Shown here in pieces: positions 1 to 64,000 of a stretch of 64,000 nt of DNA. Source of the DNA: an uncultured Kiloniellaceae bacterium. Its GTDB lineage: Bacteria > Pseudomonadota > Alphaproteobacteria > Kiloniellales > Kiloniellaceae. Each line of letters starts with the position of its first letter. Positions within the stretch are counted from its first letter, which is position 1. The stretch spans positions 124,001-188,000 of the forward strand of contig CANLSF010000008.1 of NCBI GenBank assembly GCA_947493695.1, written 5' to 3'. The translations under genes were made by a program, and so were the position numbers. Below the pieces are notes generated by a model that was given only the letters and a program-made list of their open reading frames with translations, did not search any database and had not been told where the DNA came from.

Positions 1-176
1 TTGTCGTGGTCGAGCCGACAGGATCCGAAATTCAGGTCGTTGCCGATATGGGCGGCGACCATGTCGTTGCCGTTTTTCGGGAACGGCATGATCTGAAGCC
101 GGGGCAGAAGATTCATCTGCAGCCAAACCCGGAGCTCGTGCATCTCTTCGACAGTGATAGCGGGCAACGACTTTAA
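1..176 (+). CDS. Carbohydrate ABC transporter ATP-binding protein, C-terminal end (partial)
   Basis: The window opens inside this gene; the frame starts at base 3 and stops at TAA 174-176, leaving 57 codons. The residues match the C-terminal TOBE/OB-fold end of MalK/UgpC-type ATPases: VVVEPTGSE near the start, then a strand-rich stretch, and an ending with LVHLFDSDSGQRL, typical of sugar importer ATPases. It lies about 100 bp ahead of a family 1 solute-binding protein and two MalF/MalG-type permeases on the same strand, so it is most likely the energising subunit of that importer. The Walker motifs are outside the window, so the assignment rests on this tail and on context. Confidence 0.75.
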   Translation, partial: VVVEPTGSEIQVVADMGGDHVVAVFRERHDLKPGQKIHLQPNPELVHLFDSDSGQRL

Positions 177-279
177 CCAGAGGACCTCCCCTGCCTGAAC
201 GGGGCAGTGGGAGCAGGAGTGATTGTCATAAAGTAAAAAACGGTGTTGAGAAGCGCCGACATATAATGGGAGGAATTAG

Positions 280-1602
280 ATGTTTAACATTGATCGCCGT
301 TCCCTGCTTAAGGGGAGTACCGCACTCGCGTTAGGCGCTGCACTTACACCAACCGAACTGCTCGGCTATGCCAAGGCCTGGGCCGCGGATATGAAATTCA
401 AGCCCGAGGCGGGCGCTGAACTTCGACTGCTTCGTTGGAAACGATTCATTCAATCTGAAGAAGACGCTTTTCTGGCCGTGATCGATGCCTTCACAAAGGC
501 AACCGGTGTTAAGGTGACGGTTGAAAGTGAGTTCATGGATGACATTCAGCCCAAGGCGTCCGTCGCGGCGAATGTCGGTTCCGGTCCCGATCTCATCTGG
601 GGCCTTTATTCTACGGCGCACCTATTCCCCGACAAGCTGATCGATCTGAGCGATGTGGCTGATCATCTGGGAAGCCAGTACGGTGGCTGGGTTGAAACCG
701 CGGAGACTTACGGCAAGGGCGATAGCGGCAAGTGGATCAACATTCCGATCTTCTTCGGCGGCAACTATCTGAATTACCGCAACTCCATGATCGAAGCTGC
801 CGGTTTTAAGAGCGTCCCGGAGGATCTCGACGGCTTCCTGGAAATGTCCAAAGCCCTGAAGGCAAACGGCACCCCGATGGGTATGGCGCTGGGTCATGCC
901 TCAGGAGATGGTAATGCCTGGACGCATTGGGCGCTCTGGGCTCACGACGCCTATGTGGTCGATGAGAACGACAAGGTGATCCTGGATTCACCCGAAGCGG
1001 TCAAGGCCTGTGAATACGTCAAGGCGCTGTACGACACCTGGATCCCAGGCACTGCCTCCTGGAACGACGGCTCGAATAACAAGGCGTTCCTGGCGGGCGA
1101 GGTTTCGGTCACCAACAATGGCATCTCGATCTATCAGAAGGCGCTGACCGAGAATATGACCGATATTTCCGGCGATATGGATCATGCCTTCTATCCGGTA
1201 GGTGTTTCGGGCAAACCGACAGAACTTCATGTTGCCTGGTCGTTGATGGCGTTCCAGTACACGAAGTATCCGAATGCCTGCAAAGCGCTATTCGAGTTTA
1301 TCATGTCCAAGCCGCAGTACGATGACTGGCTGCAGGGCGCGGCCGCTTATCTGACGCATCCGCTGAATGCCTACGACGAGAACCCGATCTGGACGTCGGA
1401 TCCCAAGCGCACGATCTTCCGTGACTGTGCCAAGCGGACGTTGACTGCTGGTGGATTGGGCTCGGTGGGCGAGCGGGCGGCGGCGGCGCTGGCCGATTTC
1501 ATCGTCGTCGACATGCTTGCCTCGGCTGCAACCGGGCAGACAACGCCGGAGGAGGCCGTCAAACAGGCAACCCGTAAGGCGAAGCGGATCTATCGAAGCT
1601 AG
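280..1602 (+). CDS. Carbohydrate ABC transporter substrate-binding protein (family 1)
   Basis: 440 aa extracellular solute-binding protein of the MalE/UgpB type. The N-terminus carries a twin-arginine-like signal (RRSLLKG at residues 6-12, then a hydrophobic stretch and an AWA cleavage region), so export of a folded lipid-free protein by Tat is likely. The mature part has the usual family features: ELRLLRW first strand, an F-x-K-ATGVKVTVE segment, and a GPDLIWG segment. A strong ribosome site GGGAGGA (268-274) sits 5 nt before ATG 280. A hairpin follows the stop and two permease genes come next. The substrate is not readable from sequence; sugars, sugar acids or polyols are likely, and the galactonate genes at 10-18 kb make a sugar acid plausible. 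Confidence 0.85.
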   Translation: MFNIDRRSLLKGSTALALGAALTPTELLGYAKAWAADMKFKPEAGAELRLLRWKRFIQSEEDAFLAVIDAFTKATGVKVTVESEFMDDIQPKASVAANVGSGPDLIWGLYSTAHLFPDKLIDLSDVADHLGSQYGGWVETAETYGKGDSGKWINIPIFFGGNYLNYRNSMIEAAGFKSVPEDLDGFLEMSKALKANGTPMGMALGHASGDGNAWTHWALWAHDAYVVDENDKVILDSPEAVKACEYVKALYDTWIPGTASWNDGSNNKAFLAGEVSVTNNGISIYQKALTENMTDISGDMDHAFYPVGVSGKPTELHVAWSLMAFQYTKYPNACKALFEFIMSKPQYDDWLQGAAAYLTHPLNAYDENPIWTSDPKRTIFRDCAKRTLTAGGLGSVGERAAAALADFIVVDMLASAATGQTTPEEAVKQATRKAKRIYRS

Positions 1603-1623
1603 GTCTTAGTCTGAACTTCGCGG

Positions 1624-1657
1624 GAGCCGGTGTTCCGGCATCGGCTCTCATCCTTTT
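1624..1657 (+). terminator. Intercistronic hairpin after the binding-protein gene
   Basis: Arms GAGCCGGTG (1624-1632) and CATCGGCTC (1639-1647) pair over 9 bp with one G-U, loop TTCCGG, followed by a T-rich stretch (TCCTTTTTC). It lies in the 79-bp gap between the binding-protein and permease genes, so it probably acts as a partial terminator or as a 3' stabiliser giving more binding protein than permease. Confidence 0.6.
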
Positions 1658-1681
1658 TCGCTTTCGGGATAAGCTGACAAC

Positions 1682-2629
1682 ATGATTGACGCCGCAGCGA
1701 ATGAAAATGCGGTCGCGCCGGTCAGTTTCTGGACGAGGCTGAACGAGAACCGGACGGTTCTCGGGCTTTGGTTCATGCTGCCGGCCGCGGCGTTTCTGTT
1801 ACTCTTCCTGGCCTATCCGCTCGGCCTGGGAATATGGCTGAGCCTGACCGATGCCAGGATTGGCCGTGCCGGTGAATTCATCGGCATTGAGAATTTTACC
1901 TGGCTCTGGGGTGACGCCGTCTTCTGGCTGTCGGTTTTCAACACGCTGCTCTACACGATTGTGGCGAGCGTAATCAAATTCGCCATCGGTCTCTATCTGG
2001 CGCTTTTGCTCAACAACAACATCGCCTTCAAGGCTTTTATCCGCGCAATCGTTTTGCTGCCTTTCATCGTGCCAACAGTGCTCTCGGCCATTGCTTTCTG
2101 GTGGATTTTCGATTCACAGTTTTCGATCATTTCCTGGGCGTTGATCGAGCTCGGCATTATTGAGCAGAATATCGATTTCCTCGGAACGCCGAACAATGCC
2201 AGGGCCTCGGTGATTTTTGCCAACATCTGGCGCGGCGTACCCTTTGTGGCGATCACGCTGCTGGCCGGGTTGCAAACTGTGCCGCAATCGCTCTACGAAG
2301 CGGCGACGATAGACGGTGCTTCCAAGTGGGCGATGTTCCGGCACATCACCTATCCGCTTCTGACGCCGATCATTGCGGTCGTCATGACCTTTTCGGTGCT
2401 CTTCACCTTCACCGATTTTCAGTTGATCTATGCCATGACCCGGGGTGGGCCGGTCAATGCAACGCATCTTATGGCGACCTTGTCCTACCAGCGTGCAATT
2501 CTCGGCGGAAACCTGGGTGAGGGCGCGGCGATCTCCACGGCGATGATCCCGTTCCTGCTCTCGGCCATCATGTTCTCCTGGTTCGGACTACAACGCCGTA
2601 AGTGGCAGCAGGGGGAGAGCGATGACTGA
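1682..2629 (+). CDS. Sugar ABC transporter permease, MalF/UgpA type
   Basis: 315 aa inner-membrane permease with about six membrane segments. The first is near residues 26-50 (LWFMLPAAAFLLLFLAYPLGLGIWLSL, typical of this family). The cytoplasmic EAA loop, which contacts the ATPase, is visible from residue 206 (EAATIDGAS). The gene follows the binding-protein gene by 79 bp and its last 8 bases overlap the next permease gene, indicating translational coupling. It is one half of the heterodimeric channel of the importer. Confidence 0.9.
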   Translation: MIDAAANENAVAPVSFWTRLNENRTVLGLWFMLPAAAFLLLFLAYPLGLGIWLSLTDARIGRAGEFIGIENFTWLWGDAVFWLSVFNTLLYTIVASVIKFAIGLYLALLLNNNIAFKAFIRAIVLLPFIVPTVLSAIAFWWIFDSQFSIISWALIELGIIEQNIDFLGTPNNARASVIFANIWRGVPFVAITLLAGLQTVPQSLYEAATIDGASKWAMFRHITYPLLTPIIAVVMTFSVLFTFTDFQLIYAMTRGGPVNATHLMATLSYQRAILGGNLGEGAAISTAMIPFLLSAIMFSWFGLQRRKWQQGESDD

Positions 2630-3530
2630 AGTCACTTTGAAGTCAGCCAAGACCCGCGAGGCGGTCTCGGACGATTCTGAGGGCATGGACTATCTGATCA
2701 CGCGGCAGTCGCGCTTTGTGACGGTCTATCTGCCGCTGATCCTGATCATGTTCGTGTTGTTGTTCCCCTTCTACTGGATGGGAACGACGTCGGTAAAACC
2801 GAACAGCGAACTGCTTGATATGAGCAACCACAATCCCTTGTGGGTTTCCTCTCCAACCTTTCAGCACTTTGAAAAGCTGCTGTTCGAGACCGAGTACCCC
2901 TCCTGGATGTGGAACACAATGCTGGTTGCCGTGGTGGCGACCTTTCTGTCGGTCGTGGCGAGCGTGCTGGCGGCCTACGCGATCGTCCGTATTAAGTACA
3001 AGGGCGCTCAGACCGTTGGTGGTCTGATTTTCCTCGCTTACCTGGTGCCGCCGTCGATTCTCTTCATTCCCCTTTCGACGGTGATCTTCGAGTACGGACT
3101 TTTCGACAGTCCGCTGGCGTTGATCCTCTCCTATCCGACGATCCTGATTCCCTTCAGCACCTGGCTGCTGATGGGGTATTTCAAGACGATTCCCTTTGAA
3201 CTTGAGGAATGCGCCCTGATCGACGGGGCGTCCCGTCTGCAGATCCTGGTCAAGATTGTCCTGCCGCTTTCCGTTCCCGGTCTGATTTCCGCTGGCATCT
3301 TCTCTTTCACGCTTTGCTGGAACGAGTTCATTTACGCCCTGACCTTCATCAGCACCTCGTCCAACAAGACGGTGCCCGTGGCGGTTCTTTCCGAACTGGT
3401 GGACGGAGACGTCTACCACTGGGGCTCCTTAATGGCCGGAGCGCTTCTGGGGTCTGTACCCGTCGCGATCATCTATTCCTTCTTCGTCGAACACTATGTT
3501 TCTTCGATGACAGGTGCAGTGAAAGAGTAG
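2622..3530 (+). CDS. Sugar ABC transporter permease, MalG/UgpE type
   Basis: 302 aa second permease of the importer. It has a soluble N-terminal stretch of about 30 residues, a first membrane segment (VYLPLILIMFVLLFPFYWM), and the MalG-type EAA loop LEECALIDGASRL around residues 194-206. The start ATG lies inside the end of the upstream permease gene. Nothing downstream continues the operon; the next gene begins 226 bp later after a stretch without a clear terminator. Confidence 0.9.
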   Translation: MTEVTLKSAKTREAVSDDSEGMDYLITRQSRFVTVYLPLILIMFVLLFPFYWMGTTSVKPNSELLDMSNHNPLWVSSPTFQHFEKLLFETEYPSWMWNTMLVAVVATFLSVVASVLAAYAIVRIKYKGAQTVGGLIFLAYLVPPSILFIPLSTVIFEYGLFDSPLALILSYPTILIPFSTWLLMGYFKTIPFELEECALIDGASRLQILVKIVLPLSVPGLISAGIFSFTLCWNEFIYALTFISTSSNKTVPVAVLSELVDGDVYHWGSLMAGALLGSVPVAIIYSFFVEHYVSSMTGAVKE

Positions 3531-3756
3531 CTAGGCCCGATTAGATTTGGGCTCTTCGCCTTTGTCCCCTATATCTGTGTGCGGGTTGTCCGGACGTGGA
3601 GTGCTGTCCGCGCGGTCACCGAGCTGCAGCGATGACGACACGCGAGGGATAGAACAGGCAAATGCATCGATTTCGAAAAGCTGATTTTTTCAGTGGCGCT
3701 GGATCCCCAGATCCTGCGATTTCTAACCCGCATCCCCATTTAGGCGGGAATGTGCG

Positions 3757-5532
3757 ATGACGGAAGCTCCAGGTGACATGGGGTTTCTGGCTGAAGCTGC
3801 CGTTTTTATGGCGGCGGCCGTTGTAGCCGTGCCTGTGTTCAAGCGCTTTGGTCTCGGCTCGGTTCTCGGCTTTTTGGCGGCAGGTACGGTTATCGGTCCT
3901 TTTGGTATCGGGATCATCAGCAATGCGGAAGATATCCTGCATTTCGCCGAGTTCGGCGTGGTGTTGCTGCTGTTCATCATCGGACTGGAGTTAAAGCCAA
4001 GCCGGTTATGGGTGATGCGGCGGGAGATCTTCGGGCTCGGGCTCGCTCAGGTTTTTACGACGGGTTTTGTTCTCTCCAGCGCGGCCTATCTCCTGGGGTT
4101 GGGTTGGCAGGCGGCGGTGATTGCCGGGTTTGGTCTTGCGCTCTCATCGACCGCTTTCGCCCTGCAGATCCTGCAGGAAAGGGGCGACCTCAATACCCGT
4201 CATGGCCGGACCGCCTTCTCAATTCTCCTGTTTCAGGACATTGCCGTCGTTCCACTTCTGGCACTGGTCGGAATTTTCAGCGCCGGCAGCGGTGAAGCCG
4301 CGGATCCTTTCTGGCTGGAGGCGATCAAGGCAATTGCCGTGGTCGGCGGTTTGCTGCTGTTAAGCCGCTTCCTGCTGAATCGTATCTTCCGTTTGGTGGC
4401 ACGTGCCAACTCTCGCGAGGTTTTTGCCGCGGCCTCTTTATTGCTGGTCGTGGGAACAGCGCTGATGATGGATGCCGCCGGCCTTTCTATGGCACTCGGG
4501 GCCTTTCTGGCAGGTGTCATGCTCGCAGATTCCGAGTTCCGCCATCAGTTGGAAGCGGATATCGAACCCTTTCGCGGTCTCCTGCTTGGCCTTTTCTTTA
4601 TGGCAGTCGGGATGTCCGTCGATTGGCGTCTCGTGTTCGAGAACCTCGGGCTTGTACTCCTGGCAGTCGTGGCAGTCATGGCCGTAAAAGCTGCACTGAT
4701 TTACATTCTCTCGCGTCTCTTTGGGAATGGAAATATCGAAGGCCTGACGATCTCCTCCACGCTTTGCCAGGGTGGTGAATTTGCCTTCGTGCTTTTTTCG
4801 GCTGCGTCGGCAGGAGCGATCTTCTCCGATCTTCTCTCGAATCTTATGACCGCCAGCGTAACGATCTCCATGGCTTTGACGCCGCTCGCCACCGCCATCG
4901 TAGGACGTATTGCACAAAAGTCCGCAGCCTATGAACCGGTTGGCGAGAAGCCGCCTGTGCGCAAAGTGGAGGATGCACGGGTGATCATCGCCGGTTTCGG
5001 GCGGATTGGGCAGGTGGTGGCCCAATTGATGTCAGCGCGTGGAATCATTGCAACCATGATCGACACCGATCCTGAAAGAATTGACATCGCACGAACCTTT
5101 GGCACCAAGGTCTTTTACGGCGATGTGCAGCGGATCGATGTCCTGCGGGCGGCGGGGGCAGACGATGCGGAAGTGATTTTCGTCTGCGCCGATGACAAGG
5201 AGACCTGCACCGAGATGGTCAAACGGATCAAAGGCTCTTTCCCGAAAATCAAGACGATCGTCCGGGCCTATGACCGCATGCATGTTATGGAACTGACCGA
5301 CTGGACCAATGGCCTGATCGTGAGAGAGACCTTTGAATCCAGTGTTCTTATGGGGCGGGAAGGCCTTCTGCGGCTTGGTGTGAGCGAGACGGAAGTCGAA
5401 GCGACGGTCAGGGAGTTTCGCCGCAGAGACGAGGAGCGACTGCGCTTGCAAAAGACGATTGGCATCTATGCGGCCGCCGAGCGGATGCAGGAACCCTATG
5501 AAAACGATGCGCCGAAAGAAGAGAAATCTTAA
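3757..5532 (+). CDS. CPA2-family monovalent cation/proton antiporter with RCK domain (Kef type)
   Basis: 591 aa. Residues 1-390 form a hydrophobic Na+/H+ exchanger domain of about 12 helices, with the usual GFLAAGTVIGP and GLELKPSRLW segments and the discontinuous-helix region near LCQGGEFAFVLF. From about residue 406 a TrkA-N/RCK_N Rossmann domain begins (ARVIIAGFGRIGQ, with an acidic residue in MIDTDPERI that should bind the adenosine ribose). The C-terminus is charged and probably cytoplasmic. The architecture is that of KefB/KefC potassium efflux systems or YbaL-like antiporters. A KefF-type flavoprotein is not adjacent; the quinone reductase at 25.5 kb is too far away to assign as a partner. 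Confidence 0.88.
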   Translation: MTEAPGDMGFLAEAAVFMAAAVVAVPVFKRFGLGSVLGFLAAGTVIGPFGIGIISNAEDILHFAEFGVVLLLFIIGLELKPSRLWVMRREIFGLGLAQVFTTGFVLSSAAYLLGLGWQAAVIAGFGLALSSTAFALQILQERGDLNTRHGRTAFSILLFQDIAVVPLLALVGIFSAGSGEAADPFWLEAIKAIAVVGGLLLLSRFLLNRIFRLVARANSREVFAAASLLLVVGTALMMDAAGLSMALGAFLAGVMLADSEFRHQLEADIEPFRGLLLGLFFMAVGMSVDWRLVFENLGLVLLAVVAVMAVKAALIYILSRLFGNGNIEGLTISSTLCQGGEFAFVLFSAASAGAIFSDLLSNLMTASVTISMALTPLATAIVGRIAQKSAAYEPVGEKPPVRKVEDARVIIAGFGRIGQVVAQLMSARGIIATMIDTDPERIDIARTFGTKVFYGDVQRIDVLRAAGADDAEVIFVCADDKETCTEMVKRIKGSFPKIKTIVRAYDRMHVMELTDWTNGLIVRETFESSVLMGREGLLRLGVSETEVEATVREFRRRDEERLRLQKTIGIYAAAERMQEPYENDAPKEEKS

Positions 5533-5945
5533 CGCCGTTGTTTCAGGTGCTGCCATGTCGGCCATGCCGAGGCGTAAAGGATCAGGAGCCACGCGAGGGC
5601 GCCTTTGGCATGCGCGGAAAGCGTTGCCGGTCCGCTGAAGGAGACATGTTCGAAGATCGCATGGAACTCCGGCGGATTCCGGATCACGATTTGCCAGGGG
5701 AGGCCTTCGAAGATTGCCTGATAGTAAAGGTAATAGACCTGTGGCGAGAGCCAGACAAAGACCCACATCATAAAGATGGCGACACCTATTCTGGCAGCAA
5801 GCTGCGTGGGCAGGCCTTTGTCAGGCACCAGTCTGAAGAGATGACCTGCCGCGAATAGCGTTGCAAGGGTCAAAAACAACGACAGCAGGACCAGGCCGAT
5901 CTGGCCATTGTCCGTCAGGCTGTAAAAGGAGTCGCTGTCGTACAT
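5529..5945 (-). CDS. Small membrane protein of unknown function
   Basis: 138 aa on the minus strand, convergent with the antiporter and sharing 4 bases with its stop region. Three hydrophobic segments are visible: about residues 16-38 (IGLVLLSLFLTLATLFAAGHLF), 47-66 (LAARIGVAIFMMWVFVWLSP) and 108-126 (AHAKGALAWLLILYASAW). Between the last two is a soluble loop of about 30 residues. I do not recognise the family. The hydrophobic pattern and good start context support a real gene. Confidence 0.6.
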   Translation of the reverse strand: MYDSDSFYSLTDNGQIGLVLLSLFLTLATLFAAGHLFRLVPDKGLPTQLAARIGVAIFMMWVFVWLSPQVYYLYYQAIFEGLPWQIVIRNPPEFHAIFEHVSFSGPATLSAHAKGALAWLLILYASAWPTWQHLKQRR

Positions 5946-6052
5946 AAGCTATTTTGTCTCTTGCCCGAGTGCTCAGGGAATTAACGGGTAATTGCTTCCT
6001 GTCGAATTCCCGGCGGGTGCTATAGTCTCCTCTGCAGAGGGGCAGGTTGCCA

Positions 6053-7213
6053 ATGGGAATTTCGATGTCTGTGATGCGTCAGTTCAAATCCAGAGCCGCA
6101 GCGGGCGCTTTGCTTGCATTTGTATTTCTGATTTCGATACCACACGGCGCATTCGCGCGTGAGGCGATGGATAACTTCATTTTCGTCGCGAACCGGACCT
6201 CCGCAGAAATTGCAGTGATCGACGTGCGTAAGGATGAGGTCGTCTCCCGGATTGCGACGGATGGCATTCCGCTCCACCTTCTCGCATCCAAGGAGCGCCG
6301 GCAGCTGATTGCGACCAGCAAGGAGCGGAAATCTCTGACGCTTGTGGATTTTGATAGCCGGGAGACGATTTTCAGTCTTCAACTGGGGTTTGAGCCGACC
6401 TTCATCGAGAAGGGGCCCGATGATCTGCTGCTGGCGGTGGGCGATGATCAAGGTGCTCTCTCGATAGTCTCTCTCGACGAGCTACGCGAACTTCACCGGA
6501 TCGATGGTTTGCCCGAACCCGGTTATTCCGTCTTCAGCGCTACGGGTGATCGCCTTTTCGTATCACACAGGACTTCCGGCGAAGTTTCGGTTGTCGACAT
6601 TGCGCAGGGTCGGGTTTCGGGAAGCATTTCCCTGGAGGAAATCTCACCTGGCAGCGGTGGCATTTCTCATATCACCCGTACACCGGGCGGGCGCTACGGC
6701 TTTGCCTTGCATCGTGAAGGCGGTGGTCTGAGCGTGCTCGATCTGGAGAAACAAATCGCCCTCGACGCAGTGGCTTTGCCCGGTGGGCATTGGCGCGGTT
6801 TTCCAACAGTCGACAGCCAGTATCTGCTGGTGCCGAACCGAAACGATGACAGCCTTTCCATGATCTCTGCCCGCACCCGCCGTGAATCCGCGCGATTTGA
6901 GGGTATCAGGGACATGACGGGGGTGAATACGGCACTTTTCGGCAGTATGGCTTTCGCCTTCAGCCGTGCGGACAAAGCTGTGACCGTCATCGATCTTCTC
7001 GAGCAGCGGATCATAAGTCGCTTTGATTTACCATCTGCACCCGAGACTGCAGCCACCACGACAGATGGCCTGAAGATCTATGTCGCCCTTGTCGAGAGCG
7101 ACCAGGTGGCGGTTATCGATGTCATTCGCGGCAAGGTCATCAAGACCATCGATGATGTTGGCGGCGAGCCCTGGGCCGTGTTGGCGGCAGGCGCACTAAA
7201 CTACTGTCATTAA
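6053..7213 (+). CDS. YncE-like beta-propeller protein, exported
   Basis: About 386 aa. A TTG at 6047 is in frame, but ATG 6053 follows the purine-rich AGAGGGGCAGG (6036-6046) at better distance; ATG 6065 is also possible. A Sec signal peptide follows (AGALLAFVFLISIPHGAFA). The mature protein is a series of repeats of about 40 residues with the pattern V-x-V-I-D-hydrophobic (AEIAVIDVRKDEVVSRI, GEVSVVDIAQGRVSGSI, KAVTVIDLLEQRIISRF, DQVAVIDVIRGKVIKTI), as in YVTN/YncE seven-bladed propellers. Such proteins are periplasmic or surface-bound, often next to redox proteins; here a cupredoxin gene is convergent 66 bp away. No catalytic function can be assigned. Confidence 0.8.
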   Translation: MGISMSVMRQFKSRAAAGALLAFVFLISIPHGAFAREAMDNFIFVANRTSAEIAVIDVRKDEVVSRIATDGIPLHLLASKERRQLIATSKERKSLTLVDFDSRETIFSLQLGFEPTFIEKGPDDLLLAVGDDQGALSIVSLDELRELHRIDGLPEPGYSVFSATGDRLFVSHRTSGEVSVVDIAQGRVSGSISLEEISPGSGGISHITRTPGGRYGFALHREGGGLSVLDLEKQIALDAVALPGGHWRGFPTVDSQYLLVPNRNDDSLSMISARTRRESARFEGIRDMTGVNTALFGSMAFAFSRADKAVTVIDLLEQRIISRFDLPSAPETAATTTDGLKIYVALVESDQVAVIDVIRGKVIKTIDDVGGEPWAVLAAGALNYCH

Positions 7214-7279
7214 TACGCAAACCTGAACCGGCTTTCGGATTCGACCCCCGTTGGATTCAGACCTCACTCCTGCTGCACC

Positions 7280-7648
7280 TTATGATGAAACGTCGCTCGT
7301 TATTTTCAGTCTGGCCTTCATCATCGGATGGAAAATGCAGAAGTAGTCTGGTTGCATTCCCTCTTTAACGTATGTTTCCCAGCTCTCATCCCGTTCAAGC
7401 GTCCCGGAGTCCCAGCTTCTGTCGATTGCTGTGACCGTGTGTGGCACAATGTCTCGATTGATCCAGGTAATGCGATCGCCGGAAGCGATCTCCAGTTGCG
7501 CCGGGTCAAAAATAAAATCTCGGATTTCCACCACGTAGTGCTTTCCTGCTGCCGCGGAAGCTTTTGCGGCGGCAGCGGATCTGATTCCGCTCAGGGCACT
7601 CATGGCGAATGCCATGAGTGCCCTGCGGGATATTTCCCTTGAGTTCAT
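7280..7648 (-). CDS. Cupredoxin (amicyanin/plastocyanin-like copper protein)
   Basis: 122 aa. The N-terminus has a Tat-like signal (SRRALMAFAMSAL, residues 7-19) ending in an Ala-rich region. The mature domain of about 85 residues has the type 1 copper ligands in order: His70 (VPHTV), Cys104, His107 and Met110 in a C-x2-H-x2-M loop like that of amicyanin. The segment DFIFDPAQLEIASGDRITWINRD is a standard cupredoxin first half. It starts 10 bp after the stop of the DUF4142 gene, so the two should be co-transcribed. A role as a periplasmic electron carrier is likely; the partner is unknown. Confidence 0.85.
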   Translation of the reverse strand: MNSREISRRALMAFAMSALSGIRSAAAAKASAAAGKHYVVEIRDFIFDPAQLEIASGDRITWINRDIVPHTVTAIDRSWDSGTLERDESWETYVKEGMQPDYFCIFHPMMKARLKITSDVSS

Positions 7649-7658
7649 AATCTGCTCT

Positions 7659-8189
7659 CTACTTTAGAGATTTGACCATCATTTCGGCGTGATGCTCGTG
7701 CGCTTTGAAGATTTTCAAGGCTTTCTCGAACAGCGCTTTAACCTGGGGTGTTTCGATATTCGGGATAAAGGCCGTTTCGACCAGCCCGTTAACGGCCTTA
7801 TGGTAACCAAGCTCATTCTCGGCGTAACGTTTGTCAAAGGCGTCACCGCTCAAGCCGCTCATTTCTGCAACCAACTGGTCGGCATCGCTGGAGAGTTTTT
7901 GGCTGAGGAAGTTATCCTGGGGGGCGACATTGAGCTCTTTCAAGAGGGCCAAGGCTTCTTCGTTTACAGCGGTATGATCACGAATCATGGTTCTTGCAAA
8001 CTCATGAATCCTGGGATTCTTGGAGATGGCCAGTGCAAGATGTGCATAGCGTATATCGATGGAATCGGCGGTATAGGCGACGTGTGCAATCTCAAGATCG
8101 TTGAGTTCCGAAGGTGAAGCGGCGGAGCTCGGAGAAATCCAGGCAATGGTAGAAATGGCGAGCGCAGATAAGAAAAGTTTCGTGTTCAC
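7659..8189 (-). CDS. DUF4142-family exported protein
   Basis: 176 aa, starting with GTG (8187-8189 on the minus strand) preceded by a strong AGGAGG ribosome site 6 nt upstream. A Sec signal peptide covers about residues 1-23 (LFLSALAISTIAWISPSSA). The mature part is helical and has the DUF4142 hallmarks: Ala-rich first helix with EIAHVAYTADSID, then FARTMIRDHTAVNEEA, and a final helix with FKAHEHHAEMM. DUF4142 proteins are ferritin-like four-helix exported proteins of unknown role, often in stress or biofilm loci. Here it heads an operon with a cupredoxin. The His-rich end could bind metal, which is only a suggestion. Confidence 0.82.
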   Translation of the reverse strand: MNTKLFLSALAISTIAWISPSSAASPSELNDLEIAHVAYTADSIDIRYAHLALAISKNPRIHEFARTMIRDHTAVNEEALALLKELNVAPQDNFLSQKLSSDADQLVAEMSGLSGDAFDKRYAENELGYHKAVNGLVETAFIPNIETPQVKALFEKALKIFKAHEHHAEMMVKSLK

Positions 8190-8311
8190 GGGTGCCTCCT
8201 GTCAGAAATGGGCTTGTATAAAGCGCTGTGCAGTAGAATTCGGTGCGGTGATATCTTTTCACCAGATGCCCTCCACTGCAGGTACGACAGCTAATGACGG
8301 TATGGTGATAT

Positions 8312-8343
8312 GATCAATCACAGCTCGTTCATTAGATTTGATC
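8312..8343. promoter_or_regulatory. Inverted repeat in the DUF4142/AraC divergent gap
   Basis: GATCAA (8312-8317) and TTGATC (8338-8343) form an inverted repeat with a 20-base spacer in the 227-bp gap between the divergent DUF4142 and AraC genes. It could bind the AraC protein or another dimer. The arms are short, so this is a weak call. Confidence 0.25.
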
Positions 8344-8416
8344 GATCGTACAAGCTGACGTGCTGCATAGTGTTTTTAAGAAGGTGAGGGGGCATCTTCA
8401 GGTAGGAGGTGAAAAT

Positions 8417-9364
8417 ATGGACTTACTGAGCGATATACTTGAGTTGCTGAAGCTGAAGGGGACCTTCTATTTCAGAACCTCTTTCAACCCGCCCTGGGGC
8501 GTGCTGGTTCCGGCCTTCGAAAATGTCTCGCGTTTTCACTTTGTCCATCGGGGCCGCTGCTGGCTGAGCGTTGATGGCGTGGAAGAGCCCTTGCTGCTTG
8601 AGCAGGGCGATCTGGCGATCATCACCCACGGCGCCTCGCACAGTATGCGGGATCACCCCGACAGGCCTCTGAAAACGGTGGATCAGGTGGTTTCCGACGC
8701 CGGCTTCACCGGTGAAGGCGCATTGGTCATGGGGGAAGTCGGCGGCGGCTCTGAAACGCAGCTGGTCTGCGGGCATTTTGCGTTTGATCGGGATGCTACC
8801 CATCCCCTGATCGAGGAATTGCCACCCTATCTGCACATCAAGAACTTCGGCGAAGCCTCGACGCTCTGGCTTGAATCCACACTCAAACTGATAGGGGCCG
8901 AAGCGGGGCGCGCGCATCTCGGCGGGGACCTTATCGCCTTGAAGCTCACGGAGATCATTTTTACGCAGGCCATCCGTGCTTATCTGAATAGTGACGGACA
9001 ACGGCAACTGGTCTTCAAAGGGGTCGTGGATACTCATATCGGGCGCAGTTTGACAGCGCTGCACCGCAATCCTGCTGAGAGCTGGACGCTGGAATCCATG
9101 GCCCGCAATGCAGGCCTGTCACGGACCGCCTTCGCCAACCGTTTTCACGAATTGATGGGCATGACGCCGATCCAGTATCTGACTTCCTGGCGGATGCAGA
9201 TCGCACGCCGTTCACTTGTCGAGACCGACGCTTCGATTTATCAGGTGGCGGAACAAAGCGGTTACCAGTCGGAGGCTGCGTTCGGACGCGTGTTCAAACG
9301 ACACTTCAATACGGCACCCGCGACCTATCGGCGTCTGCAGCGCCCGGAAGGGCAGGTGGCGTGA
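8417..9364 (+). CDS. AraC-family regulator with N-terminal cupin
   Basis: 315 aa from ATG 8417, chosen because AGGAGGTG lies 7-14 nt upstream; the frame is open back to 8360 without a comparable site. Residues about 1-190 form an AraC-type cupin (HFVHRGRCWLSVDG, LEQGDLAIITHGASHSM), of the class found in regulators of the cupin_6/AraC_binding type. Residues about 215-310 hold two helix-turn-helix units (WTLESMARNAGLSRTAFANRF and IYQVAEQSGYQSEAAFGRVFKRH). It is divergent from the DUF4142-cupredoxin operon, which is the most obvious target besides itself. The inducer is unknown. Confidence 0.85.
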   Translation: MDLLSDILELLKLKGTFYFRTSFNPPWGVLVPAFENVSRFHFVHRGRCWLSVDGVEEPLLLEQGDLAIITHGASHSMRDHPDRPLKTVDQVVSDAGFTGEGALVMGEVGGGSETQLVCGHFAFDRDATHPLIEELPPYLHIKNFGEASTLWLESTLKLIGAEAGRAHLGGDLIALKLTEIIFTQAIRAYLNSDGQRQLVFKGVVDTHIGRSLTALHRNPAESWTLESMARNAGLSRTAFANRFHELMGMTPIQYLTSWRMQIARRSLVETDASIYQVAEQSGYQSEAAFGRVFKRHFNTAPATYRRLQRPEGQVA

Positions 9365-9403
9365 TCGCACATGGATAAACTCCAGCCGGTGCTTAGCCTG
9401 TAG

Positions 9404-10183
9404 CTATTCTGCGTGAGCCGGATCGGGTTTTTCCAGGGCATAGCCCGCGTCCCGCAAGGACTGGAAGGTTACATCCAGCAATTTGTTTGAAGTACTTCTC
9501 GCCGCGTCGCTGTCGCGCTGTTCGATGGCATCGATGACCGCGCCGTGAAGCAGGCGCGATTCAGGGGCTTCAATGGCTGGCTGCGACGTGAGCCTGATCG
9601 AGGCGCGCAGGCTTTCCTCGATACAGGCACCGACGCCGGAAAAAAGTGCATTTCCGCTCGCGGTCAGGATCAGGCGGTGGAAGGTCACGTCGCCTTCGAT
9701 TGCATCGTCTGAATAGTGATGGCTGCGCGCGCCCATAGCTTCAAAGGCACTGCGGATCTGGACCATCTGCGCGGATGTCGCTCGTTCGGCAGCCAATGCG
9801 GCAGCCTCGGGTTCGACGAGACGTCGCATCGCGAAGAGCTCATTGAGATAGGTTTGCGGCGGGATTACCTGACGCCGCCAGCGCAGCATATCCGCGTCGA
9901 GGAAATTCCAGTCGATTTGGTCCCGCACCACGGTTCCGATCCGTGGGCGTGAAATGATCAGGCCTTTTCCGGAGAGGAGCTGGAGAGCCTCGCGCAGGCA
10001 GGTCCGGCTGACCGCGAATTCTTCGAGCAGGCTGGTCTCATGCGGCAAAGCTGTTCCGGTCACGTAAGTGCCGGTGATGATCCGCACCGCTAGTGCTTCG
10101 ACAACAGTGTCGCGGAGGTTCAAGCGTTTGCGCTGTGTCTGCAATGCTCTATCCTTAGGGTCAGAGGGCAATTCACGTTCCAC
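9404..10183 (-). CDS. dgoR: FadR/GntR-family regulator (FCD domain), probable galactonate regulator
   Basis: 259 aa. A winged helix of the GntR type occupies about residues 22-95 (VVEALAVRIITG, ALPHETSLLEEFAVSRTCLREALQLLSGKGLI, RPRIGTVV). The remaining part is a helical FCD domain with the Asp/His metal or ligand residues of the family (AFEAMGARSHH, DVTFHRLILTASGN). It stands divergently before a dehydrogenase-dgoK-dgoA operon, the arrangement of DgoR-type repressors that respond to galactonate. The symbol is inferred from context. An upstream palindrome at 10224-10237 is a candidate operator. Confidence 0.8.
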   Translation of the reverse strand: MERELPSDPKDRALQTQRKRLNLRDTVVEALAVRIITGTYVTGTALPHETSLLEEFAVSRTCLREALQLLSGKGLIISRPRIGTVVRDQIDWNFLDADMLRWRRQVIPPQTYLNELFAMRRLVEPEAAALAAERATSAQMVQIRSAFEAMGARSHHYSDDAIEGDVTFHRLILTASGNALFSGVGACIEESLRASIRLTSQPAIEAPESRLLHGAVIDAIEQRDSDAARSTSNKLLDVTFQSLRDAGYALEKPDPAHAE

Positions 10184-10223
10184 GAAGTGTCGATCCTCCG
10201 CAAGAGCGATCTTGAAGTCATTA

Positions 10224-10237
10224 GTAATACATATTAC
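10224..10237. promoter_or_regulatory. Palindromic candidate operator for the GntR regulator
   Basis: GTAATA-CA-TATTAC is a perfect 6-bp inverted repeat, and after one mismatch two more flanking positions also pair (TT at 10221-10222 with AA at 10239-10240). It lies 41 bp before the regulator start in an otherwise GC-rich 359-bp gap (10184-10542) that separates it from the divergent sugar-acid operon. I see no other gene in this gap. AT-rich palindromes of this size suit FadR/GntR dimers. Confidence 0.5.
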
Positions 10238-10542
10238 AAATTATCAACATAGAGCTTCTCTTTGCCAAGATCTCCTGAGCTTTCAGCAGGGCGGCGACCC
10301 TTCGTATCGAAAGTGTGGGAGCGAGGCCGCTGCGTCAGATTGGATTCACGTGTTTTGCCGAAGCTAAAAGGTGGTTCCGGCTAGGTTGAGAATTGATGAT
10401 CGTGGATTCGCAACCGGAACCTGATCCGATCTAGAGTTCTCCATCGGAGAATGTCATTGTTGCTTGATGTTGTAACTGTCCTGCTGCGGTCTCGCACTGT
10501 GACGAACTGCCGCTCAGTTTGGCGGCTGGAAGGGTCCGAAAG

Positions 10543-11310
10543 ATGTCGAAAGCTGCGTCATTTCACAGCCTGAAAGATAAACCTGTATTGATCACCGGCG
10601 GTGCGTCGGGTATCGGAAAAGCAATGGTTGAAGCCTTTGCGCGTCAGGGGGCGAAAACCGCATTTTTGGATCTGGACGGTGACGCTGGCGAGAAGGTGGC
10701 TACCGAGCTTCGAGAGGAAACCGGCTCGGTCGTTGCATTTGCGAAGTGTGATCTGACGGATATCGACGCCCTGCGCTCATCTATCGAGGCGCTGTCCAAG
10801 GAGACTGGCCCCTTCGAAGCTCTGATCAACAATGCCGCGAACGACACCCGGCACGATTGGCGTGAAGTGACACCTGAGTACTGGGACGACCGCGTGGCGG
10901 TTAATCTGCGGCATTTCTTTTTCGCAATTCAGGCGGTGGCACCGGGTATGATCGAAGCCGGCGGCGGTTCGATCGTCAATCTGGGCTCGGTGTCCTGGAT
11001 GCTCGCCCAGGGCGGCATGCCCTGCTACACGAGCTCCAAGTCAGCGGTTCAGGGCATGACCCGCTCCTTTGCGCGGGACCTCGGGCCGCATGGCATCCGA
11101 GTGAATACGCTGGTGCCCGGCTGGGTCATGACCGAGCGGCAGCTTGCCCTCTGGGTTGACGAGGCGGGCGAACGGCAAATGGACGAGCAGATGTGCCTCA
11201 AGGGACGGGTGCAGCCCGAGGATATCGCGAACGCCGCACTGTTCTTTGCCGCGGATGAAAGCAGCATGTGCTCCGCCCAAAGCCTCATTGTGGACGGCGG
11301 CTGGGTTTAA
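10543..11310 (+). CDS. SDR-family sugar dehydrogenase (NAD(P)-dependent)
   Basis: 255 aa from ATG 10543, with GGAAGGG at 10528-10534; a TTG at 10519 is in frame but has no support. It is a classical short-chain dehydrogenase: cofactor motif TGGASGIG near residue 21, FLDLDGD acidic end of strand 2 suggesting NAD, NNAA motif, and the catalytic S...Y-x3-K (GSVSW then YTSSK). The gene is first in an operon with dgoK and dgoA, so a likely role is oxidation of an aldose such as galactose or arabinose to the lactone, or of a sugar acid. The exact substrate cannot be read from sequence. Confidence 0.82.
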   Translation: MSKAASFHSLKDKPVLITGGASGIGKAMVEAFARQGAKTAFLDLDGDAGEKVATELREETGSVVAFAKCDLTDIDALRSSIEALSKETGPFEALINNAANDTRHDWREVTPEYWDDRVAVNLRHFFFAIQAVAPGMIEAGGGSIVNLGSVSWMLAQGGMPCYTSSKSAVQGMTRSFARDLGPHGIRVNTLVPGWVMTERQLALWVDEAGERQMDEQMCLKGRVQPEDIANAALFFAADESSMCSAQSLIVDGGWV

Positions 11311-11352
11311 TCACACTGACCCAGCGGCAGAACCTAGCTCGGGATAAACAAG

Positions 11353-12300
11353 ATGACTGAGACCGGCGCGCGATTGCTCGTCGATTGGGGAACCACCAAC
11401 CTGCGCGCCTTTCTGGTTGACGCAGACGGTGCCGTGCTCGACCGGCAGTCTTCGGATCAGGGAATTTTGAGCGTTGAGCCAGATGCCATGCCGGCGCTTT
11501 TAGATGACCTCGCCGCGCCCTGGGGCGACCGCTTGAGCGATCAGCCTGCCGTACTCTGTGGAATGGTGGGAAGCATCAATGGCTGGACCGAAGTGCCGTA
11601 CGTAACCTGCCCGGCGAGGTTTTCAGATTTGCCGAAAGCGGCTAGCAGAGTTCGCTCCGCTGAGGGACGCGACGCCATAATTCTGCCCGGTCTGACCAGC
11701 CAGCGGCACCTTGGTGAAGACCTGATGCAGGCCGATGTGATGCGCGGTGAGGAGACTCAGATCTTTGGTGCTCTTCGGCATTTGAAGCGGGAGGGTGCGA
11801 CCTTCTGCCTGCCGGGCACACATGCGAAGTGGGCGCGGGCTGAAGCCGACCGGTGTGTCGGCTTCGCGACCTATTTCACCGGCGAGCTCTACAGTGTTTT
11901 AACCCGTCATTCGCTCCTGGGGCGGCTGATGGTGGAGAAGGGCGAAGCGCAGATAGAGCAAAAGACTCTGCCGGAGGGGTTTGAGCGCGGGCTGGCAACT
12001 GCGCAGGCGACGGAAGGCCTGTCGGGGGCACTCTTCTCGACCCGGGCGGATGTCCTTGCAGGCTTCATGACGAAGTCGGAGAGCGCGGGTTATCTGTCAG
12101 GTCTGCTCATCGGTTGTGAAATTCGGGAAGCGCTGCCCAGGTTTAGCGCTACAGGACCCATCGTCATCGTCGGGGCGCACGGACTTGTGCCTTTGTACGA
12201 GGCGGCTCTGGTTCACGCAGGGGTGACGGTCGAGCGCATGGACGGCGATACGGCAGTGATTGCGGGACTCCTACAGGCCGCGGAACTGCTGGAACATTAA
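11353..12300 (+). CDS. dgoK: 2-dehydro-3-deoxygalactonokinase
   Basis: 315 aa. It phosphorylates 2-keto-3-deoxygalactonate at C6 with ATP in the De Ley-Doudoroff pathway. Family marks are the N-terminal phosphate loop VDWGTTNLRAFLVD (residues about 10-23), the segment LCGMVGSINGW, and LPGTHAKWARAE; the length is that of DgoK (about 300). It begins 42 bp after the dehydrogenase gene and is followed at 16 bp by the aldolase gene for the next step, which supports the assignment strongly. Confidence 0.9.
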   Translation: MTETGARLLVDWGTTNLRAFLVDADGAVLDRQSSDQGILSVEPDAMPALLDDLAAPWGDRLSDQPAVLCGMVGSINGWTEVPYVTCPARFSDLPKAASRVRSAEGRDAIILPGLTSQRHLGEDLMQADVMRGEETQIFGALRHLKREGATFCLPGTHAKWARAEADRCVGFATYFTGELYSVLTRHSLLGRLMVEKGEAQIEQKTLPEGFERGLATAQATEGLSGALFSTRADVLAGFMTKSESAGYLSGLLIGCEIREALPRFSATGPIVIVGAHGLVPLYEAALVHAGVTVERMDGDTAVIAGLLQAAELLEH

Positions 12301-12316
12301 TCAGGAGAGACGAAGC

Positions 12317-12934
12317 ATGTTTTCCAAAGAGGGCGCTCCCTATCTGGTCGCGATCCTGCGAGGCGTTACAACGAAGGAAGCGCCGGGTGTTGTCGAGACC
12401 TTGATCGATGCAGGTATGACGTGGATCGAGGTGCCTCTGAATTCACCTGATGTGCATGTCACCCTGAAGCTTTTGCAGGAAACCTACGGCAGCAAGGCGA
12501 AGTTCGGTGCAGGCACCGTCACGCGTGTCTCAGAACTCGATGCCTTGAGCGCGCTTGGGTTGACCTACATCGTCACCCCCAACAGCAATCCGGCTGTGAT
12601 CGAAGCTGCTGTGGCCAAGGGGATTGCGGTCATGTCCGGCTGCATGACACCGTCCGAAGCCTTCGCCGCTGCCTATGCGGGGGCCAAGGCGCTGAAGCTC
12701 TTCCCCTGCGAGGTTATTGGAACCGCCGGTGCGAAGGCGATGCGCGCGATCCTGCCGCCCGAGGTGCCACTCTTTGCGGTTGGCGGGATTGAGCCGGAGA
12801 GTCTTCAGGCCTACACCGATGCCGGATGCCTGGGCTTTGGAATCGGTTCGGCACTCTACAAACCCGGACGATCGGTCGAGGATATTGCCGCCCGGGCCAA
12901 GGCCTTTATCGACGCGGCCAAAAACCTCTCCTGA
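12317..12934 (+). CDS. dgoA: 2-dehydro-3-deoxy-6-phosphogalactonate aldolase
   Basis: 205 aa from ATG 12317 with AGGAGA at 12303-12308; a longer frame upstream overlaps dgoK and is unlikely. It is a class I KDPG/KDPGal aldolase of the (beta/alpha)8 type. The N-terminal VAILRGV contains the Arg, WIEVPLNSPD holds the general-base Glu, and ALKLFPCEV holds the Schiff-base Lys. Product are pyruvate and glyceraldehyde 3-phosphate. Pairing with dgoK favours the galacto form over Eda. Confidence 0.9.
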   Translation: MFSKEGAPYLVAILRGVTTKEAPGVVETLIDAGMTWIEVPLNSPDVHVTLKLLQETYGSKAKFGAGTVTRVSELDALSALGLTYIVTPNSNPAVIEAAVAKGIAVMSGCMTPSEAFAAAYAGAKALKLFPCEVIGTAGAKAMRAILPPEVPLFAVGGIEPESLQAYTDAGCLGFGIGSALYKPGRSVEDIAARAKAFIDAAKNLS

Positions 12935-12962
12935 GAGTTCCTGTCCAGCAGCACGCGCCTGG

Positions 12963-13868
12963 TCACTCTTCTTGCGCCTGGGCCCTGAGTTTGGCGGCGC
13001 GTTCCCGTCTGACCAGGATGAGCGCGCCGGTGACGATGATGGCGATGCCGATCACGCTCAGAATGGTCAGCGGCTGATCGAAAACGGCAAAGTCGTAGAG
13101 CGCGGCAAAGACCGGTGTCGCGTAGAGAATTGGAATCACAAAGCTCGCATCGGCTCTTTTCATCGAAAGAATGAAACAGAATTGCGCGGTGACCATGGTC
13201 ATGCCGAGTGCGATCAGCAGGAACCATTGCGACTGCGACGGCGCGATCCAGAAGAACGACGCGACGCTGACTGAGATCGCCGCCCCAATTCCGTTGTTGA
13301 TGGCGAGGATCCGCAGGGGTGGTTCGCCGTTGCTCAGCTTTTTAATGAAGATGACTTCGATGCCCATGAAGAAGGCCGAAAGCAGGGCAAGAACGGCTGC
13401 GGGCTGAAAGGCTTCCGTGCCCGGACGGGTTAGAACCAGCGCGCCGAAGAGTGAGAGAGCGGCCGCGCTCCAGCGTTTCGGCCCGACCTTTTCACCCAGA
13501 AAAGGGATGGACAGCGCCATGGCCACGATGGGGCTGAGGAAGCTGATCGCATTGGCGTCGGCTAGCGGCATCTGTGCGGCTGCGGCAAAGAGGAAACTCA
13601 CACCGATCCAGCCAAAAAACGAGCGTCCGACGTGTACGCACCATGGGGCGCCGCGAAAGCTCGGGCGCGCCCAGAGCAGGACCGGAATCAGAGTGGCGAA
13701 GGCAAAGCAAAAGCGGCCTGCCGAAATCTGCGCGGGATGAAGTTCAGGCCCTCCCAGTCCACGGCCCAGCGCCTTGGCCATCAGCGACGTGACCGCAATC
13801 AACGCAGCCGCGCAGAGCATCAGCAGCAAACCCTGAACGCGCGGGGAGACGGAGACTTCTTTCGGCAT
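12963..13868 (-). CDS. EamA-family (DMT) transporter
   Basis: 301 aa with ten predicted membrane helices in two EamA repeats. Repeat one begins near residue 10 (GLLLMLCAAALIAVTSLMAK); repeat two near residue 155 (AAVLALLSAFFMGIEVIFIKKL). The ending is charged (RRERAAKLRAQAQEE). It converges with dgoA, 28 bp apart. DMT proteins usually export metabolites or amino acids, and no substrate can be inferred. A paralogue lies at 40.4 kb. Confidence 0.85.
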   Translation of the reverse strand: MPKEVSVSPRVQGLLLMLCAAALIAVTSLMAKALGRGLGGPELHPAQISAGRFCFAFATLIPVLLWARPSFRGAPWCVHVGRSFFGWIGVSFLFAAAAQMPLADANAISFLSPIVAMALSIPFLGEKVGPKRWSAAALSLFGALVLTRPGTEAFQPAAVLALLSAFFMGIEVIFIKKLSNGEPPLRILAINNGIGAAISVSVASFFWIAPSQSQWFLLIALGMTMVTAQFCFILSMKRADASFVIPILYATPVFAALYDFAVFDQPLTILSVIGIAIIVTGALILVRRERAAKLRAQAQEE

Positions 13869-13978
13869 GGGACCTGAATGGAGGACTGAGAAGTCGGTTA
13901 GACAAAAGGTTGGGTGACTAGGGTTTCAATAGCACCTCCGCCGCCTGCGCGGAACAGCTTAAAGGCTTTGGAGTCCGG

Positions 13979-15118
13979 TTAAGACCCCCTCCCAACCGCC
14001 TTGGCCAGGAGCGTAATTGTCAGAGCCAATAAAGCGAGCAGGAGAAAGCTGGTCTCAAAGGAAGTGTGTTCAGCCAGAAAGCCAATGATGGGTGGACCCA
14101 GCAGCAGTCCGCCGTAGCCCAGCGTGGCGACGCTTGCAATCGCGGTTCCGGCTGCCTGCTTGGGATCATTCGCAGCTTTCGAGAAGGCGAGCGGCATAAT
14201 CAGGGCAAATCCCAGACCCATGAAGACGTAGCCAACAAGAACGATCGGAACACTGGACCCATAGACAGCTGTGAGAACGCCAATCAGGGCGATCAAGCCG
14301 CTTAGTTGTGTCGTCCTGTAAGCCCCCAGGGCCTGGATCACTCTATGTCCGAGTAAACGGGCCGCGACCATTGCAATGGAGAAAACCGCGTAACCCGACG
14401 CGGCCTCGCTTTGGCTGGCCGAGACGGTCTCCACCAGAAAAACCGCGCTCCAGTCTGTCATCGCGCCTTCACCCATGGCGGAACAGAACGCTACGAGCCC
14501 CACTAGGATCAGTACACCTTTCGGCAGATTGAAAAGACTGCCTCCGGGCTTTTTAACAACACTGTCCGAGCTCCACGGGATCGTTGCCAGGAACACGCAG
14601 GGAAAGGTGGCAATAAGTGTAAAAATCAGGAAGTGCTGGGCGATCCCCCATTCGAACCTTAGTGCCGCGACACCGAACGCCGCACCTGCGCCTGCGCCCA
14701 GGCTGAAGATCGCATGGAACATCGAGAGCACGGGCCGTTTTGCGCGCCGCTCGACCTCTGTGCCCCAGGCATTCATCGATACGTCCATTGCGCCGTGGGT
14801 GACACCGAAGAAGAACAGAGCCATTCCCAAGAGCCAAAGCTGCGCAGACAAGGCAATCATCACCAGGGCCGCCGCGTAGAAAAGTGCGAGCCACCAGGTC
14901 ACCCTGGCCGCACCGAACCGGTCGGTTGCGGCCCCGGCGAGAGGGAAGGAAATGATGGCCCCGGCAGCCAGCAACAGCAGAAACAGACCCAAGGCGTCGG
15001 GGGAAAGCTCGAAGCTCTCCTTGATCGTCGGGATGCGCGAAGCCCAGCCACCGAAAAACGCACCGTTGAGAAAGAACATGGCCGAGACGGCGCGTGTGGG
15101 TGAGCGAAGGCTATGCAT
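13979..15118 (-). CDS. MFS transporter
   Basis: 379 aa with about 12 hydrophobic helices. The N-terminal segment (FFLNGAFFGGWASRIPTIKE) and the loop ATDRFGAARV after helix 2 fit the MFS signature region; the sequence resembles YbjJ/fucose-permease-like transporters. It is on the same strand as the dehydratase, dehydrogenase and ADH genes that lie upstream (15164-18505), separated by 45 bp from the nearest, so it may be the uptake system for their sugar-acid substrate. That link is inference. Confidence 0.82.
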   Translation of the reverse strand: MHSLRSPTRAVSAMFFLNGAFFGGWASRIPTIKESFELSPDALGLFLLLLAAGAIISFPLAGAATDRFGAARVTWWLALFYAAALVMIALSAQLWLLGMALFFFGVTHGAMDVSMNAWGTEVERRAKRPVLSMFHAIFSLGAGAGAAFGVAALRFEWGIAQHFLIFTLIATFPCVFLATIPWSSDSVVKKPGGSLFNLPKGVLILVGLVAFCSAMGEGAMTDWSAVFLVETVSASQSEAASGYAVFSIAMVAARLLGHRVIQALGAYRTTQLSGLIALIGVLTAVYGSSVPIVLVGYVFMGLGFALIMPLAFSKAANDPKQAAGTAIASVATLGYGGLLLGPPIIGFLAEHTSFETSFLLLALLALTITLLAKAVGRGS

Positions 15119-15163
15119 GCAACGTCATGGAACAGCTCCCTGTGACGAAGGCTACATGATCTC

Positions 15164-16132
15164 TCAACTTGCGACCTCGCGCCCGCGCACTTCCACTTCA
15201 TAACCGGGCTCTTCCGGTTCATCATCGGTCATTTCCGGGGGGAAGCCGGCGGCGCGGATGTCGAGGCCTGTCGCCTCTTCAAGACGCCGGATGATATTGG
15301 GGGAGAGTTCCCGGGAGCCGTAGCGTTGCTCACCGTCCATAAAGATGCTTTTGAGCAGCGGTGAAACCTCCAGCGGCACATTTGCCCGCTCCGCGACTTC
15401 CTGGAACAACGAGATATCCTTGACCACGAGATCCATGGTGAAGTTGATGTCGCGCGACCCGTTCAGGATCACCTGACTTTCGGTCTCATGGACGAAGGAG
15501 TTGCCCGAAGAAATGCGGATAGCTTCGTAGGCGGTGTTGAGATCCATGCCGGCAGCTTTAGAGGTCACGAGCGCCTCACAAACAGTAACCAGGTTAGCTG
15601 TGGCCAGGTAGTTGGTCACGACCTTCAGAACCGAGGCGGAGCCAAGATCGCCTGTATGCAGGATACGCCGTCCCATGGCCTTGAGCACCGGCAGGGCGCG
15701 GTCGAAGGTTTCGCGCGAACAGCCAGCCAGGATCGCGATGTTGCCGGTCGCAGCCCGATGGCACCCGCCCGATACCGGGCAATCGACAGGCTCTGCGCCT
15801 TTGGCCTTGACCCGTTCGGCGATGCGGCGGACCTCGCTTTCGTCCGTGGTCGACATCTCTGCCCAGATCTTGCCCTCCGACAGGCCGGCGAGGATGCCGT
15901 CATCGGCCTCCATGACCTGCGCGCAGATGGCGGGCGACGGGAGACAGGTGATGACCATATCGACGACTTCCGCCATGGCTTTCGGGCTCTCAGCCCAGTG
16001 GGCACCCTTGTCCAGGAACGGCTGTGCCGCTGCTTTGTCCAGATCGCGGACAGTCAGGTCGAAGCCATTGCGTAAAAGACTGCCTGCAAGTTTGCCTCCG
16101 ACATTGCCGAGGCCGATGAATCCGATTTTCAT
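15164..16132 (-). CDS. NAD(P)-dependent beta-hydroxyacid dehydrogenase (3-hydroxyisobutyrate dehydrogenase family)
   Basis: 322 aa. The Rossmann start is canonical (MKIGFIGLGNVGGKLAGSLL), followed by the NADP/NAD-discriminating strand TVRDLDK. The substrate motif appears as VDCPVSGGCHRAATG and the catalytic Lys region as GDLGSASVLKVVTNYLATANL, as in tartronate semialdehyde reductases and 3-hydroxyisobutyrate dehydrogenases. The C-terminus has about 25 extra residues rich in Glu (TDDEPEEPGYEVEV). The gene sits 53 bp after the dehydratase gene on the same strand, suggesting a step on a sugar acid-derived hydroxyacid. Confidence 0.85.
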   Translation of the reverse strand: MKIGFIGLGNVGGKLAGSLLRNGFDLTVRDLDKAAAQPFLDKGAHWAESPKAMAEVVDMVITCLPSPAICAQVMEADDGILAGLSEGKIWAEMSTTDESEVRRIAERVKAKGAEPVDCPVSGGCHRAATGNIAILAGCSRETFDRALPVLKAMGRRILHTGDLGSASVLKVVTNYLATANLVTVCEALVTSKAAGMDLNTAYEAIRISSGNSFVHETESQVILNGSRDINFTMDLVVKDISLFQEVAERANVPLEVSPLLKSIFMDGEQRYGSRELSPNIIRRLEEATGLDIRAAGFPPEMTDDEPEEPGYEVEVRGREVAS

Positions 16133-16185
16133 TTCAGTAGTACTCCCTGCGACCGCACTAAGGGCTATGCCAAAAGGTTTATTCG

Positions 16186-17376
16186 TTATAGCTGGGCGGG
16201 TGTTTCCGACATTTCGAGATGGAGGGCTGTGCCTTCATAGGGATTTGCCAGGGCGACTTCTTCATTCAGTTCGACGCCAATTCCCGGTTCGCTCGGCGGG
16301 ATGACGTAACCGTCTTCCCATTGGATCGGCTTTTTCAGGATCTCCGTATGGAAGCCGCCCCAGGTCTGGATGCTTTCCAGGATCAGGAAGTTGGGAGTGC
16401 AGGCGCTGATCTGAATGTTGGCGGCACCCTCGATAGGACCGCAATAGAGATGCGGCGCGATCTGGGCATAATAGGTCTCGGCCATGCCCGCGATTTTCTT
16501 GGCTTCCAGAATGCCGCCGACCCGGCCAAGCGCCATCTGCAGGATCGAAGCCGCCTGGTTCTCCAGCACGCGGGCGAACTCGTACTTGGTCGTTAAGCGT
16601 TCGCCGGTCGCAATGGGGATCGAGGTCTGCCGTGCCACCCGTGCCATCTCCGCCGGGTTTTCCGGTGGTGTCGGTTCCTCGAACCAGAGCGGATCGTATG
16701 GCTCTAATTGCCGTGCCAGCCTGATCGCGCCGGAGGTCGTGAACTGGCCGTGGGTGCCGAACAGCAGGTCGGCCTTGGTGCCAACGGCCTCGCGGATCTT
16801 TTTCACGAATTCCACCGAGCGGGCGATGTCGTCCAGGCTGGGCTGATGACCGTCATAGACAGTGTAGGCACCTGCAGGATCAAACTTGACTGCGGTAAAG
16901 CCTTGCGCGACGTACTCCGCCGCCCGTTCGGCAGAACGGTCCGCGTCGTGATAGAAGTCTTCCGTCTCATTCTCACCGGGATAGAGATAGGTGTAGGAGC
17001 GCAGGCGCTCATGAACCTGTCCGCCCAGTAACTCGTAAACCGGTTTGTTCAATTCCTTGCCGACGATGTCCCAGCAGGCGGTTTCTATACCGCTGAGGAC
17101 ACCCATGACCGAGACGTCCGGGCGCAGGGTGTAGCCTGCGCCGTAGACGTTGCGCCAGAGTTTCTCGATCTTGAAGGGGTCGGTGCCGATGATGTGTCGT
17201 TCGCAGACGTCTTCGATCATTTTGGCGACAACATGCGGGCCGAAGGTGGCAGCGTAAACTTCGCCGATACCGGAGATCCCGCTGTCCGTCGTCAGCTTTA
17301 CGAAGATAAAATATCTGCCGCCGAAGTGCGGAGGCGGGTTGCCCACCACGAAGGTTTTGACGTCGGTGATCTTCAT
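16186..17376 (-). CDS. Mandelate racemase/enolase-family sugar acid dehydratase (galactonate dehydratase-like)
   Basis: 396 aa from the ATG at 17376, which follows AAGGTGA at good spacing and gives the normal family N-terminus (MKITDVKTFVVG); the frame is open 33 codons further. A capping domain of about 125 residues precedes the barrel. Active-site landmarks are TAVKFDPAG, HGQFTTSGA, WFEEPTPPEN, IATGERL and IAPHLYCGP, giving the metal-binding acids and the general acid/base His of D-galactonate, mannonate or related dehydratases. With dgoK and dgoA nearby, dehydration of galactonate or a related acid to the 2-keto-3-deoxy acid is likely. Substrate is not settled by sequence. Confidence 0.82.
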   Translation of the reverse strand: MKITDVKTFVVGNPPPHFGGRYFIFVKLTTDSGISGIGEVYAATFGPHVVAKMIEDVCERHIIGTDPFKIEKLWRNVYGAGYTLRPDVSVMGVLSGIETACWDIVGKELNKPVYELLGGQVHERLRSYTYLYPGENETEDFYHDADRSAERAAEYVAQGFTAVKFDPAGAYTVYDGHQPSLDDIARSVEFVKKIREAVGTKADLLFGTHGQFTTSGAIRLARQLEPYDPLWFEEPTPPENPAEMARVARQTSIPIATGERLTTKYEFARVLENQAASILQMALGRVGGILEAKKIAGMAETYYAQIAPHLYCGPIEGAANIQISACTPNFLILESIQTWGGFHTEILKKPIQWEDGYVIPPSEPGIGVELNEEVALANPYEGTALHLEMSETPAQL

Positions 17377-17425
17377 GCGCGCTTCACCTTTTATAACGTG
17401 TTTTTTTGATGTTGGTCCGTCGGGA

Positions 17426-18505
17426 CTAAAAGACGATGACGTTGCGCAGGGCTTCGCCCCGTTTGACCGAATCAATGGCTTCGTTGATGTCGTTCAGCGC
17501 GTAGCGGCCCGTGATCAGTTCGTCCAGTTTCAGGCGTCCCCGCTTGTAGAGAGACACAAGGTTGGGGATATCCACCTGGATCCGTGCCGATCCCATCTTC
17601 GAACCCATGATGTTCTGGCCGTAGGCGGCAATGCTGCCCGGGTCGATTTCCGACATCACCCCCGTTGCCGGCATCCCCACAAGAACCACTGTTCCGGTCG
17701 GACCCATGAGGCTGTAGGACTGATCGAAAGCGGCTTTGGCGCCCACTGTGACGAAGACGTAGTCGGCGCCACGGCCTGCTGTCTTTGCGCGCACAGCCTC
17801 TCCGACGTCTTCTTTTGACGGGTTGATGGTTGCGGTTGCACCGAATTTCAGCGCGGCCTCCAGTTTGTCGTCGGCCAGGTCGATGGCGATGATCTCCGTC
17901 GCGCCGCAGAGGGCTGCGCCTTGAACCGCATTCAGACCGACACCGCCGGTGCCGATAACCACCACGTTCGCGCCCGGCTCGACTTTCGCCGTGTTGACCA
18001 CCGCCCCCAGGCCGGTGATGACGCCGCAGGCGAGCAGCGATGCGGATTCCAAGGGCACGTCCTTGGGGACAGTCACTGCCTGGGATGCATCGACCACGAC
18101 GTACTCGGCGAAGGCCCCTGTGCGCAATCCATGTCCCAGAGCCTCTCCGCCTTCTGACGTCAGGGGTGATTTCTCATCCAGGGGAAAGCTGGTCTCGCAG
18201 GCGACCAGTGAACCCTGAGCGCAATAGTGACAGTGCCCGCAGGAGCGGATGAGTGTCACCACGACATGATCGCCTTCCGCCACGGTGGTCACACCGGACC
18301 CGACCGCTTCGACGACACCGGCAGCCTCGTGACCGTAGACGGCCGGCAGTTCGCCGCCCCACGCGCCCTCGGCAAAGAAGATATCGCTGTGACAGATCGC
18401 ACAGGCGGCGAGTTTGACTTTGATTTCGCCCGCCTGTGGCGCGGCAATTTCGATATCTTCTATGACGAGCGGCGCTCCGAACGTCCTGCAAACGGCTGCT
18501 TTCAC
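17426..18505 (-). CDS. Zinc-dependent alcohol dehydrogenase (MDR family)
   Basis: 359 aa from a GTG at 18503-18505, chosen because GGGAGA lies about 9 nt upstream and the protein then starts with the usual KAAV; an ATG 24 bases upstream is also in frame but would contain that ribosome site. Catalytic zinc ligands are in CAICHSD and the GHEAAG region; the structural zinc site has the four Cys of CGHCHYCAQGSLVAC. The cofactor motif is GTGGVGLNAV with IDLADDK, pointing to NAD. It resembles the class III/glutathione-type ADHs without a clear formaldehyde signature. It is 49 bp upstream of the dehydratase gene and probably in its operon. Confidence 0.87.
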   Translation of the reverse strand: MKAAVCRTFGAPLVIEDIEIAAPQAGEIKVKLAACAICHSDIFFAEGAWGGELPAVYGHEAAGVVEAVGSGVTTVAEGDHVVVTLIRSCGHCHYCAQGSLVACETSFPLDEKSPLTSEGGEALGHGLRTGAFAEYVVVDASQAVTVPKDVPLESASLLACGVITGLGAVVNTAKVEPGANVVVIGTGGVGLNAVQGAALCGATEIIAIDLADDKLEAALKFGATATINPSKEDVGEAVRAKTAGRGADYVFVTVGAKAAFDQSYSLMGPTGTVVLVGMPATGVMSEIDPGSIAAYGQNIMGSKMGSARIQVDIPNLVSLYKRGRLKLDELITGRYALNDINEAIDSVKRGEALRNVIVF

Positions 18506-18728
18506 GTGGTTGATCTCCCGATCGAACACTTTGTCTATCCATCGCTGCGCGAAGTGTCTGCGAAGCGGTTTCGAAAATCAAACAAATCAGATGCGGCGGG
18601 AGAGATTTTTTTCACAGGCTGTCCGGAACCTGATTTCGTGTGCAGAGATCTGCGCGAATTGAGGCTTGTCGGCATTGCGGAAAGCTGTCTTTAGTCGTCT
18701 TTGATATTAGTTGGTTTGAGGTGTCGAG

Positions 18729-19352
18729 ATGTCTTTGGAACTTTGGTTCGCCTTTTCCCTGGCCAGCATTGTGTTGCTGGTCGTGCCGGGCCCGACGGTG
18801 ATGCTGGTGGTGAGCTACGCGCTCGGGCATGGCAAGCGGAGCGCCTGGGCGACTGTGCCGGGTGTGATGTTGGGGGATCTGACGGCCTTGACCGTGTCAT
18901 TGGCAGGGGCGGGGGCGGTGCTGGCGACGTCGGCAACTCTCTTCACGGTCCTCAAATACCTGGGCGCGGCCTATCTGGTTTGGCTCGGTGTTAAGCTCTG
19001 GCGCGCGGAGCCGAAGCTTGAAGTGCCCCAGGAGACAGGTTCGCGCAAGGACGCCCGATCCATGTTCTGGTCGGCCTACATCGTGACGGCGCTTAACCCC
19101 AAGGGGATCGTATTCTTCATCGCGTTCCTGCCGCAGTTCGTTTCACCCGAACAAGCGGTTGTTCCTCAACTGGTGATTCTCGGGGCAACCTTCCTTACCC
19201 TGGCCACGATGTCGGTTGCCATCTGGGCTATGGCGGCTGGCGAGATGCGGGCGCGGTTCCGCAAGCCGGGCACTCTGAAACTGGTCAATCGCTTTGGTGG
19301 CGGTTTCATGATCTGTGCAGGGTTTTTGACCGCCGCCGCCCGCCGGGTGTGA
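18729..19352 (+). CDS. LysE-family amino acid exporter
   Basis: 207 aa with about six membrane helices. The start MSLELWFAFSLASIVLLVVPGPTVMLVVSYALGHG has the VPGP-x-x family motif, and LNPKGIVFFIAFLPQF is the second hallmark. Such proteins export Lys, Arg, Thr, homoserine or other amino acids (RhtB group). It converges with the FGGY kinase gene, 15 bp apart, and stands divergently from the zinc ADH gene with a 223-bp gap. No substrate can be given. Confidence 0.9.
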   Translation: MSLELWFAFSLASIVLLVVPGPTVMLVVSYALGHGKRSAWATVPGVMLGDLTALTVSLAGAGAVLATSATLFTVLKYLGAAYLVWLGVKLWRAEPKLEVPQETGSRKDARSMFWSAYIVTALNPKGIVFFIAFLPQFVSPEQAVVPQLVILGATFLTLATMSVAIWAMAAGEMRARFRKPGTLKLVNRFGGGFMICAGFLTAAARRV

Positions 19353-19367
19353 TCAGCGCGTCCCGCT

Positions 19368-20879
19368 TCAGGAAGCGTTCAGAGGCCCCAGGATCGTCTG
19401 GTTCGCCTGGTAGGCACGGCGATAAGCCTCGTAGAAAGGCCGATAAGCTGCATGGGCCGACATATCAGGTTCAATCCTACGTTCCACATGAACCATGGCT
19501 TCGCTGGCTTCCGTGATGCTGGAATAGGCGCCGCTGGCGGCGGCCGCGAGAATGGCGGAGCCCAAGGCCGGCGCATCCGCGACGCGCGTAACTGTGAGCG
19601 GCAGGCCGGAGATATCGGCGTGGATCTGCATCCAGAGGTCGGAGTTGGTGACCCCTCCGGCGATGACCAGTTCGTCAGGTCTGTATCCGCCTGCGCGCTG
19701 GGTCTCCAGAATCAATTCCGTGCCGTAGGCAATGCCTTCCAGCATGGCCCGAAAAAGGTGCGCCCGGCCGTGACTGAGTGTGAGGCCACTGATCGCGCCG
19801 CGTGACAGCGGGTCTGTGTGCGGGGTGCGGTTACCCTGAAAGTGATCCTGTACGATCAGCCCGTCGGAACCCGGAGGTAAGCCTGCAGCTTCGGTATTGA
19901 GCTGGTCGAAGGTCACCGCGGGATCGAGCAGGCGCTTCAACCAGGCGACGATCGACCCGGTCGAGGTCTGGCCTCCTTCAACCACATGGTAGCCCGGCAA
20001 CAGGGCATCGGCATAGGTGCCCCAGATGCCCTCGCCGTGAAAGGCCTGGTCGGCCAGTCCCAGATGCAGGTGCGAGGAGCCGGTGATGAAGGCCATCTTG
20101 CCGGGTTTTACTACGCCCAACCCGATCATGGCGATGAAAGCATCCGCACCGCCCTGTGCGACGGCGATGCCCGGCGGCAGCCCGAGATGCTCAGCGGCCT
20201 TTGGAGTCAAACCGCCCAGGATGTCGCCTAGCGCCAGCACTTCCTGCGGCCACTTTTCCATCAGGGCATCGAGGTCCAGCTTTCTCAGCAGGCTTGTCTG
20301 ATAGCCACAGCCTTCGGCCATGTAGTGCCAGCGCACGGCCGCATTGTTGATGGAGGCGACGCGCCGGCCCGTGAGGTGAAAGTTGATGTAGTCCTGGTAT
20401 TCGCAGATGGTTGCGGCGCGTTCGAAATTCTCCGGCTCGTTTTCCTTCAACCAAAGCGCTTTTGGGATCATCCATTCGGCCGAAACCGGTCCCTTACCAG
20501 CCGCGTTGACGCGCAGCGCAGGATCGCCGCTGTCTGCGACACGCTGTGCCTCGGCAGCGGAGCGTACGTCCATCCAGATCAAGGCGGGGCGAACCGCATT
20601 GCCTTCAGTATCCAGAGCAACCACTGAGCAACAGGTCGTGTCCGCGCAGATCGCCGAGATGTCATTGCCGGAAATGCCGCTCTCGGCGACGGCTTGACGA
20701 ACAGATTTCCCCAGAGCTTCCCACCAGTCCGCCGGGTTCTGTTCCGCCCAACCGGGTTTGGGGAACTGCGCGTCGTACTTCGTAGCTGCGAAAGCCAATG
20801 CCGTGCCCGTGGCGTCGAAAACCCCGGCGCGGATGGATTCCGTGCCGCCGTCGATACCGATGAAGTATTGGCCTGCCAT
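19368..20879 (-). CDS. FGGY-family carbohydrate kinase
   Basis: 503 aa, usual family size. The N-terminal actin-like fold has the phosphate loop GIDGGTESIRAGVFD (residues about 8-22) and the motif PGWAEQNPADWW; the C-terminal half has GSSHLHLGLA, GGQTSTGS and the second adenosine loop IAGGVTNSDLWMQIHAD. The first loop has Glu-Ser where most glycerol kinases have Thr-Ser, a feature of the ribulokinase-like subgroup. It likely phosphorylates a ketopentose or pentitol. Its neighbours are sugar-oxidising enzymes, but it has no visible partner gene next to it. Confidence 0.85.
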   Translation of the reverse strand: MAGQYFIGIDGGTESIRAGVFDATGTALAFAATKYDAQFPKPGWAEQNPADWWEALGKSVRQAVAESGISGNDISAICADTTCCSVVALDTEGNAVRPALIWMDVRSAAEAQRVADSGDPALRVNAAGKGPVSAEWMIPKALWLKENEPENFERAATICEYQDYINFHLTGRRVASINNAAVRWHYMAEGCGYQTSLLRKLDLDALMEKWPQEVLALGDILGGLTPKAAEHLGLPPGIAVAQGGADAFIAMIGLGVVKPGKMAFITGSSHLHLGLADQAFHGEGIWGTYADALLPGYHVVEGGQTSTGSIVAWLKRLLDPAVTFDQLNTEAAGLPPGSDGLIVQDHFQGNRTPHTDPLSRGAISGLTLSHGRAHLFRAMLEGIAYGTELILETQRAGGYRPDELVIAGGVTNSDLWMQIHADISGLPLTVTRVADAPALGSAILAAAASGAYSSITEASEAMVHVERRIEPDMSAHAAYRPFYEAYRRAYQANQTILGPLNAS

Positions 20880-20965
20880 TGCGCTTCCCCGTGCAGCTTC
20901 GGTTTCCGTTCACCGAAGGTGCCTTATCCGGGTAAAGCCGTAAAGCGCAGCGGCGAGTTCTCTCG

Positions 20966-21595
20966 CTAAGCTGTCTGTAGGCGTCCCGGTGACATGGAGC
21001 AGCGACCGCGGTCCGGATTGACCTCAACTTCGGTGCGCTGCAAGGCTTCCTTGAGCTGGTCAGCGCCGCCGATATAGGTGCCGTCGATCCAGATCTGGGG
21101 GACCGTAACGGGTGTCTTCGGACCGATGATCGGCTTGACCCGGCCGATCATCTCGTAGAGCGCACGCGGGTTCCGGACCACATCGTGGTACTGGTAGTCC
21201 TTACCGGACTCATCCAGATAGGCTTTGGCCTTCACGCAGTAGGGGCAGGACTCTTTGCCAAAAACGTGGTTGCCCTCGATAGGCGCGCGTTTGACGTGCG
21301 CTTCGATGATGGCTTCCGTCAGAACGCCCCGGTTGAGAGCATGACCCTGGCTGACGATCCTGCCTTCGACCATGACGATCGGCGCGTGCCAGCCGCCCTT
21401 TGGGAGAGGCTTCCACCACTCGCTCAGCCATTCGCGGGTTTCGAGCTCGACTTGGATACCGGCCAGCTCAGTCTCGAAGGTGTCGAGAATGACATCGGTG
21501 GTCAGAGCGCACTCCCCGCAGGGAATGTTGACTTTGAAGGGTCCCCAGGCGCCGGCCCACTTGTAGAGTAGTACCTGTACCGGTGCTGCAGTCAT
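20966..21595 (-). CDS. Two-module thiol redox protein: thioredoxin-fold half plus glutaredoxin
   Basis: 209 aa. The C-terminal half is a glutaredoxin: CPYC at residues 117-120, the cis-Pro segment TVPQIWIDG at 164-172 and the glutathione-binding GGADQL. The N-terminal half (about residues 1-105) has its own CGEC at 26-29 after a strand VQVLLYKWAG and a later APIVMVEG that could be the cis-Pro strand, so it looks like a second thioredoxin/GST-N type fold. The first strand and the CGEC position suggest degenerate or unusual redox chemistry. A palindrome lies 32 bp upstream of the start. No operon partner is visible. Confidence 0.7.
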   Translation of the reverse strand: MTAAPVQVLLYKWAGAWGPFKVNIPCGECALTTDVILDTFETELAGIQVELETREWLSEWWKPLPKGGWHAPIVMVEGRIVSQGHALNRGVLTEAIIEAHVKRAPIEGNHVFGKESCPYCVKAKAYLDESGKDYQYHDVVRNPRALYEMIGRVKPIIGPKTPVTVPQIWIDGTYIGGADQLKEALQRTEVEVNPDRGRCSMSPGRLQTA

Positions 21596-21626
21596 AACCG
21601 ATCTCCGTTTTTAAGGTCTGGTCCTG

Positions 21627-21642
21627 ATGTGAAGCATCACAT
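21627..21642. promoter_or_regulatory. Palindrome upstream of the glutaredoxin-type gene
   Basis: ATGTGA-AGCA-TCACAT is a perfect 6-4-6 inverted repeat. The half-site resembles the CRP/FNR class (TGTGA/TCACA), but the spacer is 4 rather than the 6 bases used by E. coli CRP. It lies 32 bp from the start of the minus-strand gene, in a 320-bp gap (21596-21915) where I see no other feature. Confidence 0.35.
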
Positions 21643-21915
21643 AGGGCGTTGGCTCCAACCCACGTGGCGCTCATTCCCTAGGCTTTAAAGACGAAACTCT
21701 ACTAAACCCCTAATTCTAACGGGATTGTGACGCTTCGTGTGCGGGCGGAATGCGGCTCCAATGACGTTGATTTGGAAAAAACGAAGCAACTCCACAAAAA
21801 GAACTAATTTCCTTATTCAAGGCTTTGCCGGAGACTGGAATTCACGAATTCAACAAAGCTTGTCGTTCCTTCATATCTCCATCAAAACCGTGAAATGCCA
21901 GAAAAGGTCCCTGAT

Positions 21916-23202
21916 ATGTCCCCGAAAGCGCCGATGGAAAGAGTAGACACGCTTGTTGTCGGCGCCGGACAAGCCGGTGTGGCCATGAGCGAACATCTAA
22001 GCAAGTGCGGTATTTCGCACCTCGTTCTTGAGCGAGACAGGATTGCCGAACGCTGGCGCACGGGACGGTGGGATTCTCTGGTCGCCAATGGCCCGGCCTG
22101 GCATGACCGCTTTCCGGGCATGGAGTTCTCCGGTGCCGATCCCGATGCTTTTATCTCCAAGGAGGGGGTTGCGGATTACTTCGTCGAATACGCAAAGCAG
22201 ATCGAGGCCCCCATCCGCTGCGGTGTAGAGGTCACTTCAGTGGAAAGAAACCCCGGCGGTCCTGGATTCCGGGTGGAAACCTCGGAAGGCGTGATCGAGG
22301 CCGTCAACGTGGTCTCCGCCACCGGTGCTTTTCAACGCCCGGTCGTTCCACCTGTCGTGCCTCAGGATGCATCGGTCAAGCAGATCCATTCCTTCGATTA
22401 CCGCAATCCCGAGCAGTTGCCTGAAGGGGCGGTGATGGTTGTTGGTGCAGGCTCATCCGGCACGCAGATTGCCGAGGAGCTCATGAATTCAGGCAGGCGG
22501 GTGTTCCTTTCAGTTGGTCCGCACGACCGGCCGCCGCGCGCCTATCGCGGTCGCGATTATTGCTGGTGGCTGGGGGTTTTGGGGGAATGGGACGTCGCGG
22601 CCATGGCCCCGGGCACGGAACATGTCACGATCGCAGTGAGTGGAGCGAATGGCGGTCATACGGTCGATTTCAGGTGTCTTGCTGCTCAGGGAATGACGCT
22701 GGTTGGTCTGACGCAAAAGTACGAAGATGGCGTATTGTCTTTCGCCCCTGATCTCGCGGCCAATATCGCCCATGGCGATGCCTACTACCTCTCGATGCTG
22801 GAAAAAGCCGACGCCTACGTCGATCGCAATGGTCTTGAGCTTCCCGAGGAACCCGAAGCCCGCATCATTGATCCTGACCCTGCCTGTATGACCAACCCGA
22901 TTCTGGATCTGAATCTGGCCGAGGCAGGCGTGACCTCAATCATCTGGGCGACAGGCTTCAGTCCCGACTACAGCTGGTTGAAGCTTGATGCCTTTGATGA
23001 ACAGGGCGCGCCAAAGCACCAACGCGGCGTGTCGAGCGAACCTGGACTTTATTTCCTGGGATTGCCTTGGCAGTCGCGCCGGGGCTCCACCTTCATCTGG
23101 GGAGTCTGGCACGATGCAAGGCATGTGGCGGATCACATTGCGACACAGCGCGGCTATCTGGAATATCATAGATCGCGTGCGTCCCTGAAGACGAGTTCCT
23201 AG
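21916..23202 (+). CDS. Flavin-containing monooxygenase-like FAD/NAD(P) oxidoreductase
   Basis: 428 aa from ATG 21916, chosen because AAAAGG (21902-21907) precedes it by 8 nt; ATG 21895 in frame has no ribosome site. Two Rossmann motifs are visible: FAD-binding DTLVVGAGQAGVAMSEHL near the start, and NADPH-binding GAVMVVGAGSSGTQIAEEL near the middle. Between them is FQRPVVPPV, close to the position of the FMO/BVMO signature, and late in the protein is WATGFSPDYSWL, the typical ATG motif. The family oxygenates N, S or carbonyl groups, or halides. It heads a cluster with RidA, a PhyH-type dioxygenase and a DUF1028 protein. Confidence 0.83.
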   Translation: MSPKAPMERVDTLVVGAGQAGVAMSEHLSKCGISHLVLERDRIAERWRTGRWDSLVANGPAWHDRFPGMEFSGADPDAFISKEGVADYFVEYAKQIEAPIRCGVEVTSVERNPGGPGFRVETSEGVIEAVNVVSATGAFQRPVVPPVVPQDASVKQIHSFDYRNPEQLPEGAVMVVGAGSSGTQIAEELMNSGRRVFLSVGPHDRPPRAYRGRDYCWWLGVLGEWDVAAMAPGTEHVTIAVSGANGGHTVDFRCLAAQGMTLVGLTQKYEDGVLSFAPDLAANIAHGDAYYLSMLEKADAYVDRNGLELPEEPEARIIDPDPACMTNPILDLNLAEAGVTSIIWATGFSPDYSWLKLDAFDEQGAPKHQRGVSSEPGLYFLGLPWQSRRGSTFIWGVWHDARHVADHIATQRGYLEYHRSRASLKTSS

Positions 23203-23296
23203 CCCGGTCTGTTGGAGCGCGGGACCGAAGGCGCATAGATATTTTCACTGGTCGGATGACGGCTTGCGGATAAAGAAAGTAAAGAGGACGACCGAG

Positions 23297-23716
23297 ATGA
23301 CGCACACCAGGGTTCGCAAGTTCAATACCAGGGATACCTACCCTGAACAGAAGCTGGATAACGATCTCTGCCAGACGGTTGTCGCCCGGGGGACAATGGT
23401 CTTTGTCCGGGGGCAGTTGGGGCAGGATCTGGACACTTCCGTGAACGTCGGCGTCGGGGACGCCGCGGCACAGGCGGATCAGGCCATGGCGAATATCGCC
23501 AAGCTGTTGGAAGAGGCAGGATCCGAATTGGGCCATATCTGCAAGGTAACGGTCTACATCACCGACCCCCGATACCGGGAACAAGTCTACCGGACGATGG
23601 GCAAATGGCTGAAGGGCGTATTTCCGGTTTCCACCGGCCTCGTGGTCTCCGCACTCGCGCGCCCGGAGTGGCTGGTGGAGATTGACGTTATTGCCGTCAT
23701 TCCCGACCCTGCGTGA
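23297..23716 (+). CDS. RidA/YjgF-family protein
   Basis: 139 aa from ATG 23297, preceded by AAAGAGG at 23281-23287; the frame is open further upstream without a better site. The fold marks are RGQLGQDLDT, DQAMANIAKLLEEAGSELGHICKVTVYITDPRY and a late RPEWLVEIDVIAV. The Arg of the imine/enamine deaminase site (R in ...ALARPEWLVEID) is present. RidA proteins hydrolyse reactive imines formed by amine-oxidising or PLP enzymes. It sits between a monooxygenase and a dioxygenase gene, consistent with clearing an imine made by one of them. Confidence 0.85.
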   Translation: MTHTRVRKFNTRDTYPEQKLDNDLCQTVVARGTMVFVRGQLGQDLDTSVNVGVGDAAAQADQAMANIAKLLEEAGSELGHICKVTVYITDPRYREQVYRTMGKWLKGVFPVSTGLVVSALARPEWLVEIDVIAVIPDPA

Positions 23717-23751
23717 TGGTGGCGGCGTTGATACATTAATAGGAGCGGACT

Positions 23752-24627
23752 ATGCCTTCTTTGCCTCTTCGAGCTTTGAGCCAGGACCAGGTCGATGCTT
23801 TTCGGGAAACCGGGGTGCTGATGGTTGAGAATGCGGTGACGCCCGCCCAGCTCTCGGATCTGCGCCGGGATTTCGACGCCTGGGTTGAGGAGAGCCGGAC
23901 GCAGAATGAGAGCTACGGCAAGACGGTCGATGGCCGCCCCCGGTTCGACCTGGAAGCCTCGCACAGTGCGATGAAACCCGCCCTGCGCCGAGTGAATGCA
24001 CCGGTCGATGTTTCCGAGGCTTACCGGCAGGTGGCGCGCGATAGCCGCATGGTCGACATGGTGGCCGATCTGATCGGACCTGATTTGCGATACCATCATT
24101 CGAAGATCAATTCCAAGCTGCCGGGCGCCAGGACCGAGGTGAAGTGGCACCAGGATTTCCCCTTTACCCCGCACAGCAACCCGGATCTGGTGACTGCCCT
24201 GTTGATGATCGACGAGGTGACCGAGGAAAACGGGCCTCTGGAGGTGGTGCCCGGAACGCACGCGGGGCCGATCCATTCACTTTGGCATGGTGGTAAATTC
24301 ACCGGAGCCGTTGCCGAGGATATTGCGGAGAGCTTTCAGAAACGGGCGGTGAAGTGTTTCGGTCCGGCGGGTTCTGTCTGTCTGATGCATACCAAGCTGG
24401 CACATGGTTCCGCGCCGAACCTCTCGTCTCATCCACGGACCATATCAATCACTGTATACTCCGCAGCCGACGCCGCAGCTTGCTCTCCAAACCCGGTACC
24501 TTCGACGTTGGACGGTGAGATTGTGCGCGGTACCGAGCCCAACCGCATCCGCTGTGAGGCTTACGAGGTGGAGACGCCGGAATATCCGCGTGGCGCGTCG
24601 TTCTTTCTGCAACAGGAAGCTAACTAG
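23752..24627 (+). CDS. Phytanoyl-CoA dioxygenase (PhyH)-family Fe(II)/2-oxoglutarate oxygenase
   Basis: 291 aa, start supported by TAGGAG 10 nt upstream. The iron triad is visible as His133 and Asp135 (KWHQDF) and His218 (LAHGS), with Arg229 (HPRT) as probable 2-oxoglutarate ligand. The N-terminal FRETGVLMVENAVTPAQL is standard for PhyH proteins. The family hydroxylates diverse small molecules (ectoine, phytanoyl-CoA, halogenated compounds). It is 35 bp after ridA and 33 bp before the DUF1028 gene, so the four form one transcription unit. The substrate is unknown. Confidence 0.87.
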   Translation: MPSLPLRALSQDQVDAFRETGVLMVENAVTPAQLSDLRRDFDAWVEESRTQNESYGKTVDGRPRFDLEASHSAMKPALRRVNAPVDVSEAYRQVARDSRMVDMVADLIGPDLRYHHSKINSKLPGARTEVKWHQDFPFTPHSNPDLVTALLMIDEVTEENGPLEVVPGTHAGPIHSLWHGGKFTGAVAEDIAESFQKRAVKCFGPAGSVCLMHTKLAHGSAPNLSSHPRTISITVYSAADAAACSPNPVPSTLDGEIVRGTEPNRIRCEAYEVETPEYPRGASFFLQQEAN

Positions 24628-24660
24628 AATGCGCCTTTTTGATTTGTGTGAGTTGAAGCT

Positions 24661-25335
24661 ATGACCTTCTCCATCGCGGCGCGCTGTGAAAAGACGGGCA
24701 TGTTCGGTCTTGCCGTTTCCTCTTCCTCTCCCGCGGTTGCGGCTCGCTGTGCCTACGCGCGTGCCGGAGTAGGGGCGGTTGCCAGTCAGAACATCACCGA
24801 TCCCACGCTGGGACCCAAGACGCTGGATCTGATGGCCAAGGGTTTGTCTGCGCCGGACGCGATTGCCAAGCTCGTCAAAGCCGAGCCTTTTATCCAGCAT
24901 CGGCAGATTACAGCCATCGACAGCGAAGGTCGAACCGGGACATTTTCGGGTGAGGGCACACTCGGCGTTCATGCCGTCGCTGAAGGGCACAATGTGGTCT
25001 GTGCAGGTAATCTTCTGGCCAATACTGAGGTGCCACAGGCAATGGTCAGCGCTTTTGAGCATAGCGACGGCGGTTTGGGGGATCGCTTGATCATCGCAAT
25101 GCAGGCAGCTTTGGCAGCCGGCGGCGAGGAAGGTCCGGTGCATTCAGCCGGCATGTATCTGGTACGGGACGTAGCTTGGCCGGTGGCGGATCTGCGGGTC
25201 GATTGGCTTGACGAGGCTCCGGTCACCGCACTCGCCGATCTGTGGCAGCTCTACAAACCTCAGTTGGAAGCCTACGTCACGCGGGCGCTCGATCCCCGCG
25301 AAGCGCCAAGCTACGGCGTACCAGGTGATAGCTAG
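24661..25335 (+). CDS. DUF1028-family protein (Ntn-hydrolase-like)
   Basis: 224 aa. Family marks are the very N-terminal TFSIAARCEKTGMFGLAVSSSSPAVAARC, ARAGVGAVASQNITDPTLG, and GNLLANTEVPQAM. DUF1028 proteins are proposed to be Ntn-type amidohydrolases, often near catabolic genes for amides or peptides; some are larger with an additional C-terminal domain, which this one lacks. As last gene of the monooxygenase-RidA-PhyH cluster it may hydrolyse an amide or lactam intermediate. That role is inference. Confidence 0.85.
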   Translation: MTFSIAARCEKTGMFGLAVSSSSPAVAARCAYARAGVGAVASQNITDPTLGPKTLDLMAKGLSAPDAIAKLVKAEPFIQHRQITAIDSEGRTGTFSGEGTLGVHAVAEGHNVVCAGNLLANTEVPQAMVSAFEHSDGGLGDRLIIAMQAALAAGGEEGPVHSAGMYLVRDVAWPVADLRVDWLDEAPVTALADLWQLYKPQLEAYVTRALDPREAPSYGVPGDS

Positions 25336-25477
25336 TGTAATGCCGCAAAACTTAGAGGTACGCGTCAACAGCGGGACCTAAACTCATTCGATCTGATGCG
25401 CATAAGTTTGCGCCCTTCTCCAATCCTCCGCATGATGAGCACTCAACACCCTGAGTGGAAGATTCGAGAAGCATCTT

Positions 25478-26254
25478 ATGAAAGCACACATCGTTCTGGC
25501 GCACCCGGAACCGAAATCCTTCAACGCGCATCTGGCCGATCTCGCACAACGAACCCTGCAGGCGCGAGGTTGGAAGGTCACCGTCACGGACCTTTACGCC
25601 ATGGGTTTTGATCCAAGCGAGCGCGCCGATCTCTATGAAAACCGGCAGGACGCCGAACGTTTTGACACACAGGCGGAGCAGCGCCACGCCGCGCAAAACG
25701 GAAGCATTCCCGCAGATGTCCAGAAAGAGATCGCGCGGCTGGATCAGGCGGATCTGGTGATCCTGCAGTATCCCATGTGGTGGCATATGCCACCCGCGAT
25801 CCTGAAAGGCTGGTTCGACCGGGTTTTCGTTTACGGCGAGGTTTACAAGAGCGATTACCGCTTCGATAAAGGCCGCTTCCTGGGCAAAAAAGCGATGCTG
25901 TCCCTGACCGTCGCGACCAGCGCCGAGACTTATGCTTTTGATGGTCGGAGCGGCGATATCGATCTGATGCTGTGGCCAGTGAATTTCACCCTGGCTTATG
26001 TCGGTTTCAGTGTGCTCCAGCCCTCTGTTGCTTATGGTGTCGAAAGCGGCTTGAGGTATTCGAGCTCCGAGGAGATCGAGGCGCGGCTGCAAAAGATCCA
26101 GGAGGAGTACGTCGCGCGGCTGCAGGCCATCGAAAGTGAATCTGAAATTCCCTTCAATCGACTCGATGAATGGGGGCCCGATGGTCGGATTAAGACCTCG
26201 GCACCGGCCCATAGTCCATTCATCAGGCATCGGGAGCATCTCGACATTGATTAG
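25478..26254 (+). CDS. NAD(P)H quinone reductase-like flavodoxin-fold protein
   Basis: 258 aa of the NQO1/KefF/MdaB group. The start AHIVLAHPEPKSFNAHLADLA is the FMN/FAD phosphate-loop region, and LVILQYPMWWHMPPAILKGWFDRVFVYG is the characteristic active-site segment. Compared with KefF (about 175 aa) it has a longer C-terminal part (residues about 190-258), as in NQO1-type proteins. It lies 43 bp upstream of a LysR gene on the same strand. It likely reduces quinones or electrophiles by two electrons. Confidence 0.85.
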   Translation: MKAHIVLAHPEPKSFNAHLADLAQRTLQARGWKVTVTDLYAMGFDPSERADLYENRQDAERFDTQAEQRHAAQNGSIPADVQKEIARLDQADLVILQYPMWWHMPPAILKGWFDRVFVYGEVYKSDYRFDKGRFLGKKAMLSLTVATSAETYAFDGRSGDIDLMLWPVNFTLAYVGFSVLQPSVAYGVESGLRYSSSEEIEARLQKIQEEYVARLQAIESESEIPFNRLDEWGPDGRIKTSAPAHSPFIRHREHLDID

Positions 26255-26297
26255 CTGCCCAATGTTCACGTTCGATCTTTTGAACTAAGACTGGTCC

Positions 26298-27242
26298 ATG
26301 CGCTTTACGCTTCGTCAGCTGGAATACTTTGTGGCCGCCGGGGAGACCGAGAGCATCGCCCGTGCGTCGGAACGAACCTCGATCTCGCCACCGTCCATTT
26401 CGACCGCGATTTCGCAGTTGGAGAAGGAGCTTGGCGTACAGCTCTTCGTTCGCCGTCACGCACAGGGGCTTTCGCTGACGCCTGCCGGTCGCCGGTTGTT
26501 GCGCGAAGCAAAGGCTCTACTGGAACAGGCCGAAGGACTTTACCACCTGGCCGATGAGGTGAGCGGGCAGCTTCGCGGCAGTCTTTCGATTGGCTGTCTG
26601 GTCACGCTTGCGCCGATGATTATCCCCGAGCTTTCACACTCCTTTTCCACTGCTTTTCCAGAAGCTGAGCTGCGACCGGAAGAAGCCCATCAGGAAGCCT
26701 TGCTGGAACGCTTAAGGCGCGCGGATATCGATGCGGCGATCACCTACGATCTTCAGATACCGAACGATATCGCTTTTCGTCCACTGGTGAGCTTGCCGCC
26801 GCATGTGCTGGTGGGTGAAGGCCACCCCCTGGCAGGGCGCAAAAAAGTGGCTCTGACGGAACTTGCCGCTGAGCCTTTGATTCTCCTGGACCTTCCCATC
26901 AGCCGCGACTACTTCCTCGCGATGTTTATGCGCGAAGGACTGGAGGCGAACGTTGGCGCGCGCTCGGCCCATCAGGACGTTGTGCGGACAATGGTTGCTA
27001 ACGGTCACGGCTACAGTCTGGCGAACATCCGGCCACGCTCGGATCAGGCGATGGACGGCCGGAAATTGGTCAGGTTGGCGTTGTCCGGCGATTATCGCCC
27101 GATGGCAATCGGTGTCGCGACAGCCGCGCAGATCAGCCAGTCCCGATTGCTGAAGGCTTTCGAGGAACACTGTGCATCCCGGATTTCCGAATGCCACATC
27201 CCAGGCATGGTCGCGCCGGACGAGGAGGCTAAAGAAACCTGA
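26298..27242 (+). CDS. LysR-family transcriptional regulator
   Basis: 314 aa. The N-terminal winged helix is clear (TLRQLEYFVAAGETESIARASERTSISPPSISTAISQLEKELGVQLFVR), followed by a linker helix and a two-lobe co-inducer domain (LSIGCLVTLAPMIIPEL, and GHGYSLANIRPR). It is convergent with the aspartate dehydrogenase gene (10 bp apart) and probably co-transcribed with the quinone reductase. Likely targets are the reductase and the divergent aspartate dehydrogenase/tct promoter region at 28.1 kb. Confidence 0.87.
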   Translation: MRFTLRQLEYFVAAGETESIARASERTSISPPSISTAISQLEKELGVQLFVRRHAQGLSLTPAGRRLLREAKALLEQAEGLYHLADEVSGQLRGSLSIGCLVTLAPMIIPELSHSFSTAFPEAELRPEEAHQEALLERLRRADIDAAITYDLQIPNDIAFRPLVSLPPHVLVGEGHPLAGRKKVALTELAAEPLILLDLPISRDYFLAMFMREGLEANVGARSAHQDVVRTMVANGHGYSLANIRPRSDQAMDGRKLVRLALSGDYRPMAIGVATAAQISQSRLLKAFEEHCASRISECHIPGMVAPDEEAKET

Positions 27243-27252
27243 TAGTACACGC

Positions 27253-28074
27253 CTAAGTCCCTACAATCATCGACGCCGTGAGCCGCCGTAAGGTCGCTAT
27301 TACACTGAGCGCGGTGATCTTTCCCGTCGGTGGATTTTCCGGGGTTGGAATGTTCTCGATGGTCATGTTGAGCCGGGAAGAGTCGGATTCCACCGTGACC
27401 GTGTGGGTGTTGCGGGTCACCGTCGGATCGGCCCAGATTTCCACCTCGGTGCGCTCCGGACCTATGCCCGCAAGGGCCAGTGCCGCGCCGACATTGACGT
27501 TTGCCGGAAAGCCTGTTGCGGCTTCACGGGCGTTGCCGGAAAAGACCTTTGTCGGTGTTGTGATCGCATCGACGTCGATTGCATTCTGAACCAGATGCGG
27601 TGCGCCTTTCAGGCCTGCAGGCGGCTTCCGCGTGGTTAGGCGGATGGATTCAACCTCTCCCTCGGCGACCGCCTTAACCGCATCCAACCCGAGCAGCGCA
27701 CCTGTCGGCACAACAATCCTGGCGCCGGTCTCTTCCAGACGTTCGATCAAATCCAAATGATTGAGTAGCACACCCACGGAGAGGGGAACTAGGGTTCGAC
27801 CCTGGGCAACGACCGAGTCCGCGATTTCCATAAAGACCGCGGCGGGCGCGCATTCAACCACGATATCGGCCTCGCCGGCGAGGTCGCCGAGAGGAAGTAT
27901 TTTCGGCGGAGATTGAAAACCTGCAACCCGTTTTGCAGCACGATCCCGGTCACGCGCCGATACCGCCGTAAGGGCTAAACCAGGGATAACTCCGGCGTCG
28001 ATCCTGCGTGCAACCTCCAGTCCGATCGTTCCCAGTCCAGCTATTGCAATGCGTTGATTTTGCTTGTTAGTCAA
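27253..28074 (-). CDS. nadX: L-aspartate dehydrogenase-like protein
   Basis: 273 aa. The Rossmann motif is IAIAGLGTIGLEVARRI, then a dinucleotide-binding region, VPTGALLGLDAVKAV, the catalytic domain segment with KPPAGLKGAPHLVQN, and GFPANVNVGAALALAGIGPE with TEVEIWADP and NTHTVTVESDSSRLNMTIEN, which match archaeal and bacterial aspartate dehydrogenases. The reaction is oxidative deamination of aspartate to iminoaspartate/oxaloacetate with NAD(P). It stands divergently from a tripartite tricarboxylate transporter, not beside nadA/nadC, so a catabolic rather than NAD-biosynthetic role is more likely. The symbol is therefore by family only. Confidence 0.8.
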   Translation of the reverse strand: MTNKQNQRIAIAGLGTIGLEVARRIDAGVIPGLALTAVSARDRDRAAKRVAGFQSPPKILPLGDLAGEADIVVECAPAAVFMEIADSVVAQGRTLVPLSVGVLLNHLDLIERLEETGARIVVPTGALLGLDAVKAVAEGEVESIRLTTRKPPAGLKGAPHLVQNAIDVDAITTPTKVFSGNAREAATGFPANVNVGAALALAGIGPERTEVEIWADPTVTRNTHTVTVESDSSRLNMTIENIPTPENPPTGKITALSVIATLRRLTASMIVGT

Positions 28075-28162
28075 AGGATGATCCGCCGTTTCTCAATTCA
28101 ATCATGGGTTCAATTAAGCCAGGTGCCGGAGGTGAGGCGATCGCATAATAGGGTGTCTCTTC

Positions 28163-28189
28163 GTGAAAAATCCATGCTATGGTTTTCAC
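28163..28189. promoter_or_regulatory. Nested palindrome in the AspDH/tctC divergent region
   Basis: Outer arms GTGAAAA (28163-28169) and TTTTCAC (28183-28189) enclose inner arms CCAT (28072+100, i.e. 28172-28175) and ATGG (28179-28182) around GCT, with a 2-base asymmetry on the left. It lies in the 163-bp gap between divergent nadX-like and tctC genes, 49 bp before tctC. It suits a dimeric regulator such as the LysR protein at 26.3 kb, or an RNA hairpin in the tctC leader. Confidence 0.4.
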
Positions 28190-28237
28190 GTCTTTGCATT
28201 CAAAAAACAAAACGAAACAAATATCAGGGAGATTTTG

Positions 28238-29206
28238 ATGACGAAGTTCAGGCCGTTTTTGGGAGCTGCTGTAGCTGCAGCCACGTTTGCAGCAGCAACG
28301 TCGAGCGCGTTTGCAGCGGATATCCCATGCAGTACAGCCAAGCTGATCGTGCCGTGGAAAGCGGGTGGCGGCACACACATTATTTTCTCGACCTTCGAGG
28401 AAACCATCAACAAACTCGACGTTGAACCTAAGATCCAGGTTGTGACCGTGCCCGGGCAGGGTGGTAACAAAGGTGCGAAGGAAGCCCGAAAGGCTAAAGC
28501 CGACGGCTGTACGCTATTTGCGATCCATCAGAGCGCGATCGTCGGTTATCTCAATGGCCGCGTGGACTTCACCTGGGATGCTTTCGACATGGTTGCGCAG
28601 GTGACCAGCACGCCGGAACTGATCGGTGCTGCAGGCGGAGTGCCCTGGAACAGCTATGAGGATATGATCGCGGCCGCTAAAGCCGATCCTGAAAGCCTCA
28701 AGCTGGGCGCCACCTTCGGCTCAACCAGTCAGTTCATGTGGGTTCTGCTGGAAGGCCTGACGGATACCAAGTTCAAGTATGTGCCTTTCGATGGCACAAG
28801 AGAGCGGATTACTGCGCTTCTTGCCAACACGATTGAACTTGCAACGATCAACGTTCCGACTGCCCGCAAATACGTCGCGACCGGCGAACTGAAGGCCTTT
28901 GCGATTGCCGCGGATAAGCGTTCCAAGCATCTGCCGGACGTCCCGACGCTCAAGGAGCTCGGCACCGACATGACCTATGCTCTGGACCGGGGAATCGTTG
29001 CACCCAAGGGAACACCGAAAGACGTGATCGCCCATTGGGGAGAGATCTTCAAGAAGGCCGCTGCGGACCCTGAACTGATCGCTGCGATGGAAGCCAAGGG
29101 CACGGATGTGAAGTGGGTCGGACCAGAAGGTTATGCCGCCTGGTTTAAGGATACCTACGACGCCCACGAGAAAGTCGCGATCGACATCGGCATGTTCAAG
29201 AAATAG
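28238..29206 (+). CDS. Tripartite tricarboxylate transporter substrate-binding protein (TctC/Bug)
   Basis: 322 aa from ATG 28238, with AGGGAGA (28226-28232) 5 nt upstream. A Sec signal peptide ends at AFA-AD (residues about 1-27). The mature protein begins CSTAKLIVPWKAGGGTH, typical of Bug receptors, which use such a loop to bind carboxylates through water molecules; later segments are QGGNKGAKEARKAKADG and AIAADKRSKHLPDVPTLKELG. It captures a carboxylate in the periplasm for the TctAB carrier. A hairpin separates it from the tctB gene. Confidence 0.88.
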   Translation: MTKFRPFLGAAVAAATFAAATSSAFAADIPCSTAKLIVPWKAGGGTHIIFSTFEETINKLDVEPKIQVVTVPGQGGNKGAKEARKAKADGCTLFAIHQSAIVGYLNGRVDFTWDAFDMVAQVTSTPELIGAAGGVPWNSYEDMIAAAKADPESLKLGATFGSTSQFMWVLLEGLTDTKFKYVPFDGTRERITALLANTIELATINVPTARKYVATGELKAFAIAADKRSKHLPDVPTLKELGTDMTYALDRGIVAPKGTPKDVIAHWGEIFKKAAADPELIAAMEAKGTDVKWVGPEGYAAWFKDTYDAHEKVAIDIGMFKK

Positions 29207-29254
29207 CCGAACGTCATGAGGCTTGGGACTGCCTGAGTTTCATACTGCAATCGG

Positions 29255-29309
29255 GTGTGGCCTGTTCACGAAGACGAACGGGTCACACTTGACGCACGCG
29301 ATTTTTTTT
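29255..29309 (+). terminator. Intercistronic hairpin between tctC-like and tctB-like genes
   Basis: Arms GTGTGGCCTGTTC (29255-29267) and GAACGGGTCACAC (29276-29288) pair over 13 bp with two G-U pairs and an 8-base loop. An eight-T run follows at 29302-29309, 13 bases beyond the stem. It may be a partial terminator or a 3' stabiliser favouring the receptor transcript. Confidence 0.55.
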
Positions 29310-29334
29310 CAATAACCGAAAAGCTGACACCATT

Positions 29335-29835
29335 ATGTCATTGCCAAATCGGGACACGATCATCGCGATCGTGCTGCTGTTCTTCACCGGTGTGCTGATC
29401 TGGGCGAGCTTCGATATTCGCAGCCCTGACTACGGTACGCTTGCACCTTCCGCCTGGCCGCGCAGCGTACTGGCAATCCTGCTGGTATTCGGTCTGATCT
29501 ATCTTTTTCAGTCCCTGCGAGCGATGCCCAGCGAACAGAATACTGCACAGAGTGATGAACGAGGCGGCCTCGTTGGCTGGTTTATCAAGTACCGAAATCC
29601 GCTTTGGTGCTACTTCATTTACTTCCTCTTTCTGGCGACCTTGCCGATTTTCGGCGCGCTGGTCGGTGGGATTCTACTGGTCTTCTGCTTGCTTTCGATT
29701 CTGGGAGGGTTTGCACCTAAAAAGCTGCTGCTTCACGGCGCCATTGCGACGATCTCCATGGGCGCCATGTGGTCGATCTTCACCTTTGGTCTGCGTGTGA
29801 TCCTGCCTCGCAGCTCATTCATCGACGGGATTTAG
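29335..29835 (+). CDS. Tripartite tricarboxylate transporter TctB-like small subunit
   Basis: 166 aa with four hydrophobic segments: about residues 8-26, 41-56 (WPRSVLAILLVFGLIYLFQSL), 85-115 and 130-150. The pattern LAPSAWPRSVLAILL is typical of TctB proteins. Preceded by a receptor gene and followed 17 bp later by the large TctA subunit, so the assignment is secure. Confidence 0.85.
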   Translation: MSLPNRDTIIAIVLLFFTGVLIWASFDIRSPDYGTLAPSAWPRSVLAILLVFGLIYLFQSLRAMPSEQNTAQSDERGGLVGWFIKYRNPLWCYFIYFLFLATLPIFGALVGGILLVFCLLSILGGFAPKKLLLHGAIATISMGAMWSIFTFGLRVILPRSSFIDGI

Positions 29836-29852
29836 GGACGGGAAGCGCAAAC

Positions 29853-31505
29853 ATGCTGATCGAAAACCTCCTGGGTGCCATCGCCGAAATCGGCAACCTT
29901 CAGACTCTTGCCTTCATGATCATCGGTGCGACGGCCGGTCTGATTTCCGGCGCTATTCCAGGCTTCACCATTGCCATGGCGGTCGTGCTGACCTTGCCCT
30001 TTACCTTCGGTATGCCCCCTGCGCAGGGTATCGCCACCATGATCGGCGTGTTCGTTGGCGGGCTTTCCGGTGGTTTGATGTCCGGTATTCTGACCGGTAT
30101 TCCCGGCACACCCTCGTCGGTGGCGACCACCTTCGATGGCTTCCCGATGGCGCGGAACGGCGATCCCGGCTTTGCATTGGGGCTCGGGGTGTGGGCCTCC
30201 TTTTTCGGCGGGATTATTTCGGCGGTTCTGCTGATCGCCGTCGCGCCGCAACTGGCGCGTGTCGGACTGGAATTCCAGCCCTGGGATTACTTCTCCCTGG
30301 TTTTCTTTGCCTTGACCATAACCGCCAGTCTCGCGGGCCAGAATCTGGTCAAGGGACTGATCGCGGGCGCACTGGGACTTCTGATCGCGACCTTTGGCGA
30401 GGACGACATCAACGGCGTCGCGCGCTTCGATTTCGGCATTGAATACCTTCAGGAAGGTTTCGGGTTTTTGCCCGTCCTGATCGGCCTTTTCGCCTTCAGT
30501 CGCCTGATGACCGATGTGCGTGATCCCAAGGCCGCGACCATGGCGTTGACCGATATGCAGGAAGTCAGCATCCGGATCGAACATCGGCGGGCGGCGCTCA
30601 CGGTTCTGAAGAACTGGGGCAATCTCATCCGTTCATCCTTGATCGGCGTCTTTACCGGTATTCTTCCTGCCGCCGGATCGTCGATCTCCAACGTGCTGGC
30701 TTACGATCAGGCGAAAAAAGCCTCCAAGACACCTGAGGAGTTCGGCACCGGGTGCGCGAACGGCATCATTGCACCCGAGTCCGCCAACAATGCCACGGCG
30801 GGTGGCTCTCTGATCACCATGATGGCGCTGGGGATTCCCGGCGACATCATCACGGCGGTGATGCTGGGCGCGCTGTTGATTCACGACGTCATTCCGAGCC
30901 CCAGCTTTATCACCGAAGCACCGGTTTTGGCCTATTCGATCTTCCTGGCGTTCTTCATCGCCAACTTCCTGGTCCTGGGCCTGCAATCCGGTGCGTTGAA
31001 ACTCTTTGTGCTGGTTACGCGGGTGCGGATGTATGTGCTTGCGGCGGTCATCCTGGCCTATTGCGGGATCGGTGTCTTTGCATTGCACAACATCGTGTCG
31101 GATATCTGGACGCTCTTCATTTTCGGCATAGTTGGGTACATCCTGCGCAATCTCGGCTTCCCGCTTGCGCCGGTTATCCTGGGGGTCGTCCTGGGGCCGA
31201 TTGCTGAGAAATGGCTCTCCCGCTCGCTCGCCATCTCGACCGATGTATCGCTCTTCCTCACACATCCCTGGTCGCTGTTCTTTATCATTGCCGCCGTTTT
31301 CTCCATGGTGTTTACGCTCTATCAGCGCGACCGCGGCAAGCGTCCCTGGACCCGTTTCTATCCACCGGCCCTGATGCTGTCATTATCCCTGCCGCTGTTT
31401 ATGATGGAGGGGGTTATACGTCCGGTGGTCGCCGTCTGTCTGGTCGGCGCGGGACTTCTGCTGCTGTACCGCGCAAAGAAACCCCAGACCGTGAACGAGG
31501 GCTGA
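29853..31505 (+). CDS. Tripartite tricarboxylate transporter TctA-like permease
   Basis: 550 aa from ATG 29853; the frame is open further upstream into tctB. About 12 hydrophobic helices. The duplicated family motif appears as GAIPGFTIAMAV near residue 32 and MSGILTGIPGTPSSVATTFDGFPMARNG near residue 75, and again GILPAAGSSISNVLAYDQAKK and ESANNATAGGSLITMMALGIPG. It forms the Na+- or proton-coupled channel with TctB. The following aldo/keto reductase gene starts 10 bp after the stop. Confidence 0.9.
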   Translation: MLIENLLGAIAEIGNLQTLAFMIIGATAGLISGAIPGFTIAMAVVLTLPFTFGMPPAQGIATMIGVFVGGLSGGLMSGILTGIPGTPSSVATTFDGFPMARNGDPGFALGLGVWASFFGGIISAVLLIAVAPQLARVGLEFQPWDYFSLVFFALTITASLAGQNLVKGLIAGALGLLIATFGEDDINGVARFDFGIEYLQEGFGFLPVLIGLFAFSRLMTDVRDPKAATMALTDMQEVSIRIEHRRAALTVLKNWGNLIRSSLIGVFTGILPAAGSSISNVLAYDQAKKASKTPEEFGTGCANGIIAPESANNATAGGSLITMMALGIPGDIITAVMLGALLIHDVIPSPSFITEAPVLAYSIFLAFFIANFLVLGLQSGALKLFVLVTRVRMYVLAAVILAYCGIGVFALHNIVSDIWTLFIFGIVGYILRNLGFPLAPVILGVVLGPIAEKWLSRSLAISTDVSLFLTHPWSLFFIIAAVFSMVFTLYQRDRGKRPWTRFYPPALMLSLSLPLFMMEGVIRPVVAVCLVGAGLLLLYRAKKPQTVNEG

Positions 31506-31515
31506 GGCGACAGCA

Positions 31516-32472
31516 ATGGAATACATCCCTCTTGGGCGCACCGGATTGCAGGTCAGTGCCGCAGGACTTGGCTGCGGCGGTCATAGCCGGCTCGGTCAGG
31601 GCTATGGTGAGAGCAGCGCCCATTCGCTGGGCATTGTCAGAGCCGCGCTCGACCTGGGCATCAATTTCATCGATACGGCGGCGGTCTATAAAACCGAAGA
31701 AATCGTCGGCGAGGCCGTGGAGGGGCAACGGGACAGCGTCGTCATTTCCACGAAGTTGCCAATAGTGCCCTCCGGTGAATCCGCGCTGGGAGAGGTTTAC
31801 GTCTCGGGTGAAAGCCTGACCGTGAGCCTGGAGGAGAGTCTACGAAAACTCCGGACCGATTACATCGACATCCTGCACCTGCATGGCGTTATGCCCGCTC
31901 AGTATGGTTATTGCTGCGACGAGCTCGTACCTGCACTTCATCGTCTGCGCGATCAGGGCAAGATCCGCTTCCTGGGGTTGACCGAACGCTTCATTTACGA
32001 TCCGCAGCACGCGATGCTGACCAGGGCCTTGCAGGACGATACCTGGGACGTCGTAATGACCGGCTTTAACGTGATTAATCAGTCGGCCCGCCAACGGGTC
32101 TTCGCGCAAACCACGGCCAAGAACGTTGGAACTCTTGTGATGTTTGCCGTGCGCCGCGCCTTGAGCAATCCAGAGGCATTGAAAGCGATGATCGATGATC
32201 TCGTCCAACAGGAACTTGTCGACGCTGACGTGCTCAATGGCGACGATCCTCTCGGTTTTTTGCGTTCTCTCGGGGGTGCAAAGTCTGTGGTGGAGGGGGC
32301 TTATCGCTTTTGCCGGCATGAGCCCGGTGCGGATGTGGTTCTCACGGGAACGGGCAACGCGGCGCATCTGCGAGAGAACGTGGCTTCCATTCTATCGCCG
32401 GCGCTTACAGAGGACTGCCAGAAACAGATAGACCGTCTTTTCGGCGCGATCGACTCCGTTTCCTGTAACTGA
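31516..32472 (+). CDS. Aldo/keto reductase
   Basis: 318 aa. The start EYIPLGRTGLQVSAAGLGCGGHSRLG is standard. Catalytic residues are in GINFIDTAAVYKTEEIVGEAV (Asp and Tyr), STKLP (Lys) and DILHLHGV (His). The later NADPH-binding part is less typical and the C-terminal half diverges from the common galactose dehydrogenase-like AKRs. It begins 10 bp after tctA and is followed 10 bp later by a nitrilase gene, so all three steps of uptake and metabolism are likely one operon. Substrate unknown. Confidence 0.83.
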   Translation: MEYIPLGRTGLQVSAAGLGCGGHSRLGQGYGESSAHSLGIVRAALDLGINFIDTAAVYKTEEIVGEAVEGQRDSVVISTKLPIVPSGESALGEVYVSGESLTVSLEESLRKLRTDYIDILHLHGVMPAQYGYCCDELVPALHRLRDQGKIRFLGLTERFIYDPQHAMLTRALQDDTWDVVMTGFNVINQSARQRVFAQTTAKNVGTLVMFAVRRALSNPEALKAMIDDLVQQELVDADVLNGDDPLGFLRSLGGAKSVVEGAYRFCRHEPGADVVLTGTGNAAHLRENVASILSPALTEDCQKQIDRLFGAIDSVSCN

Positions 32473-32482
32473 GGCTCAAGTC

Positions 32483-33292
32483 ATGCGCCTGCTTGCCTGT
32501 CAGATCAATATTCCCTCCACGCGCAGCCCGGCAGCCAGGGACGCACATCTCGACAGCGTGGCACAGAAGCTCGTGACTGCGCTCTCGGACACCCCGGCTG
32601 ATCTCGTTGTCCTGCCCGAACTTTCGGCAATTGAATACTCGCGGGAGAGTTTCAGCCGGCTTGACCTGCTGGCCGAAGATCTTGAAGGGCCATCATTTGA
32701 GCGCTTTCGGGAAATCGCGAAGCGTTTCGATGTTGCGGTTGTCTACGGCATCCCCCGAAAAGGCGACCAAGGCTACCATATCTCCCAGGTCGCAGTCGGG
32801 CCGGACGGTGCGGTCATCGGTTCTTTCGACAAGCTTCATCTGGCGCAGTACGGCGCCTCTATGGAGAAGGAGTATTTTCAACGGGGCGAGGCGCCTTTTT
32901 CTTTCTCGTTTCGTGGAGTGAAGATTGCGCCGATCATCTGCTACGACATCCGCTTTCCAGAACTCACCAGATCCTTGGCGCTTGAGCATAATGCAGACCT
33001 GATCCTGCATTGCGGCGCCTATGCGCGTGACCCCTCCTTCTACAGCTGGCACCATTTCGTCGTGTCGCGGGCGCTTGAAAACCAGCTTTTCTTTTTAAGC
33101 CTCAATCGTGCGGGCGCGGATTTCGGGAACTCGGTTTTTTGCCCGCCCTGGATCGATGAAACGGCCCCCCCACTGGCTTTTCCAGAGCATGATGAGGCCT
33201 TCATCGCCTGCGAAGTGGACCTCGCACGTATTGCAGAGGTTCGCCGCGAATACAGTTTTCTTGCCGATCGCCGCGCCGGTTACAGGCCGTAG
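32483..33292 (+). CDS. Carbon-nitrogen hydrolase (nitrilase superfamily)
   Basis: 269 aa. The triad is visible: Glu in LVVLPELSAIEY, Lys in GSFDKLHLAQYG, Cys in APIICYDIRFPEL. The size and lack of extra domains match the omega-amidase/aliphatic amidase or N-carbamoyl hydrolase branches rather than nitrilases with a longer C-terminus. It is the last gene of the tct operon and would release ammonia from an amide or carbamoyl group. It converges with the GFA gene, 16 bp apart. Confidence 0.85.
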   Translation: MRLLACQINIPSTRSPAARDAHLDSVAQKLVTALSDTPADLVVLPELSAIEYSRESFSRLDLLAEDLEGPSFERFREIAKRFDVAVVYGIPRKGDQGYHISQVAVGPDGAVIGSFDKLHLAQYGASMEKEYFQRGEAPFSFSFRGVKIAPIICYDIRFPELTRSLALEHNADLILHCGAYARDPSFYSWHHFVVSRALENQLFFLSLNRAGADFGNSVFCPPWIDETAPPLAFPEHDEAFIACEVDLARIAEVRREYSFLADRRAGYRP

Positions 33293-33308
33293 CGCACCCT
33301 CGTCGCGA

Positions 33309-33746
33309 TCACCTCGCGGAGACAAGCTCTTTGTCCGGCTCTACCGGAGGTTTTGAAGGGGCAATTTCATCCATGATTTCATGCCAGCAGGCTTTTGCAT
33401 TGGACGTGGCATGTTTGAGAGGAAGCTCGCCAGGGGCAATATCGAGGATCCCGCTGTTCAGGATCATATAAGGCGTCCCCTCCAGCTCGACCGGCAGTGG
33501 AGAACCACAGGTCTTACAGAAAGCCCGCGCATAGGCGGGCGGCGATTTGAGGAGAGGGGCGGTATAAACACAGATCCGGTCCGAACCCTGTGTCCAGCGG
33601 AAACCGGTTCCATGGGCCAGCATTTCAGGCGTAAAGGCACCACCCGTGGCCTTGCGGCATCTTGCGGCGTGGCAGTTCTGGACCGGGCTCACGTAGCCGG
33701 AGATTTCGAACTTAACCTCACCACAGAGACAACTGCCTTGAAGCAT
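33309..33746 (-). CDS. GFA-family (glutathione-dependent formaldehyde-activating-like) protein
   Basis: 145 aa from ATG 33746, preceded by AGAGGGG at about 7 nt; a longer frame begins 45 bases upstream. The Cys motifs are clear: GSCLCGEVKFEI at the start, CHAARCRKATGGAF and FCKTCGSPL, which bind zinc in the Gfa/CENP-V fold. Gfa proteins were named for glutathione-formaldehyde condensation, but many family members have unknown functions. No formaldehyde oxidation genes are adjacent. Confidence 0.85.
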   Translation of the reverse strand: MLQGSCLCGEVKFEISGYVSPVQNCHAARCRKATGGAFTPEMLAHGTGFRWTQGSDRICVYTAPLLKSPPAYARAFCKTCGSPLPVELEGTPYMILNSGILDIAPGELPLKHATSNAKACWHEIMDEIAPSKPPVEPDKELVSAR

Positions 33747-34007
33747 GCGCGTTCCCCTCTCGATTGATAACCGCTGGAAGGTAAGGTCCAATGGATATTT
33801 CTAGACCGTATGTTCCATAAATGGGCCTTCGACGAGGGAATTTTGAGAGGTCAATTCACTCCATAGATGATTTCCGCTGGTGCATTTATGAACCAGTCTG
33901 CAGAAACAAAGGACAGCGAAAGTCTCTGCCCATGCCAATTCGGTGGCTGAAGCTTCTCTGCGCTGTTTTAGTCCAGACTGGCCAGGATCGATGAAACCGC
34001 ACAGGGG

Positions 34008-35387
34008 TTAAGGCTTCCCAAGCACTGTCTCAACGGCGGCTTTCGCCGCTGTTACGATTGTGTCTGCTTCATCCCGGGTCAGACAGAGCGGTGGTGCGAA
34101 GCCTAGAATGTCGCCTTGCGGCATAGCGCGGGCAATGACGCCCTGCTCGGCAAGAGCGGCTGCGATTTGAGGGCCGATCTTCTGCGATGGCTCGAAGAAC
34201 ACCCGATCATCCCTGTCTGCGACGAACTCGAGTGCAGCCAGCAAACCTTCGCCGCGGACTTCGCCGACATTCGAATGTTCCGCGAAAGCGTCCCGCAGTA
34301 TTTTATTGAAATAACTGCCGGTTGCACCGGCGTTTGAAACGAGATCCAGCTCATCCAGGAGTTTGAGGTTGGCGACCCCTGCTGCGGCGCAGATCGGGTG
34401 GGCGGAGTAGGTCCAGCCATGTCCGATAGGGCCCATTTCGTCGGAGCCCTGCTCGAGAACCTTCCAGACCCGGTCGGCAACGATACTGCCCGAGAGAGGC
34501 GCATAGGCCGACGTCAGGCCCTTGGCGATGGTGATGATATCCGGCTCGATACCGTAGTGGTCGGAGCCGAACATGGAACCCAAGCGCCCGAAGCCCGTGA
34601 CCACTTCGTCGGCAATCAGCAGTACGTCGTATTTCTTCAGAACCTGCTGGACCTTTGTCCAGTATCCGCTGGGCGGAGGCACGATACCGCCGGTGCCCAG
34701 TATAGGTTCGCCGATGAAAGCCGCGATTGTATCTGGTCCCTCAGCGAGAATCAGTTCCTCCAGCTTCTCCGCACAGGATTGCGAGAAGGCTTCTTCGTCC
34801 ATCGAGCGGTCTTCGCGCCGGAAAAAGTATGGCGCTTCACTGTGCAGGATCGGCGCGCGCGGCAGATCGAAGGCCTTGTGAAAGAGATCCAACCCGGTAA
34901 GTGAACCCGTCATGACGCCGGAGCCGTGATAACCGCGCCAGCGAGAGATGATCTTCTTCTTTTCCGGCCGTCCGAGAACGTTGTTGTAGTACCAGACCAG
35001 CTTGATGTTGGTTTCGTTCGCGTCTGAGCCTGACAGGCCGAAATAGACCCGGTTCAAGCCTTCAGGCGCCCGTTCGGCGATCATCTTCGCCAGGGTGATC
35101 GAGGTTTCCGTGCCGTGGCCCACGTAGCTGTGGTAGTAGGCCAGTTCATGGACCTGCTTGGCGATGGCCTCGGCAATCTCTGTCCGGCCGTAGCCGACAT
35201 TGACGCAATAGAGCCCGGCGAAGGCATCCAGGCTCTTCCTGCCATCCCGGTCGACGATGTGGACACCGCTGCCTCCGGTGACGATCCGGTTAGGTGTCTC
35301 GCCCCGGGCGTGCCCGGCCATATGGGTCGAGGGATGGAAGAAGTGGGCGCGATCCCACTGGTCGAGCTGGTCGTTGCGCTGGGTCAT
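34008..35387 (-). CDS. Class III (omega) aminotransferase
   Basis: 459 aa PLP enzyme of the omega-amino acid:pyruvate/putrescine/diaminobutyrate aminotransferase group. Marks are a short N-terminal [15 protein letters not shown] stretch, [24 protein letters not shown] (PLP phosphate region), [15 protein letters not shown] (Asp of the PLP pyridine) and [13 protein letters not shown] (Schiff-base Lys). It lies about 1.9 kb from doeA-doeB with a phosphatase and a GNAT gene between. The second step of ectoine catabolism gives diaminobutyrate, which DoeD transaminates; this enzyme is a candidate but nothing in its sequence proves it. Confidence 0.85.
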
Positions 35388-35525
35388 AGGGTGGTCAATT
35401 CCATCTTTGGTAAAATTTTTTTCGTAAGATGAAAGACGCTAAGCCTCAGGGCAGCGATTGGCAACACCGCTCTCCGGGTGAGGGCAATTTCCCCGTAGGC
35501 TGCAGCGCTTTATCTAAACCCGGCT

Positions 35526-36278
35526 CTACCAGGTCGTCAGCTCTGCTGGCAGATGTTCAAGCCGGTTTGTGTAGACAATGACTCGTGCATTTGACTTGAA
35601 GTCGATCCTGGTGATCGAGGTGTTGTGCGTGGCCCAGTTGGCCTCCCAGTGGCTGGCGTAGTTTTCGTCCTGCCGACCCAGACCTGTGAACTCGTTGATC
35701 AACTGATCGATGAGGTTGCCATGTATGATCATGGCGACGGAATCATCGCTGCCGATGTGGCGACGCTCGAATTCCACGGCGACCTGGTTTGCCCTTTGCA
35801 GAAACAATTCGGTTGTCTCGAAGGGACGACTGTACCAACCGGCCTGATTCATTCCTGACGGCAATTGAAGATCCGGGAACCTGGTTTTGAAGTAGTCCTG
35901 GTCCGGCCCGGGCAGTCCGACTTTCGTTCCGTCTTCGGCATGATCGAAAATACCGTGGTTCTCAAAAATATCGCCATGGGCGACGAGGGGAAGTTTGCAG
36001 GCCTTTGCAACATATTCCGCGGTCAGAATGGAGCGCGTCATCAAACTGCAGTAGATATGGGTTAATCCAAAACCCTGCGGCGCGGCTTCGGGCGCCACCC
36101 GTGGGTGCTGCAAGGGATCGCCGTGAGGATGGGCGAGATAGTCCGCCAGCAACGCCGCTTGCCGGTGACCTGTCTCCGTCAATTCCGGGTCTGGGGCTCT
36201 GCCCGTCGAGTCACCGCCGTTGCGGGCTTGAAGGGCGTTGTTCGCGGATTCACCATGGCGGATGAGATAAAGTCTCAT
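35526..36278 (-). CDS. Histidine phosphatase-family protein
   Basis: 250 aa. The start MRLYLIRHGESANN carries the RHG catalytic motif with the phosphohistidine His; the second His is in MIIHGNLIDQLIN and the acid in ETTELF-type region (GWYSRPFETTELFLQ). Residues 65-85 form the usual insert (GLTHIYCSLMTRSILTAEYV). It resembles phosphoglycerate mutase-like broad-specificity phosphatases. Gene context offers no substrate. Confidence 0.85.
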   Translation of the reverse strand: MRLYLIRHGESANNALQARNGGDSTGRAPDPELTETGHRQAALLADYLAHPHGDPLQHPRVAPEAAPQGFGLTHIYCSLMTRSILTAEYVAKACKLPLVAHGDIFENHGIFDHAEDGTKVGLPGPDQDYFKTRFPDLQLPSGMNQAGWYSRPFETTELFLQRANQVAVEFERRHIGSDDSVAMIIHGNLIDQLINEFTGLGRQDENYASHWEANWATHNTSITRIDFKSNARVIVYTNRLEHLPAELTTW

Positions 36279-36645
36279 GTTGCTTCCCGGACTGTTTTCT
36301 ATGTGGAAAGTGAAGGCTTGATGCCGAGCACCTTGAGGCGAGAGCGGCTGCTTTGAAGCGCCGTGAGATAACTCTTCTAGATGTGTCTGCGTGACTCTGT
36401 AAAGCGCTGAGCTATGGTTTGAGTCTTTTTATTCCGCTCTGCCCGTGACGACACCAACACGCGATTGGGTATGTCACTCGATATGCAGACTGGTACTCAA
36501 TGTTAGCTCAGCAGCCATCTAAGCGAACCGTGGTTGAACTCTCTGAAAATGTGGGGTTTTCTGCATTTGCGTGCTGTGATGCGAGACAGTGGCGGCAAGT
36601 GCCGCGACTTGGAACCGTATGGCCGGATCGGCGGATAGGTAAGCA
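36279..36645. other. Intergenic stretch, 367 bp, nothing recognised
   Basis: Between the divergent histidine phosphatase and GNAT genes. I see no conserved ORF with ribosome site, no tRNA-like fold and no strong palindrome. It should hold both divergent promoters. Confidence 0.4.
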
Positions 36646-37101
36646 ATGATAAAGATACGTCCCTATGACTCTTCCGACTGGTCGAGATTGTGCGAAATAC
36701 ATGATGCCGCGCGTCTTGACGAACTGGATGCCAGCGTTGGACGAGGCGCATTTCTAACCCTGGAGCAAACAGCGGAGAATGAAGGCCTGTTTGACTACAC
36801 GCTGTTTGTGGCGGAAGTGAATGGTCTGGTTCAGGGTTTTGTCGCCTACAGTGAAGAAGAACTCGCGTGGCTTTATGTCGACCCCGAATTTTACCGCAGA
36901 GGCGTCGGGCGCGCGCTCGTTCGCCATGTGAAAGCCGTGTTGGCGCCGACAATTCAAATCGAAATGCTCGAGGGCAATAACCCGGCGCTGGAGCTATACC
37001 TTTCGGAAGGCTTTACGGTCAAAGAGCGTGTCGAAGGAAATCTCGTGGGCAATGAGGCCTTCGCGGCGGTTGGGCTGCTATTGGCGTGGACAGCGCCCTA
37101 A
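36646..37101 (+). CDS. GNAT-family N-acetyltransferase
   Basis: 151 aa. Start supported by GATAGGTAAG just upstream. The fold marks are IRPYDSSDWSRLCEIH, VQGFVAYSEEELAWLYVDPEFYRRGVGRALVRHV (the acetyl-CoA pyrophosphate-binding R/Q-x2-G-x-G/A segment is RRGVGRA) and a final NNPALELYLSEGFTVKER. It precedes doeA by 178 bp. In the ectoine pathway an acetylated intermediate is deacetylated by DoeB, but this enzyme is not a recognisable EctA. Substrate unknown. Confidence 0.85.
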   Translation: MIKIRPYDSSDWSRLCEIHDAARLDELDASVGRGAFLTLEQTAENEGLFDYTLFVAEVNGLVQGFVAYSEEELAWLYVDPEFYRRGVGRALVRHVKAVLAPTIQIEMLEGNNPALELYLSEGFTVKERVEGNLVGNEAFAAVGLLLAWTAP

Positions 37102-37279
37102 GCTTAGAATCGATCCACCTGTCTGGTGTGTTTGGAGCTGCGGCGCTTTGGAGATCCAGGCTCTTCGGAGCTTTCAGGATTACCGACATTGCCGGCAGCG
37201 ACGGCGCGATTGAGCAAGACAGTCTTCGCGATCACTGCTATGAGGGATTCTGTCTAGAGTTATAGATGAAAGTATCGCC

Positions 37280-38461
37280 TTGCCTGACATTACCCTGAAT
37301 TTCAGCCGCGCCGAGTACGCCGAGCGCCTGACCAAAACCCGCGCCGCCATGGAACAGGCGAAGGTCGAACTGATCGTCATTTCCGATCCTTCGAACATGG
37401 CCTGGCTGACCGGGTATGACGGCTGGTCCTTCTATGTGCATCAGGCTGTGGTGGTTGCCCAGGAGGGCGAACCGGTATGGTGGGGCCGCAACATGGACGG
37501 CAATGGCGCGCGCCGAACGGTTTATATGACCGAAGACAACATCGTCGGCTATCCGGACCACTTCGTGCAGTCCACCGAACGCCATCCCATGGACCATCTT
37601 TCCGAGACGCTCAAGGCGCGAGGCTGGGACGGCCTGCGTATCGGTGTCGAGATGGATAACTACTGGTTCTCGGCAGCAGCTTTCGAATCTCTAAAGCACC
37701 ACCTCCCCCACGCAAGCTTCAGTGACGCGACGGCGCTGGTGAACTGGCAGCGTGCCGTGAAGAGCCCGGCCGAGATCGAATTCATGCGCCGCGCCGCGCG
37801 GATCGTCGAGGCCATGCATGCACGCATTCTTGAATTGGCGGAACCGGGTTTGCCGAAAAACGAACTGGTCGCCGAGATCTATGCGACCGGGATCCGAGGC
37901 GCGGACGGTCACTGGGGTGACTACTCCGCCATCGTGCCTATGCTGCCCTCGGGCGTCGATGCCTCGGCGCCGCATCTGACCTGGGACGACCGGCCTTTTA
38001 AACAGGGCGAAGGCACATTCTTTGAGATCGGCGGCTGCTACCGCCGCTATCAGTGTCCGCAGTCTCGTTCGATCTTTTTCGGCAAGCCGCCACAGAAGTT
38101 CCTGGACGCGGAAGCGGCGGTGCTGGAGGCCATTGAAGCAGGTCTGGAGGCTGCCAAACCGGGCAATAGCTGCGAGGATCTGGCGACCGCCTTCTTCTCC
38201 ACCCTGGACAAATTTGGCATCAAGAAGGAAGGCCGCTGCGGTTATGCCATCGGCCTTTCCTATCCGCCGGACTGGGGAGAACGGACCATGTCTTTCCGGG
38301 CCGGGGACAAGACGCTGTTGCAGCCGGGTATGACCTTTCACTTTATGCCGGCGATCTGGCTGGATGACGGCGGCCTGGAGATTACTGAACCGATCCTGAT
38401 CACCGAGCAGGGCGCGGAGTGCTTCTGTTCAACCCCACGTAAACTCTTCATCAAGGACTGA
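37280..38461 (+). CDS. doeA: Ectoine hydrolase (DoeA/EutD), M24 fold
   Basis: 393 aa. The start is TTG 37280 with GAAAG about 8 nt upstream; the only nearby ATG (37266) is out of frame. It is a creatinase/M24 fold protein with a hallmark set seen in ectoine hydrolases: MAWLTGYDGWSFYVHQ near the start, GEGTFFEIGG around residues 243-251 (Glu249 a candidate catalytic residue by analogy with EutD) and SYPPDWGERTMS near residue 335. The enzyme opens the ectoine ring to N-acetyl-diaminobutyrate isomers, in a complex with DoeB/EutE. The doeB gene follows 10 bp downstream, which settles the pairing. Confidence 0.87.
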   Translation: MPDITLNFSRAEYAERLTKTRAAMEQAKVELIVISDPSNMAWLTGYDGWSFYVHQAVVVAQEGEPVWWGRNMDGNGARRTVYMTEDNIVGYPDHFVQSTERHPMDHLSETLKARGWDGLRIGVEMDNYWFSAAAFESLKHHLPHASFSDATALVNWQRAVKSPAEIEFMRRAARIVEAMHARILELAEPGLPKNELVAEIYATGIRGADGHWGDYSAIVPMLPSGVDASAPHLTWDDRPFKQGEGTFFEIGGCYRRYQCPQSRSIFFGKPPQKFLDAEAAVLEAIEAGLEAAKPGNSCEDLATAFFSTLDKFGIKKEGRCGYAIGLSYPPDWGERTMSFRAGDKTLLQPGMTFHFMPAIWLDDGGLEITEPILITEQGAECFCSTPRKLFIKD

Positions 38462-38471
38462 GAAAGAGCCT

Positions 38472-39479
38472 ATGACCGAATCCGATCTGCGCCCGTCGCC
38501 CATCACGGCCACCGTCGATTTCGAAGCCGAGGGCGTTCAGCACGGCTTCCTGCGATTACCCTACAGCAGCGACGAGTCAGCCTGGGGCGCGATCATGATG
38601 CCGGTCACCGTGGTGAAAAGGGGCGAGGGGCCGACGGCGCTCTTGACCGGCGGCAATCACGGCGATGAATACGAAGGTCCCATCTCGCTTTTCGATCTGG
38701 CGCAAAAGCTCACGGCGGAAGAGGTCTCGGGCCGGGTGATCATCGTGCCGGCCATGAACTATCCCGCCTTCTGCGCCGGCACCCGCACTTCGCCCATCGA
38801 CAAAGGCAACATGAACAGGGTGTTTCCGGGACGGCCGGATGGCAGCGTGACGGAGAAAATCGCGGACTACTTCACGCGCGTTCTGCTGCCCCTCTCCGAT
38901 ATCGTGCTGGACATCCATGCGGGTGGAAAGACACTGACCTTTCTGCCCTTCGCCGCCACGCTCTCGCGTCGTGACAAGGAGCTGGAGGCGAAGGGCTTCG
39001 AGGCGGTGGCCGCCTTTTGCGCGCCCTGGTCCGTGCGGCTGGACGCCATCGACTCGACCGGCATGATCGATGCGATCGCCGAAGAACAGGGCAAGGTCTT
39101 TGTGACCACGGAACTGGGCGGCGGCGGCAGCGCGAGCGCAGAGACCGCCGGCATCGCGAAACGCGGGGTGCGCAATCTGCTTCGTCACGCCGGCATTCTC
39201 TCCGGCGAGATCGAACTCTCGCCGACCCGCAGGCTCGACTTGTCTTCCGAGGACTGTTTGGTCGTCGCCGAAGACCCGGGTCTGCTTGAGCTCTGCGTCG
39301 ATCTGGGTGATCCCGTATCGGTAGGGGATCTCATCGCGCGAGTCTATCCCATCGGTCGGACGGGCGTCGCACCTCTCGAGCACAGAGCCAGGATCAATGG
39401 CTTGCTCGCCGGCCGGCATTTTCCCGGGCTGATTAAACCCGGCGATGTTCTGGCCGTGGTCGGGGTTGTTTCCGAATGA
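38472..39479 (+). CDS. doeB: N-acetyl-L-2,4-diaminobutanoate deacetylase (DoeB/EutE)
   Basis: 335 aa succinylglutamate desuccinylase/aspartoacylase-family zinc enzyme. The zinc site is visible as NHGDEYEG (His63, Glu66) and DIHAGGKT. It removes the acetyl group from the DoeA product to give diaminobutyrate. The N-terminal VDFEAEGVQHGFLRLPYSSDESAWG is typical of EutE. It forms a two-gene operon with doeA. The next genes in the pathway (aminotransferase doeD and semialdehyde dehydrogenase doeC) are not adjacent. Confidence 0.87.
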   Translation: MTESDLRPSPITATVDFEAEGVQHGFLRLPYSSDESAWGAIMMPVTVVKRGEGPTALLTGGNHGDEYEGPISLFDLAQKLTAEEVSGRVIIVPAMNYPAFCAGTRTSPIDKGNMNRVFPGRPDGSVTEKIADYFTRVLLPLSDIVLDIHAGGKTLTFLPFAATLSRRDKELEAKGFEAVAAFCAPWSVRLDAIDSTGMIDAIAEEQGKVFVTTELGGGGSASAETAGIAKRGVRNLLRHAGILSGEIELSPTRRLDLSSEDCLVVAEDPGLLELCVDLGDPVSVGDLIARVYPIGRTGVAPLEHRARINGLLAGRHFPGLIKPGDVLAVVGVVSE

Positions 39480-39530
39480 AATCGGCGATTCTTCTGAACC
39501 GCCGGTTTTACATCCGCAATGTATTTTGGC

Positions 39531-40217
39531 CTACGCTGTCTTCCTGCGCCGCGTGAATCCCAGCGCTGCAAGGCCAACTCCGAATATCGCGAGAGATGCG
39601 GGCTCCGGAACAGAGGTCGTTAGTTGCCCGAAGTAGACATCGTCGACCGCGAAATTGCTCCCCTGAATGTCGTCGCCAGCCATAAGAAAGGAGACGCGGG
39701 CAATAGGAACCTCGGTGCTGATCACCCCGAGAAAACTTGAAAAGCTGCCGGCTGGTGTGATGGGGCCGTCAAGCGCGGCGAGTAGGCCATCGCCAATGTT
39801 CGAGGCAGTCATGCGGACACCGAGGGGCCCGCCAAAGCTGTCGACGAAGGCGCCGACGGCCATGGTTCCCGCCGGAAGTTCGGCGTTGATCTGCTCGTCG
39901 AAGTCGCCGGGCAGCTCACCGTCGGAAATGGAGCGGTTGCCTGAGCGCGATATGGAAGTTTCGATGAAAAGATCTGTTTCCGCCGTCCAGACGAGTCCGA
40001 GACTGTTGGTGCCATTGGGGTTGCTGCCGTTGACCCAGGGGTCGTTTTCGAAAGTCTCGACCATCAAGGCTCCGGCGGCAGCCTCAAAGTCTGCGAAGTT
40101 GGTATAGGTCAGAACGACAGCCGAAGCGCTGCCGGTTATGGCGTTTGCTGCGCTGAAAATGCACAACGCCAAGGCGCCGTGAAGAAAGGATTTGGTGCGG
40201 CGGATTTTGAAACACAT
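39531..40217 (-). CDS. PEP-CTERM sorting-domain exported protein
   Basis: 228 aa. A signal peptide spans about residues 1-36 (LHGALALCIFSAANAITGSASA). The C-terminal tail VPEPASLAIFGVGLAALGFTRRRKTA is a PEP-CTERM signal: VPEP, a membrane span and an RRR cluster, recognised by an exosortase. The middle part (DLFIETSISRSGNRSISDG, GTMAVGAFVDSFGG, FAVDDVYFG) looks like a beta-sandwich with an NFxDF Asp-rich start, as in many secreted PEP-CTERM proteins. No exosortase lies in this window. It may belong to an extracellular polysaccharide system encoded elsewhere. Confidence 0.85.
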   Translation of the reverse strand: MCFKIRRTKSFLHGALALCIFSAANAITGSASAVVLTYTNFADFEAAAGALMVETFENDPWVNGSNPNGTNSLGLVWTAETDLFIETSISRSGNRSISDGELPGDFDEQINAELPAGTMAVGAFVDSFGGPLGVRMTASNIGDGLLAALDGPITPAGSFSSFLGVISTEVPIARVSFLMAGDDIQGSNFAVDDVYFGQLTTSVPEPASLAIFGVGLAALGFTRRRKTA

Positions 40218-40401
40218 GATTCTGTCTTTCTTAGATTTAACTTCTTGAGTCCGTCCGGAACGGCAGAAAATTTGTTTGCTTAAGAATGAGATGGAGTGCC
40301 GTTTTATAGGCCAAGCGGGCTGGCGCTATGAACCCGCAATGCTGCAAAATCACTATGTATTTTTGCTGTCCGCCGACAGGTGTCAGTTTTTTTGGATTGC
40401 T

Positions 40402-40418
40402 ACCGGGCCTTGCCCGGT
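40402..40418. other. Hairpin after the EamA gene
   Basis: ACCGGGC-CTT-GCCCGGT, a perfect 7-bp stem, lies 23 bp beyond the EamA stop on the minus strand. An outer pair GATTGC (40395-40400) and GCAATC (40433-40438) surrounds it. No T-tract follows on the minus strand, so it is probably an mRNA 3' structure rather than a canonical intrinsic terminator. Confidence 0.4.
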
Positions 40419-40440
40419 TGCGCCGAATGCTTGCAATCGG

Positions 40441-41286
40441 CTACCTCGGCGGATTGGCCTTTGCCTTCACGACGCGCTCGCGGTGCAGCGTATAGGCGCC
40501 CGTCGCAACGATGATCAGCGCGCCGAACCAGGTCCATTCATCCGGCAGTTCGCCGAAGATCAGCCAGCCGTATATCGTTCCCCAGATCAGCAGGCTGTAG
40601 TGCACCGGCGCCAGCACGACGGCTTCCGCCAGTTCAAGCGACTTGATGACCATGATTTCAGCCACCGCCGCCATCACCGCGATGCTGGCCAGAAGTCCCA
40701 GTTCCAGTCCCCAGGCCGGTGTCTGCCAGACAAAAGGTAAGGGCAGAGTCAGCAGTAAGCTGGCGCTCAGCGCGGTATAGGCCACGGTCGTTACTGTCCG
40801 GTCGGAACCGCTGAGCCGCCGCGACAGGATCTGGCGCAGTGCAAAGAGGCTCGCGGCGACAAGCACCAGAAACATTGCGGGATGGAAAACGCCCAGTCCC
40901 GGACGGATCACGATCAGCATGCCTACGAAGCCAATGGTGATGGCTGTCCAGCGGCGCGGCCCGACATGCTCCTTCAGAAGAACCGCACCCATGACCGTCA
41001 CCATAAAAGGGGCGACAAAACTGACTGCCACCGCATCGGCAAGGGGCACATATGTCACTGCGAGGATAAAAAGGGCGGCCGAGCCCGCTGCCAGGGCGCC
41101 GCGTCCGATCTGCAGCCAGGGGTGTGCGGTCTCCAGTACGCTGCGGCCACGCAGCGCCAACAGGATCAGTACCCCGATAAACAGCCCCAACTGCCGCGAC
41201 CAGGCGATCTGGATCGGGTCCAGGCTGTCGGTCAGAAACTTGGCTTGGGTATCCACGGCGGAGAAGAGAAACAGCCCGCCCGCCAT
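40441..41286 (-). CDS. EamA-family (DMT) transporter
   Basis: 281 aa with about ten helices. From the ATG at 41286 the first helix is short (MAGGLFLFSAVDTQAKFL). Translating upstream in the same frame gives ISNLRGIAC just before this Met, as in many EamA proteins, without a stop or a standard start codon nearby; the true start may be a rare codon further upstream. Residues 75-95 (LQIGRGALAAGSAALFILAVTYVPLADAVAVSFVAPFM) carry the family motif. The role is unknown export; the other DMT gene is at 12.9 kb. Confidence 0.8.
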   Translation of the reverse strand: MAGGLFLFSAVDTQAKFLTDSLDPIQIAWSRQLGLFIGVLILLALRGRSVLETAHPWLQIGRGALAAGSAALFILAVTYVPLADAVAVSFVAPFMVTVMGAVLLKEHVGPRRWTAITIGFVGMLIVIRPGLGVFHPAMFLVLVAASLFALRQILSRRLSGSDRTVTTVAYTALSASLLLTLPLPFVWQTPAWGLELGLLASIAVMAAVAEIMVIKSLELAEAVVLAPVHYSLLIWGTIYGWLIFGELPDEWTWFGALIIVATGAYTLHRERVVKAKANPPR

Positions 41287-41467
41287 GCAGGCAATGCCGC
41301 GGAGGTTACTTATGCCGCGTGGCAGGTTTTTCGGTGCGGACGTCGTGGGGAAAGCGATAGGAGGGCTCCAGGGTTTGGCTGCATGTCGAGGGCAGATGGA
41401 CGGTGTAGCCCTTCACGGGCTGTCGGTCTATCAAAGAAAAGACGTTCGGGAAAAGGTGTTGTTTGGT

Positions 41468-41518
41468 GTCTGTCGGGAGTCGCTGTGCCGCAAGATTTTA
41501 GGATCTTACCCGACAGAC
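41468..41518. repeat. Nested inverted repeat between EamA and GNAT genes
   Basis: GTCTGTCGGG (41468-41477) and CCCGACAGAC (41509-41518) are perfect 10-bp inverted repeats. Inside is a second hairpin, AAGAT (41492-41496) and ATCTT (41503-41507). The arrangement lies in the 372-bp gap 41287-41658 without any other feature I can support, 140 bp before the GNAT gene. It could be a regulatory RNA fold or an element end remnant. Confidence 0.55.
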
Positions 41519-41658
41519 AAGTGGTCATGGTCTGCGGCGAAGGGCAAGGATTGAACGGCATGAGGTGGGTTCTTGTTGGCATTTAACGTTCGGTTACACT
41601 GGTAACAATTCCATGAGATTATCGCCGCACAATGCGAAGTACTTCCGTAAGGGATAAG

Positions 41659-42162
41659 ATGACCGACATACCAAGACTTGAGACCGAACGCCTGATCCTT
41701 CGTGCCCCCGGGATGGAGGACTGGCCTGACTACGCCGATCTGATGTTGTCGCCGCGCGCTGTCTATATGGATGGGCCGTTTACCGTCTCTTATGCCTGGG
41801 GAATGTTCTGTCACGACATAGCGCAGTGGCCATTGATGGGCCATGGGGCCTTGATGATGGAAGAACGCGCCAGTGGCGCATGTCTCGGTCAGGTCGGTAT
41901 CAACCACGGACCGCTTTTCCCGGAACATGAACTGGGCTGGCTGCTTTACCAGCATGCAGAAGGACGAGGCTTTGCCTTTGAGGCAGCGAAGGCTTTGCGG
42001 GACTGGGGCTTCAAGGAACGTCGCCTTGAGACTTTGGTCAGCTACATTGATCCCGGCAACCTCCGCTCCCAGAGGCTCGCAGAACGACTGGGGGCCAAGC
42101 TTGATGAAGGGGCGGTCCGCCAGGACCCGACCGATCTGGTTTTCCGGCATCCCAAGTCCTGA
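41659..42162 (+). CDS. GNAT-family N-acetyltransferase (RimJ/RimL type)
   Basis: 167 aa from ATG 41659, with TAAGGGA (41648-41654) as ribosome site; nine further in-frame codons upstream are not needed. It begins LETERLILRAPGMEDW, typical of RimJ/RimL-like acetyltransferases, then ELGWLLYQHAEGRGFAFEAAKALRDWGFKE with the acetyl-CoA loop and SYIDPGNLRSQRLAERLGA. Such enzymes acetylate protein N-termini, ribosomal proteins or small amines. The gene is followed by a small acidic protein gene 46 bp later. Confidence 0.87.
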   Translation: MTDIPRLETERLILRAPGMEDWPDYADLMLSPRAVYMDGPFTVSYAWGMFCHDIAQWPLMGHGALMMEERASGACLGQVGINHGPLFPEHELGWLLYQHAEGRGFAFEAAKALRDWGFKERRLETLVSYIDPGNLRSQRLAERLGAKLDEGAVRQDPTDLVFRHPKS

Positions 42163-42208
42163 GTCCGGCAGGAAATGAGCCGCTGCGAGTGTTAGCGAGG
42201 GAGGGGCA

Positions 42209-42523
42209 ATGCCAACAGAGCGAGACGAATTTGTAAAAAGAGCGCGGGTGATCGGGCCAATGCCGCTGTTTGTCAAAGTTGCTGAAGCACTTTGGGGTGT
42301 AGGTGTTGACTACGACTCAGATGGCGACTCTTCCTTTCCCGAGGATACGAATTGGAGAGAGCTTACGGTAATACTAAGACCTGACTACGACGAGCGGGTC
42401 GATATTGATCCTGATGGCGACGACCGGAACAGTATAATTCTACGATCTGATTCCCAGGTACTTTTGACCCGGACGTTGAATTTCCTCGTCAGTTGTGGCG
42501 CCGTGCGTCAATTCGACAAGTAA
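42209..42523 (+). CDS. Small acidic protein of unknown function with two DxDxDG loops
   Basis: 104 aa, start ATG 42209 with GAGGGAGGGG just upstream. I do not recognise the family. Residues 34-45 (DYDSDGDSSFPE) fit the spacing of an EF-hand loop, with Asp at 1, 3, 5, Gly at 6 and Glu at 12; residues 65-76 (DIDPDGDDRNSI) repeat the DxDxDG start but end in Ile. The flanking segments are not obviously helical, so calcium binding is a suggestion only. It may be co-transcribed with the GNAT gene. Confidence 0.55.
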   Translation: MPTERDEFVKRARVIGPMPLFVKVAEALWGVGVDYDSDGDSSFPEDTNWRELTVILRPDYDERVDIDPDGDDRNSIILRSDSQVLLTRTLNFLVSCGAVRQFDK

Positions 42524-42602
42524 ATCGAGTCTACGGGCGGGTACAAAAAGATTCATCTGCCGACACCGGAAACTTTCCGCCTGCCGTTTGAGTTTCTGAA
42601 AC

Positions 42603-43520
42603 CTAAGCGCTTTCCGCCGCTTCCCGCACGAGTGACCTGAGCCATTTGTGCTTTGGTGAAGCGTTGTCTCGCTTGTGCCAATAGTGATGAAAATTCAGGG
42701 TCGGAGTTGGGAAAGGGCAGGGGAAGCTGGCGAAATCGCTCATGATGAAATGCCCGAGGCGTGACGGCAGTGTTGCGATCAGCGGCGTGCCGCGCATCAG
42801 GGTCGAGAGTGCGATGAAGCCTGGAACCTCCAGGGTAAAGTTACGCTGGTAACCGGTCTTGAGTAGCAGGTCATCGACCAGACTGCGGTTTTCGTTGGTG
42901 AAGCTGACCCGGGCATGCTGGGCCTGGACATAGGATTCGAGATCGTGAGGCGGATCCACCATCTCGGCGTCGTAGAAACAGGTAAAGGTTTCGGTGAAGA
43001 GCATCTGGCCCATGATGTCTTCGCTGTCGCGTAGCGAGAGCGGCGAGATCACCAGGTCGGTGCGCCGCGCTCGCAAGTCTTCGATAATGCGCCCGGCGGT
43101 ATTGATGATCTTGAGTCCGGCCTTGGGGGCCTGCTCCCGGATTTTGCGAAACACCTTGGGCATTAGCAGTTCACGCTGAAAGTCGTGGGCGGAGATGACG
43201 AAGCGGTCAGTCAGTTCGGCGGCGGAGAAGTCATCTGTTTCTCCCAGGTCCTTTAAAGCGTCCAACAGACTATCCACACGTCCGGCCAGCCGGTCGGCGC
43301 GCTCAGACGGAATGATGTTCCGGCCCGATTTGATAAAAAGCGGATCCTTCAGCAGATCGCGCAGCCTCGAGAGGCCGTGGCTGACCGTCGATTGGTTGAC
43401 TCCGAGGCGGGCGGCGGCAGCGGTCACCGACTGCTCGTCGTAGACGGTCTTGAACATCAGAAGCAGGCGGCCGTCGACGTTTAAATAATCGAATTCCTTC
43501 ATATGGTTTATCAAACACAT
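42603..43520 (-). CDS. LysR-family transcriptional regulator
   Basis: 305 aa from the ATG at 43520; a second ATG at 43502 is equally possible since neither has a clear ribosome site. The winged helix (MFKTVYDEQSVTAAAARLGVNQSTVSHGLSRLRDLL) is followed by a co-inducer domain with FTCFYDAEMVDPPHDLESYV. It resembles NodD/TdcA-like LysR proteins. It is divergent from an MFS drug transporter gene over 84 bp, where an inverted repeat ATGCAA/TTGCAT (43519-43524 and 43546-43551) overlaps the first ATG and could be the operator; this slightly favours the shorter start. Confidence 0.85.
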   Translation of the reverse strand: MCLINHMKEFDYLNVDGRLLLMFKTVYDEQSVTAAAARLGVNQSTVSHGLSRLRDLLKDPLFIKSGRNIIPSERADRLAGRVDSLLDALKDLGETDDFSAAELTDRFVISAHDFQRELLMPKVFRKIREQAPKAGLKIINTAGRIIEDLRARRTDLVISPLSLRDSEDIMGQMLFTETFTCFYDAEMVDPPHDLESYVQAQHARVSFTNENRSLVDDLLLKTGYQRNFTLEVPGFIALSTLMRGTPLIATLPSRLGHFIMSDFASFPCPFPTPTLNFHHYWHKRDNASPKHKWLRSLVREAAESA

Positions 43521-43604
43521 GCAATTGATCGATACAAGTCCGACCTTGCATACTGGGGAGGTAAGGTCACGCCCGGTGCCCTTTTTTTCATTCTTCGGTA
43601 GTTC

Positions 43605-44816
43605 ATGACCCTCAACATCCGCCTCTTCGCCTTTATTCTTGCCGTCTTGTCGGCCTTGGCGCCCTTTTCGATCGATACCTATCTGCCCGCGATTCCCATG
43701 ATGGCGGATTACTTCGGATCGTCAGTGCATCATGTGGAATGGTCGATTTCCTCCTATTTCTTCGGCTTTGCCGTCGGACAGCTGCTTGGCGGTCCCCTCT
43801 CGGATTATCTGGGGCGGCAGAAAATCGCGCTCTGGGGATTGTTGCTCTTTACCGCGTCGAGCGTGGCGATTTCGCAGGTCGAGTCGGTGGATTGGCTGAT
43901 TGGATTACGGGTTCTGCAGGCGATTGGCGGCGGTTTCTCCGTTGTGGTGGTGACGGCCATGGTGCGGGACCGTTTTGAGGGGCGGGAGGCCGCGCGTATC
44001 TACACGCTGATTGGCTTCATTATGATGGCTGCGCCCCTGACGGCGCCCGCAATCGGCGCCGTTATCCTGGAGTTCCTGCACTGGCAGGCGATTTTCATCT
44101 TCCTGGCTCTCTATGGTCTGGTCACGATCCTGGGGGTCGGCATGTTGCTGGTCGAAACCCGCAGCGTGCGGCGAACCCAGCCAAGATCGGTCGGGGAGTC
44201 GATCCGCTCAGCTCTGGTGACCTACGGACGCATTGTCAGCCACCGCGGCGGCCTGGGTTATATGCTGGCGATGGGCTTTTCTATGGGCGTGCTGTTCGTC
44301 TATCTGACCGACTCAGCCTTCGTTTTCATCGAGTACTACGGTTACTCCCACACCTCCTTTCCGATCTTCTTTTCCGCCAATGTACTCTCGATGATGGCCT
44401 TCAACCGCGTTAATGCCATGCTTCTAAAGCGGCACGAGCCCGACAGCATTATGCGCTTCGGCCTGATCCTGCTCGTGGTCCTGACGTTGCTGCTGCTGGC
44501 CAGTGCCACGCTTTCCGGCGACCAGATCCTGGTGTTCCCGCTGCTCCTGCTCGCGATCGGAACTCTGAGTTTCATCTCCACCAACGGCACCGCCTGCTTC
44601 ATGGCCTTTTTCGGCGAGGAAGCAGGAGCTGCCAACGCGGTGCTGGGCACCCTGCGGTTTGTGTTTGCGGCTTTGCTGGGCGGTGTGGTCGGTTTTGTTC
44701 ATGACGGCAGCCTTTTGCCCATGACCGGCATGATCGCCTTTTGCGCGGTGGCGGCCTTCGCGTCTTACAGGTTCCTGCGGATTGAGGCGAGGAGTGATCA
44801 GGAAGCGGCGATTTAG
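43605..44816 (+). CDS. Multidrug MFS transporter, Bcr/CflA type
   Basis: 403 aa with 12 predicted helices. Family marks are the start LSALAPFSIDTYLPAIPMMADYF (helix 1, with the acid of the Bcr/CflA group), then GQLLGGPLSDYLGRQKIALWG (loop 2-3 MFS motif) and RVLQAIGGGFSVVVVTAMVRDRF. It should be a proton-driven exporter of drugs or metabolites. Its gene is divergent from a LysR regulator, the normal local-control arrangement. Confidence 0.88.
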   Translation: MTLNIRLFAFILAVLSALAPFSIDTYLPAIPMMADYFGSSVHHVEWSISSYFFGFAVGQLLGGPLSDYLGRQKIALWGLLLFTASSVAISQVESVDWLIGLRVLQAIGGGFSVVVVTAMVRDRFEGREAARIYTLIGFIMMAAPLTAPAIGAVILEFLHWQAIFIFLALYGLVTILGVGMLLVETRSVRRTQPRSVGESIRSALVTYGRIVSHRGGLGYMLAMGFSMGVLFVYLTDSAFVFIEYYGYSHTSFPIFFSANVLSMMAFNRVNAMLLKRHEPDSIMRFGLILLVVLTLLLLASATLSGDQILVFPLLLLAIGTLSFISTNGTACFMAFFGEEAGAANAVLGTLRFVFAALLGGVVGFVHDGSLLPMTGMIAFCAVAAFASYRFLRIEARSDQEAAI

Positions 44817-44878
44817 GATTTTGTAAGGTGCCAGGATAGATTGAAGTGTTGAAATCCGGCAGGCCATCGATCCTCTAG

Positions 44879-44894
44879 AATATGAAGTCATATT
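44879..44894. promoter_or_regulatory. Perfect 7-bp palindrome upstream of the STM3941-like gene
   Basis: AATATGA-AG-TCATATT is a perfect inverted repeat 112 bp before the STM3941-like gene and 63 bp after the MFS gene. It is AT-rich in a GC-rich region and symmetrical enough for a dimeric repressor site, but no regulator is adjacent. Confidence 0.35.
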
Positions 44895-45006
44895 ATCCAA
44901 CGCGTATTGCTCAGCTTGCGGAGTTTTTCTTCGGACTTGACCCCAAGCTCGCAACTCTCAAGACTTGCCCGGGCAATGCTGATCTACCGTCACTTCGGCG
45001 AGATTT

Positions 45007-45534
45007 ATGTTTCAAACGAGGCCTTTAAGGATTTCGAGCAATCCGGCTAAAGCGGTTTTTTTCGTCATTGGATCGCTCGCTTTCGCCGCTTGGGGTATAT
45101 GGTTCGCCGGATTGGGGCCAGACGAAGTTGAAGAATCAGGAGTACGCAGGTTGCGCTGGGCGCATCCCTGGTTCGGCTGGCTGACGGCTGTTTTCTTCGG
45201 ATACGGTGTTTTGGCGTTCCTTCGGGAAGCCTTCGACCGTAGCCCACAGCTCCTGATTCAAGACGAGGGATTGACCTGGCGCCGCTGGGGCGTGAAAGAG
45301 ATTCCCTGGCGGGAGATCACCGAAATCGAACTGAAGGAATACAGAGGCGGGAAGGTCATCGAGATTCAACTGAGAGATCCTGATTGTTACCGGCCCCGGT
45401 TTCCCTTTTCTCTTTTCTCCAGAATCAGCAGGTCGTTGAGCCGTGACAACCTTACAATCTCGACTGCCACCCTGCTCCGTTTGCCTGAGGATATTTTCGC
45501 TACGATGGATTACTTCTGGCGGAAGAACCGATAA
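45007..45534 (+). CDS. STM3941-like membrane protein
   Basis: 175 aa. Two hydrophobic segments occupy about residues 17-37 and 52-70; the remaining part is a PH-like beta domain (LLIQDEGLTWRRWGVKEIPWREITEIELKEYRGGKVIEIQL). This arrangement is that of the STM3941 family, whose function is unknown. It is on its own, convergent with the SRPBCC gene 31 bp away. Confidence 0.7.
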   Translation: MFQTRPLRISSNPAKAVFFVIGSLAFAAWGIWFAGLGPDEVEESGVRRLRWAHPWFGWLTAVFFGYGVLAFLREAFDRSPQLLIQDEGLTWRRWGVKEIPWREITEIELKEYRGGKVIEIQLRDPDCYRPRFPFSLFSRISRSLSRDNLTISTATLLRLPEDIFATMDYFWRKNR

Positions 45535-45565
45535 TTTTTTACGGGGTGAGGACGGGCTGAAAGCG

Positions 45566-46597
45566 CTAGGGTTGCGATTCGGCTCTGGCTTTAGTGTCTT
45601 CCGCCAGCACACCCATGCTCAGAGTGCCGGCAAGGGCCATCATCGGCTTAAAGATCAGCGACGGCGCGAGTAAACGCTCGTAGTCCAGCGTCACCCTGAG
45701 AAGGCTTCCCTGGTCGCGCGGCACGACTTCGTAAGTGATGGAAGTGATTGCGATCCAGTTCGCCATTGGTGTGCTGTCTGAGATAGTCTCGAAGACGCTG
45801 CGCAGACCCTCCCGTTTGACGACTTCAAGATGAAGCTCGCCCTGACCTTCTCTGCCTGCAAAAACGACAACCCGTTTTGCGCCGAGTTCGGTGCCTTCGT
45901 CGACCCGAACCGCGACGGGTTGCGGGAAGGCTTGCAGAATACCCGGCAAAGGAAACTCGGGGGTGGTCGCCGTTTGCATTGCTGCCCAGACCCTCTCCGG
46001 CGGCGCGCTGATGGCGACCGACGCTGTCGCCTGCCCCGCCCCGGCAAAGCGATATAAGCCTGAAATGCCTTCCAGGCTGGCGATCGCCACCAGCGTGAAA
46101 ACCGTGGCCAGGATGCTCAAATCCTTGAGGTGATTTTTATCGCTTGCCAGTTTCCCAATGGCCTTCACGACGAAATCAAGGAGTCTCGCGGCGAGATAGA
46201 AGGCGAACGCAACGGCGGCCAGCGTGTTTGCCAGGACGACAAGACAAAACAGCGTGACCAGAAAACCATAGAGGTATCCATCCGCTGAGCTCGCCGCGCT
46301 GGGCATCGGCGCCACCGCCATGACTGCCGGTACAAGCAGCGCCAATAACAAGGAACTCATCAGCGCACGGTCGATAACGGTCCGCGCATAACCCGGCTGG
46401 CGGCCGCGCGTCGCGAGCACCCACAGGAAGTGCACGAGCCCGATCACCAGCAAGGGCGAGATAAACTGGAGGCTGGTTTGCACATGTGCTGTTTTCGAGA
46501 TACCCCAGGCGTAGGTCATGCTGAAACACATGGCGAGCGCATGGGCCGGCCAGTCTGCTTTGACCAACGCCCTTGTTCGAAGCCGTCCGCCCGTCAT
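45566..46597 (-). CDS. Membrane protein with C-terminal SRPBCC domain
   Basis: 343 aa. Residues about 18-180 hold five hydrophobic segments (for example SPLLVIGLVHFLWVLATRG and LYGFLVTLFCLVVLANTLAAVAFAFYLAARL). Residues about 190-335 are a START/SRPBCC lipid-binding-type domain beginning ATASVAISAPPERVWAAM, with GAKRVVVFAGREGQGELHLEVVKREG and ITSITYEVVPRDQGSLLRVTLDYE. SRPBCC domains bind hydrophobic ligands. The ATG overlaps the TGA of the desaturase gene (ATGA), so it is translated after it. A link between lipid desaturation and ligand handling is plausible. Fusion of a membrane domain to SRPBCC is uncommon. Confidence 0.72.
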   Translation of the reverse strand: MTGGRLRTRALVKADWPAHALAMCFSMTYAWGISKTAHVQTSLQFISPLLVIGLVHFLWVLATRGRQPGYARTVIDRALMSSLLLALLVPAVMAVAPMPSAASSADGYLYGFLVTLFCLVVLANTLAAVAFAFYLAARLLDFVVKAIGKLASDKNHLKDLSILATVFTLVAIASLEGISGLYRFAGAGQATASVAISAPPERVWAAMQTATTPEFPLPGILQAFPQPVAVRVDEGTELGAKRVVVFAGREGQGELHLEVVKREGLRSVFETISDSTPMANWIAITSITYEVVPRDQGSLLRVTLDYERLLAPSLIFKPMMALAGTLSMGVLAEDTKARAESQP

Positions 46598-47493
46598 GCG
46601 CCGTTCACCCGGACGAGATTTTCCCGCTTCGGCAGGGTTTCAGGCGTCTGGAAGTTCCAGGCCAGACCGCAGCCGTTTAAGGCTTGCAAGACGACCCAGC
46701 CAGGATCGAATTGCCCCTGCTTGAGACCAAGTTTTGCCGATCCGGGAAAGGCATGGTGATTGTTGTGCCAGCACTCTCCGAAGGTGACCAGTCCGAGGTA
46801 ATCAAGGTTATAGCCCTGAGTTGAGGCGCCCTTAAGATGCCAATCCTGCGCGCCGTCATTGTGGGCGAAGTAACCGACGATCCAGTGGCCGAAGATCGAA
46901 ACACTGACACGGGCGCAAATACCCCAGGCTACCCAGCCCCAGCCGCCCAGCGCGAAGAGCAGCACGGCCAGAGGAAGCTGCTGGAGCATCGAAGTCGCCT
47001 GTAAAGCGCGATAGAAGGGATCACCACTGAGCCCTGCGGGATAGTTGAACTCAGGCTCTCGCGACAGGTCGAGCTTGCAATGCAATTGCCACCAGAAATC
47101 GGTCAGGATACCGCGCCTGTGAGCCAGAAAATCGTGGCATTCGGGGTTCCGCTGAGCCCAGTCGCGAACGTCGTGGGTGAACATCATCGTGAAAGGGCCG
47201 CCCAGGCCGACGAGCGTTCCCAGATAGACAAGCAGCCGTTCCAGCCATTTCGGACAATCGAATGAACTGTGGATCAGCTTCCTGTGCATGCCCAGGGAAT
47301 GACCGAAGCACAAAATCACGCCGGACAAGACAAAAAAAACGAGCAGGGCGGCCGGTGAGAAGAAAACCGTTCCAAGCGTGAGCCAGCCCAGAGTCATGCC
47401 GCTCCACCAAAGGGATTTCACCGGACTCCATCTCACGTGTCCGGCCCTGGGGTCCGCGTGGCCGTCGAGGCCTATGCGTTCAAACAGGCTCAT
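46594..47493 (-). CDS. Membrane fatty acid desaturase-like protein with atypical second histidine box
   Basis: 299 aa from ATG 47493 (AGGAT about 10 nt upstream); a longer start at 47544 is in frame. Box 1 is HSLGMH (65-70) and box 3 is ECWHNNHHAFP, as in acyl-CoA/acyl-lipid desaturases. The second box, normally HxxHH, is replaced by HDVRDWAQ (107-114), with His120 and His125 following shortly. Four hydrophobic segments flank the boxes. It probably introduces a double bond or hydroxyl group in a lipid chain. The gene is divergent from an ArsR-type regulator and upstream of a coupled SRPBCC membrane gene. Confidence 0.8.
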   Translation of the reverse strand: MSLFERIGLDGHADPRAGHVRWSPVKSLWWSGMTLGWLTLGTVFFSPAALLVFFVLSGVILCFGHSLGMHRKLIHSSFDCPKWLERLLVYLGTLVGLGGPFTMMFTHDVRDWAQRNPECHDFLAHRRGILTDFWWQLHCKLDLSREPEFNYPAGLSGDPFYRALQATSMLQQLPLAVLLFALGGWGWVAWGICARVSVSIFGHWIVGYFAHNDGAQDWHLKGASTQGYNLDYLGLVTFGECWHNNHHAFPGSAKLGLKQGQFDPGWVVLQALNGCGLAWNFQTPETLPKRENLVRVNGA

Positions 47494-47578
47494 AGTGCCG
47501 GATCCTGCTTCATTGCGAATATTGTACGTTGAAAGAGCGACCATAATCTGATTAACCTATATCTATCTTGTTATTTAC

Positions 47579-47602
47579 CTATATAACTATATAGCTATAT
47601 AT
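47579..47602. promoter_or_regulatory. Triple 8-bp direct repeat/inverted repeat at the ArsR start
   Basis: CTATATA occurs at 47579, 47587 and 47595, an 8-bp period. The first two copies also form an inverted repeat, CTATATA-AC-TATATAG (47579-47594). The array abuts the ATG at 47603 and lies between divergent ArsR and desaturase genes, so it is the best operator candidate for the ArsR protein. There is no purine-rich ribosome site before that ATG. Confidence 0.6.
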
Positions 47603-47914
47603 ATGTCAAACGCAGAACGCATCTTTGATGCTTTGAGTTCCACGCCCCGGCGAAGAATCCTGGCTTACATCGCCGAAGGACCGCTTTCAGCCGGCGAAAT
47701 CGCGGAGCGTTTTGACATGTCCCAACCGGCTGTTTCGAAACATCTTGCGATCCTGAAAGCCGCCGGCCTGGTCTGGACCGAACGTAAAGGTCAATTCATC
47801 AAGTACGGGATGGAGCGTGAGAATCTCGCCGGTACGCTCGCCGGTTTCCTTCAGGAGGTCTGCCCGCCGTCGCGCGCGCTTAGAAAGGAACGCAGTAAAG
47901 CTGGGGAGGAGTGA
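47603..47914 (+). CDS. ArsR/SdpR-type winged-helix repressor
   Basis: 103 aa. The helix-turn-helix is clear: FDALSSTPRRRILAYIAEGPLSAGEIAERFDMSQPAVSKHLAILKAAGLVWTERKGQFIKYGM. There are no Cys pairs, so a metal-sensing ArsR site is not seen; this fits the SdpR/autorepressor subgroup. It is divergent from the desaturase-SRPBCC operon and probably represses both directions through the CTATATA repeats at its start. A start codon directly after the repeats, without a ribosome site, suggests leaderless translation. Confidence 0.85.
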   Translation: MSNAERIFDALSSTPRRRILAYIAEGPLSAGEIAERFDMSQPAVSKHLAILKAAGLVWTERKGQFIKYGMERENLAGTLAGFLQEVCPPSRALRKERSKAGEE

Positions 47915-48017
47915 GTTAAAGCGCCGCGCAGAAGCGATAGGCGCCAAGTATCAGATCCGAAAAGCTGCGGCGTGTAGCCGGTCGCGATTCCATCTAAAAC
48001 GTGATCTGAGCTAGTGT

Positions 48018-48446
48018 TTATTTGTGGTGTCTGATTTCGAACTTGCTGTTGTATTTGCGCACCATATCTGCCGTTTCTTCGGGACTTAAAGTCCTTCCGT
48101 TGGTGGACAGGGCTGAGGGATCCAGCCGATCTCCTCCCCAAAAAAAATTGCCCGCTTCATGGGGTTTCCATCCCTGGGCTTTGGCTTTCCTGATCACATT
48201 GGCAACGCTGGAGGGCGTCACACTTGGCCAATCCTGGTATTCAGGTTCGAAGGCATGCGTGTGCCGGCAGATGGATTTCGGGTTCGACGCGGATTGAATG
48301 TAAATATCGATATACACGGGGTGGTCCATATACCGAACAACGTCAGCTTCGGGCCTTCGCCACTTCGTATCTGCTTTTGAAACTCGATACTCGAAGGTCT
48401 CGCCGTCGACGGTAATTTTGCGCAGTCCCTTTGATGGTAGTGCCAT
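48018..48446 (-). CDS. Uncharacterised protein
   Basis: About 142 aa from the ATG at 48446; 16 more in-frame codons lead to a Met at 48494, so the start is uncertain. It begins ALPSKGLRKITVDGETFEYRV and contains a Val-Thr-Pro-Ser-Ser-Val-Ala-Asn-Val-Ile motif followed by KAKAQGWKPHEAG. Similar short proteins of unknown function with ITVDG-x-YRW starts and VTP-x-V-x-x-A-I-x-x-A-x-x-x-GW ends exist in several bacteria, which supports a real gene. No function can be given. Nothing adjacent helps. Confidence 0.5.
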   Translation of the reverse strand: MALPSKGLRKITVDGETFEYRVSKADTKWRRPEADVVRYMDHPVYIDIYIQSASNPKSICRHTHAFEPEYQDWPSVTPSSVANVIRKAKAQGWKPHEAGNFFWGGDRLDPSALSTNGRTLSPEETADMVRKYNSKFEIRHHK

Positions 48447-48729
48447 ATCAACATCTGCTATTTTGTTTAATCTCGATAATACTATATACGCCATAAGCTT
48501 TATTCTGGAAAGATACGGATAATGATCGTGCGACCGGCTAGCTCAGTCATTGGCAGATCATCCATCAGGTCCTAGGCGGACACAGTTGGCACGCAGTGTC
48601 GGCCATACCGAACCCGTCCCACGCTTTTGTGACCGTAGGTCGCGAGTGCTGTTCCCCAATAGCTTCTTGAAAGTTTGCGCGCTTTAAGCCTTATTTTTAG
48701 TCTGGGCAACAGATGGAGGCACTTATCCC

Positions 48730-49944
48730 ATGGCAGGACCACTGCAGGGTTATCGCATCGTCGACCTCACGGCGATGATTTCCGGACCGCTGGCGACCAT
48801 GATCCTTGCGGATCAGGGCGCGGACGTCATCAAGATCGAAAGCCCAAAGGGCGGCGATTACACCCGGCAGGTGTCCAACCGGCGGTCTGGTCTGGCGGCT
48901 TCCTTCCTCAATAACAATCGCAATAAGCGCTCGGTTTCCCTGAACCTGAAGGATCCGCGCGGGGTCGAGGTCCTGAAAAAGCTGATCGCGGACGCGGACG
49001 TCTTTGTCCAGAATTTCCGGCCCGGCGTGATTGAACGCATGGGGCTGGGCGAGGACGAGGTTCGGAAAATCGCACCTGAAATCGTCTATGTCTCGATCAG
49101 TGGCTTCGGCGAGAAGGGTCCTTACGCCCACAAGCCGGTTTACGATCCGCTTGTGCAGGCGCTGTCGGGTCTGACGACCGTGCAGGCCGGTACCGATCAG
49201 GAGCGGCCCCGGCTGGTGCGCACGATCCTGCCAGACAAGCTGACCGGGGTCACAGCCTCCCAGGCCATCACCGCGGCCCTGCTGTCGCGGGAACGGAACG
49301 GCAAGGGACAGCATGTGCGCCTTTCCATGCTCGATAGTGTGATTGCCTTCCTCTGGGGGTCCGACATGGGTAGCCAGACCTTCGTGGGCGCAGAGCTTCC
49401 GCAGCAGGCGGCGCAGAGCTTTATCGATCTGATCTATGAAACCAGCGACGGCTATATCAGTGTTGCTGTGCAGTCCGACAAGCAGTGGGAAGGTCTGACC
49501 CGCGCATTGGAAACTCCGGAGTGGCTGGAGGATCCGCGTTTCAAGTCACCGGCGCTGCGCCAGACCAACATCGATGCCCGGCTGGAGCTGACCCAGAGTA
49601 TCCTGACGTCGCGCTCGTCCGAGGAATGGCTGAAGCGTCTGGAAGAACAGGATGTGCCCTGTGTTCCGGTCCTCAGCCGCAGTGATATGATCAGCCATCC
49701 GCAGGTGGAGGCCAGCGGTATTGTCGTGGAGAGCGATCATCCGCACGCGGGCCGTCTGCGGCAGGCACGGCCAGCGGCACGTTTCTCGGAGACGCCGGTG
49801 GAGCTGCGCCACGGCGGCGCCTTGCTCGGGGCTCACAATGAAGAGGTGCTCGGCGAACTTGGACTTGATGCGAAAGAGATCGAGACATTGCGGGACGAGG
49901 GCGTGCTCGGCGCGCCGGTGCAAGCGGCAGAGGCGGCGGAATGA
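48730..49944 (+). CDS. CaiB/BaiF-family CoA-transferase
   Basis: 404 aa, start preceded by GGAGG (48716-48720). Family III CoA-transferase: LQGYRIVDLTAMISGPLATMILADQGADVIKIESPKGGDYTRQ at the start, NNRNKRSVSLNLKDPRG and VFVQNFRPGVIERMGLG. The catalytic Asp region is VYVSISGFGEKGPYAHKPVYDPLVQALSGL (Asp in the YDPL motif). It moves CoA between carboxylates. The next gene, a GST, starts within its stop codon, so they are translated together. Confidence 0.88.
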   Translation: MAGPLQGYRIVDLTAMISGPLATMILADQGADVIKIESPKGGDYTRQVSNRRSGLAASFLNNNRNKRSVSLNLKDPRGVEVLKKLIADADVFVQNFRPGVIERMGLGEDEVRKIAPEIVYVSISGFGEKGPYAHKPVYDPLVQALSGLTTVQAGTDQERPRLVRTILPDKLTGVTASQAITAALLSRERNGKGQHVRLSMLDSVIAFLWGSDMGSQTFVGAELPQQAAQSFIDLIYETSDGYISVAVQSDKQWEGLTRALETPEWLEDPRFKSPALRQTNIDARLELTQSILTSRSSEEWLKRLEEQDVPCVPVLSRSDMISHPQVEASGIVVESDHPHAGRLRQARPAARFSETPVELRHGGALLGAHNEEVLGELGLDAKEIETLRDEGVLGAPVQAAEAAE

Positions 49945-50663
49945 TCGACTTCTATTACTGGCCGACCCCCAACGGCTGGAAGGTCGCCATCCTGCTCGAA
50001 GAGCTGGGGATTCCCTATACCACTATTCCAGTGAACATTTCCAAGGGCGATCAGTTCAAACCCGAGTTCCTGGCCATCAGTCCGAACAATCGCATGCCCG
50101 CGATCCTCGATCACGATGTCCAGGGTGAAGCGGTTTCGGTCTTCGAATCAGGCGCAATCCTCTATTATCTGGCGGAAAAGACGGGACGCTTCATTCCCGC
50201 CGACCCACTGGGCAAAAAGGAGGCTCTGGAATGGCTCTTCTGGCAGACCGGCAACCAGGGCCCTATGGCCGGACAGCTCAGTCATTTCGTGAACTATGCC
50301 CCGGGCGACGAGGCCTATTCCAAGACCCGCTATGCCAACGAGTACGACCGTTGTCTGGGTGTGCTCGAACGCCAACTGGAAGGGCGGGCGTTCATCCTGG
50401 GCGAAGACTATTCTATCGCCGACATGATCAACTGGCCCTGGGTCCTGATCGCCAAACCCTTGGGGCGCGATCTTGCGTCCTTCCCGAACGTGTCCCGCTG
50501 GCGCAAGGCCATCAAGGAGCGCCCCGCGGTGCAGCGCGCCGTCGATCTTGGCAAGGAATTCCGCCGCTCTGCCCCGCCCAGCGACGAAGAACGCAAGATC
50601 CTCTTCAGCCAGAGCGCCGAGACGGTGAAGGAACAGATCGGTAAGGGTGCCGGAGAGAGCTGA
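49941..50663 (+). CDS. Glutathione S-transferase family protein
   Basis: 240 aa. Thioredoxin-like N-terminal half with FYYWPTPNGWKVAILLEELGIPYTTIPVNI and the cis-Pro NNRMPAILDHD, then GAILYYLAEKTGRFIP, and an all-helical C-terminal half. The N-terminal Trp-Pro-Thr-Pro-Asn-Gly-Trp-Lys resembles the nu/YfcG-like disulfide-bond oxidoreductase group. The ATG overlaps the CaiB stop (ATGA). Pairing of a GST with a CaiB transferase suggests degradation of a CoA- or glutathione-linked compound. Partner substrate unknown. Confidence 0.85.
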   Translation: MIDFYYWPTPNGWKVAILLEELGIPYTTIPVNISKGDQFKPEFLAISPNNRMPAILDHDVQGEAVSVFESGAILYYLAEKTGRFIPADPLGKKEALEWLFWQTGNQGPMAGQLSHFVNYAPGDEAYSKTRYANEYDRCLGVLERQLEGRAFILGEDYSIADMINWPWVLIAKPLGRDLASFPNVSRWRKAIKERPAVQRAVDLGKEFRRSAPPSDEERKILFSQSAETVKEQIGKGAGES

Positions 50664-50813
50664 TTTAGGCTTTCAGCGAGCGGATGAGGAACAATCCCCT
50701 TCCAAGTCACATGGTCGCATCGGCAGGCTGTAAGCTTTTAGAGCTTTTCTATGTGGCTTTATTATTGTGAACTGGTCGCATTCGCAATTCGTAAAGAAAG
50801 CCTCGGTGCGCCT

Positions 50814-52232
50814 ATGCTGACGAGACGAGAATTTGTAGCCGCGGGTGCGTTGGGCGCCGGAGTGGCCGCCTCCGGCGCCGTGTTGGCGGGAGCTCTGGCG
50901 GCGCAGGGTGCAAAGCCCGATGAAGCATCGGCGGATGTGGTGCTCAAACCCAACCGGATCGACCATGCGATACATGCGGGCACGACGACCAGGGATATGA
51001 TGTCGTATGGTGTCGATGGCCCACCGCCGGTGCTCCGCATGAAGCAGGGGGAGGCATTTACCGCCGATCTCGTAAACGGGCTGGACGAGGCAACCACCAT
51101 TCACTGGCACGGCCTGCGCATTCCCAACGCCGTCGACGGCGTGCCCTTCCTGACCCAGCCTTATGTCTACAAGGACGAGCGCTTCCGCTACGCCTTTACG
51201 CCGCCGGATGCCGGGACCTTCTGGTATCACCCGCACTGCAACACGCTGGAACAGATGGGCCGGGGTCTGACCGGCCTGCTGATTGTCGAGGAGCCTGAAG
51301 ATCCCGGCTTCGATCAGGACCTGGCGCTGAACCTGCGGGATTTCCGTCTGGGCGATGACGGTCAGTTCATCCGGCAGTTCAAGCCACGTCTCGCCGCCCG
51401 GGGCGGTACCCTCGGCACGGTGATGACCACCAACTGGCAGGTCGAGCCGCGTTACGAGGTCCACAGCGGCGGTCTGCTCCGCCTGCGCCTTGCGGCAACA
51501 GACGTGACACGGATCTATCGCGTCAGTGTGGTGGATGAGGATGCGGGTGACAGGACGGAGGCCCGGGTGATCGCTCTCGACGCAAATCCCGTTCCCGCGC
51601 CCTTTAAGCTGGAGGTTTATCCCATAGGCGCGGGACAGCGCATGGATCTGGCGATCCGGCTTCCGCGCGAAGAGGGCAAGGTTCTGCGGGTCGAAACCCA
51701 GAGCGGCGCAGGGTCAAGAGTTCTCGCGACGCTGATCACGAAGGGGCCCGACCTCAGGCGTTCCTTCGCGGAACTCAAACCTCTCCCGCCCAATCCGGTG
51801 ATGGAACCGGACCTGGCCAACGCCACAACGTTGCCCTTCACCTTTTCCTGGTCGGCGGAGAAGTCTGGCATGGAGAGTATCTGCGGAACGCTTGGCTATA
51901 CATTCTGGGCCATCAATCGCGTGCCCTGGCCCGGTGATGTACCCGACCCCGGTGGTCCGCTCGCTGAGCTAAAGCTAGGCCAGAGCTATATCTTCCGGCT
52001 GATCAACGAGACCCCCAACAGCCATCCAATCCACCTGCACGGCATGAGCTTCAAATTGCTGCGTTCGAACAAACGTCAGCTCCTGCCCCTGGTGAGCGAT
52101 ACAGCGCTGTTGCTGCCGCAGGAGACAATGGAGGTCGCGCTGGTCGCTGATAACCCCGGCGACTGGGTCTTCCACTGCCACGTGATCGAACATCAGAAAA
52201 GCGGTCTGACCGGCTATGTGAAGGTGGTTTGA
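50814..52232 (+). CDS. Multicopper oxidase (laccase/CueO-like), Tat-exported
   Basis: 472 aa from ATG 50814; the frame runs on upstream, but this Met gives a clean Tat signal (TRREFVAAGALGAGVAASGAVLAG). The four copper-binding stretches are in order: TIHWHGLRIP, FWYHPHCNTLEQ, NSHPIHLHGMSF and VFHCHVIEHQKSGL, giving the T1, T2 and T3 ligands. The axial position after the HCHVIEHQ is Leu-like rather than Met. It should be a periplasmic laccase or cuprous oxidase. A strong bidirectional terminator follows. Confidence 0.9.
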   Translation: MLTRREFVAAGALGAGVAASGAVLAGALAAQGAKPDEASADVVLKPNRIDHAIHAGTTTRDMMSYGVDGPPPVLRMKQGEAFTADLVNGLDEATTIHWHGLRIPNAVDGVPFLTQPYVYKDERFRYAFTPPDAGTFWYHPHCNTLEQMGRGLTGLLIVEEPEDPGFDQDLALNLRDFRLGDDGQFIRQFKPRLAARGGTLGTVMTTNWQVEPRYEVHSGGLLRLRLAATDVTRIYRVSVVDEDAGDRTEARVIALDANPVPAPFKLEVYPIGAGQRMDLAIRLPREEGKVLRVETQSGAGSRVLATLITKGPDLRRSFAELKPLPPNPVMEPDLANATTLPFTFSWSAEKSGMESICGTLGYTFWAINRVPWPGDVPDPGGPLAELKLGQSYIFRLINETPNSHPIHLHGMSFKLLRSNKRQLLPLVSDTALLLPQETMEVALVADNPGDWVFHCHVIEHQKSGLTGYVKVV

Positions 52233-52236
52233 GCGC

Positions 52237-52268
52237 AAAAAAAGCGGCCGCCGAAGCAGCCGCTTTTC
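52237..52268. terminator. Bidirectional intrinsic terminator between multicopper oxidase and RidA genes
   Basis: Arms AAAAGCGGC (52240-52248) and GCCGCTTTT (52259-52267) pair perfectly over 9 bp with a 10-base loop. An A-tract precedes and a T-tract follows on the plus strand, so it serves both converging genes. Confidence 0.85.
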
Positions 52269-52291
52269 TGAATTGCGAAAAGGCGCGCTCG

Positions 52292-52639
52292 TCAGTCTTT
52301 CGCCGCGACCACAATGATTTCGACTTTGAAATCCGGGGTGGCCAGGCGGGATTCGCCGGCGGCGCGGGCCGGTGGGTTGGCGGGGTCGACCCAGGCGTCC
52401 CAGACGGCATTCATCTCGGCAAAGTCGTCCATGGATTCCAGCCAGATGGTGGCCTGAAGAATTTTGGATTTGTCGGAACCGGCTTCACCCAGCAGGCGGT
52501 CGATACTTGCCAGGATTGCTGTGGTCTGTGCGGTCACGCTCTGCCCCGGCGCGCCGACCTGACCGGCGAGGTAGACCGTGTTGCCGTGGATGACGGCCTG
52601 GCTCATGCGGGGGCCGGATTCGAGTCTGCGAATGCTCAT
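52292..52639 (-). CDS. RidA/YjgF-family protein
   Basis: 115 aa. The marks are IHGNTVYLAGQVGAPGQSVTAQT near the start, AGSDKSKILQATIWLESMDDFAEMNAVWDAWVDPANPPARAAGESRLATPDFKVEIIVVAA, including the catalytic Arg region (ARAAGESRLATPDFKVEI). It is located just after an FAD-dependent oxidoreductase gene (38 bp) on the same strand. RidA likely hydrolyses the imine product of that amine-oxidising enzyme. A second copy is at 23.3 kb. Confidence 0.88.
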   Translation of the reverse strand: MSIRRLESGPRMSQAVIHGNTVYLAGQVGAPGQSVTAQTTAILASIDRLLGEAGSDKSKILQATIWLESMDDFAEMNAVWDAWVDPANPPARAAGESRLATPDFKVEIIVVAAKD

Positions 52640-52677
52640 GGATCTGTTCCTTTCAGTTGAGGCTTGTCTTTGTGTTG

Positions 52678-53796
52678 TTAGTTTCGGAGGCGGGCAGGTG
52701 ACAGCGCCGCGATAGTTTCATCTGAAACAATATCCGATGTCGGTTGCTTCATGATCAGGGCGGCAGCCACTTTCGCCATGGCCGGAGAGGTCTGGATGCC
52801 GTAGCCGCCTTGGCCCGCGAGCCAGAAAAAGTTCTCTGCCGCAGGGTCGTAACCCACCACCGGCGTGCGGTCAGCGGTAAAGGTTCGCAGGCCTGCCCAG
52901 CTGCGCAGGACCCGCGTGACCTCGACGTTGGTGGCGGTCTCAAAGCGATGCACGCCTTCGGCCAGAACCATGTCGTCCGGATAGACATCGTGAGGCTCGA
53001 CAGGATCCTCATCCGCGGGGGATACGAAGAGGTGGCCTGCGTCCGGTTTCATGTACCAGCGTTCCTCGACATCGCTGACCAGCGGCCAGGCCATCACGTC
53101 GTGACCTTCAGGTGCCGGAACGACGGCGATCGATCGACGCATGGGTGTGAGCCCGACCGGCGCAAGACCGGCGAGCTCGGCGACCTTATCCGCCCAGGCC
53201 CCAGCGGCGTTTACTAGTGTTTGGGCCTGGAAATGGCCGGTTTCGGTCTCGATCTCCCAAAGGCCGTCTTTGCGTGTCAGCCCGATAACCCGGGCTTTAG
53301 TGCGAAGCTCGCCTCCTGCTCGCTTCAATTTGCGCAGCCAGCCCTGATGAAGACTGTTGACGTCGATATCCCGGGCATCGGCTTCGTAGGCAGCTGCAGC
53401 GATTGCCCCGGGCTTTAGAACCGGTACCTTGGAAATTGCATCTTCCGGAGTGATCGGATCGAGGTCCTGAGATTCCTTGAGCAACGCGTCAAAATGCTCC
53501 TGGCCGGTTTTATCTGCAAGCGCCAGGTGTCCGCGCGGACTCAGGAGTGTATGGTCTGAAATCTCCGCAGGCGGCGATACGAGATAACGTTCGCTCGCAC
53601 GTGTTAGGGCACGGATCGGAGCGTTACCGTAGTTCAGGATAAAGACCGCGGCCGAACGTCCGGTCGAATGATGGCCCGGATGATCTTCCGCTTCCAGCAG
53701 CAGACAGCGATGCCCACCGGACAGCATTGCGCCGACTCCGGCACCGGCGATACCGCCGCCGATAATCGCGACGTCAAAGGCTGCGTCCTGCGTCAT
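52678..53796 (-). CDS. FAD-dependent oxidoreductase (DAO family)
   Basis: 372 aa from the ATG at 53796, which gives AFDVAIIGGGIAGAG (FAD-binding GxGxxG) directly after the start; the frame runs on for 25 codons. Later motifs are TLVNAAGAWADKVAELAG and SWAGLRTFTADRTPVVGYDPAAENFFWLAGQGGYGIQTSPAMAKVAAALI, typical of D-amino-acid/glycine/sarcosine oxidase-type proteins. The substrate is probably an amine or N-methylated or D-amino acid. Followed by RidA, consistent with imine release. Confidence 0.88.
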   Translation of the reverse strand: MTQDAAFDVAIIGGGIAGAGVGAMLSGGHRCLLLEAEDHPGHHSTGRSAAVFILNYGNAPIRALTRASERYLVSPPAEISDHTLLSPRGHLALADKTGQEHFDALLKESQDLDPITPEDAISKVPVLKPGAIAAAAYEADARDIDVNSLHQGWLRKLKRAGGELRTKARVIGLTRKDGLWEIETETGHFQAQTLVNAAGAWADKVAELAGLAPVGLTPMRRSIAVVPAPEGHDVMAWPLVSDVEERWYMKPDAGHLFVSPADEDPVEPHDVYPDDMVLAEGVHRFETATNVEVTRVLRSWAGLRTFTADRTPVVGYDPAAENFFWLAGQGGYGIQTSPAMAKVAAALIMKQPTSDIVSDETIAALSPARLRN

Positions 53797-54027
53797 GAAG
53801 GGAATCCGTTCTTGTTCTCGTCTGTGGCCGGAACCGGCCTGAATGAGCCTGCTCTGAAACCCGTTGAGCAAGATCCGATGTGAAACTAATTCAGCGCTGG
53901 AGACAAGCCCTTTACACTTGAATTTTTATTCCTACCGCCTTGGAGATTTCGGCACATCGCAGTTTCCCCTCGGTCGGAGAAGCGGTTATTGCTGACCCTT
54001 AGCGGTTAAGCTGTTATATCGCTGATA

Positions 54028-55509
54028 ATGCAAGCAGAACCCACCGGAGCTCCGACACCGCCCGCGCAAACAGAAAACAACCAGGTTGTGGCTGTATGCC
54101 TGCTGGCGGTTTGTGGCGGGGTGCTTGCAAAGCTCTACCTGGATCTTCACGTAGCAGGTTCCATTGCCTCGATGGCTCTGGTTGCGTTTGCAGTGCTGGG
54201 CCGGCCTTTCTTCCACTTTCGTGAGTTCTTTCTGCTCTCGCTCGCCGTCGCGCTGACAGTGCTGGCGATTGCCACCCGCTCCGACGTTGTGCCCATGGTT
54301 GCGAGGGCGCTGGACCGGGCAGCCTTTCTGGCAGCCTTTATGATCCTACTGGCATTACTTAGAGATGGCGCTGTGACTTCGCCTTCAGTGCTTGCCGTCG
54401 GCCGTTACCTCACCCGGCAGCCTCCCGGACGGCGCTACATCGCACTGCAAACCGGCGGGCACCTGCTGGGCGTTATTCTGAACTTCGGTTGCCTCAGTCT
54501 TCTCGGTCCTTTGATCCAGCGCGGCGTCCGTTCCAGCAACGAGGATGAAGGTCGTGATGGCTCGGATCAGGCCATGAACGCTGAAGTCTCGGCGATCCGG
54601 GAACAGCGTCAGATCACGGCCCTCAGCAGGGGCTTTTCCTGGATCGTTGCCTGGTCCCCGACGACCATCTCTCAGGCCTTTGTGCCTTTGGTTTTGACCG
54701 GCGTTCAGCCGCTTCGCATGGCGCTGATGGGGGCGGCGATAACGTTGATTTTCTTCCTGGCAGGCTGGTTGGAGGATCGTATCCGAGGCCGGCGCATCCG
54801 GGCCCGCCTTTCGGAACTGGGGCAACTGCCCGCCGCGAATCCGCTTCCTCTTCCACGTGGTGGATTTTTACGCTTCGGATTTGTCTGTGCCGTGCTGGCA
54901 GCTTTGAGCACCGTGATTGTTCTCTGGAGCGGCAGCGCGATTGTTCCGGCGCTCATGCTCACGGCACCCATTGTCACGGCGGTCTGGATCTGGTTGCAAA
55001 ACAGAGAGCTCAGCAATGGCTGGCAGGCGACCCTGGCCCGAGGCAAGGAGATCGTGACCCAGTCGATTCCCAGGAGCTCTCCGGAGGCTCTTACCCTCTC
55101 CGTTGCCGGGTATTCGGGTATTATGGCGGCGGGATTGACGGACGCGGACGCCTTGGCGGATCTGATCGGGCTGGACGCTATTTCGCCTCTGGTCGTTTAT
55201 CTGGCGGTCGCAGCAATTGTTCCCCTGGCATCCAACCTTGCGATTCCCGCGATGCTTGCGGTCACTTTCCTCGGAAGCCTCTTCTCGGCCTTGCCGCAGC
55301 TTGGTCTGGATCCGACCATTCTGGGCTTTGCCCTGATTATCGGATGGGGTTTGAATCTGGTTGGCTCACCCTTTAGTGCGACGTCTCTGGTTCTTGCCCG
55401 TGTAACGGGAATCCCGGGAGTGACACTGTCGTGGCGATGGAACGGGCTCTACAGCTTGATTTCCTACGCAATTGCCGCCGCTTTTATAGCGATTGTGACC
55501 TCTCTGTAG
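54028..55509 (+). CDS. Multispanning membrane protein of unknown family, transporter-like
   Basis: 493 aa with about 11 hydrophobic segments. There are two long loops, one near residues 170-200 rich in acidic and polar residues (RSSNEDEGRDGSDQ), one near residues 255-275 (WLEDRIRGRRIRARLSEL). Segments such as FSWIVAWSPTTISQAFVPLVLTG and IIGWGLNLVGSPFSATSLVLARVTGIPG recall ion transporter (IT) superfamily carriers such as Na+/dicarboxylate or arsenite-type transporters, with two re-entrant-like serine-rich motifs. I do not recognise a precise family. It lies 178 bp before a TRAP operon and opposite a DAO-RidA pair. Confidence 0.7.
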   Translation: MQAEPTGAPTPPAQTENNQVVAVCLLAVCGGVLAKLYLDLHVAGSIASMALVAFAVLGRPFFHFREFFLLSLAVALTVLAIATRSDVVPMVARALDRAAFLAAFMILLALLRDGAVTSPSVLAVGRYLTRQPPGRRYIALQTGGHLLGVILNFGCLSLLGPLIQRGVRSSNEDEGRDGSDQAMNAEVSAIREQRQITALSRGFSWIVAWSPTTISQAFVPLVLTGVQPLRMALMGAAITLIFFLAGWLEDRIRGRRIRARLSELGQLPAANPLPLPRGGFLRFGFVCAVLAALSTVIVLWSGSAIVPALMLTAPIVTAVWIWLQNRELSNGWQATLARGKEIVTQSIPRSSPEALTLSVAGYSGIMAAGLTDADALADLIGLDAISPLVVYLAVAAIVPLASNLAIPAMLAVTFLGSLFSALPQLGLDPTILGFALIIGWGLNLVGSPFSATSLVLARVTGIPGVTLSWRWNGLYSLISYAIAAAFIAIVTSL

Positions 55510-55687
55510 CGGCACATCTGCAATGAGATGTTGTGTTTTCGGTTTTTCCTGAAAAAATGCCGCCAAACGACAGTTAGGGCGGTTAACAGCCTCACGCAGT
55601 CGTCATCGATCTGCAGTTGCAGATTGCCAACAATTAATCTGCGGTATGGCTATGCCGCTGGACGCAGACACAGGGAGATAAAGATCT

Positions 55688-56701
55688 ATGATCCGTTTTT
55701 CATGGAAAACTGCCGCTTTGGCGGGTCTTGCCATCACTTTTGCAGGCGCAGAAGTCATGGCGGCAACGACTTGGAACGCATCGCTTTGGGGCAAACGCCG
55801 CGCCTTTACCGAGCATATGGAAAAGCTTTCGGAACTGGTTGCTGAGAAATCCAATGGTGAGTTCCAGATCAAGTTGCATTACGGCGGCGCGCTGTCGAAA
55901 AACCGGGAAAACCTTGATGGTATCTCGATCGGCGCTTTTGAGATGGCCCAGTTCTGTGCCGGTTATCACCGCGACAAGAACCCGACCATCACCGTTCTTG
56001 AGCTGCCATTCCTGGGTGTGACCACTCTGGAGCAGGAAATCAAACTCTCCAACGCAGTTTACAGCCATCCGGCAACACAGAAAGATCTGGCCCGCTGGAA
56101 CGCCAAGATCCTGATGCCTTCGCCGATGCCGCAGTACAATGTTGCGGGTACGGGTACGCCACCAACAAGCCTTTCGGACTTCGACGGCATGCGCATTCGC
56201 GCAACCGGCGGAATCGGTCAGGCCTTCAAGAAGGTCGGCGCGGTTCCGACCTCGGTTACGTCTTCCGAGGCATACAACGCTCTGGAATCCGGTGTCGTCG
56301 ACTCTGTTGCTTTCGCGCCGCACGCGCATCTGGCCTTCCGGACCGTCGATATCGCCAAGTGGTGGACGACCAACCTGAATCCAGGCACTGTCAACTGCCC
56401 GATCGTGGCCAATATCGATTCTTTCGAGGCGCTTTCGGATGGGGATAAAGAAATCCTGATGAGCTCGATCCCCGAGGCTCTTGACCACTACCTGGTCAAA
56501 TACGGCGAAGTCTATGAAAAGTGGGGCCCCGTTCTCGAGACCAACGGCATCCAGAAGGTCGAATTCCCGGCAGCCGAGATCGATGCATTCCGTAAGGCAG
56601 CGGCAGCTCCCGGACGCGATGCCTGGATCAAGGACATGGAAGCCAAAGGCGTTCCAGGTCAGGAACTCTATGATCTGGTTATTAAAACGCTGAACGAATA
56701 G
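55688..56701 (+). CDS. TRAP transporter substrate-binding protein (DctP)
   Basis: 337 aa, start preceded by GGGAGA. A Sec signal peptide covers about residues 1-25 (AGLAITFAGAEVMAA). The mature protein begins TWNASLWGKRRAFTEHMEKLSELVAEKSNGEFQIKLHYGGALS, as in DctP receptors, and contains DGMRIRATGGIGQAFKKVGAVPTSVTSSEAYNALESGVVDSVAF, where the conserved Arg binds the ligand carboxylate. It supplies a periplasmic organic anion to the DctQM carrier. The next genes are the two membrane subunits. Confidence 0.9.
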   Translation: MIRFSWKTAALAGLAITFAGAEVMAATTWNASLWGKRRAFTEHMEKLSELVAEKSNGEFQIKLHYGGALSKNRENLDGISIGAFEMAQFCAGYHRDKNPTITVLELPFLGVTTLEQEIKLSNAVYSHPATQKDLARWNAKILMPSPMPQYNVAGTGTPPTSLSDFDGMRIRATGGIGQAFKKVGAVPTSVTSSEAYNALESGVVDSVAFAPHAHLAFRTVDIAKWWTTNLNPGTVNCPIVANIDSFEALSDGDKEILMSSIPEALDHYLVKYGEVYEKWGPVLETNGIQKVEFPAAEIDAFRKAAAAPGRDAWIKDMEAKGVPGQELYDLVIKTLNE

Positions 56702-56727
56702 TTTGCTGTAGGCGAACACATCTCTTC

Positions 56728-56760
56728 GGCCCCTGCTGACGCGGGGGCCGTTGCGTTTTC
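56728..56760 (+). terminator. Intercistronic hairpin between dctP-like and dctQ-like genes
   Basis: Arms GGCCCCTG (56728-56735) and CGGGGGCC (56742-56749) pair over 8 bp with one G-U and a 6-base loop, then a T-rich GTTGCGTTTTCC. It lies in the 71-bp gap after the receptor gene. A role in favouring receptor expression is likely, as for the hairpins after the other two receptor genes. Confidence 0.6.
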
Positions 56761-56772
56761 CGGGGACTCATC

Positions 56773-57426
56773 ATGGCCAGCACCTCCGTAAGGACGGACG
56801 ATTCGCTACTCTCAAAAGCGGATCGGCAAATTTTCCGTATCGAATCCACGCTCAATCTGATGGCCGGACTGGTCGTCTTTACCCTCATGTTGTTGGCAGT
56901 CGCACAGATCATCGGGCGCAAGGTCTTCAACCTGCCGATTCCCGGTTTTATCGACTGGGTCGAGCAGTTCATGGTCGTCTTTGCGTTCCTCGGCGTGGCC
57001 TATTGTCAGCGTCTGGGCGGACATATCCGCATGGATATTCTGATCGGCAGGATCCGCGGACGCCCGCTCTGGCTGGCCGAGGTTGTGGGTGTGCTTCTGA
57101 TGATGGTTGCAGTCGCAGCCCTGGTATACGGCTCGTTCCTGCATTTCGAACGGGCGCTGAATATCGGGGATTCGACGATCGATATTGCCCTGCCCACCTG
57201 GCCTGCGAAGCTGATGGTGCCGATCGCTCTGGGACTGCTCTGGCTACGTTTGCTGGTACAGCTCATCGGCTATGTACGGGCCTTTGTGAATGACGACGAA
57301 GTTCCCATTGCCGTACCTATGATCGAGGATGCGGCGGCTATTGCAAAGCGCGAGGCCGAAGAGGCCATGGGTCTCAGCCTGGATGAAGTGATAAAACTTG
57401 ATAAAGATGAGGGGACACGGTCATGA
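56773..57426 (+). CDS. TRAP transporter small permease (DctQ)
   Basis: 217 aa. Four membrane helices, with the usual features FRIESTLNLMAGLVVFTLMLLAVAQIIGRKVFNLPIPGFIDWVEQFMV and HIRMDILIGRIRG. It has a longer charged C-terminal tail (residues about 175-217). Its last codons overlap the dctM start (ATGA). Confidence 0.88.
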   Translation: MASTSVRTDDSLLSKADRQIFRIESTLNLMAGLVVFTLMLLAVAQIIGRKVFNLPIPGFIDWVEQFMVVFAFLGVAYCQRLGGHIRMDILIGRIRGRPLWLAEVVGVLLMMVAVAALVYGSFLHFERALNIGDSTIDIALPTWPAKLMVPIALGLLWLRLLVQLIGYVRAFVNDDEVPIAVPMIEDAAAIAKREAEEAMGLSLDEVIKLDKDEGTRS

Positions 57427-58751
57427 CCCCATTTGAAATTGGCCTGCTCTTCTCGGTTCTTCTGGTCGTTCTGGTTCTGATTGGTGTGCGGGTCGCGTTT
57501 GCGGCTGCCTTGATTGGCTTGTTTGGTCTGATCACGTTGCAGGCCCAACGTCTGGGCTTTGACAAGGGCCTGCTGGTCGCCATGAAGTTGGCGGGAACGG
57601 TGCCGCATTCGAAATCCACGACCTATGCACTTTCGTTAATTCCGACCTTTATTCTGATTGGCTACCTGGCCTACTACGCCGGACTGACGAAGAGCCTGTT
57701 TGAGGCCGCCAAGCGCTGGGTCGGCTGGCTGCCGGGCGGCCTGGGCGTTGCCACGGTGTTTGCGACCGCCGGGTTTGCCGCCGTTTCCGGTGCGTCTGTC
57801 GCGACCTCGGCTGTCTTTGCGCGGATCGCGATCCCTGAGATGCTGAAGGTCGGCTACGACAAAGCCTTTGCGGCTGGCGTGGTGGCGGCAGGCGGCACAC
57901 TGGCGTCGCTCATTCCGCCTTCGGCGATTCTGGTGATTTACGCAATCATTGTGGAGCAGTCGGTCGGACAGCTTCTGTTGGCCGGTTTTCTTCCCGGCCT
58001 TGTTTCCGCGCTGATCTATGCGGGAATCGTGATCGGTCTCGCCAAGTGGCGGAAGAACCTCGGACCGCCTGTGGGCGGCTTTACCTGGCGCCAGCGCTTT
58101 GAGAGTCTGCCTGGGGCCATGCCGATTTTCGCCGTGGTCGCGATTATCATCTACTGCATCTATTTCGGGTGGGGTACGCCGACTGAAGCCGGTGCGCTTG
58201 GTGCCTTCGTGGTTCTGGTCATGGCTGTCTGGAAGGGCATGCGCTGGAAAGAGCTTAAGAGCGCTCTGATGGAGAGCGCCAAGCTGACCGTGATGATCTT
58301 CACCATTATCTGGGGTGTTCTGCTCTACGTGCGTTTTCTGGGCTATGCCGGCTTGCCGGAAACCTTCGCCGAATGGATTGCCGGACTGGATCAACCCCGA
58401 ATCGTGACCCTGCTCATGATCCTGGCAGCCTATGCGATTCTGGGCATGTTCATGGATGCCATCGGCATGCTGCTGCTCACCCTGCCGGTGGTTTATCCCG
58501 CGGTTATTGCTTTGGGGTATGACCCGATCTGGTTCGGTATCATCGTGGTGAAGATGGCGGAACTCTGCCTGATCACGCCGCCCATCGGGCTCAACTGCTT
58601 CGTTGTGGCGGGGGTCAGACCGGATATATCGGTTCAGGACGTCTTCCGTGGGGCGTCGCCGTTCTTTGTGGCCGATGTTCTGACCGTCGCCGTGCTGATC
58701 GCTTTCCCTGAGATCGTACTGTGGTTGCCAAAGACGATTGCGGGCGGCTGA
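57423..58751 (+). CDS. TRAP transporter large permease (DctM)
   Basis: 442 aa with about 12 helices. Family marks are IPTFILIGYLAYYAGLTKSLFEAAKRWVGWLPGGLGVATVFATAGFAAVSGASVATSAVFARIAIPEM and GGTLASLIPPSAILVIYAIIVEQSVGQLLLAGFLPGL, and GTPTEAGALGAFVVL. It forms the sodium-coupled channel of the transporter. It converges with the Lrp gene with a 23-bp gap. Confidence 0.9.
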   Translation: MTPFEIGLLFSVLLVVLVLIGVRVAFAAALIGLFGLITLQAQRLGFDKGLLVAMKLAGTVPHSKSTTYALSLIPTFILIGYLAYYAGLTKSLFEAAKRWVGWLPGGLGVATVFATAGFAAVSGASVATSAVFARIAIPEMLKVGYDKAFAAGVVAAGGTLASLIPPSAILVIYAIIVEQSVGQLLLAGFLPGLVSALIYAGIVIGLAKWRKNLGPPVGGFTWRQRFESLPGAMPIFAVVAIIIYCIYFGWGTPTEAGALGAFVVLVMAVWKGMRWKELKSALMESAKLTVMIFTIIWGVLLYVRFLGYAGLPETFAEWIAGLDQPRIVTLLMILAAYAILGMFMDAIGMLLLTLPVVYPAVIALGYDPIWFGIIVVKMAELCLITPPIGLNCFVVAGVRPDISVQDVFRGASPFFVADVLTVAVLIAFPEIVLWLPKTIAGG

Positions 58752-58774
58752 CGACTGGCAGCGGCTTTACTGCA

Positions 58775-59263
58775 TCACTGCATTAGGAGCCGATCAAGCG
58801 AGACGGTCTTGCTTTCCTTGGAGGTTTGCAGCACTACGTGACTGCTGAGGTTCAGCCCCTCTGGGCCGGTGGCCAGCAGGTGGTCGCTGATGGCGGTGTA
58901 GGTTCCGATGTCGCTGCAGACGAAACGCAGCAGGTAGTCGAACTGACCGCTGACCTTATGGCATTCCACAAGCTCGGGGATACCCGCGACCACGGTTTCA
59001 AACGCGCTGAAGACGCCCTTTTCGTGGCTTGAAAGGCTTACACTGACAAAGACAGTGATGCTCGGCGCGACACGCTCCACATCGATATGGCAGGAATAAC
59101 CTTTGATGACGCCGAGCGTTTCGAGCCGTTTCACCCGCTGAAGGCAGGGGCTAGGGGATAAGCCGACCTTTTCCGAGAGGGCCTGATTGGTGATCCGACC
59201 GTTGTCCTGCAGGATCGCAAGGATCTTGAGGTCGATCCGATCCAGTTCATTATGCTGTGTCAC
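58775..59263 (-). CDS. Lrp/AsnC-family regulator
   Basis: 162 aa. A winged helix (LDRIDLKILAILQDNGRITNQALSEKVGLSPSPCLQRVKRLETLGVIKGYSCHIDVERV) is followed by a RAM domain (FVSVSLSSHEKGVFSAFETVVAGIPELVECHKVSGQFDYLLRFVCSDIGTY), so the protein is complete. It stands divergently from arginase and ornithine aminotransferase genes, so its likely role is control of arginine use. A palindrome resembling an Lrp site lies in the 218-bp gap. Confidence 0.88.
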   Translation of the reverse strand: MTQHNELDRIDLKILAILQDNGRITNQALSEKVGLSPSPCLQRVKRLETLGVIKGYSCHIDVERVAPSITVFVSVSLSSHEKGVFSAFETVVAGIPELVECHKVSGQFDYLLRFVCSDIGTYTAISDHLLATGPEGLNLSSHVVLQTSKESKTVSLDRLLMQ

Positions 59264-59353
59264 TTTGTTTTCCTGATCGGATTATCTCTGGGTGTCGTTC
59301 GAAGTCGGTGTAAAATCCGCAGAATATTGGGATTTTTTAACTTTCTCAAAGGT

Positions 59354-59370
59354 ACAGCAGTTTCTGCTGT
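59354..59370. promoter_or_regulatory. Palindromic Lrp-type site between Lrp and arginase genes
   Basis: ACAGCAG-TTT-CTGCTGT is a perfect inverted repeat. By my alignment its inner 15 bases match 12 of 15 positions of the recalled E. coli Lrp consensus YAGHAWATTWTDCTR. It is 111 bp before arginase and 90 bp from the Lrp start, well placed to control both. Confidence 0.6.
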
Positions 59371-59481
59371 CTTGCCAGAGTTCCTCCGCAGCACCTGCCT
59401 GCATTCTTTGTATCTTCGGCAGCACATAAACCTGCCTGTCTGGCATCCTCTGTTAAACCTTGAACAGTAGGATCCCTTTTC

Positions 59482-60435
59482 ATGGGTGTTGAAACCAAGA
59501 CGCTGAAAGCCCCAGAAGCTGTGATTAATCAAGTCGGGTTGATTGGTGTTCCGACCGACGTCGGTGCCGGTGTCCGTGGTGCCTGCCTGGGGCCTGAGGC
59601 CCTCCGTATTGCAGGCCTCGCGAAATCACTGTCGGAGCTTGGCCACAAGGTCGCGGATCTGGGCGATCTCGACGGCCCCCCTAATCCGGAAGAACAGCCC
59701 GGCAACGGCTGTCGCAACCTGCGGGAGGTCAGCACCTGGTGCCGCCTGTTGCGTGACCGGATTACGGAAGTCGCGGATCAGGGAATGACGCCTGTGGTGT
59801 TGGGCGGGGACCACTGCATTGCCATGGGCTCCATCGCCGGTATCGCCAAACACTGCAGCGCGGCAGGGAAGCCCTTGTATGTGCTCTGGTTCGATGCTCA
59901 TACGGATTTCAATACGCCGCTGTCTTCTCCCTCGGGCAACGTACATGGCATGCCGATTGCGGCTCTCTGCGGACGGATCGAAGACCCGGAGTTCGATCTG
60001 GGTGTACCGACTCCTGTTGTTGACCCCAGTCACATCAATCTCTTCGGTATTCGGTCGGTCGACCAGGTTGAAAAGGCGTCCCTGGTCGACAGCGGCATGA
60101 AGGTCTTCGATATGCGGGCCATTGACGAGCGCAGCACCTTCACAATCATGCGCGAAATTCTGGAGGAAGTTGCCGCCGCCAAAGGGCATCTGCATGTCAG
60201 CCTGGATGTGGATTTTCTGGACCCCTCTATTGCGCCGGGCGTGGGGACCACCGTGCCGGGTGGCGTGACCTATCGCGAGGCGCATCTCTGCATGGAGATG
60301 ATTGCGGAGTCCGGTCTCATGGGGTCCCTCGATCTCGTTGAACTCAATCCTCTGCTCGATGAGAGAAATAAATCTGCCGAGCTTCTGGTTGATCTGACCG
60401 GCAGTCTGTTTGGCAAGGCGACCCTGCACCGCTAG
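59482..60435 (+). CDS. rocF: Arginase
   Basis: 317 aa ureohydrolase. The start [32 protein letters not shown] is typical. The manganese ligands are seen in [31 protein letters not shown] (DAHxD) and [22 protein letters not shown] (DxDxxD), with [21 protein letters not shown]. It hydrolyses arginine to ornithine and urea. Followed by ornithine aminotransferase 44 bp later. An Lrp regulator is divergent. Confidence 0.92.
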
Positions 60436-60479
60436 GAGCGGATTGCAGGTCTGGCGCTATAGAATTACGGAGTGAAGCA

Positions 60480-61688
60480 ATGAAAATGAATCCTGAAGAA
60501 CTGGTCGCCGTCGAAGCCGAGCTTGGCGCGCATAACTATAAGCCGCTCGATGTGGTGCTGTCCCGGGGCGAGGGCATCTGGGTCTGGGACGCGGACGGCA
60601 ATCGCTACATGGATTGTCTGTCCGCGTACTCCGCGGTCAATCAGGGACACTGTCATCCGAAAATTCGCGAAGCCCTGATTGAGCAATCCGGACGTCTCGC
60701 GCTGACCTCGCGCGCCTTTCACAACGATCAGCTGGCGCTCTTCTATCAGGAGGTTTGCGAGCTGACCAATTCCCACAAGGTTCTGCCGATGAACAGCGGC
60801 GCCGAGGCGGTCGAGAGTGCGATCAAAGCCGTGCGCAAGTGGGGCTACGAGGTCAAAGGCGTTCCCGACAATCAGGCTGAAATCATCGTCTGCTCCGACA
60901 ACTTCCATGGTCGGACCATCGCAATCGTCGGCTTCAGCACGGACCCGGCGGCGCGCAATCACTTCGGTCCCTTCGCGCCCGGTTTCAAGGTGGTTCCCTT
61001 CGGCGACGCAGCGGCGCTCGACGCTGCCATCACACCCAATACGGTCGGCTTCCTGGTCGAACCGATCCAGGGCGAGGCGGGTGTGATCATCCCACCGGAC
61101 GGATACCTGAAGCAGGTGCGCGAAATCTGTACCCGGGAAAACGTTGTCCTGATCCTGGATGAGATTCAAACCGGCCTGGGCCGCACCGGCAAGCTGCTGG
61201 CCGAGGAACATGAGGAGATCGAGGCGGATTTGACGCTGGTCGGGAAGGCGCTCTCCGGGGGCTTTTATCCGGTGTCAGCGGTGCTTTCGAACTCCGAAGT
61301 GCTCGGTGTGCTCAAGCCGGGCCAGCACGGCTCGACCTTTGGCGGTAATCCCATGGCCTGTGCTGTGGCCCGGGCGGCGCTGCGCGTCCTGATCGAAGAG
61401 GGCATGATCGAGAACGCGGAGAAGATGGGGCGCTATTTCGTGGAGGGCCTGAAAGGTCTTCGGAACAATCTGGTCAAAGAGGTCCGTGGCCGTGGTCTGA
61501 TGCTGGCTGTGGAGTTCCACAGCGAGGCCGGCGGCGCGCGTCAATACTGCGAAGCGCTCCGGCAGAAGGGGATCCTCTGCAAGGAAACGCATGTCGATAC
61601 GATCCGCTTCGCACCGCCCCTGATCATAGATAAGGATCAGGTCGACTGGGCGCTGGAACGCATCGAACCGGTCCTGCGCATGCAATAA
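60480..61688 (+). CDS. rocD: Ornithine--oxo-acid aminotransferase
   Basis: 402 aa PLP enzyme of class III. Start preceded by ACGGAG. Motifs: [99 protein letters not shown], and [19 protein letters not shown] with the Schiff-base Lys. It converts ornithine to glutamate semialdehyde, giving the arginase pathway to glutamate. A proline or semialdehyde dehydrogenase is not in the window. Confidence 0.93.
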
Positions 61689-61810
61689 CCGGGGGCTTAG
61701 CGCGTGTCGAGTTCAATCGAACATATGTATTCGAAGGCAGATCCGAGACAGCGTTTGCAGAGCACAACGCGTTCGGATCAGCCAGAGAATACAGTTAAAC
61801 GCGACATGCG

Positions 61811-62386
61811 TTAGTCGTCGTCGCCGGTGAAGCGGATGATCTTTTGAAAGTAACGTCCCAGCGCCTGGTTACGATCAGGGCTGGCGTTGGTTGAGAAGAT
61901 GACGAGGTCCGCATAGTTTTCCATGCGCTCGAGCAAATAGGCGACCTCCTGATTTGCGTAGCTGCTGTGGTTGTCTTTGACCTCGCTGCGTTTACCGAAG
62001 AGGGCATCGGCTTCGTCGAAGAACAGCAGCCAGTTTTCGGCAGAGGCGCGGTCGAGCAGTTTTGACAGGTTCTTTTCCGTTTCACCGATATAGCGTGAGA
62101 TCAGGTTCGGAAGGTCGACATAGACGACCCGGCGTCCGCTCTTCTGACCGATCAGGAGACCTGCGAGCGTCTTGCCCGTGCCCGGTGGACCGGAAAAGAG
62201 AACGCGATAGCTTCTGGGCTTGCCGTTTTGCCGAAGCGCGCGCTCTTCCTTGCGGAGTTCCGCCAGTTCCGCTTTGATTTTCTGGAATGCCCCGACGTCC
62301 CGCCAGTTCAGTTCGGTTGTCAGCTCACGTGCCGGAAATGATCGCCCGAATGCCTTGAGATCGTTTGCCTGGATTCTCGGTGTCAT
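61811..62386 (-). CDS. Orphan single-domain AAA ATPase
   Basis: 191 aa. Walker A is GPPGTGKT (66-73) and Walker B is LLFFDEADALFG (120-131); sensor 1 is Asn167 in FSTNAS and an Arg lies at 178. The stretch FGKRSEVKD...YANQEVAYLLERME is the pattern of AAA ATPases of extracellular contractile injection systems. The protein ends right after strand 5 (KIIRFTGDDD), so the C-terminal helical lid with sensor 2 is missing, and the first 20-45 residues are not conserved. No sheath, tube or baseplate genes are adjacent. Oligomerisation and function are uncertain. Confidence 0.78.
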   Translation of the reverse strand: MTPRIQANDLKAFGRSFPARELTTELNWRDVGAFQKIKAELAELRKEERALRQNGKPRSYRVLFSGPPGTGKTLAGLLIGQKSGRRVVYVDLPNLISRYIGETEKNLSKLLDRASAENWLLFFDEADALFGKRSEVKDNHSSYANQEVAYLLERMENYADLVIFSTNASPDRNQALGRYFQKIIRFTGDDD

Positions 62387-62553
62387 CTGACCTCCCCTCT
62401 CTCAATCAAGCGCCGAAGCCTTTAAAAGTCCTACCCAAACTCTGTTCTCCCCCGGAGCTTGGGTGCGTTTAAGTGAGCGTGCCGTTGTTGGGCTGGTTGC
62501 GAGTATAGCCGATTTTTCGAGAGATCAACGTGTTTGCTGTCTGATGACGGACG

Positions 62554-62587
62554 AAAAAAGAGCCGCCGGGGTCTAAACCGGCAGCTC
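62554..62587 (-). terminator. Intrinsic terminator after the second DctP-like gene
   Basis: Arms GAGCCGCCGG (62560-62569) and CCGGCAGCTC (62578-62587) form a 10-bp stem with one mismatch and an 8-base loop. On the minus strand it is followed by six T (62559-62554). It lies 28 bp beyond the DctP stop. Confidence 0.8.
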
Positions 62588-62614
62588 ATGGAAGTTATCG
62601 ACAGGGTAATGAGG

Positions 62615-63685
62615 TTATTTGGCCGCTTCTTCGAACTCCGCCGTCAGTTTGGCTTCGCAGTCATTCACTGCTGTCTGAGCGGCTTTGATCCACTCGTCAC
62701 CGAAGTTCTTCTCGTACCATTCCCAGACCGGCTGTGCGGCCTTCTGGAAGGAGGCTTTTTCCTCGGCCGTTGGCGAGTAAATCGTCCCTCCGGCTTCCTT
62801 GAAGGTCTCGAAGGCATCGACGCCCTTGCGCATAGGCAGCACCCGGGCTGTCTGTTTCAGGAACTGGAAGCCGTCATAGACGATGCGCTGGTGCTCGGCG
62901 CTCAGATCCTTGAAGGCATCCTCGTTCATCCACCAGAGCGCCGCCATGTAGGCATGGCCGTCGAGCGAGATGAATTTCAGGTGATCCTGGAACTTCATGT
63001 TCACGATGTCGGTGATGCCGTTCTTGGTGCCTTCGACAACGCCGGTGCCCAGCGAGGTGTAGACTTCCGGCCAGGCGATCGGGGTCGGGTTGCCGCCCAG
63101 GGATTTTACCAGTTCGATCTGGATGTCGGCACCGATCGTACGCAGCTTCAGGCCATCAACATCGTCAGGTGTTTTTACCTGTTTGCTGGTGGTGGCGATG
63201 TTGCGCCAGCCGCCGGTGTTCGAAACCGCCATCAAGCGTGCGGCGCCGACATCTTCCAGCACCGCATTGCGGATCTTGCTGACCAGCGGACCGTCGAAGA
63301 CACATTCGGCGACACGATCATTCGGCAGCAGATAAGGCAGGTCCAGGAACTGTGCAGGCGGATACCAGCCTGCCAGGCCGCCATTGGTGGTGATGTAGAT
63401 CTCCAGGCGACCGTCCAGTAGGGCTTCGGAGCACTCATCCGCGTTGGAGCAGAAGCGTCCCGAAGGGAAGATCTCGACCTCGATCGCACCGTTTGAGGCG
63501 CTCTCCACATAGTTTTTCAGGACCAGAGAGCCGTCGTAGTCCTCGTCGTCCGGCGATCCGAGGAATGCGATCTTGAGTGTAGTGTCCGCTGCAACGGCGG
63601 GTGTGGTGACTGTCATCCCGCTCAATGCCGCCGCACCAAAGCCGAAGGCGGCTGTGGTGGCTGCGAGTTTTTTCCAGGTAATCAT
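62615..63685 (-). CDS. TRAP transporter substrate-binding protein (DctP)
   Basis: 356 aa, start preceded by AAGGAGG at about 8 nt. A signal peptide covers about residues 1-34 (ending TPAVAAD). The mature part: TLKIAFLGSPDDEDYDGSLVLKNYVESASNGAIEVEIFPSGRFCSNADECSEALLDGRLEIYITTNGGLAGWYPPAQFLDLPYLLPN, with GGWRNIATTSKQVKTPDDVDGLKLRTIGADIQIELVKSLGGNPTPIAWPEVYTSLGTGVVEGTKNG, standard for DctP receptors. Two Cys at the FCSNADEC segment could form a disulfide. It is the third gene of a TRAP operon whose large permease lies just upstream. Confidence 0.9.
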   Translation of the reverse strand: MITWKKLAATTAAFGFGAAALSGMTVTTPAVAADTTLKIAFLGSPDDEDYDGSLVLKNYVESASNGAIEVEIFPSGRFCSNADECSEALLDGRLEIYITTNGGLAGWYPPAQFLDLPYLLPNDRVAECVFDGPLVSKIRNAVLEDVGAARLMAVSNTGGWRNIATTSKQVKTPDDVDGLKLRTIGADIQIELVKSLGGNPTPIAWPEVYTSLGTGVVEGTKNGITDIVNMKFQDHLKFISLDGHAYMAALWWMNEDAFKDLSAEHQRIVYDGFQFLKQTARVLPMRKGVDAFETFKEAGGTIYSPTAEEKASFQKAAQPVWEWYEKNFGDEWIKAAQTAVNDCEAKLTAEFEEAAK

Positions 63686-63707
63686 CCCTATTGCCTCCTT
63701 ATTATTC

Positions 63708-64000
63708 TCATTGGATTAAACCGAGGGCCCGAGGCACGAAAAGCGTCAGGTCCTCCACATAGGTGATCAGGAAGATCACCAGCACCTCTACCGCCAGGAA
63801 AGGCAGCATGGATTTCACGATGGCCTCGACCCGCACCTTGGCGACCGACGAGGCGACGAACAACACCAGTCCCATCGGTGGCGTCGCGAGCCCGACGGTG
63901 ACGTTCACGCACATGATGATGGCGAAGTGAACCGGGTCGAGACCCAGGTCGGTCACGAAGACCTTGCCCAGGATCGGGCCCAGAATCAGGATGGCCGGAC
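63708..64000 (-). CDS. TRAP transporter large permease, C-terminal part (runs off the window)
   Basis: The minus-strand frame is open to the end of the window and stops at 63708. The visible 97 codons include GPILGKVFVTDLGLDPVHFAIIMCVNVTVGLATPPMGLVLFVAS and a last hydrophobic helix LAVEVLVIFLITYVEDLTLFVPRALGLIQ, as in the end of DctM proteins. Its stop is 22 bp before the DctP start, which is the reverse of the usual P-Q-M order and shows that the receptor gene is last in this operon. Confidence 0.85.
   Translation of the reverse strand, partial: PAILILGPILGKVFVTDLGLDPVHFAIIMCVNVTVGLATPPMGLVLFVASSVAKVRVEAIVKSMLPFLAVEVLVIFLITYVEDLTLFVPRALGLIQ

Follow-up and report, generated by a model that had tools for sequence, protein, structure and literature searches.

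The window analysed here is a stretch of 64,000 nucleotides from an uncultured marine Kiloniellaceae bacterium, and it contains three adjoining genes that are described below. On the minus strand, 46594..47544 encodes a 316 aa enzyme of the desaturase superfamily, which has the SCD fold and belongs to the HDxRD subfamily, as judged from Pfam, an AlphaFold model, the match to SCD1 and the shared box 2. Its remodelled box 2, residues 124-128 with the sequence HDVRD (HRAHH in SCD1), lies at 47161..47175 on the minus strand; it was placed by alignment and by the 37-residue spacing, and its coordinates were derived from the residue numbers. The second minus-strand gene, 45566..46597, encodes a 343 aa membrane SRPBCC protein composed of five helices and then a Polyketide_cyc2/START-like domain, recognised from PF10604, its model and its linkage. 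The desaturase stop codon occupies 46594-46596 and the SRPBCC gene starts at 46597, which gives an ATGA overlap (46594..46597, minus strand) suggestive of translational coupling. The third gene, 47603..47914 on the plus strand, encodes a 103 aa regulator of the ArsR/SmtB family (HTH_5, HTH_metalloreg) that is SdpR-like and has one invariant Cys. The starts of the divergent ArsR and desaturase genes are separated by 58 bp, and between them, at 47582..47599, is a putative ArsR operator, the imperfect palindrome TATAACTATATAGCTATA, identified by arm pairing and a genome scan. An earlier note on this DNA had described the three open reading frames, the SRPBCC gene beginning in the desaturase stop codon and the ArsR-like gene divergent from the two minus-strand genes, and rereading the window gave the same coordinates and arrangement. 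Nearby, a STM3941-family protein (78.9 bits, cut-off 40) is encoded at 45007-45534 on the plus strand, convergent with the SRPBCC gene, and the segment 42603-44816 has a Bcr/CflA-family MFS exporter (275.5 bits, cut-off 200.9) with a LysR-type regulator divergent from it.

The desaturase belongs to Pfam family FA_desaturase (PF00487), with 31.8 bits, just over the gathering cut-off of 29.7. Its AlphaFold model, made with 39 aligned sequences, has a pLDDT of 87.9 and a pTM of 0.86. In a Foldseek search with this model SCD1 came top (E 2.3e-09 to 1.2e-08), and VIA-align gave Z 23.4-24.3 over 273-287 residues for SCD1 and 8.3 for the next row, which places the enzyme in the SCD fold. A single-sequence search of the PDB returned one match only, with an E of 0.89. 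SCD1 (4ymk, 4zyo, 6wf2) and the window enzyme are alike in the fold over most of the chain, in box 1, in box 3 and in the 37-residue spacing; they differ in box 2 and in the extra H82 of the window enzyme, and their sequence identity is 14-17%. The boxes of the window enzyme are H82-x4-H87-x4-H92, H124-D-V-R127-D128 and H260-x2-H263-H264, and extra histidines, H137 and H142, follow the second. The pattern of three histidine boxes is thus incomplete, with HDVRD standing in place of HxxHH at box 2. His is found at seven of the nine aligned ligand positions, with Arg and Asp at the other two, which we take to be SCD1 ligands H160 and H161. A passage of PMC9825965 describes nine His iron ligands in SCD1, which bind its two irons in groups of five and four.

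Box 2 was compared in one alignment of 56 distinct full-length genes. In the same columns 46 genes have H-xx-RD and 10 have H-xx-HH, with no intermediates; the 46 are HDxRD and the 10 canonical genes HRxHH. The spacing from H87 to box 2 is 37 residues in 46/46 clade genes and in SCD1, and in the canonical genes it is 37 (nine) or 36 (one). The shared spacing of 37 in SCD1 and all 46 clade genes argues against an alignment illusion, and a sequencing error or frameshift behind HDVRD is ruled out because the same motif is found in 45 other genes. What the earlier note had read in the window gene, with boxes 1 and 3 retained, HxxHH replaced and extra histidines shortly after it, is therefore upheld by the alignment that it had proposed as a check. 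Its word "atypical" needs qualifying: the change is real, but it is a property of a large clade and not of the window gene alone.

The substitution is fixed in this clade. R127, D128 and C136 are present in 46/46 clade genes and in all 19 distinct genes sampled from the phylum (two of which the main alignment also includes); in this sample D125 may be Glu and H137 is missing from 6/19 genes (CPPHPSH). The other seven SCD1-type histidines are kept in all 46 genes, save that L037 has Arg at H228 and that L058 lacks box 3, its frame being broken upstream of it; H82 is W in one of the 46 genes and C in another. In a 39-row alignment, A1, the invariant residues include H87, H92, H124, D125, R127, D128, R132, C136, H137, H142, H260, H263 and H264, while H82 and H228 are near-invariant. 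Before these counts we dropped duplicates of the window gene (L001, L021, L062, L101), other duplicates (L064, L102, L103) and partial genes (L008, L013, L020, L061), and L058 was dropped from A1 for its broken frame. The HDxRD clade forms one branch against four outgroup rows with an SH-aLRT of 100, in a quick tree in which long branches meet at that point. With R127, D128 and C136 fixed and the clade a single branch, box 2 probably changed a single time and has been preserved since.

Of 398 genomes sampled from the phylum, 18 have the enzyme, one of these being the window genome; in the window's order it is present in 10 of 61 genomes. The window genome, which shares a genus group with the genomes of L051 (Pelagibius sp. 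Alg239-R121) and L023 (uncultured Kiloniellaceae), has five PF00487 genes: the window gene, one HDxRD paralogue and three of other subclasses. The paralogue lies on the same contig, 142 kb off, and has 46% identity. At its locus (L074; contig 8, 23000-35000), in the segment 4974-6975, a MarR-like regulator lies upstream and a COQ4-like small protein (HDLHH..TGY) downstream; a Pfam search with this MarR-like protein matched no family.

The neighbours of HDxRD genes were surveyed at 39 loci (L022-L060), which were found with peptide patterns of the window desaturase, so that nearer relatives are favoured. In profile searches the SRPBCC gene adjoins the desaturase at 17 loci and an ArsR gene lies in the same short gene run at 17; a MarR-like regulator is found at 13, a COQ4-like protein at seven, DUF4166 at four and COQ7 at one. 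At least one recurrent partner is present at 37/39 loci, the exceptions being L038 and L041. The canonical PF00487 acyl-CoA-type desaturases of the same class (such as L009, L010 and L014) share the superfamily, box 1 and the HNNHH of box 3 with the clade; unlike the clade, they carry HRxHH, and SRPBCC, ArsR, MarR-like, COQ4-like and DUF4166 partners were found at 0/10 canonical control loci of about 3.3-3.75 kb each. MarR-profile matches at 6e-3 to 9e-3, which are ArsR itself, were dropped, as were a distant COQ4-like match in L058, a weak second DUF4166 match in L034 and an ArsR gene in L036 that is 2.4 kb away from the desaturase. As for the partner names, DUF4166 and COQ7 are over the Pfam cut-off and MarR_2 is over it for L035, while the matches to Coq4 fall short of it (E 0.0029 and 0.053).

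Several gene orders occur: ArsR divergent from a desaturase-SRPBCC pair, as in the window; ArsR, SRPBCC and desaturase in one direction; and ArsR, MarR-like regulator, desaturase and COQ4-like protein in one direction. In a second sample of 17 other genomes of the phylum, the region within about 1.5 kb of the enzyme has ArsR in 10, SRPBCC in two, a COQ4-like protein in one and none of these partners in five. On the tree, in which 17 of 50 inner branches are unresolved, SRPBCC switches between present and absent no fewer than 11 times, and so does ArsR; these links have thus repeatedly been retained, lost or re-formed. The partners form a modular set, none of them obligatory, in which ArsR or a MarR-like regulator occurs in varied combinations with SRPBCC, DUF4166 or COQ4-like proteins. 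The SRPBCC protein is an optional partner, as it is absent from 21/39 desaturase genomes and adjacent in only 2/17 genomes of the second sample.

Some loci have features of their own. A conjugative plasmid of Phaeobacter inhibens (L077, 5653-6963) carries an ArsR gene paired with an HDMRD desaturase, and two named plasmid copies that have the motif bear the plain annotation acyl-CoA desaturase. L095 and L100, of the same class, have tandem pairs behind one divergent ArsR, composed of an HDMRDWHQR..CPPHPSH copy and an HEIRDWQQQ copy. A DUF4166 protein gene lies within the operon in L027, L028, L032 and L034, from records titled Hellea. In L031 (1612-3103) a COQ7-family gene (140 bits) follows the HDxRD desaturase closely enough for the two open frames to overlap at the desaturase's end. 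Two related genomes (L075, L076) have a more distant HDxRD paralogue without adjoining profiled partners; by eye, its neighbours resemble pyridine-nucleotide transhydrogenase subunits.

The SRPBCC protein of the window is a member of Pfam family Polyketide_cyc2 (PF10604), with 29.9 bits against a gathering cut-off of 27.4. Its AlphaFold model (pLDDT 75.0, pTM 0.66) matches SRPBCC folds and has five long helices ahead of this domain, as the earlier note had described, but a simple hydropathy scan gave four segments only. The C-terminal domain shares its fold with SRPBCC/Polyketide_cyc2 proteins such as TTHA0849 (2d4r) and ZhuI (3tfz), and differs from these in sitting behind five predicted membrane helices. 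Its sequence identity to other members is 14-20%, except for 59% with L022 and 47% with L025, and iterative profiles join all of them. A single-sequence search of 289 genomes and a profile search of 278 genomes of the class each found the protein in its own genome only; the protein is therefore rare, and this sample is by itself no test of linkage. In the 39 desaturase genomes, the profile found one copy in each of 18, and 17 of these adjoin the enzyme (the L043 copy is weak, 1.3e-7), so that the profile relatives adjoin HDxRD desaturases with one exception. In L025, L026 and L045, which have five clear segments among 16 proteins scanned, most of the positive charges fall in the N-terminus and in loops 2 and 4. 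These loop charges, as we interpret them and not as the output of a trained topology predictor, suggest that the SRPBCC domain would be periplasmic, opposite the desaturase active site; if so, it could not hand lipid over directly to a cytosolic active site.

The regulator matches Pfam HTH_5 with 55.6 bits (cut-off 22) and NCBIfam HTH_metalloreg with 80.4 bits (cut-off 55), which makes it a member of this family; with NCBIfam SdpR it has 84.1 bits, under the cut-off of 100. In the earlier note it was presumed metal-free; a look by eye found no paired metal motifs in it, but C87 is invariant in 19/19 aligned relatives and is a candidate sensor. The regulator resembles the SdpR autorepressor group of ArsR/SmtB proteins in its winged helix and in the palindrome close before the ArsR start in 15/23 regions. 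It is unlike that group in its score and in its neighbour: the neighbour of SdpR is SdpI, and here it is a five-helix SRPBCC protein.

All but one of the 10 arm positions of the window palindrome are paired (shuffle p 0.047). Palindromes at shuffle p < 0.05 occur in 15/23 ArsR upstream regions, the window included, many of which come from related sphingomonads and are not independent, the p values being uncorrected; an example is ATTTTCCTAATTAGGAAAGT, 4 bp ahead of the ArsR ATG. In eight of the 23 (L003, L004, L005, L007, L022, L036, L043, L051), among them L022, the closest relative, no palindrome was better than shuffles at p 0.05. The pattern TATAACTATANAGNTATA, which was built from the sites of the window and of G289 (the L022 genome) themselves, occurs with up to one mismatch only at 47582-47599 in the window genome (6.46 Mb), where few chance hits are expected, and only at the ArsR start in G289. 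Another pattern, TTTCCTNNTTAGGAAA, was searched in six of the 39 genomes, chosen for having the motif or its neighbour. The exact form occurs at a single place in each, which is expected since 0.06 chance hits were calculated per 8 Mb; the informative part is the place, and this is the ArsR start in five genomes. In the sixth, G318, the only exact copy is upstream of a displaced SRPBCC gene (shuffle p 0.070) that sits by itself on a different contig, where no ArsR gene was found next to it, and a copy with one mismatch precedes the ArsR gene. Further one-mismatch sites lie elsewhere (two in G318, one in G320), and a control with the reversed pattern gave two in G318. To judge from this palindrome, the SRPBCC gene of G318 has apparently remained a member of the regulon although it moved out of the operon; it is a single case and the best evidence for a functional link. 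The regulated unit that the earlier note had supposed is well supported by the conserved neighbours and by the palindrome at this relocated gene. An accidental grouping of the genes is ruled out by the neighbour counts, the SRPBCC adjacency and the G318 palindrome.

We slightly favour, at somewhat better than even chances, a reading in which the enzyme modifies lipids in the membrane with the help of iron and represents an SCD-like subfamily yet to be characterised, with the lipid-binding protein as an optional partner and ArsR providing autorepression. The enzyme would be a membrane non-haem iron oxidase or desaturase in which an Arg and an Asp, both invariant, have replaced histidines at two of the nine ligand positions. 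One ligand place is probably filled by Asp128, and His137, His142 or His82 may contribute, so that the site may still bind iron and activate O2 on a lipid with an acyl or some other long chain. The SRPBCC membrane protein would bind the lipid substrate or product, and its translation is probably coupled to that of the enzyme. ArsR would bind the palindrome between the genes and repress its own gene and the operon, and a signal, perhaps sensed at the invariant Cys87, would release it. Of this reading, the fold, the fixed substitution, the co-conservation and the operator-like site come from computation, while iron, catalysis, lipid substrate, repression, signal and topology are inferred. The membrane lipid modification proposed in the earlier note is made plausible by the folds of the desaturase (SCD) and of its SRPBCC partner.

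A change of chemistry or substrate, in which the enzyme would catalyse hydroxylation or another oxidation of an isoprenoid or quinone-like lipid and not acyl desaturation, is unlikely. The COQ4-like protein next to 7/39 desaturases and next to the window genome's own paralogue, together with the COQ7-family gene (140 bits) overlapping the desaturase frame in L031, would fit such a role, and SRPBCC folds bind quinone in COQ10. However, the Coq4 matches are under the Pfam cut-off, COQ7 was found at one locus, and the nearest fold is that of an acyl-CoA desaturase. Quite doubtful, too, is a wider form of this idea, that HDxRD proteins are a separate class of membrane iron oxidases with a mixed His/carboxylate site, in which Asp stands for one His and Arg for another, that they act on a non-acyl membrane lipid such as an isoprenoid or quinone, and that ArsR repression is set by the periplasm-facing SRPBCC protein through sensing or carrying this lipid.

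The canonical box-2 histidines are regarded as essential in SCD enzymes, so the HDxRD clade could be inactive. Its members would then be pseudo-enzymes whose oxygen chemistry disappeared together with the two histidines and which now serve as a lipid-binding or regulatory membrane scaffold, and the regulator genes adjoining the desaturases could be read in this way. In SCD1 an Asn helps to hold a water ligand; nine of the 10 canonical rows have N at this position, and the clade has G (24), S (13), A (8) or T (1) there, without a single N. We consider an inactive clade improbable: two isolated exceptions aside, the remaining histidines persist throughout a deep clade, and R, D and C are fixed alongside them, which is a stronger constraint than expected for a dead site. 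It is very improbable that box 2 has been misaligned and is in truth NPECH (133-137), with only the first His missing and the invariant Cys136 replacing the second: an HMM alignment to SCD1 does pair DWAQRxxxCH with EWARDHRAHH across a 9-residue gap, but the spacing of 37 from box 1 is ungapped and equals that of SCD1 and 9/10 canonical relatives, and two of the three would-be ligands vary (residue 133, and H137, lost in 6/19 genes) while R127 and D128 are never lost, so we think this register wrong.

Hopanoid desaturation as the role of the lipid-modifying enzyme finds no support in data from PMC12583986: Pelagibius litoralis is given there with 0% unsaturated bacteriohopanepolyols, and the candidate enzyme of that paper is annotated as a sterol desaturase. 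No title among the matches listed in open-licence literature mentions the HDxRD motif or the gene set, and the HDxRD family appears to be a branch, so far uncharacterised, of a familiar enzyme class. The histidine boxes count as the hallmark of membrane desaturases. With two box-2 histidines exchanged for a fixed Arg and Asp, this clade offers a natural experiment for finding out which ligands the iron site requires, and the operator-like palindrome offers a direct handle on its regulation.
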